From a virus: DNA of 35,288 nt. Shown piece after piece: positions 1 through 35,288 of the stretch; the stretch's first letter is position 1; every line of letters starts with the position of its first letter. Under the pieces are notes generated by a model. It searched no databases, was not told where the DNA came from, and saw only the letters and a program-made list of their open reading frames with translations. The position numbers and the translations under genes are program-made. The stretch spans positions 1-35,288 of the IMG/VR virus record IMGVR_UViG_3300030328_003647. The stretch is one strand, 5' to 3'.

Positions 1-275
1 ACAATGCAGAGGTTTATGAAGAAGCTCTTACTACTGTAATGAAAAATTATGTAGAACAAAAAGAGATATCGGTGGACATTAGCAGAGGATTCTACATAGG
101 CTTAGAGAGTTTGGTATACCTTTCGGTACCAGACAAAAATCTAAGAGGTAATCATAGAGTAACGTCTAAACGTATCTCTGTTACCAATAACGACATCACC
201 TGTACGTTAGGTTTAGACAAACGTAAACCAAGACTTGGTGATTACATCGAAAGGAAAATAACATTAGGAGGATAA
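1..275 (+). CDS. C-terminal part of a tail or baseplate-type protein (5' end outside window)
   Basis: The frame is open to the left edge (first whole codon at base 3), so the ATG at 39 is probably internal and this is the last 90 codons of a larger gene. The visible part is beta-rich and ends in a segment built around a Leu-Gly-Asp-Tyr-Ile motif just before the stop. That layout recalls C-terminal domains of phage baseplate-hub or late-control proteins, but the match is by general pattern only. It lies on the same strand as the virion genes at the right of the window, as expected if the tail module wraps round a circularly permuted genome. A strong GGAGG at 267-271, overlapping its end, serves the next gene. 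The tail assignment is inference. Confidence 0.45.
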   Translation, partial: NAEVYEEALTTVMKNYVEQKEISVDISRGFYIGLESLVYLSVPDKNLRGNHRVTSKRISVTNNDITCTLGLDKRKPRLGDYIERKITLGG

Positions 276-279
276 GGAA

Positions 280-678
280 ATGGCACACGGAATACCAAAT
301 GAGGAATGGACAGAAAAGATTAAAGATATAGGACTAAAAGGTTCTGCGAAAGTACATAAAGGGGACCCTTTCAAAGGGGTTCTTATGAGCGGAAGTACTT
401 CCAAGGGAACGGATGCGGTACGCAAACGTTCGTACAGAAGTGATATGTTCGGATACACTAATGACGAATGGCAGATATGTCTAGATATGGTTGAACTTAG
501 ACGTTCAGGACATACGTACGGACAGATAGCAAAACATCTAAATGAAAAGAATATCCGAACAAAAGCAGATAGAGAATGGAATTACTTTACAGCTAGGTTT
601 GTGACGCTGCGGACGGTTCAAGCCCTAGCATTGAAAGATACTGATTCAAAATATATCGAAGTTCTTGATATAGATTAG
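280..678 (+). CDS. Small DNA-binding protein with a recombinase-type helix-turn-helix
   Basis: This 132-residue protein starts four bases after the preceding stop with a good ribosome-binding site (GGAGG at 267-271). Residues about 58-110 have the pattern of the HTH segment found in the Recombinase domain of large serine recombinases: a YGQIAKHLNEK helix pair, then IRTKADREWNY. There is no catalytic serine domain, so it is more likely a DNA-binding or regulatory protein than a recombinase. Its last 86 bases overlap the end of the convergent primase gene on the other strand. The N-terminal 55 residues are basic and unrecognised. Function is inferred from the HTH pattern alone. Confidence 0.6.
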   Translation: MAHGIPNEEWTEKIKDIGLKGSAKVHKGDPFKGVLMSGSTSKGTDAVRKRSYRSDMFGYTNDEWQICLDMVELRRSGHTYGQIAKHLNEKNIRTKADREWNYFTARFVTLRTVQALALKDTDSKYIEVLDID

Positions 679-1726
679 ACCAGCCTATCTTGGCTGCACG
701 TTCTTCGAACATTGGGTTCAAAAATGAATCTGGCAGGGGGAATAGATAGCGAAGTTTTTTATCGCCTTCCCACCATTTAGAATTATCTACCCACTTACAA
801 GTCCAAGCAAGTTGATACATAGTTATCTTTACATTGCTTAGGTCTTTCCAACCTGAATACTGCCATAGCCATTCGGCTATTTCTTTTGGACTCATACGTT
901 CCCATATGTGCATATAACTTATCAGTGGCCATTTGAGACTGTGGTCTACGTGGTCACAATCAACTACACGTTTGAATATAGTTGGCATACGTTGGTACAC
1001 TTTGTTTTCTGCTGTAGGACGTTTGCTGTCTGCGTTAAAGTCAGGAAGGTCTTCCAGTAATACACCTATGTCATTAGTCGAACGTTCGTACTTATATACT
1101 ACATATGTGTCACTATAGTGAACTTCTGGAAATTTATCGAACGATATAAGGGGAACATCTAAGTTCATTCTTTTCTTTACTGTTTGAAAATCATCTTCAT
1201 ACTTATACGGAACGGAGAACATATTTGAACCTAAGTGTTTACAGAATGAGCGAAGCATCCTCCTCTTCGTGAACATTGCACAGTCTATCCCAGGGGTATC
1301 GTCGAAGACAAGTCTCTGTTTGACCTCTGGTGTACTTATCTTATAGATTGTATAAGCTAAGTCCTGCATATTATTTAAAGCAGTATGTTCGTCAATGTCT
1401 TCTTCAAACACTAACTTAAATATAAGCTGAACTCCTTTGCTACCAGATGCTTTAAGTACTGGTTCTACGTGCAAGTAGTTCTTGATAGTATCATATAGGC
1501 CGCGTGCGGCAATCAAAACATTCCTATCAAAACGTTTAGTATCTATATCTAATACAAAGAGGAATGCATTTTCTTCTTTATATTTAATTGACCTCAACCA
1601 ACTTCCTTCAGTAGGTTCAGGTATAACGTCATTACTAAAAAAGAATCCATCCTTTTTAGGTACTACGTATCTCAGTTCATCTGCGCCATCGCAGAACGTG
1701 AGATTTAACTCATCAATTGTTGTCAT
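593..1726 (-). CDS. priS: Archaeo-eukaryotic DNA primase: small-subunit catalytic domain plus a PriL-like C-terminal domain
   Basis: The 377-residue protein would make primers for the viral polymerase B. Catalytic motifs of the archaeo-eukaryotic primase superfamily are visible: hydrophobic strand then D60-x-D62 (metal binding), SGSKGVQ at 94-100 (the SGsrGxH motif, with Gln in place of the usual His), and a third-metal region around D148 followed by RRMLRS. After residue 245, a P-T-I...MSPKEIAEWL...TMYQL pattern resembles the C-terminal domain of the large primase subunit PriL. The four iron-sulfur cysteines expected there are not conserved (only C257 and C310), so it may be a degenerate fusion. 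The start has GGAG upstream inside the preceding 30-codon gene. It is the last gene of the leftward operon and overlaps the convergent gene at 280-678. Confidence 0.8.
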   Translation of the reverse strand: MTTIDELNLTFCDGADELRYVVPKKDGFFFSNDVIPEPTEGSWLRSIKYKEENAFLFVLDIDTKRFDRNVLIAARGLYDTIKNYLHVEPVLKASGSKGVQLIFKLVFEEDIDEHTALNNMQDLAYTIYKISTPEVKQRLVFDDTPGIDCAMFTKRRMLRSFCKHLGSNMFSVPYKYEDDFQTVKKRMNLDVPLISFDKFPEVHYSDTYVVYKYERSTNDIGVLLEDLPDFNADSKRPTAENKVYQRMPTIFKRVVDCDHVDHSLKWPLISYMHIWERMSPKEIAEWLWQYSGWKDLSNVKITMYQLAWTCKWVDNSKWWEGDKKLRYLFPLPDSFLNPMFEERAAKIGWSNLYQELRYILNQYLSMLGLEPSAASQT

Positions 1727-1734
1727 TTCTACTC

Positions 1735-1827
1735 CTATGGATTACAAGTTAGACATATCCAAGTTCCATCGTATTTCACTAGGAATGCTTTCCCTTCGCA
1801 TCGATAACACCGTACTGGTTTGTTCAT
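1735..1827 (-). CDS. 30-residue zinc-ribbon microprotein
   Basis: This is a short gene between the ribonucleotide reductase and the primase. The peptide has the arrangement C-x2-C-x14-C-x2-C (CYRC ... CLTC), a minimal zinc ribbon. Its ATG lies two bases after the reductase stop, and its stop is eight bases before the primase ATG, so it fills the gap exactly. Its 3' end carries the GGAG used by primase. It may be a structural metal-binding or protein-interaction module; a specific role cannot be inferred. Confidence 0.7.
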   Translation of the reverse strand: MNKPVRCYRCEGKAFLVKYDGTWICLTCNP

Positions 1828-1829
1828 AT

Positions 1830-3698
1830 TTACACATCGCATTTATCTCCACTACAGGCTAGTTCCTTAGCGCCCGAGGTATTATCACTCGTTTCGAATT
1901 TCGGTAGTTGCTCATAATCAATTGCTTTACTTATAATAGAATTATATTTGCTTTCAGTTATCTCTTTATATGGGGCTAGTTCGTACTGACCACCATCATA
2001 AGGCAGAAAAGATACACCATTAATAATATTCCAATTTTGATATACCCAGTTACCGACTTCAAACCATTCATCATCTTTAACATATACAGTAAGAGAAGCA
2101 TTGTGTTCACACCAGTTTTCTTGTATTCGTTTGTATAACTCTAATTGTTCAATCGCTCCAATATCTTTCCTAGTGAGACTATCATCAGGAGAAATAACAG
2201 GAAATTCACAAACATACGTTGTAGCGAGTCCATCCTTTTGTCCGACCTCGGGATAGAAAGTTACTCCCTGCTCTCTCATCATATGATAAAGAGGGTCAGT
2301 AGCGGAAATTCTATACCGTCGTAAGTAGTATCTGGAATAACGTGGATGCATACCTGATGCTGAGTTAACTAATTGGCTAACTGTACCACTTGGTTTTATA
2401 CAAGTTACTGCTTTCGAATGTTGAACTCCTAATGTGTCAGCTCCTTTCCTAGAAATGCGCAAAGCACGCATTTTAAGCGCGTTTAAGGCCTCCGATGTTA
2501 ATACGGGTAGGTTATCACACACTCCAGTTAAACTAACGCCTAACAGCCTTTCTACGTCACAGTTCTTTTTCCACTTAGGTCTCAAGTAAGGGAAGTCAGT
2601 GAACGTGGATTGAATTACTCCCATCCAAGTTGCTGTCTCTACCTTATCTAATAATGTATCTAAGTTATCGTAGTCTTTTACTACTACTTCAGATAGGTTA
2701 CAGAACTCTTGGTCTCTTAGCATTATCTCTCCGCAGGGGTTAGTACCTTCAATCATATTTCCATTCCTTCTCTTAGGTGCAGCATTGCGTGCTCCATCTA
2801 GATTGAATATACCTCTCTCGCCTGTTCCTGAAGCAGCTAGTGTTGCCCATTCTTTGAGGAACTCTACTGCTGTAGGTTTAGATTCATATACTGCTGAGTT
2901 ATTCGCCATAGCTCTTCTTAGAGGGAATGGCCATATCTTAGCATCCCTCATCTTCTCATCATCTAAGTCAGATAATGATATCTGCGAACTTCTACGAACT
3001 CCCCCTGACACAACTATCTCTGCTATCTGATTACATATATCGTGACACTCTAGGGTTCTTAATTTCCTTCCTTGTGCTTTACTGAATACTTCACGTATAA
3101 ATTGATGCAATCTAATAAGCGGTGCTGGACCAGACGAACGTCCACCCATAGTGGCTAGACGTGCTCCTTCTGGTCTTAACTCTGAGTAATCAAAGTGTAT
3201 GTGTTTACCTTCAAACAAGGCATTCATCAGCACCTTTACCGAGTCGGCCCATCCCTCTTTAGAATCAGGTACCGTATAATCTGGTAATCTTTCTTCTGTA
3301 AGTTCAGGGACGACAGGGAACTTGTTGACGTGTTTTTCCGAAACGCTAAAACCAAAGCCGGTCCCACACATTAGTATATGTAAACACTCTGCAAATGATT
3401 CTATTGAATCAATGTTTGCGAATGAGCAATTGTATATACACGTGTTGTCTTTCTCGGCAGGTGGTCCTGCAGCCCATAACATACGCATACTTGGCATAAC
3501 TTCAAATGAAGTTACATACTTTCTTATCTTGCGTATTGTCTTCTTTGGTATATCTGGTTGATGTTTAGTTATAAACCCAATATATCTTTCGACTGTTTCA
3601 GGCCACGTTTCTCTACGTTTATCTTCTTCTCTCCATCGTGCGTAAGTTCTTACGTAGACAAACTCTGCGCAAGCGTTCGGAAATTGTACGTCAGTCAT
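1830..3698 (-). CDS. nrdJ: Adenosylcobalamin-dependent (class II) ribonucleoside-triphosphate reductase
   Basis: This enzyme reduces ribonucleotides to deoxyribonucleotides to feed viral DNA synthesis. The 622-residue protein opens with the YVRTYARW...ETWPETVERYI segment typical of the monomeric Lactobacillus-type (RTPR) class II enzymes. It has the first redox cysteine in YNCSF (C91). The active-site loop is TNPCGEI with C322 and E324, followed by C333. At the extreme C-terminus is a swinging redox pair, C-x4-C (CSGDKC). It appears intact but is shorter than the roughly 740-residue bacterial enzyme. It needs coenzyme B12, which the host must make or take up. It sits six bases after the upstream gene and directly before the 30-codon zinc-ribbon gene. 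Confidence 0.93.
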   Translation of the reverse strand: MTDVQFPNACAEFVYVRTYARWREEDKRRETWPETVERYIGFITKHQPDIPKKTIRKIRKYVTSFEVMPSMRMLWAAGPPAEKDNTCIYNCSFANIDSIESFAECLHILMCGTGFGFSVSEKHVNKFPVVPELTEERLPDYTVPDSKEGWADSVKVLMNALFEGKHIHFDYSELRPEGARLATMGGRSSGPAPLIRLHQFIREVFSKAQGRKLRTLECHDICNQIAEIVVSGGVRRSSQISLSDLDDEKMRDAKIWPFPLRRAMANNSAVYESKPTAVEFLKEWATLAASGTGERGIFNLDGARNAAPKRRNGNMIEGTNPCGEIMLRDQEFCNLSEVVVKDYDNLDTLLDKVETATWMGVIQSTFTDFPYLRPKWKKNCDVERLLGVSLTGVCDNLPVLTSEALNALKMRALRISRKGADTLGVQHSKAVTCIKPSGTVSQLVNSASGMHPRYSRYYLRRYRISATDPLYHMMREQGVTFYPEVGQKDGLATTYVCEFPVISPDDSLTRKDIGAIEQLELYKRIQENWCEHNASLTVYVKDDEWFEVGNWVYQNWNIINGVSFLPYDGGQYELAPYKEITESKYNSIISKAIDYEQLPKFETSDNTSGAKELACSGDKCDV

Positions 3699-3704
3699 AT
3701 TTAT

Positions 3705-3980
3705 CTATCCGTAATGTTGGTCCTGTCCCTTTTTCTTAGAGACTTTCATTCTTTCTTTCTGTTTATCCATCATAAATTCATCTAAGCGTGTCCAGAATCT
3801 TAATAGCTCATCGTTAAAATCAACCAATGGCATCTCTTCTGAAGTACTCAGGCAAATCCTGAATCCGTCAAACGAAATCTCAGCGAAATGTTTCTTCTCA
3901 TTAGATACATCTCCCTGCATATTCGTGTGGTCTAGCATTTGTGGCGTTACGCCGGTCATCTCGTTATTGTTATCTTCCAT
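3705..3980 (-). CDS. Hypothetical 91-residue acidic-to-basic protein
   Basis: I do not recognise a family. The protein begins with an Asn/Glu-rich, Met-containing stretch, has a short central beta-like segment (HFAEISFDGFRICLS) and ends in a Lys-rich helix with KQKERMKVSKKKGQ. The start overlaps the end of the upstream 100-residue gene by 11 bases, and ribonucleotide reductase follows after six bases. It therefore belongs to the replication operon. Confidence 0.6.
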   Translation of the reverse strand: MEDNNNEMTGVTPQMLDHTNMQGDVSNEKKHFAEISFDGFRICLSTSEEMPLVDFNDELLRFWTRLDEFMMDKQKERMKVSKKKGQDQHYG

Positions 3981-4272
3981 ATTTTTCTCCTATAAAATTT
4001 TTAAAATTTTCTTTTGTTGTTATATAGTAAGTTCGTTCTCTATTCTTAGATGTAAAGAAGGATGTTACTCCTCCATTCCTCTCACTATATTTAACTATGT
4101 GTCCGAGTTGTCGGTTATTCATAGTTATCTTCTTGCCGTGCCTGTTAACGTAATATACATTTTCTATAATATCGTCACGTAGCACTACTTTATTCTCTCC
4201 TACATATTCTTCTAGCTCCTTTACTAACTCTTTAAAATCTCCCTTAGTAAAGTATTGTCTGGTTCTGTACAT
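3970..4272 (-). CDS. Small basic protein, possible winged-helix domain
   Basis: This is a 100-residue protein of no clear family. Residues 50-90 (NNRQLGHIVKY, then a turn, then RTYYITTKE) have the helix-wing look of a small DNA-binding winged helix, but this is a weak impression. The ATG shares one base with the stop of the Hjc-like gene (TAATG), and its own end overlaps the next gene by 11 bases, so translation is probably coupled to the recombination and replication genes on both sides. Confidence 0.55.
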   Translation of the reverse strand: MYRTRQYFTKGDFKELVKELEEYVGENKVVLRDDIIENVYYVNRHGKKITMNNRQLGHIVKYSERNGGVTSFFTSKNRERTYYITTKENFKNFIGEKYGR

Positions 4273-4697
4273 TATAATATTACCTCCGTAAATTCTTTTA
4301 ATGACAATCCATCATCGTAAGCTAAAACTAACTGATTAATATTTGATATAGGAATGAATCTCCATTTAGTTTCTTTCCTAGTTGGTCCACGTGTTATCTT
4401 TCTAAAAGCATACCACGTTACTATCTTGTGTTTCTTCCATATACCATCGTACTTTTCAAATTGTTTTTTTACTCTTGGATTATATGCTAAATTAATATTA
4501 GATGTTGTGCTTGATGTTTTAACCTCTATTGGTACAAACTTCTTACCATATTTGTGCACAACAAACAAATCCCAACCTTGAGTATTACCAGAGGGTGATA
4601 CATAGCAATCATTCCTTTTAGTTCCGATTAATTTTACTAATTCACCTTCGTATCTGGTTCTATTTTTAGGTGGGGCTCTTCGATTCTTTTTTCTCAT
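4272..4697 (-). CDS. hjc: Hjc-like Holliday junction resolvase (PD-(D/E)XK nuclease)
   Basis: This enzyme probably resolves branched recombination or replication intermediates before packaging. The 141-residue protein has the order of archaeal Hjc: a basic N-terminus, acidic residues in YEGEL (E17/E19), a catalytic Asp in GWDLFVV (D43), and the E-x-K strand PIEVKTS (E58, K60), then a helix with QFEKYD. Length fits Hjc (about 120-140). A generic restriction-type or VRR-like nuclease is the main alternative. It lies 17 bases after the DNA polymerase stop and is TAATG-coupled to the next gene. Confidence 0.72.
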   Translation of the reverse strand: MRKKNRRAPPKNRTRYEGELVKLIGTKRNDCYVSPSGNTQGWDLFVVHKYGKKFVPIEVKTSSTTSNINLAYNPRVKKQFEKYDGIWKKHKIVTWYAFRKITRGPTRKETKWRFIPISNINQLVLAYDDGLSLKEFTEVIL

Positions 4698-4714
4698 TTT
4701 AGCAACTCTTGTAT

Positions 4715-6970
4715 TTAGAACAGTTTTAGTTGCTTAGTATTACTCCGAAGACCCATATCATCCCAACCAAAAACACCTGCTATATCAGACATAGTTTTTA
4801 CTATCCTATCTGCATAATAGTCTCTATCAAACTTAGCTGAAAGTTCAGCAGTTTCTACGTAGGGTTCAACCTCCATAGGTGTGGTTTTCGAATTAGATAC
4901 AACCCAGCTTATTTTTGTACCTGGTAACCAAGGGTATCCTCGGGCCTGCAATTTCATAGCTGCTTGTACTCCTGCATTCGAGTCAGGATTTACGTAATCT
5001 TTTGGTGATTTGACACTCTTTGTTATGAGTAAATCTTCTAAATCAACTTCCGTATTCTTTATTGTCTTGACCGTATCGGTCACTAGTCTTAAAGCTTCGT
5101 CGGGTTTCTTATCTAAAATAAGTCTGAGAGATTTCTCTAAGATTTCTCTCTGTATCTTAAATGAATCACCCCTCTTAAGCTCATAGCCTTTAACGTAGAA
5201 CTCCTTCTTAGGCCATTCTACCTTAGCGGCATATCTTTTCTTCGCACCGTGTGTAAAGAATGTCTCTAGAATCTTTTCTAATTCCATCTCTAATCCACGT
5301 GCTGATAGTTCCTCGGCTAACTTATGCGGGTCTCTATCGTTTTTTAGCTGTACAAAGACACTGTCTGTGTCTCCGTATATGACTGTGTATTTTTGGGCGC
5401 CGAGCTCCTCGTACACATTTTGTATGCCTAGTCTAGCAAATGCTGTTATGCTTCCACCAATCGAAGGATTAGTGAAACGATAGAAGTCACTAGCCATAAC
5501 GCCATAGAAAGAGTTCATAATTACCTTAATACTAGATTGTAATCTGTCATAGTAATCACCACTCTTTTCAACTTTTAGTTTAGTCTCATCTCTCCAGTCC
5601 CATAATTCTTTTAGAATTTTAGGAACTATAGCTTCTTTATCTAATCTAAAATACACCCCGAGGGGGGAGCGCACGCTGTCATCAGTCTCTGTCTTGGTAA
5701 AAGTCGTCGGACAAATATTATTACTAATCATAACACTAGGATACATTGATTTAAAATCAAAAATACCTACGTTTTCATAGATACCAGGCTCAAAGACCTC
5801 GAATACGGTTGCTCCTTTTATTTTCTTAGCTTTGTTATTCCAATTATTTTGTGGAACCGCAAAACCAAGTTTATCGAAACGTCGAATGAGTAGGGAGTCG
5901 ACGATACGAGATGTCGCGGGGGCAAACGAATGTTCAAGAGGTAGGTCACAAGCTACAGTTAGAGCCATAGCTTTAGATATTGCGGCCACCTTCTCGTGCA
6001 TAAAGACTTCATAGGTCACATTTACATCCTGCTTGCAATATTTAATTACAGCTAGACGTCTGTTCTTCCATTCTTCCTCTATGCGAGAGGCATCCACATT
6101 ATCTTTGGAACCTACTCCTAATAGTTCACCCACGAACCCCAACGATTCTTGAATCGGTTGAAGTTCCTGTCTTACTTGTTGCCAAGTATCAACGAATATC
6201 CTGCCTGATACATACCAAGCTTTCATCTTTCGTTTATTGTCATCTCTCATCCAAGGTTCATCGCCCGCTCTACCTATACCGAAGTTAACATTCAACGAAC
6301 GACATTTGTCCATTATCTTAGGAATATCGAATCCGTTGCTGTTATATCCAGTAATGATATCAGGGTCTACATCTTGAATAAAGTCGACGAAGTCCTCAAT
6401 CATTTTGGCTTCGCCTCCTGCGTTAGTAAATACTACGCCGGGTTGGTCGTTTATCTGAGCGCCGATGCAATACATTTCTTTAGTTCGTAAGCTACATTCT
6501 ATATCAAAAGTTAACACATCAAGCTTGACTTCAAATGGAGAGCATCTCTCGATAGATAGAACTTCATCGAATTGATTATGTTCTACTTCTACAAATGCTC
6601 CCAAGTCGTTGTCATATAAATATCTTAACTGATATATAATATCGCCACTAAATACTGTACGGCCTCTACTAATTAATTTCTCTCTTAGTCTAGGCATATG
6701 TTTAGGATGTCTCAGTTCTACTTTGACACAATCATATTTCTCTTGGTAGTGTTCTAGTTCTACTGATTCACCTAACGTTGCACCTGCCATTCCCAGTAAA
6801 CGACGGTCGTGTGAAGACGGGTTTGCGAGATAGAAGTACGGCTTAAATTTTTCTTCATAGAATACTAAACTCTCTCCGTGCTCAGTCTTTCCGTATAATC
6901 TAATTATAGGTAAGTCTGACACTGGGTCAGTTATGTAATCAACGTTTGTTAGAAATATTTTTGTCCGCAT
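4715..6970 (-). CDS. polB: Family B DNA polymerase with proofreading exonuclease
   Basis: This is the replicative polymerase of the virus. All expected motifs are present in the 751 residues. Exonuclease I is TFDIE (D156, E158), exonuclease II is GYNSNGFD (208-215), and exonuclease III is YCKQDVNV (311-318). Polymerase motif A is FDFKSMYPS (404-412), motif B is IKVIMNSFYG (481-490), and motif C is YGDTDS (532-537). A KKRY motif lies in the thumb-palm region. Catalytic residues look intact, so both polymerase and 3'-5' exonuclease should be active. The start is preceded by AGGAG and lies eight bases from the Cas4-like nuclease stop. It appears protein- or RNA-primed; the adjacent primase gene favours RNA or DNA primers. 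Confidence 0.96.
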   Translation of the reverse strand: MRTKIFLTNVDYITDPVSDLPIIRLYGKTEHGESLVFYEEKFKPYFYLANPSSHDRRLLGMAGATLGESVELEHYQEKYDCVKVELRHPKHMPRLREKLISRGRTVFSGDIIYQLRYLYDNDLGAFVEVEHNQFDEVLSIERCSPFEVKLDVLTFDIECSLRTKEMYCIGAQINDQPGVVFTNAGGEAKMIEDFVDFIQDVDPDIITGYNSNGFDIPKIMDKCRSLNVNFGIGRAGDEPWMRDDNKRKMKAWYVSGRIFVDTWQQVRQELQPIQESLGFVGELLGVGSKDNVDASRIEEEWKNRRLAVIKYCKQDVNVTYEVFMHEKVAAISKAMALTVACDLPLEHSFAPATSRIVDSLLIRRFDKLGFAVPQNNWNNKAKKIKGATVFEVFEPGIYENVGIFDFKSMYPSVMISNNICPTTFTKTETDDSVRSPLGVYFRLDKEAIVPKILKELWDWRDETKLKVEKSGDYYDRLQSSIKVIMNSFYGVMASDFYRFTNPSIGGSITAFARLGIQNVYEELGAQKYTVIYGDTDSVFVQLKNDRDPHKLAEELSARGLEMELEKILETFFTHGAKKRYAAKVEWPKKEFYVKGYELKRGDSFKIQREILEKSLRLILDKKPDEALRLVTDTVKTIKNTEVDLEDLLITKSVKSPKDYVNPDSNAGVQAAMKLQARGYPWLPGTKISWVVSNSKTTPMEVEPYVETAELSAKFDRDYYADRIVKTMSDIAGVFGWDDMGLRSNTKQLKLF

Positions 6971-6978
6971 TTATTCTC

Positions 6979-7866
6979 CTACTCTACTGCAAACTCATTT
7001 AGTTCCCAACACTTATCAGAAAAGTTACAGTATTGGCAATGCCAATCTGACTTGTGGGTTACTCCATCAATCACTTTAGATTTCTGAAGTGCCGTTTTCT
7101 TTTTGTTTGGGTATGCCTTATATGGACGTTCGGGTAGCTCTCCACGTGCTATCCTATCCATCACAAGCCACATTCTCTCAATGAGAGTCTCAACAAATGG
7201 TTCGTTCAGTTTAAGAACGTGTACTGATTCCTCAGAATTGTTCTTATTATAATAATGTAATACTCCGTATTTAATACTTTCGCCGTACATACCTAATTGT
7301 AATTGAGCGAAGTGGTCGTATTTGGGAACATCTTTAGCTCCGAACCAATATATCTGTCCTTGCTTGTTCTTCCCTGTACTGTATGGGAAGTCAGCGCTGC
7401 TTTTAAATTCAGTGACCATACTGTCGGTGTCTACTCCTAGTAGTTTTTCTTCACCGAACTTTCTCTTCAATATACCATCTACTCTGTAGTGTAATAAGAA
7501 GTCACCTTCGTGTCCATCTCTCTTTGGTATATGTATCTCGCCTGGAGCCTCTTCGTAGAATTTCCATCCATCCACTTGCCTATATCTATCTGATATACCT
7601 TCGTGTATGGCATCTCCCAGAGCGAATATCTTTAACTGTTTTGGTCCGATAGATGGATTAGTTTCCTTCTCTCCAGACACTGAATAAAACAACTGACGTT
7701 CACATCTTGTTGCGTCTGACGCGTAAAATGTTCTCCGTGTTCTATTACTTTTCCACTGTGTAGGTTCATCCAAATATTTAAAGAGAGATTCATTATCCTC
7801 TTTAGATAGTTCCATAATACTCACATCGTAGAGTTCTTTTATTTTATCAAATTCTTCTATTTTCAT
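6979..7866 (-). CDS. Cas4/RecB-like PD-(D/E)XK exonuclease with iron-sulfur cysteines
   Basis: A nuclease probably acting in DNA end processing or recombination. I place the start at the ATG at 7866 (295 residues), one base overlapping the upstream stop (TAATG) and following GGAGG; a TTG three codons' length upstream is less well placed. Numbering from that ATG, C55 lies in DATRCERQ and H88 in a DAIHEG motif. Catalytic residues are D130 (RVDGIL) and E153-x-K155 (TEFKSS), followed by a QLQLGMY helix. Three cysteines follow near the end (C277, C280, C286). One early plus three late cysteines is the 4Fe-4S signature of Cas4 and AddB-type nucleases. No CRISPR array or cas genes are nearby, so a replication role is more likely than adaptation. 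Confidence 0.85.
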   Translation of the reverse strand: MKIEEFDKIKELYDVSIMELSKEDNESLFKYLDEPTQWKSNRTRRTFYASDATRCERQLFYSVSGEKETNPSIGPKQLKIFALGDAIHEGISDRYRQVDGWKFYEEAPGEIHIPKRDGHEGDFLLHYRVDGILKRKFGEEKLLGVDTDSMVTEFKSSADFPYSTGKNKQGQIYWFGAKDVPKYDHFAQLQLGMYGESIKYGVLHYYNKNNSEESVHVLKLNEPFVETLIERMWLVMDRIARGELPERPYKAYPNKKKTALQKSKVIDGVTHKSDWHCQYCNFSDKCWELNEFAVE

Positions 7867-8012
7867 TACCAATCAACCTCCTCGTGGTTAACTATTGTTT
7901 CCCGTTTGCATTTCAGGCATTCATAAATGCTCTTATCTGCACTTTTATACACTAAGGTACATACTGAATAACAGTATGAGCATAGCGTAGAGCCTTCAGG
8001 ATACCAGCTCAT
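7866..8012 (-). CDS. 48-residue zinc-ribbon protein
   Basis: The peptide contains two CxxC knuckles (CSYC and CLKC) about 17 residues apart, a zinc ribbon. I chose the ATG at 8012 because it overlaps the stop of the upstream 26-codon gene as ATGA, and the stop overlaps the nuclease ATG as TAATG. A longer reading from 8069 (67 residues) in the same frame would run across the whole upstream microgene and is less likely. Function unknown. Confidence 0.65.
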   Translation of the reverse strand: MSWYPEGSTLCSYCYSVCTLVYKSADKSIYECLKCKRETIVNHEEVDW

Positions 8013-8089
8013 AGTAGTGTCACCCACGCGAGAAGGATAGACAACCCTATAGTAAGGGCTATCATCCATTCGGCTTCACTTAAATACAT
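8009..8089 (-). CDS. 26-residue single-pass membrane microprotein
   Basis: The peptide is an acidic/aromatic N-terminus (MYLSEAEW) followed by an uninterrupted hydrophobic helix of about 18 residues. Its ATG shares a base with the stop of the 71-residue gene (TAATG) and its stop overlaps the zinc-ribbon gene (ATGA). That exact head-to-tail fit is the main support for such a short gene. It looks like the membrane microproteins at 8984-9474. Confidence 0.55.
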   Translation of the reverse strand: MYLSEAEWMIALTIGLSILLAWVTLL

Positions 8090-8304
8090 TATTTCGGTCC
8101 CTTCTTTCCATAATATGGGTCGTCTTGAATCTTAGTCTTACCTATAATATTGCCAGCGTTTATGTTTGCCATATCGTGGTATTGTTGTAGTATCTGACCA
8201 AGTTCGTCGACCCACTTACTTACTATGAGTTCTTCGTATATGTCATTCTTTAATTCGAATTCCATAACTTCTAAACTCGCTTTGAATCTTTCAAATCCAT
8301 TCAT
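8089..8304 (-). CDS. Hypothetical 71-residue protein
   Basis: This mostly helical, charged protein of no recognised family has an N-terminal helix rich in Glu/Lys and a GKKGPK tail. The ATG overlaps the stop of the phytoene synthase gene (ATGA). It is therefore the first gene downstream of that enzyme and part of the same translation-coupled chain, which may hint at a shared role, but no function can be read from the sequence. Confidence 0.6.
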   Translation of the reverse strand: MNGFERFKASLEVMEFELKNDIYEELIVSKWVDELGQILQQYHDMANINAGNIIGKTKIQDDPYYGKKGPK

Positions 8305-8987
8305 TCTCTCACCTTTTTACCTGTCTTACCATCACATTTACAATTCTGATGTCCGTGCTCACAGTTACATATCCACATATTATCCCAAGTTGGTCCTTTA
8401 TCTATTAGAGAAACATACATTCTGTTAGCCATATGTATAGGTTCTCGTAGATGTTCGGGTATATAAACCATTCCTATCATTCCCATCTGAAGTTCCTTGA
8501 TGAATAGGTCGGTATATAAAGCGTGGTCATCAGTTATGTAATGGTATCCCTTATCTACATCCTCATCATAATCTCTTATAAAGTTAATTATTTGATATGC
8601 TCTGCCTAGTGCACGTGCAAACTTCTCTGCTTCTGGTGGACATCCTAATATCTTAGACATCATCATACCCACCGATTCAGCTGAGCCTTTGCAGTACTCT
8701 AGCATTGATTCCATTGTGTGTTTCTTTTGGACTATATCAGTAAACATAGAGATGTGAAAATCAGCTAACCACTGACCATCAAAGTCATACTTCTCGCTTA
8801 CACTGTAAAAGCTTTCTATTGCTTTTCTCCAGTCGCTATAGTCACACGTGGACAACTTTCCTTCTACCATTTCATCACATACTCTCAAGTAAGAATATAA
8901 TTTGTATATATCTTCCCTGATGTCTGCTGGCCATTTGTCCATACACTTGTAGAACGTAGTGCTATACTCTTCCATTATCTGTTTCAT
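8301..8987 (-). CDS. crtB: Phytoene/squalene synthase family enzyme
   Basis: This family joins two prenyl diphosphates head to head (two GGPP to phytoene, or two FPP to squalene), at membranes. Both aspartate-rich motifs are visible in the 228 residues: motif 1 is RVCDEMVEG (D38 to E42, as in the RTDELVDG of plant and bacterial enzymes), and motif 2 is FIRDYDEDVDKG (D139-D143). Before motif 2 come YCKGSAESVG and ALGRAYQIINF. The start is the ATG at 8987, which overlaps the preceding microgene as ATGA and has GAGG upstream; a GTG at 9011 is less likely. It is shorter than typical members (about 280 or more) and ends in a Cys/His-rich tail (CNCEHGHQNCKC). Phytoene would feed carotenoids and retinal for rhodopsin; squalene or a modified product remain possible. 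Confidence 0.85.
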   Translation of the reverse strand: MKQIMEEYSTTFYKCMDKWPADIREDIYKLYSYLRVCDEMVEGKLSTCDYSDWRKAIESFYSVSEKYDFDGQWLADFHISMFTDIVQKKHTMESMLEYCKGSAESVGMMMSKILGCPPEAEKFARALGRAYQIINFIRDYDEDVDKGYHYITDDHALYTDLFIKELQMGMIGMVYIPEHLREPIHMANRMYVSLIDKGPTWDNMWICNCEHGHQNCKCDGKTGKKVRE

Positions 8988-9079
8988 TCTGCATACCTCA
9001 GCATAAACCACAGCAAGGCCGACAATAATGTCAAGCCAAACATAGATGCTAATGCGTATACTATTTGTTCATCAATCAT
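8984..9079 (-). CDS. 31-residue single-pass membrane microprotein (chain gene 6)
   Basis: The peptide begins MIDEQIVYAL and is a hydrophobic helix over residues 6-27 ending in a basic LRYAE. The ATG overlaps the stop of the upstream zinc-ribbon gene (ATGA), follows AGGAGGT, and its stop overlaps the phytoene synthase ATG (ATGA). Being coupled to the synthase, it could help place that enzyme at the membrane; that is a guess from context. Confidence 0.65.
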   Translation of the reverse strand: MIDEQIVYALASMFGLTLLSALLWFMLRYAE

Positions 9080-9189
9080 ATTATACCTCCTATTTGTATG
9101 TAACATTCTCTGCAATATGGGTAACCACTGACATCTCTGTATCTAATGTATCTTTCATCGAGATTCCATTTACATAGATTACATTTCAT
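9076..9189 (-). CDS. 37-residue zinc-ribbon microprotein (chain gene 5)
   Basis: Two CxxC knuckles (CNLC at residues 3-6 and CREC at 26-29) make a compact zinc ribbon. ATGA overlaps join it to the membrane microproteins on both sides. The end of the gene carries the AGGAGGT ribosome-binding site for the next one. Confidence 0.68.
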   Translation of the reverse strand: MKCNLCKWNLDERYIRYRDVSGYPYCRECYIQIGGII

Positions 9190-9278
9190 TGCCAGAACCT
9201 CTTCCATAAGAAATAGAATAGGCCGGCTAATGGTCCATCTACTACAGCAAGTATAAATATTCCTTCAGTAAGTTCCAT
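9186..9278 (-). CDS. 30-residue membrane microprotein (chain gene 4)
   Basis: It begins MELTEGIFIL and has a hydrophobic stretch over residues 5-24, ending in a basic aromatic tail (LWKRFWQ) of the kind that sits at the cytoplasmic face. A one-base TAATG overlap joins it to the upstream gene and an ATGA overlap to the downstream one. No family is recognisable. Confidence 0.58.
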   Translation of the reverse strand: MELTEGIFILAVVDGPLAGLFYFLWKRFWQ

Positions 9279-9382
9279 TATTTATTTCTCCATATGTAAT
9301 ATTCTATTACTATAAATGTCCATATTATACCGAATATCATTATATCGAGATGATTAGGACTTTCGTAGTCTGTCCAGCTCAT
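9278..9382 (-). CDS. 34-residue membrane microprotein (chain gene 3)
   Basis: A polar acidic N-terminus (MSWTDYESPNHLD) precedes a long Ile/Phe/Trp-rich helix (residues 13-30) and a basic end (WRNK). It starts in an ATGA overlap with the upstream gene and ends in TAATG with the next. The charge pattern suggests the C-terminus faces the cytoplasm. Confidence 0.58.
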   Translation of the reverse strand: MSWTDYESPNHLDIMIFGIIWTFIVIEYYIWRNK

Positions 9383-9474
9383 ATCATTCTCCATATTATG
9401 TTAGCTATTGACATAAAGAAATATACTCTCATTTGACTTTGTATTGGAATCTCTAACGGTATTATATCACTCAT
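9379..9474 (-). CDS. 31-residue membrane-associated microprotein (chain gene 2)
   Basis: The first 13 residues are mixed (MSDIIPLEIP), followed by a hydrophobic/aromatic segment (residues 15-31) ending in WRMI. ATGA overlaps occur at both ends. The segment is short for a full membrane crossing, so peripheral association is possible. Confidence 0.52.
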   Translation of the reverse strand: MSDIIPLEIPIQSQMRVYFFMSIANIIWRMI

Positions 9475-9605
9475 CGTGGGTCAATCTCCCGTATAGGCCA
9501 GTAACTATTCTTATAGAATAAGCCACCTTGTATTAGATTATGTCTACAATCGCATTCTTGTGGCCAATCTAAACAGTATTGGCACCTACCATCATAGTCT
9601 TTCAT
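9471..9605 (-). CDS. 44-residue Cys/His-rich microprotein (chain gene 1)
   Basis: An N-terminal cluster C8-x2-C11, C18-x-C20-x-H22 could bind one zinc ion. The rest is aromatic and basic (YKNSYWPIR). The ATG overlaps the stop of the AAA+ ATPase gene (ATGA) and its stop overlaps the next microgene (ATGA). It is the first of six tiny genes occupying 8984-9605 in place of what would otherwise look like a 590-base gap. Confidence 0.62.
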   Translation of the reverse strand: MKDYDGRCQYCLDWPQECDCRHNLIQGGLFYKNSYWPIREIDPR

Positions 9606-10942
9606 TCTAAATGTCCTCCATATACTTGTAATGTCATAGGTATATTCTTATGTTCACCTGTAAAGGGGTCTGTATACATATGTAAGTCATCCTTCTTATA
9701 TTCTTCTGCAATATGTTCTGAATTAATCTCCATATTTGTAATACAGGCATCAACCAAACCCTTCCAATCTACTGAACGAGAGAAATCAAAGTCCTGCGTC
9801 CTGTAGTACTTATCAGCTTTAGGTATCTTACGTACAAAGTTAGCGTCGACTAGACGTGCCATTGTGAATTGTATCATCTTCTTGGTTCTATTTATTCCTT
9901 TATTTGAAAGGTAATCTGTAATTTCATCAATGTGAACTGCGTCTGAATCGCTCTCGGTGACCAAGTCACCCCATACTTCTGCTTTAGGCACAAAGTCTAT
10001 AATATCTTTTCCTATTGGATTGATACCTATAGACATATCTCTAAATATACTTCCTGCTAGTTGGAAGGCAATGAAGTTATCAGCTGGAGTGGAGTATATA
10101 TAATCTAAATCTTGTACTCTCTCTCGGTGATGGAACTTAGTAACTGCCTCAATAACATCGAAGTAGTAATCTATAAATGTGTTTGACATTGTGTATGTTG
10201 CAGGTATAGTTGTACGTATGACGTCTGCTCCTGGATTGATAACTCTTTTATCTAGTTCCATAGCTTCACGTATTTGATTCTTTAATCCACTTGTCTCTAC
10301 GCGTGAAAGCTTAACTAGCTTATCATCAGGCAACATCCTACTTATTGCTTTTAAGTGATGAACCTTTTCGTTTAGCTCCTTACTGGAGAACGTAGGCAAA
10401 CTTATTACTCTACGTTTCATCTCAACAGGGAGGGATGGTAGACTTTCGTTACCATCAGCAAGGTTCGTCATAATTGGTTTTGGGTCTAGTATGATTCTAA
10501 TCGTACGTCTGCCTAAGTCATTCTTACTGTATATGTACGGACGGTCCTCCATCCACAACTTAATCATTGCTTCAAGATTCTGTGACGTAAGTATATTTTG
10601 TAGCTCAGGAATAACACAACGTTTAGCTTGTGTTATAATCTGTGCGCTATCTTCTGTAAGATGTCCTTTAGCAGACGATGAATTTAACCACAATACATTG
10701 GGATTTCTACCTTCTAATCCTTCGTCTCCGTATACAAGGGAAGTGACAGCGTTTAAGATTTTAGTCTTTGCACTGCCAGATTCACCACGTATACATATGG
10801 ATTTACCGGCGATACCCCATAATAATAAGCTAAGTATTCGAGTTTCGTGGTTTTCTAATATAGGGTCTCTTTTACCTAAAACGAAACAACCTTCAAAATA
10901 TCGGTGCAAATCATTTAGTGTACTTTTTCTTTTACTAATCAT
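9602..10942 (-). CDS. AAA+ ATPase with C-terminal winged helix, putative replicative helicase
   Basis: The 446-residue protein has a Walker A motif GESGSAKT (53-60). A hydrophobic strand ends in IPEL (111-114) at the Walker B position. A sensor-1-like Asn lies in IMTNLADGN (N160), and there is an arginine-finger candidate in MKRRVISL (R177/R178). Residues about 340-405 (IDEITDYLSNKGI ... MARLVDANFVRKI ... YYRT) look like a winged helix. This domain order is that of MCM-type helicases without the N-terminal MCM domain, and no other helicase is seen in the window. The Walker B motif carries Pro-Glu rather than Asp-Glu. A helicase-loader or terminase-independent ATPase is the alternative. ATGA overlaps join it to small zinc-ribbon genes at both ends. 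Confidence 0.7.
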   Translation of the reverse strand: MISKRKSTLNDLHRYFEGCFVLGKRDPILENHETRILSLLLWGIAGKSICIRGESGSAKTKILNAVTSLVYGDEGLEGRNPNVLWLNSSSAKGHLTEDSAQIITQAKRCVIPELQNILTSQNLEAMIKLWMEDRPYIYSKNDLGRRTIRIILDPKPIMTNLADGNESLPSLPVEMKRRVISLPTFSSKELNEKVHHLKAISRMLPDDKLVKLSRVETSGLKNQIREAMELDKRVINPGADVIRTTIPATYTMSNTFIDYYFDVIEAVTKFHHRERVQDLDYIYSTPADNFIAFQLAGSIFRDMSIGINPIGKDIIDFVPKAEVWGDLVTESDSDAVHIDEITDYLSNKGINRTKKMIQFTMARLVDANFVRKIPKADKYYRTQDFDFSRSVDWKGLVDACITNMEINSEHIAEEYKKDDLHMYTDPFTGEHKNIPMTLQVYGGHLE

Positions 10943-11034
10943 AATACACTACAATCCTCACAAAGCTGATATTCATCGATATCGGTGTAGAGTTCGCACT
11001 CACCACACATTCCTATACTAGTCATTTTCCACAT
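10939..11034 (-). CDS. 31-residue zinc-ribbon microprotein
   Basis: The peptide carries CGEC and CEDC knuckles 12 residues apart. It starts two bases beyond the stop of the coiled-coil gene and its stop overlaps the ATPase ATG (ATGA). A second in-frame ATG three codons in could be the true start. It may act with the ATPase, judging only from coupling. Confidence 0.62.
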   Translation of the reverse strand: MWKMTSIGMCGECELYTDIDEYQLCEDCSVL

Positions 11035-11036
11035 AA

Positions 11037-11429
11037 TCACTCTTTGGTCATTCCTCTTTGTTCTGCAATAATTTCACTGGCACTCTTTATATCAGGTCCC
11101 TCGTTCATTGCTTGGGCTTTCTTAGCCTCTTCTTCGGCTTCCTTCTGCTTAGTGTCTAAGAATTTTTCCCACTTCTTTTCAAGCTTGTTATCTTTCATAA
11201 ACTCTTCGACGGAAGCTATATTAGTTTGAAACTGTCCCTGCATATGTTGCATCTGTTGCCCCATCTGCTCTTGTCTGTCTACGTATTCTTTCAAAGCTTT
11301 TATTAAAAAGCTATAGTTAGAAACCATATCCATTTGGGTCAGCATTTCATTCTTTTCATCTAACCATTTCTCAATGGTTTGAATTCTGCTATCTAGTTCT
11401 TTATATTTTCTACTATCTATACTACTCAT
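11037..11429 (-). CDS. Coiled-coil protein of 130 residues
   Basis: The protein is almost entirely helical with heptad-like spacing: DSRIQTIEKWLDEKNEML in the first third, a Gln/Met-rich centre (QEQMGQQMQHMQGQ), then a highly charged KQKEAEEEAKKAQ segment. No family is recognised. Its ATG lies eight bases inside the end of the upstream nuclease gene after AGGAG. It could be an oligomeric accessory or scaffolding factor for the neighbouring replication ATPase. Confidence 0.68.
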   Translation of the reverse strand: MSSIDSRKYKELDSRIQTIEKWLDEKNEMLTQMDMVSNYSFLIKALKEYVDRQEQMGQQMQHMQGQFQTNIASVEEFMKDNKLEKKWEKFLDTKQKEAEEEAKKAQAMNEGPDIKSASEIIAEQRGMTKE

Positions 11430-11865
11430 TTTTTTCTCCTATTTTTATTAATGAATTGACACCTATAAAAGCATAGTGTCCCAATTCGAGTGCTCCTCTA
11501 TCCGTACGTGCGCTAAATCCAAAGCGTACAGTAGCGGTTTCTAGTTTGACGAAATAAATTCCATCCGTGAAGTTAAATACAAAATATACTTTGTGACCTA
11601 AACGTATTAGTTCAAGTGCCTTCTGTATTTTAACTGCGGGTACCATAGTCTCTTCGTACGCATCGTGTTTGTTACGCCTAGACTTTATCTCTACGAATGC
11701 AGATTTCTTCCTGTCCATAGAGTGTGCGCAGTAATCAAAGTGATTGTACGCATTGGTCTTCTCAAATTTATTCCATTTTCCAGCTGGAGCGTTGTTGGTA
11801 AAGGCTTCTATAGCCTCTTTTTCCTTATTAAGGCCCCAATCTTTATCTTTTTTTATATTGACCAT
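11422..11865 (-). CDS. PD-(D/E)XK-fold nuclease of the phage type
   Basis: The 147-residue protein has an N-terminal helix with EKEAIEAF and a catalytic Asp in HFDYCAHS (D44). The diagnostic strand FVEIKSR has E59 and K61. A Lys-containing helix (KIQKALEL) and a YFVFNFTDGIYFVKL sheet follow. This is the arrangement of small phage PD-(D/E)XK endonucleases used in DNA processing or repair. The ATG lies three bases after the preceding gene; the end overlaps the coiled-coil gene. Substrate is unknown. Confidence 0.7.
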   Translation of the reverse strand: MVNIKKDKDWGLNKEKEAIEAFTNNAPAGKWNKFEKTNAYNHFDYCAHSMDRKKSAFVEIKSRRNKHDAYEETMVPAVKIQKALELIRLGHKVYFVFNFTDGIYFVKLETATVRFGFSARTDRGALELGHYAFIGVNSLIKIGEKNE

Positions 11866-11867
11866 AT

Positions 11868-12563
11868 TTAATTTAATCCCATTTCAGTCCTATGTTTCCA
11901 GATTCGACGAGCATCAGCGCGGGATGGACTATCTTTTATCCGTTGCATATAAAACTCGATGAATTGCTCTTCAGTTAGCGTACGTGGGAAGCTCACACTA
12001 TACGCACGGAACTCACGTACAACATCACGTTGTTCGTCTGTCCACGTACGTTTGAACTCACCATCCAACATCTCTGTTGGGGCTGGGCTATGCGCATAAC
12101 GTGGTAGGTCCACGTCGTGCTTATGTATGCCTATGTCCCAATACGCAGGTATGTCAGTACGTCCATACGTAGGACGTCTGAATATCCTGAAAACATATTC
12201 GTGTATGATGTTATCATCTATACACTCACGACGAAACAAGTTATCAATCACACGTTCGAATCTTTTATCTGGGTGTAATGTCAAGCTCGTGACGTCGTGT
12301 AATGCTAAGTCATTGTCATAAGGTGTGTACGGATATACGTTGAATGGTCCACCGTCAACGCTATCGAAACGTACATATACTTCGTTAAGAAATACAAACG
12401 TTGTCGCATCAGTATCGTCACGCACTTCGTATAATCCTTTTGGTAAACAAAAACCTGCCCTACTACCGTATAATCCTTTCGGTTCGGCGTGGGATGAGTC
12501 GGCTTTACCAATCTTATCTACTCTCGTGACGTATTTGATATGCAACACGTTCACCTTAGTCAT
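11868..12563 (-). CDS. Hypothetical 231-residue protein
   Basis: I do not recognise a family. The first half is beta-rich with aromatic and Asp-rich segments (ATTFVFLNEVYVRFD). The last 70 residues are helical and charged (DEQRDVVREFRAY ... RADARRIWKHRTE). The DNA is visibly dense in ACGT/CGTA words compared with the virion genes, a trait shared by most genes from here to 20 kb. It overlaps the upstream gene by eight bases and is followed three bases later by the nuclease, so it is in the operon. Confidence 0.65.
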   Translation of the reverse strand: MTKVNVLHIKYVTRVDKIGKADSSHAEPKGLYGSRAGFCLPKGLYEVRDDTDATTFVFLNEVYVRFDSVDGGPFNVYPYTPYDNDLALHDVTSLTLHPDKRFERVIDNLFRRECIDDNIIHEYVFRIFRRPTYGRTDIPAYWDIGIHKHDVDLPRYAHSPAPTEMLDGEFKRTWTDEQRDVVREFRAYSVSFPRTLTEEQFIEFYMQRIKDSPSRADARRIWKHRTEMGLN

Positions 12564-12792
12564 CCGATGTTAGCTCTCCGTGTTCGAGTATGACCACAAA
12601 GTGGTCAGCCATAAAGTCTTCGAGATAATCTAACTCCATACCCTGTCGGGGTACGTTGTGTTTATCTCTCGTACCTACGTCGTACTCGTGCTTCTCGTCG
12701 TGAAGTTGGACATCATCAAAGCTGATGACACGCCCATCCTTCAATCGAATCTCTTTTGCATACGCGATGTGATACCTCATATTGAACACCAT
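12556..12792 (-). CDS. Hypothetical 78-residue acidic protein
   Basis: A small protein with a beta-hairpin-like start (EIRLKDGRVISFDD), then an Asp/Glu/His-rich remainder ending in LTSDD. The start is uncertain: GTG at 12807, ATG at 12792 (chosen) or ATG at 12780 are in frame, and the AGGAG at 12794-12798 is too close to the second but reasonably distant from the third. It overlaps the downstream gene by eight bases. Confidence 0.55.
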   Translation of the reverse strand: MVFNMRYHIAYAKEIRLKDGRVISFDDVQLHDEKHEYDVGTRDKHNVPRQGMELDYLEDFMADHFVVILEHGELTSDD

Positions 12793-12843
12793 ACTCCTAT
12801 AAACCACATTATATGTAAACGTAGTATGGACTTATCTACAATA

Positions 12844-13011
12844 TCACTGTCCGTAAATAGCAGATGATAGACGCTCGAGAGCATCGGTTATCTCCGACCA
12901 CCTACTCATAGGTGACTTCTTACTCATTACGGTACGTAAATTCTCGTATGCGGTAGTGATACTGTGAAGCTCGTTCACCATACCACTACGTACTTGCTTT
13001 GTTCTGGCCAT
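12844..13011 (-). CDS. 55-residue helical basic protein
   Basis: The reading frame starts MARTKQVRSG, followed by two predicted amphipathic helices (NELHSITTAYENLRTVM and SEITDALERLSSAIYG). The ATG is eight bases after the upstream stop with an AGGTG-like site. It fills the interval between two listed genes and is translated in the same direction; no family is recognised. Confidence 0.55.
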   Translation of the reverse strand: MARTKQVRSGMVNELHSITTAYENLRTVMSKKSPMSRWSEITDALERLSSAIYGQ

Positions 13012-13019
13012 CTATGCAC

Positions 13020-13352
13020 CTAAGAAAATATCTTATCTAATGCACCGATGAAGCCATCGAGGAACTTATCATCTGCTGGTAAAGTCAAGGACTTTTGGTA
13101 GATAGGTGTGCCTTCTTCTACGTCTCCGTTGCCGGTTGCGTAGTAGCCACGTGACAGTGAGTAGAACTCACCGCTACCAGCGTTCTCGCCTTTAGCATCG
13201 TATGATTTATGTGAGATTTCCAAAAAGTTATTTGGTTCCCAATCTATACGTTCACTCTTTATAACGTTGTACTTAACGTTCCCGCCTGATTTGGCGGAGC
13301 TATCATTGGCCCCACTTGAACGTGAGGACATTCTACTAAATCTGTTTGTCAT
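13020..13352 (-). CDS. 110-residue protein, possible single-stranded DNA-binding or transcription-cofactor-like fold
   Basis: The N-terminal 30 residues are Ser/Arg/Gly-rich and probably disordered. The rest alternates beta strands and ends in an amphipathic helix (DDKFLDGFIGALDKIF). The pattern strand-strand-helix with EISHKS and FYSLSRGYY recalls small phage ssDNA-binding or PC4-like proteins, but no motif proves it. Upstream is an A-rich leader with GGAG and a 12-bp inverted repeat, suggesting separate control or a processing point inside the long operon. Confidence 0.5.
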   Translation of the reverse strand: MTNRFSRMSSRSSGANDSSAKSGGNVKYNVIKSERIDWEPNNFLEISHKSYDAKGENAGSGEFYSLSRGYYATGNGDVEEGTPIYQKSLTLPADDKFLDGFIGALDKIFS

Positions 13353-13382
13353 TTTTAATTCTCCTTTTTTTTCCTACCATAA

Positions 13383-13416
13383 TTATAGGTAAGTACATTT
13401 ATTAACTTACCTATAA
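13383..13416. repeat. Perfect 12-bp inverted repeat between two operon genes
   Basis: TTATAGGTAAGT at 13383-13394 is the exact reverse complement of 13405-13416, with a 10-base AT-rich loop. It falls in the longest gap in this part of the operon (13353-13423), just upstream of the leader of the 110-residue gene. It could be an mRNA hairpin (terminator, processing or stability element) or a dyad binding site. No long U run follows on the minus strand. Confidence 0.7.
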
Positions 13417-13423
13417 ATATGTC

Positions 13424-13762
13424 TTAATTATACAGCCTCCAAAGGTCTGTATCTTGTGTGTTATCAGGTACTAATGCACCTGTCTCATTCATCATATTGA
13501 TGAAGGTTTCAAATATTTTGAGCATAATAAGTACGTTTATCTGTTGCGTCTTAGTAAGCTCGGGACCAGCAATCGTCTTGCGTATGCCCGTGTGTAGGTC
13601 ACCACTTGTAAATAAGTTCGTGATAACCCGTTCCATTTTTACGAACTGTCTGTATTGTGACTCGGTCAGTATCTTCTTCACGTCTACGCTTTCTTGCGAA
13701 CGTGTGTCTTTGACTTCGTCAATCAAGTCCATAAAGTTATTTAATATATTGTTTTTGTTCAT
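13424..13762 (-). CDS. Hypothetical 112-residue helical protein
   Basis: I take the ATG at 13762, preceded by AGGAAA just after the stop of the 37-codon zinc-ribbon gene. A longer frame to 13819 would overlap that gene. The protein is helical: NNFMDLIDEVKD, then SQYRQFVKMERVI, then QQINVLIMLKIFETFINMM. No family is recognised. A perfect inverted repeat lies immediately downstream. Confidence 0.6.
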   Translation of the reverse strand: MNKNNILNNFMDLIDEVKDTRSQESVDVKKILTESQYRQFVKMERVITNLFTSGDLHTGIRKTIAGPELTKTQQINVLIMLKIFETFINMMNETGALVPDNTQDTDLWRLYN

Positions 13763-13769
13763 TGTTTTC

Positions 13770-13883
13770 CTATGGGTTGGGGTCGTAGCATTCGCCACAT
13801 TCTTTACAGCATCCCTCAATTAGTCGGGAACCACAGGCAGGACACGTCTCCGAGTCGTCATACCCGTATACTGTTATGCTCAT
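13770..13883 (-). CDS. 37-residue zinc-ribbon microprotein
   Basis: It contains CPACG, then CCKECGEC near the end: six cysteines in 37 residues, resembling an archaeal zinc-ribbon of the kind placed at the end of membrane or ribosomal proteins. The ATG overlaps the stop of the upstream gene (ATGA). It is followed after seven bases by the next start. Confidence 0.66.
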   Translation of the reverse strand: MSITVYGYDDSETCPACGSRLIEGCCKECGECYDPNP

Positions 13884-14416
13884 TGCTCTTCTCCTCCATT
13901 CATTATACACTCGGGGTTAGTACAGGTTTCGGCTGAAGAACGCCACGAGTAATCTGCGTATCCTTGATACGTCTGTTTGCATTTACAATGTCCGCAGTAT
14001 TTAAATCCATCTATGTCTACCATACGTGGGACACCTTCGCTATCCATCTTATTTCTAATCACGGGGTAATCGCAATCTAATTGTCGGAGTACGTGTACCT
14101 TTGGTAATTGTTTACCAAGTCCGCACATAGGAACAGCCATACGTCTCGTACTTATGACAAATTTCCTGTGCTTCTCAGCGTCGGTGTGGTCACGTATATC
14201 ATACGACATATCTATAAATGCGTGTTGCGTGGGGTCATTCTTCGCCTGTCCTTCAAGCTTACCGCCCCATTGTGGCTTTAACTTCATACCCGCACCCTCG
14301 CACTTATTGTCGTCTGGATTATTAGCGAACACATCTACGGGGCCGATTACATTAGCACAGTCTGGACACATATGTTCAGGATGCTTGACCGCTTGACCGA
14401 ATGGATATGCGCCCAT
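13880..14416 (-). CDS. Cysteine-rich 178-residue protein, zinc-binding
   Basis: Zinc-type knuckles occur at both ends: HMCPDC near residue 17, and CGHCKC followed by CTNPEC in the last 40 residues. A central segment (FVISTRRMAVPMCGLG) is beta-like. No enzymatic motif is visible. It is TAATG-coupled to the upstream 249-residue gene and ATGA-coupled to the 37-residue zinc-ribbon gene. A role in transcription or RNA binding is possible, but not supported directly. Confidence 0.6.
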   Translation of the reverse strand: MGAYPFGQAVKHPEHMCPDCANVIGPVDVFANNPDDNKCEGAGMKLKPQWGGKLEGQAKNDPTQHAFIDMSYDIRDHTDAEKHRKFVISTRRMAVPMCGLGKQLPKVHVLRQLDCDYPVIRNKMDSEGVPRMVDIDGFKYCGHCKCKQTYQGYADYSWRSSAETCTNPECIMNGGEEQ

Positions 14417-15165
14417 TAAATCTCCTCCCCATCTGTGTTTACAAATTCTATTCGGTTTATACCTGCGTGGTCTACTACCTTATAGTGTTTGTATGACGAC
14501 TGAGTATCTATTTCGTTATCAGAACTATCGTACGTAAGTATACCGCCATCGCTCCATATGAACGATGTCCAGCTTCTTCTGTGATGTCCTTCATCCGACT
14601 CACTAGGTTCCATACGTCTCATATAATCCCACTCCTCTTTGCCACCTGCTTCCATTGCACGTGTGTAATACTCGAACAAGGACTTGTTAACAGCAATAGG
14701 TGTATCACTATAGGTTGAGCCGTACCTTCCTCTACGTCCACGTCTTCTATTAGAAGTACGTGCCGATGATACTATATTCCATATATCGGACTGACCGAAG
14801 CTACCTAAATCATAGAAGTACTTCGTCGAAGTTATCTTGTATGGCATACGTTCGAGTCTTGCTCTAGACAAGTCGGGTATGTTTCTTCCGTGAACTATTG
14901 CGTAGCCCTTTCCCTTTTCCAACCAACGTTCGATGGCGAACGTTAGCTTCTCGCTTACCACAGGTCCTCTGTACGTCTCTGTCTCTGGGTGCCATACCTT
15001 CCTGCCTACTGTGGCATTACATAGGTATGGTTCCCTGTCAGTATACGCAAACAATCCTGTCATCACGTTCGCCAACGGTACTCCATCACTTGAGTAGAAG
15101 TGGCCAAGTATATCATTACAATTTTCTTTCAGCGTACGTTCTCTCGATAGTGATAGTGTTCTCAT
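14416..15165 (-). CDS. Hypothetical 249-residue protein downstream of the amidotransferase
   Basis: The protein is rich in Tyr, Ser and Arg with an internal RRRGRRGRYGS basic loop (about residues 139-149) and several aromatic beta-like segments. No family is recognised. Its ATG overlaps the stop of the amidotransferase gene (ATGA), so it is translated together with it and could belong to the same pathway, either as substrate or partner. That link is context only. Confidence 0.6.
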   Translation of the reverse strand: MRTLSLSRERTLKENCNDILGHFYSSDGVPLANVMTGLFAYTDREPYLCNATVGRKVWHPETETYRGPVVSEKLTFAIERWLEKGKGYAIVHGRNIPDLSRARLERMPYKITSTKYFYDLGSFGQSDIWNIVSSARTSNRRRGRRGRYGSTYSDTPIAVNKSLFEYYTRAMEAGGKEEWDYMRRMEPSESDEGHHRRSWTSFIWSDGGILTYDSSDNEIDTQSSYKHYKVVDHAGINRIEFVNTDGEEI

Positions 15166-16409
15166 TGGTTATCCTCTATGTAGTCACATAATGACTCGTA
15201 AGTAATCGTGTAGTTAGAGCAGTTCTCATCGTCATTGACGGTGACCCATTGGTTAGCACTCAGCCAAGATACTAACATATCTCCGTACTCATCAGGTACC
15301 TGTCTAAGAACTACCTGCTGGTGTCTCTCTGAGTATGAACTAACTGAATCCATAACCGCTTTGGTTAACTCACCTGCATAGGATAACTCCTCTCCGTAGA
15401 ATCCATAGTTCTCAATGTCATCAATGACACTCTCGAATACTGTGTCTATGTCTGCATCGCAGTCATCCAATATCGCACTCATACGTGCTTTGGAATCTAG
15501 ACGCTGTTGTCTCTTCGTACTATTCTTAGACTCTGCCGTAGCTAACGTACCATCTGGGTCAGCCCAATCGTACTCATCCCAATTATATCCTCCGTATGCA
15601 CCGCCGTAATATTTCACAGCTCCTGTCCCTCTGTATACGTATGATTTAGGTTCGAACTCTCCAGCTTTCTGTACGTCTATGTTGTCTCCTTTATATACTA
15701 TGTTGTATATAGTACCTGACGTAGGTGTGGTTATCTCCCTTGCTTTAAATAGGTCTGACCCAAACAGGCCATCGCTTTTTATATAGGACATATCCTTTAA
15801 GCTGGACTCCGACGTACTACCGTATATGCTTACGTTGTCAGCTTCATCGATAGTTTTCATCATATAAAAGTTAGTGCTACTATTTTTCAAATAGTATAGG
15901 TTCTTTGATTGATGCACGTATATAAATAGTGAGTAAGAACCTTGCAGTTCTTCTGCACTCTTAGTGATTGCATCTATCTCGGACTCACCTGCATTCACGT
16001 AGTGGTCTACTAACGCAGGTACAATCGCACTATCTGTCTGTGTTGTATAGTTGAATCCATACTGAGCCTTTAGCTCGTCATCGTTAGAGATGATACCATT
16101 GTGAACCACAGTACACGTATCGTTCGTGAATGGGTGGTTGTTGTCGTTATCTTTCTCACTACCTTGCGTAGCTAGTCTGTTGTGACCTACGAGCCAATTA
16201 CTTGGCAGGTCTGCTAACATATGACGTAGGCTATTATCCTTTTTGTCTTTCAATTCATAATAGGCTTTGCCTACCTTCCATTGGTACGCATCGCTGAATA
16301 TGCCTGTTGCATCACGGTTCGACCTAGAACCGCACTCCAACATATTAATGAAGTTATTTACGTTGTCATTACCCAACGTGTTGCTTACAACAAATTGTAT
16401 TTCACACAA
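15162..16409 (-). CDS. Class II glutamine amidotransferase domain protein (Ntn hydrolase)
   Basis: It should hydrolyse glutamine to release ammonia for a partner enzyme. I place the start at a TTG (16409), eight bases after a perfect AGGAGGTGAT site; this puts Cys at residue 2, the N-terminal nucleophile after Met removal. A GTG nine bases upstream lies inside the ribosome-binding site. Further GATase II motifs in the 415 residues are VGHNRLA (H76, N77, R78), NHPF (91-94), VVHNGIIS (H103, N104, G105) and TQTDSA (D126), matching the GlmS/PurF order. The rest (about 220-415) has no known synthase domain. Its partner is probably the amidoligase just upstream, whose stop overlaps the ribosome-binding site. 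Confidence 0.85.
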   Translation of the reverse strand: MCEIQFVVSNTLGNDNVNNFINMLECGSRSNRDATGIFSDAYQWKVGKAYYELKDKKDNSLRHMLADLPSNWLVGHNRLATQGSEKDNDNNHPFTNDTCTVVHNGIISNDDELKAQYGFNYTTQTDSAIVPALVDHYVNAGESEIDAITKSAEELQGSYSLFIYVHQSKNLYYLKNSSTNFYMMKTIDEADNVSIYGSTSESSLKDMSYIKSDGLFGSDLFKAREITTPTSGTIYNIVYKGDNIDVQKAGEFEPKSYVYRGTGAVKYYGGAYGGYNWDEYDWADPDGTLATAESKNSTKRQQRLDSKARMSAILDDCDADIDTVFESVIDDIENYGFYGEELSYAGELTKAVMDSVSSYSERHQQVVLRQVPDEYGDMLVSWLSANQWVTVNDDENCSNYTITYESLCDYIEDNQ

Positions 16410-16413
16410 ATTT

Positions 16414-16423
16414 ATCACCTCCT
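16414..16423 (-). promoter_or_regulatory. Perfect ribosome-binding site that decides the TTG start
   Basis: On the minus strand this reads AGGAGGTGAT, fully complementary to the usual 3' end of 16S rRNA. Its spacing suits the TTG at 16409 and rules out the in-frame GTG at 16418, which lies within it. It is among the strongest such sites in the window, apparently offsetting a weak start codon. Confidence 0.8.
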
Positions 16424-17712
16424 TAGTGTTGTGTTCCTTTTTCGTAGTTCGCTATCATCCAACTGCTCACCTCTGGTGAGAATTGTTCTGCGAACTCCTT
16501 GAGTTCGAGTAGTGAATGTGCTTCGCCTCTGAACTTGAGTCCACGTGGTCTGTACGCAGCCTTACGTATGAACTCATTCCAAAATTGAATGAACATCTTG
16601 TAGTCATCACCTGTTTCCTTGTATGCTTCACGTGTCCATTGTACGTGGTCGGTGAAGTTCTGTCGGAATGTAATAGGTTGATACAGTCGTATCTCTACAC
16701 GTTTGTTATCACTATTGGCCATTGGTGACCAATTCATCCACGCATACCTGCCCATCTCAGAACCACGTGTAGCACGTCGTCTGTGGTCACGGTATCCGTA
16801 GTCTATCTTCTTGTCCATCGCCCATTGTGATGCCCAAGATACGTATTGGTCAGTCCAAGCACAGGCATATGAACGCATCATACCAGAGAAGTATCTGAAC
16901 TCCTCAGGTGCCATACGTACAAGTGAATCAAATCTCTGCATAGCAGACCATATGTTCTTCTGTCTCTGTAGGCTGAACGTTTCCATTTCATAATGGAAGT
17001 GCCATCCCACATTACGAGACATCATATATCCATTCATTGCGAACTGTTCGCACATATTATCGATGGTGTTTGCTACGTCATCTCCCCTCATTGGGTGTGT
17101 GACGTACTCCGTACCACCGCTGTCTAGTGACCCGTCATCCTTCGCTTCTGCTATTGCATTACGTAGGTCGGTTGGCATAGTATCTGCCATCGCTTCACCA
17201 CCTTCGGCCTCGAACTCGATGCCTACGTAGTTACGCACGGGGTACTGCCTGAACGAGTTTGATACTCGCTTGGCGAACCGGTTATACCACCTATCCGTAG
17301 TGTATCTGTAGCTTTCACCACAGCTATCACACGTGTAGGATTCTATCCTGTCCTGCCATTGTAAGTCATCTACGTGTGACGTATGGCCACAGTCATAACA
17401 ATGGCCTACTTCATCCTCGTATTGGTCTCTGTCTATGCAGTCACCATTCGAGAGTTCGAGTATTTGGTCGTTGAATACTCGGTCACCTGACCAATCGCAC
17501 GTTTGTGTTTCATCACAATACGTATTGTACGATACGGCATATCCATTTACGTTGTCGTAAATTTCTCTAACTAATTCACCTGTCCACTCGTCAGATGGCA
17601 ACGTGTCATAACATTCATCGCAGATGTCGCACTCGACACCCTCGATGTGTTCCGATGTTGTTGCCTCTGCCTCGTCACAGATTTCACAGATTATTTTTGT
17701 TTCGTTCTCCAT
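16423..17712 (-). CDS. Amidoligase-type enzyme (putative COOH-NH2 ligase) with N-terminal zinc knuckles
   Basis: The family belongs to the glutamine synthetase-like fold and is predicted to form amide bonds using ATP. From residue 160 the family pattern is clear: YVGIEFEAEGG (E166, E168), KDDGSLDSGGTEYVTHP (D193, S195, E202, H206), and GWHFHYEME (H238, H240) preceded by a glycine-rich turn. The first 140 residues carry at least five Cys pairs (CEIC, CDICDEC, CYDC, CDSC), likely treble-clef or ribbon zinc sites for substrate recognition. Amidoligases of this type are known to sit beside or be fused to glutamine amidotransferases, as here. The target could be a peptide, a protein tail or a host surface polymer; the sequence does not say. 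Confidence 0.78.
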   Translation of the reverse strand: MENETKIICEICDEAEATTSEHIEGVECDICDECYDTLPSDEWTGELVREIYDNVNGYAVSYNTYCDETQTCDWSGDRVFNDQILELSNGDCIDRDQYEDEVGHCYDCGHTSHVDDLQWQDRIESYTCDSCGESYRYTTDRWYNRFAKRVSNSFRQYPVRNYVGIEFEAEGGEAMADTMPTDLRNAIAEAKDDGSLDSGGTEYVTHPMRGDDVANTIDNMCEQFAMNGYMMSRNVGWHFHYEMETFSLQRQKNIWSAMQRFDSLVRMAPEEFRYFSGMMRSYACAWTDQYVSWASQWAMDKKIDYGYRDHRRRATRGSEMGRYAWMNWSPMANSDNKRVEIRLYQPITFRQNFTDHVQWTREAYKETGDDYKMFIQFWNEFIRKAAYRPRGLKFRGEAHSLLELKEFAEQFSPEVSSWMIANYEKGTQH

Positions 17713-17738
17713 AGTTCTCCTTTGGTTTGGTTAGGTTC

Positions 17739-17772
17739 ATTCAAACTCTTCACTTTGTGAAGAGGTTTGAAT
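17739..17772. repeat. Hairpin upstream of the amidoligase gene
   Basis: The arms at 17739-17753 and 17757-17772 pair over 15 bases with one bulged base and a TTT loop. It lies in the 74-base gap between the 60-residue gene and the amidoligase. Possible roles are partial terminator, RNA processing site or a leader element that sets amidoligase expression. On the minus strand no U run follows directly. Confidence 0.7.
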
Positions 17773-17786
17773 TAACCGTAAACATT

Positions 17787-17969
17787 TTATTTTTTGGTCT
17801 CCCTCTTTTTACGTATAACACGTACGGGTTTACCGTGTGGGTTAATGCGTACGTTCTTGATGACTTCGTTCCAATCAATGAACGCACCCCCTTGCTCACT
17901 TGAAGGTGGTAGTTCGTAGTTTTCGTATGGCGTACGTGCCGCCGACTTGCGTCTGATTTGTTTGTTCAT
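17787..17969 (-). CDS. 60-residue basic protein
   Basis: Both ends are strongly basic (MNKQIRRKSAAR; VRVIRKKRETKK) with a central proline/Gln/Gly segment. It is probably a nucleic-acid- or acidic-partner-binding peptide. Its ATG overlaps the stop of the upstream gene (ATGA). No family is recognised. Confidence 0.55.
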   Translation of the reverse strand: MNKQIRRKSAARTPYENYELPPSSEQGGAFIDWNEVIKNVRINPHGKPVRVIRKKRETKK

Positions 17970-18205
17970 AGTTCCTCGTCTGATTTGTGTACGTATGTGT
18001 ATACGTGGTTTGTGTCTACGTCTAACGACGTAAACTGTTGCATTAGCTGTCCTATCATACCTGCAAGTATTGCACCTGCGTATGTAGTGTCATCCACGTC
18101 GGGTAGTATCTCCTCAACCAACGTCTGGACTTCCTCGTCTAACAGGTAGACCCTGTATCTCGTATGTTCGTCATCGAACCCACGTAGCTTGTCTAAGCCA
18201 CTCAT
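17966..18205 (-). CDS. Hypothetical 79-residue acidic protein
   Basis: I choose the ATG at 18205 because it overlaps the previous stop as ATGA; a longer frame to 18268 would lie inside that gene. The protein has an acidic helix (LLDEEVQTLVEEIL) and a hydrophobic helix (YAGAILAGMIGQLMQQF) and looks like a small helical dimer. Function unknown. Confidence 0.58.
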   Translation of the reverse strand: MSGLDKLRGFDDEHTRYRVYLLDEEVQTLVEEILPDVDDTTYAGAILAGMIGQLMQQFTSLDVDTNHVYTYVHKSDEEL

Positions 18206-18399
18206 AGGTCTAATACCCATCCTACGTACGGTGCACAGAATGCACGTAATGACTCCTCGTCTTTCCAATCTTGGTAGTCGTCGTATGCACGTCCTACGAG
18301 GCTGTCCTCGTATATTACGTCACGTTCTTCCTGTGTTAAATCTACGTCGTCGTAGAAGTCGTCTGCTATGCTCGTATCTATGTTCGTTTTTGTGTTCAT
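18202..18399 (-). CDS. Hypothetical 65-residue highly acidic protein
   Basis: About a third of the residues are Asp/Glu (for example FYDDVDLTQEERDVIYED). Small, very acidic early proteins in viruses are often DNA mimics or inhibitors, but that is only a possibility. AAGGAG lies upstream of the ATG in the end of the previous gene. It is ATGA-coupled to the next gene. Confidence 0.58.
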   Translation of the reverse strand: MNTKTNIDTSIADDFYDDVDLTQEERDVIYEDSLVGRAYDDYQDWKDEESLRAFCAPYVGWVLDL

Positions 18400-18405
18400 A
18401 TGTGT

Positions 18406-18864
18406 TTACTCCTTGATGTCCCATCCTGCGTATTCAAACGCACGTAGGATACCTGCTGTATCGTCTTTCGCAGTTGCTACCGTGAAATCACGTAGTGCTG
18501 CGTTCGTAAGGTCAAGCGGATTCGATGACCTGTCGCTTGAGAACGCCTTGTGATAGTTGCCCATCGTTTCTGCGTACTTACCTGCCATACGTTGATGTTG
18601 TACGTGGTATGGCGAATTACGTGTGTTGATTTCAAGTTCCTCAACACGAACGGCTGGTTCTTCGTAGTTGTACGCATTACGATATGCACACCAAGCATTG
18701 CGCCACGAGAGTATCTCGTCAGTTGACAATGCGTATCGTTCTGCTGTGGCCCAACTGAAGGGCAGGACAGGATGAACTCCTGTCGTATCCGTTGCACACA
18801 CGGGGAGTGCGTCGAATGACTGACTCGGGGTATGATAACCCTCTGGACTTTGACTTCCAAACAT
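18406..18864 (-). CDS. Hypothetical 152-residue protein, first gene of the long leftward operon
   Basis: This is the first gene after a promoter whose TATA box is centred about 29 bases before the ATG, so its mRNA is probably leaderless; there is no ribosome-binding site. The protein is helical after residue 40, with Tyr/Trp-rich segments (DEILSWRNAWCAYRNAYNY) and a DLTNAALRDFTV helix. No family is recognised. A competing frame on the same strand (18477-18908) has basic, low-complexity translation and is rejected. Location suggests an early product. Confidence 0.62.
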   Translation of the reverse strand: MFGSQSPEGYHTPSQSFDALPVCATDTTGVHPVLPFSWATAERYALSTDEILSWRNAWCAYRNAYNYEEPAVRVEELEINTRNSPYHVQHQRMAGKYAETMGNYHKAFSSDRSSNPLDLTNAALRDFTVATAKDDTAGILRAFEYAGWDIKE

Positions 18865-18889
18865 TCTGGCCTCACAAAATCAGGGGGGG

Positions 18890-18896
18890 TAATAAA
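18890..18896 (-). promoter_or_regulatory. Archaeal-type TATA box (promoter A) with C7 run
   Basis: The minus strand reads GCAAAGG-TTTATTA followed at once by seven C (18883-18889), then the ATG at 18864. The purine-rich GCAAAGG fits a BRE. A spacing of about 29 bases from box centre to ATG predicts a leaderless transcript. The same design is found at 20146. Confidence 0.7.
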
Positions 18897-18935
18897 CCTT
18901 TGCTTCAAGAGGGAATATCGAGGAGAACCTCAACC

Positions 18936-18952
18936 CGCATCGCAATGTCGCG
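18936..18952. repeat. 17-bp upstream element, copy A
   Basis: The sequence CGCATCGCAATGTCGCG is identical to 20201-20217. It lies 40 bases upstream of TATA box A. Two identical copies in matching positions before two promoters suggest an activator or repressor site. Confidence 0.7.
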
Positions 18953-19511
18953 ACGTCAATACGACGTTATGATACAACGATACAATGTCACGATATTGTC
19001 GTATTATGACATCGACATATGCGTTATATGAGGACATACTTATACGTACTATATATATACATATATGTATTAGATTTGTAAACGTATGTTTATCCCCCCT
19101 CTCTCTCCTATGTTCGTATACGTTCATATATGTACATATATATCACATACGTATGTACGTACAGCAACAACACCAATTCTGACTAAGTAGTTGGACAGAC
19201 GTGCGTACATTGATGAACATCTGAACCCCAGCACTAACGTACGTGCACGAACGTATGAGAGAGAGGCTGTCTTCGACGTTCGTACAATGTTCGTACGTAC
19301 GGAAAAGTTCGACACGTACGGGCGCGTGATGGTACGTGCGTACGGATAAAAGATAATAAGATACGTTCACGTCGGGGGAGCCTACGTACGACTGATACGT
19401 AGGTGTGCGAACATTTACGCACGTTTGCTTCTCCCCCTGTTCAGAACAGGTTTGCTTTTTTGCATCATACGAACAGTTTAACGACGTGTTCAGGTCGATT
19501 CAGGTCAGCGT
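18953..19511. other. Palindrome-rich region without a convincing gene
   Basis: About 560 bases hold no credible gene; frames here translate to Tyr/Val/Arg/Thr-rich low-complexity strings. The DNA is packed with CGTACG and ACGT words and perfect palindromes: ATACATATATGTAT (19057-19070), ATATATGTACATATAT (19126-19141), ACATACGTATGT (19145-19156). An alternating TA tract precedes the first. Candidates are a replication origin, a cluster of protein-binding sites or a transcription-termination zone for the 19512-20123 gene. No origin-binding sequence is recognised. Confidence 0.6.
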
Positions 19512-20123
19512 CTACGGTGTGTATACGGCTATGACCTCATTGTCCGACAGTTTGATTCGGTTTCCTTTCGTAGCCTTGTCGACTCTACGATACGACGGTG
19601 ACGGAGCCTTGTATGCCTTGACACCATCGCCAAAATCACCTACGAAGTAGGCACGTCCATTGTCGTTGATACAACGACCGAACTGATGCCCCTTGTATGT
19701 GCCTGTCTCGACGAGGAATACGTTCGTAACGAACGCAGTTCGTGAACCTCGACGTCTCTCGTAATAATCGGCACACATTGCAGGAACATCGACTGACGAT
19801 GCCTGTAGTTCAGGCAACTTCGTTGCAGTCGCACGGTGTGTACGTACAAGTGCCTTGAACGCTCCGAGTCCACCTGCGTTGGCTACCCAATTCTTGGCAC
19901 TCCCCGTAACGTAATCGACGTGTTCTGGGTTCGATACATTACGAACAGCCTTGCCCTCGAGTAGGGCATCACATACGTACTCGAACGTTTGGTGATTCGA
20001 GTCATCTACACGACATACATCGTGTATCAACTCATTGCTGACCGTCGTAGACGATACTTCCGACACACTCATATGTTCCTTCACGAGGGACATAAGAGCC
20101 TGAACAAATTCTTCACTTGCCAT
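19512..20123 (-). CDS. Hypothetical 203-residue protein with its own promoter
   Basis: This is a single-gene unit framed by noncoding DNA. It has TATA box B about 27 bases before the ATG and no ribosome-binding site, so it is probably leaderless. The N-terminal two-thirds is helical (EFVQALMSLVKEHMSV; DYVTGSAKNWVANAGGLGAFKALV). The last 75 residues are beta-rich (TAFVTNVFLVETGTYKG ... GRAYFVGDFGDGVKAY) and could be a small OB- or SH3-like barrel. No family is recognised. Isolated control and codon use rich in CGT/ACG suggest an early or regulatory gene. Confidence 0.65.
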   Translation of the reverse strand: MASEEFVQALMSLVKEHMSVSEVSSTTVSNELIHDVCRVDDSNHQTFEYVCDALLEGKAVRNVSNPEHVDYVTGSAKNWVANAGGLGAFKALVRTHRATATKLPELQASSVDVPAMCADYYERRRGSRTAFVTNVFLVETGTYKGHQFGRCINDNGRAYFVGDFGDGVKAYKAPSPSYRRVDKATKGNRIKLSDNEVIAVYTP

Positions 20124-20145
20124 CCAACCAAGAAAAGGGGGGGAG

Positions 20146-20154
20146 TTAATATAG
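20146..20154 (-). promoter_or_regulatory. Archaeal-type TATA box (promoter B) with C7 run
   Basis: The minus strand reads GGCAAAA-CTATATTAA, then CT and seven C (20137-20143), with the ATG at 20123. Box centre to ATG is about 27 bases, which puts the transcript start at or near the ATG. Same architecture as promoter A. Confidence 0.72.
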
Positions 20155-20168
20155 TTTTGCCTACTCTC

Positions 20169-20190
20169 GATTTGTGCTTGATTTGTGCTT
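20169..20190. repeat. Perfect 11-bp tandem repeat upstream of promoter B
   Basis: GATTTGTGCTT occurs twice head to tail (20169-20179, 20180-20190), between TATA box B and the 17-bp element. It is probably a paired regulator site; no counterpart is seen at promoter A. Confidence 0.7.
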
Positions 20191-20200
20191 AGCTCTCATA

Positions 20201-20217
20201 CGCATCGCAATGTCGCG
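20201..20217. repeat. 17-bp upstream element, copy B
   Basis: Identical to 18936-18952 (CGCATCGCAATGTCGCG), 47 bases upstream of TATA box B. In both copies the element lies 72-78 bases ahead of the start codon. Confidence 0.7.
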
Positions 20218-20235
20218 TTGTCGTATCGTGTGACG

Positions 20236-20330
20236 TTGTCGCGGGGTAACGTGCGTGTCGATGGGCGGGATAGGCTCGTTCGTATCGTCGCGGGACGTGC
20301 GTAATGACGTGCGCGAAGGGCGGGATGGGC
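20236..20330. repeat. GC-rich imperfect tandem repeat of about 50 bp
   Basis: Two units share GTCGCGGG (20236 and 20285), then ACGTGCGT (20247 and 20293), then GGGCGGGAT (20261 and 20316), with different filler between. The patch is far richer in GC than the rest of the window and holds no gene. It could be a binding array or part of an origin region. Confidence 0.6.
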
Positions 20331-20368
20331 GTGTGGTGTGTATATGGTATGGATAAATAATAATACAC

Positions 20369-20396
20369 CGTAGGCCAGAGGGCCCGTAGGCCCCCA
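20369..20396 (-). terminator. Possible terminator of the small zinc-protein operon
   Basis: Read on the minus strand, a GC-rich segment with CGTAGGCC repeated (20369, 20385) can form GGGCC/GGCCC and GGCC hairpins. It is followed by a T-rich stretch (TATTATTATTTAT). It lies about 20 bases after the last stop of the 20418-22051 operon. Archaeal termination mainly needs the T-rich part, so this is tentative. Confidence 0.4.
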
Positions 20397-20417
20397 GCCA
20401 TATGGAGAACAGTAGTT

Positions 20418-20555
20418 CTAGTCCTTAGCCAAACAACGCTTACAGTTCACTTGATGCCAAGACCGGCTTCTTGCAAAGCGATATTCTTGGGTCGTCATCT
20501 CGTGTCCACAAAGAGTGAGGTATCCCTCACCCTTAGGCATATGTCTTCTTCTCAT
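20418..20555 (-). CDS. 45-residue Cys/His zinc-binding protein
   Basis: It starts MRRRHMPKGE, with LCGHE near residue 16 and a VNCKRC knuckle near the end. The C-G-(H)...W-x2-V-x-C-x2-C layout is shared with the 83-residue protein at 20779-21030, so the two may be distant paralogues. The ATG overlaps the upstream stop (ATGA). Last gene of this operon. Confidence 0.6.
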   Translation of the reverse strand: MRRRHMPKGEGYLTLCGHEMTTQEYRFARSRSWHQVNCKRCLAKD

Positions 20556-20782
20556 AGTTCCACGCTTCCATCTTTGCATTTACTGCACATAATACCTATA
20601 TGATTCCAAGTATTACATTTAGTGCATCGTTCTCTTCTCCAATTGCCTTCTTTACAGAAGTGGTCTTGGTCCCACCAACAGTCAACATTACATCTTGGGC
20701 AAGTATGAACACCGAAGATTGCATCATCAGCATCCTCATCACCACTAAGATATACCATTCTGTCCCATACTCGTCTTATCAT
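20552..20782 (-). CDS. 76-residue multi-knuckle zinc protein
   Basis: After an acidic N-terminal 25 residues (SGDEDADDAIF) come CPRC, C in CWW, FCKEG, CTKC and CSKC. That gives enough ligands for two zinc sites in a rubredoxin/ribbon-like double knuckle. ATGA overlaps join it to both neighbours. No family is recognised. Confidence 0.62.
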   Translation of the reverse strand: MIRRVWDRMVYLSGDEDADDAIFGVHTCPRCNVDCWWDQDHFCKEGNWRRERCTKCNTWNHIGIMCSKCKDGSVEL

Positions 20783-21030
20783 TGTTCACCTACTGTGACA
20801 CTAACTGTCACTGCTTCTATCCAGACAGGTTTCTTATTGTGCTTATTCCAATGTCTAGTACAGTCTTTACATCTTACTGTATTACTCATTGGAGTATCCC
20901 GTCTATCTAGGCCTCTTCCACAAGCTGTCCAGTATACGTATGGATTTGTTTCCAAACATACTCGACTGCGACCATAGCTGTCTTTACCGACAGCTACGTG
21001 TGTCATAGTTTGTGTCTGTACTCTACTCAT
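20779..21030 (-). CDS. 83-residue zinc-binding protein
   Basis: The protein starts with beta-like MSRVQTQTMTHVAVG. It has C25, C37 in TACGRG, and CKDC (54-57) with nearby His/Trp, a likely single zinc site. It ends in a hydrophobic beta strand (VWIEAVTVSVTVG). The ATG overlaps the upstream stop (ATGA) and the stop overlaps the next ATG (ATGA). Confidence 0.6.
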   Translation of the reverse strand: MSRVQTQTMTHVAVGKDSYGRSRVCLETNPYVYWTACGRGLDRRDTPMSNTVRCKDCTRHWNKHNKKPVWIEAVTVSVTVGEQ

Positions 21031-21209
21031 CTTTCTTCACCTCTTAGTTTTTTCTCGTATGATTCCTGCCCCTTTTCTAGGCATTTATCACAGTAGACTT
21101 CTAAATGTTCTTCAAAAAATCCACCATAATCTGTAATGAACTTTGCCATTTTCATATCTACAAAATCACCACAGATTGCGCAAGTTTGTTCTACCTGTTC
21201 TTTACTCAT
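21027..21209 (-). CDS. 60-residue zinc-ribbon protein
   Basis: The ATG at 21209 is chosen because it follows AGGAGGTGGG and overlaps the stop of the upstream gene (ATGA); a start at 21242 would run through that gene. CAIC and CDKC knuckles flank an aromatic loop, a classic ribbon. It ends in a charged helix. Confidence 0.66.
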   Translation of the reverse strand: MSKEQVEQTCAICGDFVDMKMAKFITDYGGFFEEHLEVYCDKCLEKGQESYEKKLRGEER

Positions 21210-21352
21210 TGTTTCCCACCTCCTTTCATAAGGAAAACACACCTTAGCGTTTTATGTTCTGCTTTGAGCTTTTCCAGTTTGGCTTTGACCTCAGCCATTT
21301 TCTTTCGTATGTCTTCGAGATTTGACTCTCTCCATTCTCTTTCGTATATCAT
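21206..21352 (-). CDS. 48-residue coiled-coil protein
   Basis: The frame reads MIYEREWRESN, then a heptad-like helix (DIRKKMAEVKAKLEKLKAE), and ends in a Gly-Lys tail that encodes the strong ribosome-binding site of the next gene. ATGA overlaps occur at both ends. Probably an oligomeric helix; no family is known. Confidence 0.58.
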   Translation of the reverse strand: MIYEREWRESNLEDIRKKMAEVKAKLEKLKAEHKTLRCVFLMKGGGKQ

Positions 21353-21507
21353 TCTTTTTCTTCCTCCTTTATTGTTTTTCCCGATTCTAATTTAGGTGAA
21401 TAAGTTTTCATAAACTCTCGGTATTCTCCACCTATATTCTTCCGTTCTTGAAGTTCAAGAACTAAATTCAAGCCTTTATCTGTTATTTCCCATATTTTAT
21501 TTGTCAT
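21349..21507 (-). CDS. 52-residue protein, possible small winged-helix fragment
   Basis: It begins MTNKIWEITDKGLNLVLEL, a phrase seen in archaeal PadR/winged-helix proteins near the wing, followed by a charged helical tail (KTIKEEEKE). It is preceded by AGGAA and by a 160-base structured gap. ATGA-coupled to the next gene. The DNA-binding idea is tentative. Confidence 0.5.
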   Translation of the reverse strand: MTNKIWEITDKGLNLVLELQERKNIGGEYREFMKTYSPKLESGKTIKEEEKE

Positions 21508-21670
21508 ATGTTTCCTGCCCGACTATCCCTGAGGATAAGTCTATAGGCGGATGTGAGCCAGTTTTACATCTTAGCTCAGGATACAGTGCCTCAGCTCAGT
21601 TAATCATCACTGATATGAGCTGTTGTTAATTTCACAGGCTTTGACTAATGGAGTCAGCTACTCAAGGTGT
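21508..21670 (-). ncRNA. Structured leader or intergenic RNA candidate
   Basis: This 163-base gene-free stretch contains several hairpins. GACTATCC/GGATAAGTC spans 21521-21541 (tetraloop, one bulge). CAGCTCA/TGAGCTG spans 21592-21622, with an inner ATCA/TGAT stem. TGACT/AGTCA spans 21642-21656. AGCTCAG is also repeated at 21573 and 21593. It could be a leader that controls the small zinc-protein genes, or a processed RNA. No known riboswitch or tRNA is recognised. Confidence 0.4.
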
Positions 21671-22051
21671 TTAATTCTTGATGAATGTAGCTGGAACTCG
21701 TCGACTTGAATCTTTCCATAGCTTTTTACAGCTACCGTCAGAATCAACGTGGTATTTATGGAATGAGTTTTCGAACTTAAAGCTCGACTTACACGCTCCA
21801 CAAGTACCCTCATCGACACGCTTCTTAGCTTTGTTTTTAGGCATAGCTTTTGAAGCTTTGGCTATCTTAGACTTTTTGCCTGAGTTCATAGCTATACTTC
21901 TACTGAGATTAGCACTAGTGTTATTCTCAATAGACTTAAGCAAATGTTCAAGCATATTATCTATTTGTAGCCTTATCTTTCTGTCACTGTCGTCAATCTT
22001 ATTCTCTAGAGAATTAAGTTTCTCGACAATAACTTCTAAGGGTTTAGACAT
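21671..22051 (-). CDS. 126-residue coiled-coil plus zinc-finger protein
   Basis: The first 50 residues form a coiled coil (VIVEKLNSLENKIDD...IDNMLEHLLKSIE), followed by a basic linker (KKSKIAKASKAMPKNKAKK). A C-terminal finger has CGAC (84-87), then H93/H98-type histidines and C108. The design suggests an oligomeric DNA-binding or regulatory protein. GGAGGT lies at a good distance from the ATG. First gene of the operon leaving the divergent region at 22052-22481. Confidence 0.65.
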   Translation of the reverse strand: MSKPLEVIVEKLNSLENKIDDSDRKIRLQIDNMLEHLLKSIENNTSANLSRSIAMNSGKKSKIAKASKAMPKNKAKKRVDEGTCGACKSSFKFENSFHKYHVDSDGSCKKLWKDSSRRVPATFIKN

Positions 22052-22481
22052 ATTGTTTTACCTCCATATTTGGTGTTGGGTTCGTAACTTTGACACGTTC
22101 CCGTTCCTAGTTATCTAGGTGGATAGACTTCTTCTATCTCTGATTTCAGCTCCTGCTTCACAGTCCGCTACTCGGCATTTGCGAAATACCACCAACGACG
22201 CAACGGATATAGTTTACTATTATACTTAGACTCGACGATGGCAATGTATCTTAGATAGAGTATGCTATTTAAATGGAAAAATGCTGACCCATACCTGAAA
22301 ATCAGTGTGCCTGAAGCGCCTCATCGGTCCTCACGTTTTACTCACAAATCGTCCGTTAGTGAGTTCAGAAGCGAGTAAAATTTTGAAAGTCATTTTGTAT
22401 AGATAACATACATCTGAGATAGATATTATAGGACATTCACCAATAGACTTATATAGTTCCAAATATACATATAGAGTAGCT
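22052..22481. other. Divergent intergenic control region
   Basis: About 430 bases separate the leftward and rightward blocks. On the minus side lie a TATA-like TTTAAAT (22267-22273) and a long leader with hairpins CCTAG/CTAGG (22106-22119) and GATAGA/TCTATC (22122-22138). On the plus side there is an 8-bp inverted repeat TTTTACTC/GAGTAAAA (22336-22380) enclosing ACTCAC/GTGAGT, then the TATA box for the virion block. No gene or tRNA is visible. Confidence 0.6.
22448..22456 (+). promoter_or_regulatory. TATA box of the virion (late) block
   Basis: CTTATATAG is centred about 30 bases before the ATG at 22482, predicting a near-leaderless transcript. No ribosome-binding site precedes that ATG. Unlike promoters A and B it has neither a C7 run nor the 17-bp element, which fits separate timing of late genes. 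Confidence 0.62.
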
Positions 22482-22946
22482 ATGACTAGCAAAGAGCACG
22501 GATTAAAGAAATACAAACTAGTTAACGCACTAACAATGGACAATCCATTGTCGTTAGTAGAAAAGATTAAGCAAGTACCAGAGGACTATGAACGTTATAA
22601 GTTCTACCTGTGCGAACTTGACCAGGACCCAGGCTTATCATTGAACATCATTGAAACCAGCCGCGTTGCTGCTATGTTAATGCAATTGGAACGTTACGAC
22701 TCTTGGTCGTACGAGAAGAACATTGACGAACTTATGAATTACGAAACTACAAACGAACGTATGCGAAAAATGAACGAGTATGTATTGAATTACTTACAAC
22801 GTGCACGTAACACCAACATCATTCAAGACAGCGTAGGTGCTGCTCAGGAACTTCTTATGGAATTAAAGGGCGAAGACGGTGGTTTGAAAGTTGAATGGAA
22901 AAAACAACAAGAAATAATAGATATAGAGGTAGATGAAAATGACTAA
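22482..22946 (+). CDS. Candidate terminase small subunit
   Basis: This 154-residue helical protein lies two genes ahead of the large terminase and is the first gene of the virion block, the usual place of the small subunit that recognises viral DNA. Residues 10-60 include a possible helix-turn-helix around SLNIIETSRVAAMLMQL. The C-terminal half is a charged helix. The sequence itself carries no decisive motif, so the name rests on position and size. Confidence 0.45.
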   Translation: MTSKEHGLKKYKLVNALTMDNPLSLVEKIKQVPEDYERYKFYLCELDQDPGLSLNIIETSRVAAMLMQLERYDSWSYEKNIDELMNYETTNERMRKMNEYVLNYLQRARNTNIIQDSVGAAQELLMELKGEDGGLKVEWKKQQEIIDIEVDEND

Positions 22947-23352
22947 TAACACAACAGCAGAGACAAACGTAACAACTAACTTGACTGGTGACAGTGATAC
23001 AGAAAGTATGATTGAGACCATTCTTGACGTTCTTACAGGTTCTCCAGAACTTATAGGTCTTCTTTTGGTAATCGTTGGAGCAGGGGTAGTAGCCTACTTT
23101 AAAGTTCCTGCCTTTAAGATGTTCGTAGATGTTTATGCGTCCAAGTTTATGAAAAAACACGAAGCAGAGATATTAGAACTCTTAGAGAAGAACTTAACTC
23201 CAAAGATGAGAGAGGCCTTATCAGCAGAAGCAGAAAAGCATCTTAAAAATGAAATTTTAGTACAAGTTATTCTAAGCAACTTTGACCACACTGAAAAGAA
23301 GGCTCAAGGTACAGTTAAGAAACTTATTAGAGATTTAGCAAAAGAAGCTTAA
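22939..23352 (+). CDS. Membrane protein with three N-glycosylation sites before the helix
   Basis: The start is the ATG at 22939 (137 residues), suited to the AGAGGT upstream; an ATG two codons earlier is too close. The first 20 residues hold three N-x-T sequons (NNT, NVT, NLT). A membrane helix follows at about residues 36-58 (ELIGLLLVIVGAGVVAYF), then a long cytoplasmic helical domain. Sequons before the helix suggest an outward N-terminus glycosylated by the host AglB enzyme. It sits between the terminase genes (TAATG with TerL), an unusual place for a membrane protein. Function is unknown. Confidence 0.65.
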   Translation: MTNNTTAETNVTTNLTGDSDTESMIETILDVLTGSPELIGLLLVIVGAGVVAYFKVPAFKMFVDVYASKFMKKHEAEILELLEKNLTPKMREALSAEAEKHLKNEILVQVILSNFDHTEKKAQGTVKKLIRDLAKEA

Positions 23353-25058
23353 TGTACGAATTGGCTAACGTTATCGTAGAAGCCAAAAAGACCTTAGAAG
23401 AGGACTCGGCTACAGACGTTCGTTTTACTCATAATTATGAGATATTTAAACGGTTCGTCAACGTTGCTGAGTCTTCTCCGACGGACGAAGAGTTTCACAG
23501 ACGTATACTGACAGACTTTGACTTGTTCTGTGTTGCGTATATACGTTTAGACAACCGCAAGCCTATGTATCCTGCGCCTTGGCAGAGTGAGGCAGCGGCT
23601 ATTTTTGAATCGAGGGAAGTAAATTTATTCATTGAACCTCGTAAGATAGGTAAGAGTGCGGTACTCAGTGCCTATATTTTATGGAAGATGTGCAAGGAAC
23701 AGTCTACCAGAGCAGTAATATTTGCTCCTACACAAGCACAGTTGTTCATTATGGACGACATATGGAAGTGTTTAAAGCGTTGCGACTACTTAATGGACAA
23801 ATATGTCCAACCAAACGCTGGTGTACAGAAGAGAGGAACGTTCGGTAAAGAATATATTCGATTTGCCTTTAATGAATCAGAGGTTGTAGCTAGTAATTTA
23901 GCGCAATCACAGAAAGCAGACAGTAAACGTGGTAATAAGGGGTCTCTTTTCATCGTGGATGAGATAGAGTTAGTTACCAAAGAGGTAAGAACTACGGTTA
24001 TTGACGATATGATGGCCGATACATATACCGAAAAGAAGATGATAATGGTCGGTACGCCCAAAAGTATCGCTAATCCAGAGCTTGAAATGGAGTGGGACGC
24101 CTATAAGGATGACCCAGATAACTACGGAACTCACCACATTGACGTGTGGGACGCCATAATTCAAGGCGCAATCACCCGTAGCTATATAAAAAACCGTTTT
24201 AAACGTCTACATATCCCCTGTCAGTGGGTGTTGAAGAAGGGAATCTGTGCCCCGCGCGAATTAACAGAGGACGCAGAGATAGATGGGTGGAAGTGTAACA
24301 AGTGTTGTATGCTTAATGAGGACTTTGTTGCGGAAAATATGGGAGAATTCCCTAAATCTGCAGGTAAATTCTTTCCAAAACTGTTTTTAGAGGCCTGTGC
24401 GCAAGAATCTTGGGACTTAACACTTAAATCAGAGCCAGGTAGAGAGTATATTATGGGGATTGACTACGGATTGTTGTTAAATCCTACGCAAATAACGGTG
24501 TTTGAGGTATTAGCAGGCAATGCACGTCTGGTTTACTGGGAAGAGATATCCCCCGTACCCCCTGAAAAGGGACACAGGGACTATGACCCTATTATAGAAC
24601 GTATAAAACGTATATATCACGCGTATAGAGGTAGAATAGTACGCATTTACCCTGATGCTACTGCAGCAGGTATACAAATAACAGCAGACCTTACTAAAGA
24701 ACCTAGCAGAATACCTTCGGTGAAAATATACTCAAACGAAACTGCAGCTAAGAAAGAAGTCCTAGGAGTATGGATGACAGGTCCATATAAGCACGATATG
24801 CTACAGAATTACCGAAAAATCATTATGGACGGACGTCTAAAAGTTCCAAAATCGGAACCTTTTTATACTAAGTTCATTTTAGAACACGACGGAGTCGTCG
24901 TACAGAAAGTACAAGGAACTTCAAACTATTTGAAGTTTAAAGAACCTGTGGGAGGCACTATCGACCTATTAGATAGTATGGGCCTAGCCCTTTTACATTT
25001 ATCGAAAGATGTAAGCCCACCTTATTTAGGATTTGGAGTATCAAAGTTGAAAATATGA
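23352..25058 (+). CDS. terL: Large terminase subunit (packaging ATPase and nuclease)
   Basis: It pumps viral DNA into proheads and cuts it. In 568 residues the ATPase has the deviant Walker A PRKIGKS (96-102), Walker B LFIVDE (199-204) and a coupling motif VGTP (233-236). The RNase H-like nuclease has GIDYG (D371), YPDA (D435) and a late acidic motif in DLLDSMGLAL. Between the two domains lies an unusual cysteine-rich insert (C290, C299, C315, C318, C319) that could bind zinc. The start overlaps the previous stop (TAATG). Confidence 0.93.
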   Translation: MYELANVIVEAKKTLEEDSATDVRFTHNYEIFKRFVNVAESSPTDEEFHRRILTDFDLFCVAYIRLDNRKPMYPAPWQSEAAAIFESREVNLFIEPRKIGKSAVLSAYILWKMCKEQSTRAVIFAPTQAQLFIMDDIWKCLKRCDYLMDKYVQPNAGVQKRGTFGKEYIRFAFNESEVVASNLAQSQKADSKRGNKGSLFIVDEIELVTKEVRTTVIDDMMADTYTEKKMIMVGTPKSIANPELEMEWDAYKDDPDNYGTHHIDVWDAIIQGAITRSYIKNRFKRLHIPCQWVLKKGICAPRELTEDAEIDGWKCNKCCMLNEDFVAENMGEFPKSAGKFFPKLFLEACAQESWDLTLKSEPGREYIMGIDYGLLLNPTQITVFEVLAGNARLVYWEEISPVPPEKGHRDYDPIIERIKRIYHAYRGRIVRIYPDATAAGIQITADLTKEPSRIPSVKIYSNETAAKKEVLGVWMTGPYKHDMLQNYRKIIMDGRLKVPKSEPFYTKFILEHDGVVVQKVQGTSNYLKFKEPVGGTIDLLDSMGLALLHLSKDVSPPYLGFGVSKLKI

Positions 25059-25372
25059 ACTTTTACGGAGGAAATTTAGAGAATGATTGCATAGCTATCT
25101 TAAATTGGTGCTATAGAAATCAGAGTAAGAAACAGAGTTACAGAGTGTTCGCAGACGAACTCGGTATACCTTTAGGAACATTACACAGAATTATTAAAGG
25201 ATTCAAGTACTTTGGCGAAAGCCACTGGGCTCTGGCAACGTACGCAAAGAAATACGGATATGATGTTACGTTCGTAGGACGCAAAGGTTCGATAATCTGG
25301 GTTGACAAACGTAGGCCTTATTTAGAGAACCCTGCATTGTACGAAGAAGATGGAGAATTGTTCCAAATATAA
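25055..25372 (+). CDS. Small HTH-like protein between terminase and portal
   Basis: The 105-residue protein contains YRVFADELGIPLGTLHRIIKG (about residues 33-53) broken by typical helix-turn-helix spacing, as in XRE-type DNA-binding domains. A second basic segment follows. The ATG overlaps the terminase stop (ATGA). It may bind DNA during packaging or regulate late genes; both are inference. Confidence 0.6.
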   Translation: MNFYGGNLENDCIAILNWCYRNQSKKQSYRVFADELGIPLGTLHRIIKGFKYFGESHWALATYAKKYGYDVTFVGRKGSIIWVDKRRPYLENPALYEEDGELFQI

Positions 25373-25388
25373 ATAATGGAGAGTCACT

Positions 25389-26819
25389 ATGTCCGAAAAT
25401 AATAAGAAATCATTTTTTGGTGGATGGTTTTCATCTGCCGACAGTCCGCTAACTGATTCTCAAGAAACCTTTGACGTATATAATACAGATATTGGAGATT
25501 ATAGAGATAAAGAAGTAACTAAATTTTACGACCATTATCTTGTGGAATATCAAGAAAATGAGTGGTTCTCCTTCTTAGTTGACTACGTAGTTGGTGAAAT
25601 GTTCACCGATTATCACTTTGTTGGCGCAGGTGCCAAAGAAGTAAGAGCGTTTTTTGAAGAAACCGACCCGTTAGCGTACGATGAAATAGAAATGATGGGT
25701 CTTAATGTAGTACGTGAAGGTACGGGAGCATTAAAGAAATATTGGAATGATGGTAAACTAGCTCAATTAAAAGCTATGAATGGGCGCTTATTGCGTTTAG
25801 ATTTAATGGCAAAGGAGAGAAAGGTTGCTTCCAATAAGCCAGCAAACAAGTTAGATGGTTCAGGTATGCCTTCGTCAATAATGGGGCAGTCACAAACCTA
25901 TTCATCTACACTGGGAGCTAAAGTCAACGAAGTTGAAGACACTCAAATGTTACAAGTTAGTGTCGCATCTGACTCTAAATTTTTAGTCAATTTAAAAACT
26001 TGGAGAATATCTGATTATGATGATTACAGAAACGAGCAAATAGCCTTGTGCCGTATTAAGAGGGACCCACGGTCACCTTACGGCATTCCATTTGGTCGGT
26101 CTAGTTTTCACGTAATTAAGGCACTAAAAGGAGTGGATAGAGATATTCTTGCTTCGATTAAACAAAATGCATCTAATCTAAAAGTAATTAGTGCGGACCT
26201 AAGTGGTTTGGACAGTGACTCTGATAAAAAAACCGCTTTAGAGAACCTAGCTAAGACTTATGATAAGATAGCATCTGCTACTCAGGGAGTTGTTGCAATA
26301 GATAACCACCACGAAGTTGGATATATGGGAACTACTGGAGCAGGTTCAAGAGATAGCAGAGTTTTAGAAGTAATGGGCCATTTAGAGCCAGTTATATCTG
26401 CTTTATTGATGAATTATTTATTCTCAATTGGGCTAATAGAACAAAGTGGCGCTAATAAATCTATCATCTCACGGCAAGAAATAAGAGCTGAGAGACAGAT
26501 AGAGCGATATAGGAGGGCAGTCGCAAGATTCTTCGAGACTCAAATCTTCCCTGATATAACCGAACAGCCGTGTAAATTAGTATTCAATAAATACTATGAA
26601 CCTGAAATATGGTTAAATTTATTCGAAAAGAACGTTATATCTAGAGAAAGATTATTAGAACAGATGTCAATAATTGACGAAGGTACAACATATTACAAAG
26701 ATGTGTCCGCGTTAGCTATTGGAGGTGAAGGAGGAGGGTTGCCAGGGGGTAACTTGAAATCTAAAGAAGATAATAATGACGACTCCGCAGATAAAAGAAC
26801 GAGAGAGGAAGAACAATAA
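25389..26819 (+). CDS. Portal protein
   Basis: The portal forms the dodecameric ring through which DNA enters the head. The 476-residue protein has the expected size, position (after TerL) and late helical stem. Residues about 210-245 carry a RIKRDPRSPYGIPFG-type segment seen in portal wings, followed by a long helical stretch and an EVMGHLEPVISALLMNYLF helix. The C-terminus is acidic and disordered (about 440-476). A GGAG precedes the start. It is TAATG-coupled to the next small gene. Confidence 0.85.
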   Translation: MSENNKKSFFGGWFSSADSPLTDSQETFDVYNTDIGDYRDKEVTKFYDHYLVEYQENEWFSFLVDYVVGEMFTDYHFVGAGAKEVRAFFEETDPLAYDEIEMMGLNVVREGTGALKKYWNDGKLAQLKAMNGRLLRLDLMAKERKVASNKPANKLDGSGMPSSIMGQSQTYSSTLGAKVNEVEDTQMLQVSVASDSKFLVNLKTWRISDYDDYRNEQIALCRIKRDPRSPYGIPFGRSSFHVIKALKGVDRDILASIKQNASNLKVISADLSGLDSDSDKKTALENLAKTYDKIASATQGVVAIDNHHEVGYMGTTGAGSRDSRVLEVMGHLEPVISALLMNYLFSIGLIEQSGANKSIISRQEIRAERQIERYRRAVARFFETQIFPDITEQPCKLVFNKYYEPEIWLNLFEKNVISRERLLEQMSIIDEGTTYYKDVSALAIGGEGGGLPGGNLKSKEDNNDDSADKRTREEEQ

Positions 26820-26950
26820 TGGCAAAGGATGGAAAAAAGGCACCTAAGGGATATCATTTTATGCCAGATGGTAGTTTGATGAAAGATAGTGATATGAAAA
26901 AAGGAAAGAAACCTAAATATCCAACAAATAAATCAGGTAAACGTTATTAA
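26819..26950 (+). CDS. 43-residue basic protein
   Basis: A Lys/Gly/Pro-rich peptide beginning MAKDGKKAPKGYHFMPDG and ending in NKSGKRY. The one-base TAATG overlaps at both ends (with portal and with the membrane protein) support it. Small GYHxMPDG-type basic proteins occur near phage portals, but no role is known. Confidence 0.68.
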   Translation: MAKDGKKAPKGYHFMPDGSLMKDSDMKKGKKPKYPTNKSGKRY

Positions 26951-27900
26951 TGGCACGGGATGATTACGGAGCAATAAACGTCATCACTGACGAAGAAAAG
27001 GAAGCACTCGGACTTTCTGGTCGTAAACCAGACGATGAAGAGGGCGTTTTCGAACAGATAGGCAAAACTGCCGATAAAATAGGGGAGACGAAGTTAGGAC
27101 AAAAAATAGGCTCTATTTTAACAGTCCTCATTTTAGCTATGTTTGGGAGCGGTACAGCCGACCTAGATATGTTCGGGGACCTATTTGACTCGGAGGAACC
27201 TACGGGCCCTAAAGGGGGCTGTATGGACCCCTCAGCGATGAATTACAAAAAGGATGCAACATTCGATAATGGTTCTTGTGTTTTTCCGCCACCTGTAATT
27301 TATGGATGTACTAATCCTGACGCTGAAAACTATAATAAGCAGGCGACGCACGATAATGGGCGTTGTCAATTTCTCGGTGGACCTGGGGACAATAATACTG
27401 GAAACCAGACGGCCACGAATGAGACTGTCGTTGGATGTATGGATATAGATGCATCAAATTATAATGACAGAGCCGAGGAAGATGATGGTAGCTGTGAATA
27501 TGAAGAATATAATTGCACGGCTAATGAAACTTACTTTTGGAATGGTATGCAATATGGAAACTATTCCAGAGAAGATGAATCTACGTTAAATATAACGATA
27601 GATATAGATACTGACTGTGACCAGGATACATTGCCTGTTATGGTCGGATACGATGTCGGACATCTGAAAGTAGAAGACAATGAAACAGTATGGAATGGTT
27701 ATATGTATAATGACTATTTCTTTAATGTCACTGGGTGGGAGCAAAATGAATATATGCTTCATTCGGGGCCTGAATATTTCACAGAGCCTTACACAGGATA
27801 TTACATTGTTTATGTCAATCTATGGGCAGACTGGGAAAGAAATGGAACCTATGAGTGGGTCAATTATTTTGTAATTGGAGAATTATTCTTAGAGGAATGA
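26950..27900 (+). CDS. Membrane-anchored surface protein with three GCxD-type cysteine repeats
   Basis: The 316-residue protein has a charged cytoplasmic N-terminus (1-50) and one membrane helix (about 53-67). Three repeats follow, of the form GC-x-D/N-P-x-A-x-N-Y-x-A-x-D-N-G-x-C, at about 90-111, 119-140 and 162-183, each closing with a disulfide-type Cys pair; such repeats are common in secreted proteins of marine microbes and probably bind calcium. A beta-rich C-terminal domain carries many N-x-S/T sequons (about ten overall). It is likely displayed outside the cell or on the virion and could act in attachment, exclusion or release. TAATG and ATGA overlaps tie it to its neighbours. Confidence 0.72.
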   Translation: MARDDYGAINVITDEEKEALGLSGRKPDDEEGVFEQIGKTADKIGETKLGQKIGSILTVLILAMFGSGTADLDMFGDLFDSEEPTGPKGGCMDPSAMNYKKDATFDNGSCVFPPPVIYGCTNPDAENYNKQATHDNGRCQFLGGPGDNNTGNQTATNETVVGCMDIDASNYNDRAEEDDGSCEYEEYNCTANETYFWNGMQYGNYSREDESTLNITIDIDTDCDQDTLPVMVGYDVGHLKVEDNETVWNGYMYNDYFFNVTGWEQNEYMLHSGPEYFTEPYTGYYIVYVNLWADWERNGTYEWVNYFVIGELFLEE

Positions 27901-28421
27901 TGGAATGGGCGGTAACAATATTAGAAATGTTGGCAGTTGTTTCTGCTTCAGCGGGTATGATTTTCATAGTCCTGATGATATATGCAGTTGCCAGACAAAT
28001 AATAAAAAAACCAAGGAAAATGGAGGAAAAAACGAAAATGAGTAAAGACACAGCAAGCGAAGGTGTAACATTTAATGATATATTTATGTTTATGATTGCC
28101 GTACCTTTAGTTTTACTCTGGGTTGGTTTTGCAGGATTTGTTATACACAGCGGATTGCAAGACGACTCTGTTCTTGAACAAATTGAAGGATATACAACTC
28201 TGATAGCTATATTAGGAGGGCCAGCTCTTCTAATTATCAAAGACGCACTGGATGTCTGGAAACAAGAACAAGCGGAGAAAACAGCGTTCTATAAGGTAAA
28301 AGCGCAAGCAGTTATTGATTATAATGACCACGCACAAAAGCAAGCTCAAATGATTGAAGCTAAACAGCAAGAACAAGAACACAAGATAGAAACTGGTACG
28401 ACATTACCAAAAAAGAAATAA
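27897..28421 (+). CDS. Three-helix membrane protein with charged C-terminal tail
   Basis: The start is the ATG at 27897, which overlaps the previous stop (ATGA); an upstream start at 27855 lies inside the previous gene. In 174 residues there are three hydrophobic helices, roughly at 4-34, 62-88 and 102-122, then a Gln/Lys/Glu-rich coiled tail (KQAQMIEAKQQEQEHK). It resembles holin-like or membrane-scaffold proteins in outline, but no family is recognised. Placed between the surface protein and small basic proteins in the head block. Confidence 0.65.
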   Translation: MMEWAVTILEMLAVVSASAGMIFIVLMIYAVARQIIKKPRKMEEKTKMSKDTASEGVTFNDIFMFMIAVPLVLLWVGFAGFVIHSGLQDDSVLEQIEGYTTLIAILGGPALLIIKDALDVWKQEQAEKTAFYKVKAQAVIDYNDHAQKQAQMIEAKQQEQEHKIETGTTLPKKK

Positions 28422-28433
28422 GGAGAATAAAAT

Positions 28434-28694
28434 ATGGAAAAACAAGAAATGATTGACTTTCTAAAGGCTAGAGGTATGTTCGAAAGAGGAATGAACCAAT
28501 TAGTCGGTTGGGAACTCGCAGAATTAGTTGAAAAAGCTATGGATATGGGAGTACCAACATTAGAAGAAACCGAAGAACTTTTGGAAGAACCTAAAGAAGA
28601 ACCTAAAGCAGAGCCAAAGAAAGAAAAACCTAAAGCAAAGCCAAAGGCAAAGCCAAAAGCAAAAGCAAAACCAAAAAAAGAAAAGAAGGAGTAA
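28434..28694 (+). CDS. 86-residue protein with Lys/Pro/Ala repeat tail
   Basis: The first 45 residues form a small helical domain, perhaps SAP- or HeH-like (MIDFLKARGMFERGMNQLVGWELAE is split by the turn at GMNQ). The rest is a repetitive Glu-Pro-Lys, then Lys-Pro-Lys-Ala tail like that of histone H1 and some phage internal proteins. It is probably DNA-binding, perhaps packaged with the genome. AGGAG precedes the ATG. Confidence 0.68.
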   Translation: MEKQEMIDFLKARGMFERGMNQLVGWELAELVEKAMDMGVPTLEETEELLEEPKEEPKAEPKKEKPKAKPKAKPKAKAKPKKEKKE

Positions 28695-28696
28695 TT

Positions 28697-28744
28697 ATGT
28701 GCTGTAAAGAAAATTGCGAATGTAACTGCTGTAATGAGGAATAA
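28697..28744 (+). CDS. 15-residue cysteine-rich microprotein
   Basis: The peptide MCCKENCECNCCNEE has six cysteines in 15 residues, like a tiny metallothionein. AAGGAG lies at ideal distance from the ATG, and the next gene starts two bases after its stop. The good ribosome-binding site makes translation likely despite the size. It could bind zinc, copper or iron; the role is unknown. Confidence 0.5.
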   Translation: MCCKENCECNCCNEE

Positions 28745-28746
28745 AT

Positions 28747-28899
28747 ATGGTTGTAAAAAAATCGGGGAAAGGCTACCAACTTAGAACTAAAAGTGGTAAA
28801 CGTTTACTCGGAAAACATAAGACTAAAAAGTCAGCTAAGAAACAAGAACAAGCTATACACGCAGCCAAAGCTGCACGTGCAAAGCGAGGAAGAAGATGA
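28747..28899 (+). CDS. 50-residue basic protein
   Basis: It starts MVVKKSGKGYQLRTKSGK, followed by LLGKHKTKKSAKKQEQAI and an Ala/Arg/Lys-rich helix. Small proteins with a GYxLRSK...LGxHxTKxxAxxQ outline are common in the head blocks of environmental phages. It is ATGA-coupled to the next gene. Function unknown, probably DNA-binding. Confidence 0.66.
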   Translation: MVVKKSGKGYQLRTKSGKRLLGKHKTKKSAKKQEQAIHAAKAARAKRGRR

Positions 28900-29048
28900 A
28901 GATAGTTTTCGATGACGACAGAGAAGATATAGTAATTAAATCTAAATCTGAGGCAAAGCTTAATATAGGTAAGAAAGCAAAGGTTAATATAGATGAAAAG
29001 AAAATCAATAGACAACACAAAAAAGCCAAAAAAACAAGCAAAAAGTGA
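28896..29048 (+). CDS. 50-residue charged protein
   Basis: It begins with an acidic strand (MKIVFDDDREDIVIK) and ends in a Lys-rich tail (HKKAKKTSKK). The ATG overlaps the previous stop (ATGA). The last 56 bases overlap the next frame, so one of the two may be shorter or unused. Confidence 0.5.
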   Translation: MKIVFDDDREDIVIKSKSEAKLNIGKKAKVNIDEKKINRQHKKAKKTSKK

Positions 29049-29187
29049 ACCTAAAGTCATTGTTGGCAATGACCCTGGTGATGAGATGGATATGTCACGC
29101 GTGCCTATTAAAAACGCTGAAAGGGCAAATCCAATTCTCAAGTCTAGTGGCATTGTAGCCTATAAGGTAGCAGATATAAAGGTTTAG
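28993..29187 (+). CDS. 64-residue basic protein, start uncertain
   Basis: The N-terminus is Lys-rich and overlaps the preceding gene in another frame; the second half (MSRVPIKNAERANPILKSSG) looks more like a folded segment. In-frame ATGs at 29086 and 29092 could be the true start, avoiding the overlap. No family is recognised. The protease/scaffold gene follows after 28 bases. Confidence 0.45.
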   Translation: MKRKSIDNTKKPKKQAKSEPKVIVGNDPGDEMDMSRVPIKNAERANPILKSSGIVAYKVADIKV

Positions 29188-29215
29188 TTCCATATATACT
29201 TATTGGAGATTTTAA

Positions 29216-30397
29216 ATGAGCGAAGTTGTAGTTACTCCCGTTAAAAAGCGATGCGAAACTGGCAGAATGCCAGCTTGGATGCGTAAGATGAAAAAAACAA
29301 ATGATTATTCTTGCGTTGAGCTAGCAGAAGCAGTTACGGATTTAGTTACAACTAAAAGAAAAAGAGCTCGCAAAGCAATGGCAGGTGACAAGAAAACCAG
29401 TGTACTTTCATTATATGGAGGAGACGATTGGACTTGGATACTTGCAACTGAGAATGACACACGATTACGTGGTCTCTCAGGAGATAGATATCTCATTGAC
29501 CCTACTGCACATATGGCAGCTTTACCAACTTGGACCAAGGTATTAAATGGACATATTGACCATAACCTTGATAAGAAAGTAGATATAAACGTTGGTGAAG
29601 CTAGATACGATATAGACAAAGGTTTATACCTTAAAGTACGAACAAATGATGATGATATTAACAGACAACTCAAACGTGGGGAAATATTGCCCTCTATCGA
29701 AGTTGATGTTGAATCGGAAGACGTACTAGATAAAAACATTATTGATTATTATGTACCTACAGGTTTAGGACTTATGAAAGATAATGAACCATTAGGCAAC
29801 TCAGTTGGACCTGAGAAGCCTTCGGACAGATTTTCTGTCCCAATTTACGCAGGAGATACAAATATGACAAAGGAAAAGGAAACCGTCAATGAAGAAGAAA
29901 AAACAGAGGATGTCGAAGCAAAGGTTGAAGAACCAGAAGTAGAGACTCCAGCAGAACCTGAAACCGTGGAAGAACCTAAACAAGAGGAATCGGTTGATGA
30001 ACTTACACAGGCAACTACCAAAGTTGCTGAACTCGAGAAACGCCTTGAGGAAGTTCTAAATCAGGTCGATAGCAAAGCCTCAGCTGAGACTGAACTTAGA
30101 AAGATATATTTAGATAAAATACCAGACAGCATCCATTCGGACGTTGATAATCTAGATTTAAATACGCTTAAAGCGTTCGCTAAATTATCTGACCATTTTC
30201 AAACACAGATTGAGGACAATACCACTAAATTGGAAGAAGCTCCAGTTATTAATGAGACCGACACGGTCGGCTCAGGCGATGGCTTTAATTCAGACGGAAG
30301 TATGAATGATAAGCTATATTATAGTCTGAAGATTAAACACGCTAAGGCGAATGGAATGAAATACCCAGAAGAGTGGAATAAATACCTAACGGTATAA
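29216..30397 (+). CDS. Prohead maturation protease fused to scaffold
   Basis: This 393-residue protein lies directly before the decoration and capsid genes. The first ~200 residues have the outline of caudoviral prohead serine proteases: a His in NGHIDHN (H113/H116) and a Ser in LPSIEVD (S160) on neighbouring strands, with GLYLKVRTND between them. The rest is an acidic Glu/Pro/Val-rich linker (about 220-260) followed by a coiled coil (ELEKRLEEVLNQVDSK), typical of a scaffold. The protease would cleave scaffold and capsid tails during maturation. The catalytic assignment is by position and needs alignment. TTGGAGA precedes the ATG. Confidence 0.68.
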   Translation: MSEVVVTPVKKRCETGRMPAWMRKMKKTNDYSCVELAEAVTDLVTTKRKRARKAMAGDKKTSVLSLYGGDDWTWILATENDTRLRGLSGDRYLIDPTAHMAALPTWTKVLNGHIDHNLDKKVDINVGEARYDIDKGLYLKVRTNDDDINRQLKRGEILPSIEVDVESEDVLDKNIIDYYVPTGLGLMKDNEPLGNSVGPEKPSDRFSVPIYAGDTNMTKEKETVNEEEKTEDVEAKVEEPEVETPAEPETVEEPKQEESVDELTQATTKVAELEKRLEEVLNQVDSKASAETELRKIYLDKIPDSIHSDVDNLDLNTLKAFAKLSDHFQTQIEDNTTKLEEAPVINETDTVGSGDGFNSDGSMNDKLYYSLKIKHAKANGMKYPEEWNKYLTV

Positions 30398-30420
30398 GCA
30401 AGAAAAAGAGGTAAATAAAA

Positions 30421-31026
30421 ATGGTAGACAAAGCAGGATTATACGGAGGTGGGCTAGAGCTCACTTGCATTCTTTACGAAGGAACATTAACTGCAACTGC
30501 TGGTACCTCAGTATTTGTCGAGAACGGCTCATTAGGAAAACTATCCTTCACTATGGCTTCAGAAATTAAAGAAGGTGACCTCGTGGCATTACACGTGGAC
30601 ACTGGAAATGATTACGATGCTTGTGGTGGTATACCTGTAGTAGCTGCAGCATCCGCTGCAAATGGTTTCATCGGTATTGTAAAATCACAACCTGTATGGC
30701 ACAAATTGCCATCCAGTGCTGGTACATACAGTACACACGCTGACAACCTGTCCAACGGACACTACAGAGTTGCAACGATAGTTATGCCTGGTGTACAAAT
30801 GGCACTTCGCGGTGTAACAGAGGGCACATCTATTACAGTTGGCTCACCTGTTGCTTGGGATGTTTCTGCAGATGGTTGGGCTGATAATGGCACAACTTTC
30901 ACAGGAGTTTTCTCTTTCCACGATGGCGGTGCAGATGCACAGAATGTCTTAGTTGGCATTGGTGCAATGGGACACGGCCCTGGTGGAAGCGACGCTGACT
31001 TATGTTCACTTGGAGTTATAGCTTAA
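30421..31026 (+). CDS. Head decoration-like protein
   Basis: This 201-residue, Gly/Ala/Val/Thr-rich beta protein is placed immediately before the major capsid protein, the usual site of decoration (gpD-like) proteins. Segments such as GDLVALHVDTGNDY and ITVGSPVAWDVSADGW fit a beta-tulip or small barrel fold. No diagnostic motif is known to me. AGAGGT lies upstream of the ATG. Confidence 0.6.
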   Translation: MVDKAGLYGGGLELTCILYEGTLTATAGTSVFVENGSLGKLSFTMASEIKEGDLVALHVDTGNDYDACGGIPVVAAASAANGFIGIVKSQPVWHKLPSSAGTYSTHADNLSNGHYRVATIVMPGVQMALRGVTEGTSITVGSPVAWDVSADGWADNGTTFTGVFSFHDGGADAQNVLVGIGAMGHGPGGSDADLCSLGVIA

Positions 31027-31038
31027 GGAGTGTAAAAT

Positions 31039-32082
31039 ATGGCAGAAAGATATGACACATATGGTACACTTGCAGGAACACTACCTAAGGATTCTTTCCT
31101 TAGACCAGAGTTCCAAGCTCGTGACCTTGACGAATTACTAGATAGCTTGTTGGTATTTGACGATTTTATTCCAAAACAAACCGTCGATGCAACAACTTTC
31201 TCGTACCAGATAGAAACTGACGGAGCTGGCAGCGGAACCCGCGGCAGCCCTGGTTCAGACGTAAAGAAAGAATATGCCCCACTAAGGGCTGATGGCTCAG
31301 AGTTCTCATACGTAAGCGTATCTCCACTAGAGATGGCTGTAGGAGTACTCCAAGCAAGAGGTGTTGCGTTCAAATTAACAGAAGCAGCTAGAGGAGACCA
31401 CGAGAAGTTGAAAATCGACCCACTCGCAAGGACCCGAAAGCGCGTTGCTTACTGGTTAGCAGAACAAATCAACGCTGAAATGGTATCAAATATGACCAAT
31501 GATTTCAGTATCACTAACACAGATGACACTGGAATGGAAGACATTATGTCTCATTCGTCAGACTTCGGTACTGAAACAACCATCGGGCACTTAGCTGGAA
31601 CATTAGATTCAACCTATTACTGGGATGAAGCTGATGCAAATCCAATTAGGGACATACTCGACCTTCAGACTGTTTTTGAAGACCAAGATGGATACAACTA
31701 TAATATGACTGACGTCTATATGCGTTTCCGTGATTTGCACTTACTAAGTACATTCTGTACTGAAATAGGAGCAGATTGGGTACGCGACCCACTAGGTGGG
31801 TTCACAGCATCTAACATCGCTGGAATTACATTCCACGGTTTAAAGAATGTTGCTGGATTCCCAACCACAGTTGGTGACGGATATATTATGGCAGTGGACA
31901 AGAATAACCCAGTAGGGCAAACTTATCAAAGTTTCTCTTCTGAATTCCCACAAGCCAACAATATGTCATTCCACTCATATATGGATGATGCTACGCACGA
32001 CTTCCACTATCAAATGTTCTACACACGTGGAACGGTAGTAGTCGAGCCTAAAGCAATGGCCGTCTTGAAAGTCAGAGACTAA
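31039..32082 (+). CDS. HK97-fold major capsid protein
   Basis: The 347-residue protein follows protease/scaffold and decoration genes and is in the right size range for the HK97 fold. Features that fit include a long N-terminal helix and E-loop region, then AEQINAEMVSNM (spine-helix-like), DLQTVFEDQDGYNYNMTDVYM (A-domain entry, split by the turn) and the closing GTVVVEPKAMAVLKVRD strand typical of capsid C-termini. The assignment combines order and general sequence character. It is followed by a 104-base gap with a weak GTTAC/GTAAC hairpin, the largest break in the head block, which may set its expression. Confidence 0.8.
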   Translation: MAERYDTYGTLAGTLPKDSFLRPEFQARDLDELLDSLLVFDDFIPKQTVDATTFSYQIETDGAGSGTRGSPGSDVKKEYAPLRADGSEFSYVSVSPLEMAVGVLQARGVAFKLTEAARGDHEKLKIDPLARTRKRVAYWLAEQINAEMVSNMTNDFSITNTDDTGMEDIMSHSSDFGTETTIGHLAGTLDSTYYWDEADANPIRDILDLQTVFEDQDGYNYNMTDVYMRFRDLHLLSTFCTEIGADWVRDPLGGFTASNIAGITFHGLKNVAGFPTTVGDGYIMAVDKNNPVGQTYQSFSSEFPQANNMSFHSYMDDATHDFHYQMFYTRGTVVVEPKAMAVLKVRD

Positions 32083-32186
32083 GGAAGACAATAATAATTT
32101 GGGAAGTACTATTCGGTTACTGTTACTCGCGTTTCGTAACTGGATAGTGCACGCCCTTAAAAGATAAATAATAAGGAAGAACAAAT

Positions 32187-32654
32187 ATGGCACTAGGAAC
32201 AACATTTACAGACTATAAAAAAGTTAGTGATGTACGATTAAATAGAATTGACGCACGAAGAACTCTAGCAAATACAATTGAAAGAGCATCTTCAATAGTT
32301 ATTTCACAAACAGTAACAAATACAAACGCAGGCAACCACTTTTTGGGTGTAGCCCCGTACGATATGGAACTTGTAAAAGGTAATATCGCAATTACTGGAG
32401 ACGAAGGAACTGATGGCGCAATGACAATTGAAAAGTGGGATGATTATGCAGGGTCAACTAAGGCAACTATGACCGATGCACAAACCGCAACTGGCGGAGC
32501 ATCAGCATTATACACTTGGACACCTACCACAGATGACACACAGAAAATAACCGCAGGAGAGATTTTAAGTCTTAAAACTGTAGGTATTGATGGCTCTGAG
32601 GAAGGTATTGTAACACTAACATTCAAATTAGTAGATAACGTAGATAACAGTTAG
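32187..32654 (+). CDS. Hypothetical head-completion or minor structural protein
   Basis: This 155-residue Thr/Ala/Gly-rich protein has a basic N-terminal helix (DVRLNRIDARRTLANTIERA) and a beta-rich remainder. It lies just after the major capsid protein and has a GGAAG ribosome-binding site. Likely virion-associated; a specific role is not visible. Confidence 0.55.
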   Translation: MALGTTFTDYKKVSDVRLNRIDARRTLANTIERASSIVISQTVTNTNAGNHFLGVAPYDMELVKGNIAITGDEGTDGAMTIEKWDDYAGSTKATMTDAQTATGGASALYTWTPTTDDTQKITAGEILSLKTVGIDGSEEGIVTLTFKLVDNVDNS

Positions 32655-32680
32655 ATTAAATAATTTCGGGAGGATAAATT

Positions 32681-33238
32681 ATGGCAGGAACTTGTACAGT
32701 ATATAAAAGCAAAAATTTCGGACCTAAATGGTCAGGAACTAAAGAATTAGCAGCATATTTCGCTACAACGGACGGAATAGCATTAGGAACTGAATTAATT
32801 GGAGCAGGTGGTACATCCACTTATTCCGTATTAATAGACCCTTATGCAAGTGTTCAAACACAATCAGCAGATGCAGATACATCTGAGAACATTCTTACAA
32901 TGGATAAGTATAAGAACATCTCAGTATATATCGTACATCAAGGTGATACTCATACGTTGACAGCACAAATATGGTCTTGTCCGCCACAACCAACTATAGC
33001 AGATAGAGATGCAGCAGCAGCTGCAATAACATCTTCTACGCATAATAGATTGGATACGGCAGCAGGATTACCATACGGATGGACACAGGAAGGTTCAGAT
33101 ATAACAATCGCCGCAGGCGCTAATGATATATCAAAACTAACCGCAACTGGTGGAATGATTGCAGTAGCAGTCAAATCAGCAGGCTCTTTAGATTCCGACG
33201 ATATAGTAAAGGTTTACGTAGTCGGCGAGTACGCCTGA
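32681..33238 (+). CDS. Hypothetical beta-rich structural protein
   Basis: The 185-residue protein is dominated by short strands and Ala/Thr/Gly segments, for example VYIVHQGDTHTLTAQIWSC and a closing IVKVYVVGEYA strand. The style is that of head-fibre or neck proteins in environmental tailed viruses. GGGAGGA lies upstream of the ATG. No family is recognised. Confidence 0.55.
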   Translation: MAGTCTVYKSKNFGPKWSGTKELAAYFATTDGIALGTELIGAGGTSTYSVLIDPYASVQTQSADADTSENILTMDKYKNISVYIVHQGDTHTLTAQIWSCPPQPTIADRDAAAAAITSSTHNRLDTAAGLPYGWTQEGSDITIAAGANDISKLTATGGMIAVAVKSAGSLDSDDIVKVYVVGEYA

Positions 33239-33248
33239 GGTACCTTTT

Positions 33249-33527
33249 TTGGAACCATCAGAGCTGGCCGAATGCGTCATAAGAATTGACGAACGTCTGA
33301 AGATAGTTAGTGAAGACTTTCACGAGTTAAGGGCTGACTTCAGGGACGTTAAAAAGGATACTACAGTCCTTCGCACAGAGATGACCAATCATTTGGCTCA
33401 TCATCAGATGTTCGAAGAAACTCTTCCAGCACTAACAACCAAACAGCTTGTAGCATATACAGGCGCAATAGCCGCCGCGATGGTCGGTGGGCTAGAAATA
33501 ATTTTAAGCATAGTAGGTGGTGCATAA
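33249..33527 (+). CDS. Coiled-coil protein with C-terminal membrane helix (TTG start)
   Basis: The start is a TTG eight bases after GAGGT, close to the previous stop. In 92 residues an amphipathic helix with heptads (IRIDERLKIVSEDFHELRA; VKKDTTVLRTEM) is followed by one membrane helix (AYTGAIAAAMVGGLEIILSI). This order is that of XhlA-like proteins involved in membrane attachment or holin action. A role in lysis is possible but unproven. TAATG-coupled to the adhesin gene. Confidence 0.6.
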   Translation: MEPSELAECVIRIDERLKIVSEDFHELRADFRDVKKDTTVLRTEMTNHLAHHQMFEETLPALTTKQLVAYTGAIAAAMVGGLEIILSIVGGA

Positions 33528-35288
33528 TGCCTACTCAAAATACGTGGACAGGTGGAACAAGCACGGCGTGGAATAATGCAGCTAATTGGTCACAATCAAA
33601 TTGGCCTGGTGATTCGGGACATCAAGACCACGATGTAATAATTCCAGATACATCAAGTATTCACAATCCGACATTACCTGCAAGCTATACTTTAAATTCA
33701 TTAACTATACAGGCTAATGGAACACTTGTAGGTGGTGGCTATAAGCTTACACTTGCTGGAGAAGGAACCGCAAGTTCAGGTACAGAACATTATGCTCTAA
33801 AAAATGATGGTATTATTTCAGGAAATTTAGATATAGATTTTACTTATGGTGCAGAAACCGCGGCAGACTTTACAGGTTCGAGTGGTAATTTCCGAGCCAT
33901 TAAAGTTAATGCAACTAGTGCGGATGTAAATCAAGTAGGAGTAGCTACTTTTGATAGTTTGATTGTTGTAGCAAATTCAACTTATGATGCAGGTAATGAC
34001 GGCCTTACAATAGCAGGGGCCGTAAGTGTAACAGGAACCTTACTGGGTAATTCGACTCCTACTATTAGTATGGGAAGTCTTACAATAAACAGTGGAGGAA
34101 CGTACAGTGCAACAAGCAAAACTACTACTATGACTGGTGTAAGTGACGAAGCTTTTAATTTTACAACTACGGGAACTTTTACTCATAATAAAGGTACAGT
34201 CAAATTCTTTACAGATTCAACAAGTATGGAAATGTGGATTAATAATAACGTTACTTTTTATGATTTAGAAATAGATACGGCAGATAATGTAAGGTATCAA
34301 AATACTATAGTATTGGGAGACTTAACAGTTACAGATGGTTACTTTTTACAATATTCAGATTCAAATACATTTACAGTTCACGGCAATGCCTTTGTAGAAG
34401 CAGCCGGTTCTCTTGGTGCCTCAAATCAAACTGGAGCTGTAACATATCACGGACTTATAACAAATAAAGGAACGTTTTCTACAGGAAGTGGAACTAATAA
34501 GTTTAATGGCGGAGTAAGAAACCTTGGAACTTTTACTTCTAATGATACATTTTCAATAGAAGGAACAGGAGCAATCCTTGAAGGAAATCTTGATGATGCA
34601 AACGTTAATGTAAATCTTGACCCTGCTCTTACTCTTGACGGGAGTGCTGATTACCTTACGGCTTCATCTGCTAATTTTAGAAGTGGAGACCACGCAGGTA
34701 CAATAAGTGCTTGGATAAAATTCACAAGTACTTCTGATATGACTATTTTTTCAGCTTCAGATACAGCAGGTAGTTCATATTTTAAAAGAGTGTTTGTTGA
34801 AAATGGTAAAATAAGTATTCAACATAAAGATTCGTCAACAATTTATACTTTAAATGTTAACAAAACATTAAATGATGATTCTTGGCATCACATAGCTATA
34901 GTTAATCCAAGTGACCAAAATTATATTTATATTGATGGTAAAGTTCAAACCGTAGTAGTTGTATCAGGGTCTAATAATGGCGACTGGTTTGCAGATATGA
35001 CTGCTAGTAAATTAGATAATGTAACAATAGGTGCGATAGTACAAGCAAGTCCAGCTACTTATTTTAATGGAAGTATTGCAGATGTAAGGTATTATGATGA
35101 TAATATACCAGCAACAGACGTAGCAATATTGGCAAGTAAAATAAATGTAGATGATTCAATTACTTCACAACAAGCACTTCATTGGTGGAAATTAAATAGC
35201 ACTACAATAGATGCTTCTAATTTAGGAGAGGATTACGGAAGTGCTACTGATATTGATTTAACACCGACAAGTATTGTCGCAGGAAATT
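33527..35288 (+). CDS. Large fibre/adhesin-type protein with LamG domain (3' end outside window)
   Basis: The frame is open from the ATG (TAATG overlap) to the right edge, at least 587 residues. The N-terminus has the TWTGGTSTAWNNAANW...PGD pattern of secreted beta-helix or autotransporter-like repeats, followed by long Gly/Thr/Asn-rich beta repeats. From about residue 363 to 538 a LamG/concanavalin-like domain is clear: SADYLTASSANF, GTISAWIKF, DDSWHHIAIV, YIYIDGK and FNGSIADVRYYD. Such domains bind sugars, so this is probably a receptor-binding fibre or head-decorating adhesin. AT-rich, repeat-like coding is typical of fast-evolving fibres. Confidence 0.78.
   Translation, partial: MPTQNTWTGGTSTAWNNAANWSQSNWPGDSGHQDHDVIIPDTSSIHNPTLPASYTLNSLTIQANGTLVGGGYKLTLAGEGTASSGTEHYALKNDGIISGNLDIDFTYGAETAADFTGSSGNFRAIKVNATSADVNQVGVATFDSLIVVANSTYDAGNDGLTIAGAVSVTGTLLGNSTPTISMGSLTINSGGTYSATSKTTTMTGVSDEAFNFTTTGTFTHNKGTVKFFTDSTSMEMWINNNVTFYDLEIDTADNVRYQNTIVLGDLTVTDGYFLQYSDSNTFTVHGNAFVEAAGSLGASNQTGAVTYHGLITNKGTFSTGSGTNKFNGGVRNLGTFTSNDTFSIEGTGAILEGNLDDANVNVNLDPALTLDGSADYLTASSANFRSGDHAGTISAWIKFTSTSDMTIFSASDTAGSSYFKRVFVENGKISIQHKDSSTIYTLNVNKTLNDDSWHHIAIVNPSDQNYIYIDGKVQTVVVVSGSNNGDWFADMTASKLDNVTIGAIVQASPATYFNGSIADVRYYDDNIPATDVAILASKINVDDSITSQQALHWWKLNSTTIDASNLGEDYGSATDIDLTPTSIVAGN

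Follow-up and report, generated by a model that had tools for sequence, protein, structure and literature searches.

Haloviruses of the HF1 group (HF1, HF2, Serpecor1, and Hardycor2; Hafunaviridae) encode numerous small CxxC proteins in the non-structural half of their genomes (PMC7230728), and in HF2, small CxxC and transmembrane (TM) genes with 1, 4, or 8 nt overlaps are found between a PD-(D/E)XK nuclease and a family B polymerase (PolB). In tailed phages such as the mycobacteriophages and lambdoid phages, modules are often single genes with edges at gene boundaries, small non-structural ORFs are many, and a boundary-sequence model proposes short boundary sequences as the points of exchange (PMC3233612). 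The ATGA and TGATG overlaps of Haloferax volcanii and E. coli place the Shine-Dalgarno (SD) motif inside the upstream gene, with coupling measured in 13 of 14 pairs (PMC6728339), and coupling at such overlaps is established by experiment in both organisms (PMC6728339, PMC10666635); overlaps of 1 or 4 nt are the commonest gene spacing in prokaryotes (PMC10666635). Among cellular proteins of <70 aa with two Cys pairs, some bind zinc and affect stress adaptation, biofilm, and swarming (PMC6562870, PMC10716476, PMC11241148); we liken them to the microproteins described below in size and Cys pairs.

The window (the whole stretch of viral DNA that was analyzed, 35,288 nt) contains microgenes that are like the CxxC microprotein gene blocks of the HF1-group haloviruses, and its PolB is a distant match (∼22% identical to HF1/HF2), but HF2 has no detectable homologue of the AAA+-like protein of the window at the limit used, and the HF1 group, whose hosts are hypersaline, shows no synthase and no homologous microprotein. 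With PolB at this level and TerL without a match in named phages, family-level core homology to the Hafunaviridae was not found. The distant matches of PolB and AAA+ include haloarchaeal tailed viruses and, for PolB, bacterial phages as well; from the haloarchaeal matches we infer an archaeal host, and the window probably derives from a tailed marine virus of archaea. Of two host scans for close relatives in genomes, the first returned none and the second only a 30% identical protein in a Corynebacterium MAG. Whereas the work in H. volcanii and E. coli concerns pairs, the window has at least 13 genes in series, many of them shorter than 50 codons.

We consider it probable that the locus groups accessory microgenes into a modular array, which is translated as a termination-reinitiation relay and belongs to the early/replication arm of a marine tailed virus that probably infects archaea. 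The original prediction held that the interval between the AAA+ ATPase and the synthase resolves into six frames of 30-44 codons, each joined to the next by a short stop/start overlap. Both statements were confirmed: the minus strand of the interval is filled by frames of 44, 31, 34, 30, 37, and 31 aa (g1-g6, Table 1), the seven overlaps from AAA+ through g1-g6 to the synthase are 4, 4, 4, 1, 4, 4, and 4 nt, and each of the starts is preceded by an SD motif. The chain extends past the synthase through orf71, orf26, and orf48 to a Cas4-like nuclease, and orf31Zn joins at the upstream side. For g3, g5, g6, and the synthase, a mechanical longest-ORF call places the start farther upstream than the ATGA; the ATGA starts are backed by an SD motif 5-9 nt upstream and, for g3, also by the close relative L001, in which the frame opens at the ATGA start. 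The AAA+-like protein has no Pfam match, and the name therefore rests on the original prediction and a P-loop-like GESGSAKT; its homologues are proteins of the relatives (65-100% identical), with weak matches to HSTV-2/HRTV proteins and phrog_12057.

Table 1. Coordinates of the array and its flanking genes in the window
Feature	Position	Strand	Description
orf31Zn	10939..11034	-	Cys-rich microgene preceding AAA+; 4-nt overlap
AAA+-like ATPase	9602..10942	-	upstream end of array; C-terminus GGHLE*
g1	9471..9605	-	44 aa, Cys-rich (CxxC...CxC); confined to 5 lineage-A genomes
g2	9379..9474	-	31 aa, DIIPLEIP motif and moderately hydrophobic, possibly amphipathic segment; 11 contigs; missing in L001
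g3	9278..9382	-	34 aa, single TM; window and L001 only
g4	9186..9278	-	30 aa, single TM, invariant Asp-Gly-Pro within helix; ∼10 contigs, several positions
g5	9076..9189	-	37 aa, four invariant Cys (CxxC-x19-CxxC), treble-clef-like
g6	8984..9079	-	31 aa, single TM; window and L001 only
Squalene/phytoene-synthase-family enzyme	8301..8987	-	228 aa: ∼200-aa catalytic part and fused Cys-rich tail (residues ∼201-228)
orf71	8089..8304	-	next in chain after synthase; 4-nt overlap
orf26	8009..8089	-	single TM; 1-nt overlap
orf48	7866..8012	-	Cys-rich (CxxC pairs); 4-nt overlap
Cas4-like nuclease	6979-7866	-	follows orf48; 1-nt overlap

The overlaps and the SD motifs in the upstream genes are those of a termination-reinitiation operon, and as judged from sequence the microgenes have the anatomy of translational coupling. 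A match of at least 4 nt to the SD consensus GGAGGTGATC is within reach of 10 of the 11 starts downstream of AAA+, compared with 19% for the 89 remaining ATGs of that stretch. The motif sits in codons of the upstream gene, namely Gly-Gly in AAA+ and g5 and Trp-Arg in g2 and g3; the codons of the terminal GGHLE* of AAA+ hold GGAGG, the SD of g1, and the C-terminal GG codons of g5 hold that of the next gene. Over 11 loci, SD motifs precede 64% of 154 coupled starts and 26% of other ATGA sites, with a weaker signal in L009 and L014 (30-36% of coupled starts); this count, like the chains and microgene families in the relatives, comes from a gene caller that rewarded 1/4-nt overlaps, so that chain lengths in relatives are upper estimates. 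A ribosome finishing one microgene would restart on the next, and a single message would then yield every product down to the synthase. As an SD and an ATGA close each unit, whole units could be inserted, deleted, or swapped without breaking downstream expression. That the tail of each gene carries the start signal of the next provides a testable rule for the spread of very small genes.

Comparison with the relatives bears on this modularity. L001 (AAA+ 100%, synthase 95% identical to the window) has no g2; the alignment places this loss or gain precisely between two ATGAG sequences, and the DNA on either side is identical. Between the window and L001, g4 (55% aa identity) and orf31Zn (52%) lie between genes of 92-97% nt identity, and identity resumes at the ATGA of the next gene; the divergence of orf31Zn, with flanks at 96-97% nt and an edge at the AAA+ ATGA, looks like a single-gene replacement. 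The g1 gene is 95% identical between the window and L005 and 74% between L003 and L005, though AAA+ groups L003 with L005 (95%), and the synthase is 97% identical between L003 and L005, yet 59% to the window. The same 3' ends are found before different genes: that of g1 (..GGGAGA..CCCACG) before g2 (window, L003), g3 (L001), or alt77 (L005), that of g2 before g3, alt57, or g5, and that of g5 before g6, the synthase, or alt57. Single-gene modules with edges at gene boundaries are thus present as in tailed phages; the difference here, in viruses that are probably archaeal, is that the relay serves as the common boundary, made up of an ATGA and the SD at the 3' end of the upstream gene. A synthase tree leans to an exchange of the window's synthase with the more distant lineage B defined below (84/83), which at AU p = 0.13 we do not take as proven.

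The foremost alternative is ordinary compact packing, where coupling and mosaicism arise from selection for compactness and random illegitimate recombination and the junction has no role in exchange, a possibility that we take seriously without thinking it probable. It departs from the relay array only at the last, inferred step, the role of the junction in exchange, and it draws on the same literature: single-gene modules with gene-boundary edges are standard in tailed phages and can be explained by selection alone (PMC3233612), and the overlaps have the lengths most common in prokaryotes (PMC10666635). The exact indel with ATGAG at both ends and the reuse of 3' ends before different genes would fit exchange guided by a boundary sequence, though the few events examined are compatible with both readings; the ATGA(G) junction may act as a short homology for exchange. 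Taken furthest, the SD-ATGA junction would be both translation relay and recombination boundary, and several marine archaeal virus lineages, deeply separated from one another, would share a mobile stock of plug-in microgenes (zinc, membrane, others, and a minimal prenyl synthase), shuffled singly without a dedicated recombinase; we offer this extension tentatively and regard it as rather doubtful.

The original prediction proposed that the membrane and zinc microproteins could form a small membrane-modifying or membrane-organizing complex with the synthase and called for a search for the same order in related viral contigs. We mapped gene order in 23 loci, and neither order nor content is conserved. 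The relatives fall into lineage A (L001, L003, L004, and L005; AAA+ 90-100% identical to the window), lineage B (L009-L018, L020, L042, L053, and L054), and lineage C (L019, L024, and L025). L003-L005 (AAA+ 90-91%) lack g3, g4, and g6 and carry different microgenes as well as an altered order, which reads g1, g2, alt57, g5, synthase in L003 and L004 and g1, alt77, g2, g5, alt57, synthase in L005. In L006 (AAA+ 65%), there are no microgenes and no synthase, and AAA+ is followed directly by the nuclease. The synthases of lineages B and C are 57-66% identical to that of the window, while their cores (compared in L009-L020, L024, and L025) are far more distant, with PolB at 25-30%, AAA+ at 24-27% (undetected in L019 and L024), and terminase undetected except for one weak match; by these comparisons, the same microgene families and synthase recur in viruses with very distant core genes. 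In lineage B, g2 and g5 are downstream of the synthase and g4 is either far downstream or just upstream of it. In L050 (from G025), g5 immediately precedes g4, opposite to their order in the window, and between 3617 and 6272 this locus has 19 called small genes, many of them Cys-rich, with 13 of 18 junctions at -4/-1 under the overlap-rewarding caller. We also observed a family of small proteins, alt57, with the motif RRNIAGRGTLSGFLS (L024 520-693, L019 1092-1265, and L005 7900-8073), whose conservation among distant viruses is strong and which in every case lies close to the synthase, whether before or after it. A protein of 55-56 aa among the microgenes of L014 (7371-7538) and L053 (4473-4643) has, by eye, a likeness to the AbrB/SpoVT-type fold.

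A dedicated membrane complex of the synthase with zinc and TM microproteins, which would make or organize an isoprenoid, would account for some of this pattern. The genes are adjacent and coupled in the window and L001, g5 and the synthase occur together in 19 contigs, distant lineages included, and g4 and g5 are both missing from the three lineage-A relatives that have no synthase. Subunits of heteromeric complexes are overrepresented among overlapping gene pairs (PMC10666635), and some overlapping neighbors could therefore interact. However, g3 and g6 occur in two contigs only, g4 and g6 are missing even from the close relatives L003-L005, and in lineage B g5 stands 1-2 kb downstream of the synthase and is coupled to other genes. 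In addition, two large contigs, G024 (72.5 kb) and G025 (75.5 kb), contain g5 but no synthase, and the three lineage C contigs have the synthase without g5. Because gene content and order vary, we do not adopt a fixed complex as the best explanation and judge it unlikely; the microgenes look like interchangeable accessory genes served by a single translation relay, not like the components of a fixed machine.

Whether the frames are genes at all was addressed by shuffling and by tests of selection. In 3000 dinucleotide-preserving shuffles of the 621-nt segment, with a chain defined by 1/4-nt overlaps and at least 25 codons per gene, the longest chain was three genes and appeared in 2 of the 3000. 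On the real minus strand, a chain of 13 genes spans 4056 nt, and 40 whole-strand shuffles never gave more than three genes, so the expectation that such precise junctions would hardly arise by chance held. In the 20-kb left arm, 17 of 37 junctions are -4/-1 with a gene call that did not reward overlaps; precise junctions therefore characterize these viral arms in general rather than the AAA+/synthase interval in particular. Between the window and L001, dN/dS is 0.126 for g3, 0.28 for g4, 0.035 for g5, 0.106 for g6, 0.108 for the synthase, and 0.022 for AAA+, and g1 has two synonymous changes and zero amino acid changes. When amino acid changes were compared with simulated neutral change, g1, g2, g3, g5, and g6 fell below the neutral expectation (P from <0.0001 to 0.024), including g1 against L005 (2 amino acid changes among 12 nt changes, P = 0.0003), g3 (P = 0.0135), and g6 (P = 0.024). 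One close lineage-B pair gave no significant selection on g2 (P = 0.12). For g4, the window-L001 pair was not significant (P = 0.39), and two lineage-B pairs were (<0.0001 and 0.006). The predicted purifying selection is thus detectable in every family, and with homologues for each, the six microgenes are, on this sequence evidence, real genes. The alternative that these frames are open by chance within a non-coding or regulatory spacer, suggested by their shortness and the want of a significant Pfam/PHROGs match, is extremely improbable and was rejected, given a chain absent from shuffles, the SD motifs, homologues on further contigs (as many as 19 in the case of g5), and purifying selection. 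In such viruses, a few hundred bases left blank by annotation can therefore be packed with conserved genes of 30-45 aa that escape family libraries. Read from sequence, the array combines overlaps, SD motifs in upstream 3' ends, and purifying selection with gain, loss, replacement, and reordering of microgenes at ATGA edges.

The microproteins were expected to alternate between metal-binding and membrane types. This holds for the Cys-rich g1 and g5 and the single-TM g3, g4, and g6, but g2 has no clear membrane character (its highest Kyte-Doolittle mean over 17 residues is 1.16, compared with 1.98-2.06 for g3, g4, and g6). The expected zinc ribbon of g5 fared similarly: the four Cys are invariant, but the model is treble-clef-like rather than clearly a ribbon, its structural neighbors (LIM/GATA/RING) are not significant, and the Pfam LIM domain match (18.5 bits) does not reach the gathering score of 22.9. 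All Pfam and PHROGs matches of the microproteins were sub-threshold, and we dropped the corresponding names. Coupled microgene families found in two or more loci number 43, including 15 of the Zn type and 10 of the TM type. Zn-type features are seen in 34% of microgenes versus 3% in shuffled residues, and TM in 21% versus 7%. Most likely, the zinc and single-TM microproteins would act as independent small effectors on host regulators or the host membrane.

The synthase had been named a phytoene synthase. Its membership of the squalene/phytoene synthase family is clear (PF00494, 86.7 bits against a cut-off of 26, E = 2.7e-24), but the NCBIfam equivalogs (CrtB, HpnC, HpnD, and squalene synthase) all score far under cut-off (HpnD 54.7 versus 278.6 bits, the others lower), and the specific name is for that reason not established. 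The model (mean pLDDT 83) has the all-alpha prenyl synthase fold and matches CrtM/HpnC at a TM-score of ∼0.7 by query (Foldseek against 8is6, E 2.9e-5); the nearest solved sequences are those of CrtM and of dehydrosqualene synthase. With CrtM, HpnC, and CrtB the enzyme shares the fold, both acidic motifs, and the Arg/Tyr/Gln/Asn active-site residues. The metal-binding motifs DExxE (38-42) and NxxxDxxxD (135-143) are invariant in 19 synthase sequences, as are, in CrtM numbering, Y41, R45, D48, Y129, Q165, N168, D172, and D176. Unlike those ∼280-aa enzymes, that of the window has ∼200 aa (∼80 residues shorter), and in all 19 sequences H18 is replaced by Tyr/Phe, K20 by Thr, and D52, the second Asp of the first motif, by Glu, so the full CrtM diphosphate-ligand set is not found. 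Sequence and model suggest that the enzyme is likely an active prenyl-diphosphate enzyme, and it would most likely serve as an accessory isoprenoid enzyme using host prenyl diphosphates. A ∼200-aa viral member of this family thus occurs in at least two lineages with very distant core genes. Named phages gave no match to it, we found no description of such a synthase in such viruses among the open-licence papers searched, and a study of mesopelagic archaeal viruses (PMC5474096) does not mention one.

The C-terminus of the synthase (window 8301-8390, minus strand) is a Cys-rich tail, CNCxHGHxNCxCDGK. The window and L001 have this tail fused to the synthase, L003-L005 encode it in a different reading frame, and L019, L024, and L025 have it as a small gene of its own; its arrangement in L003-L005 could reflect frameshifting or a separate start. 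Elsewhere on the minus strand of the window (15162-16418 and 16423-17712), a GlmS-like glutamine amidotransferase domain adjoins a protein with an amidoligase match (PHROG 7469), possibly a pair for peptide or glycan modification. On the plus strand (26950-27900), a protein of the structural arm carries repeats like GCTNPDAxNYNxxATxDNGxC.
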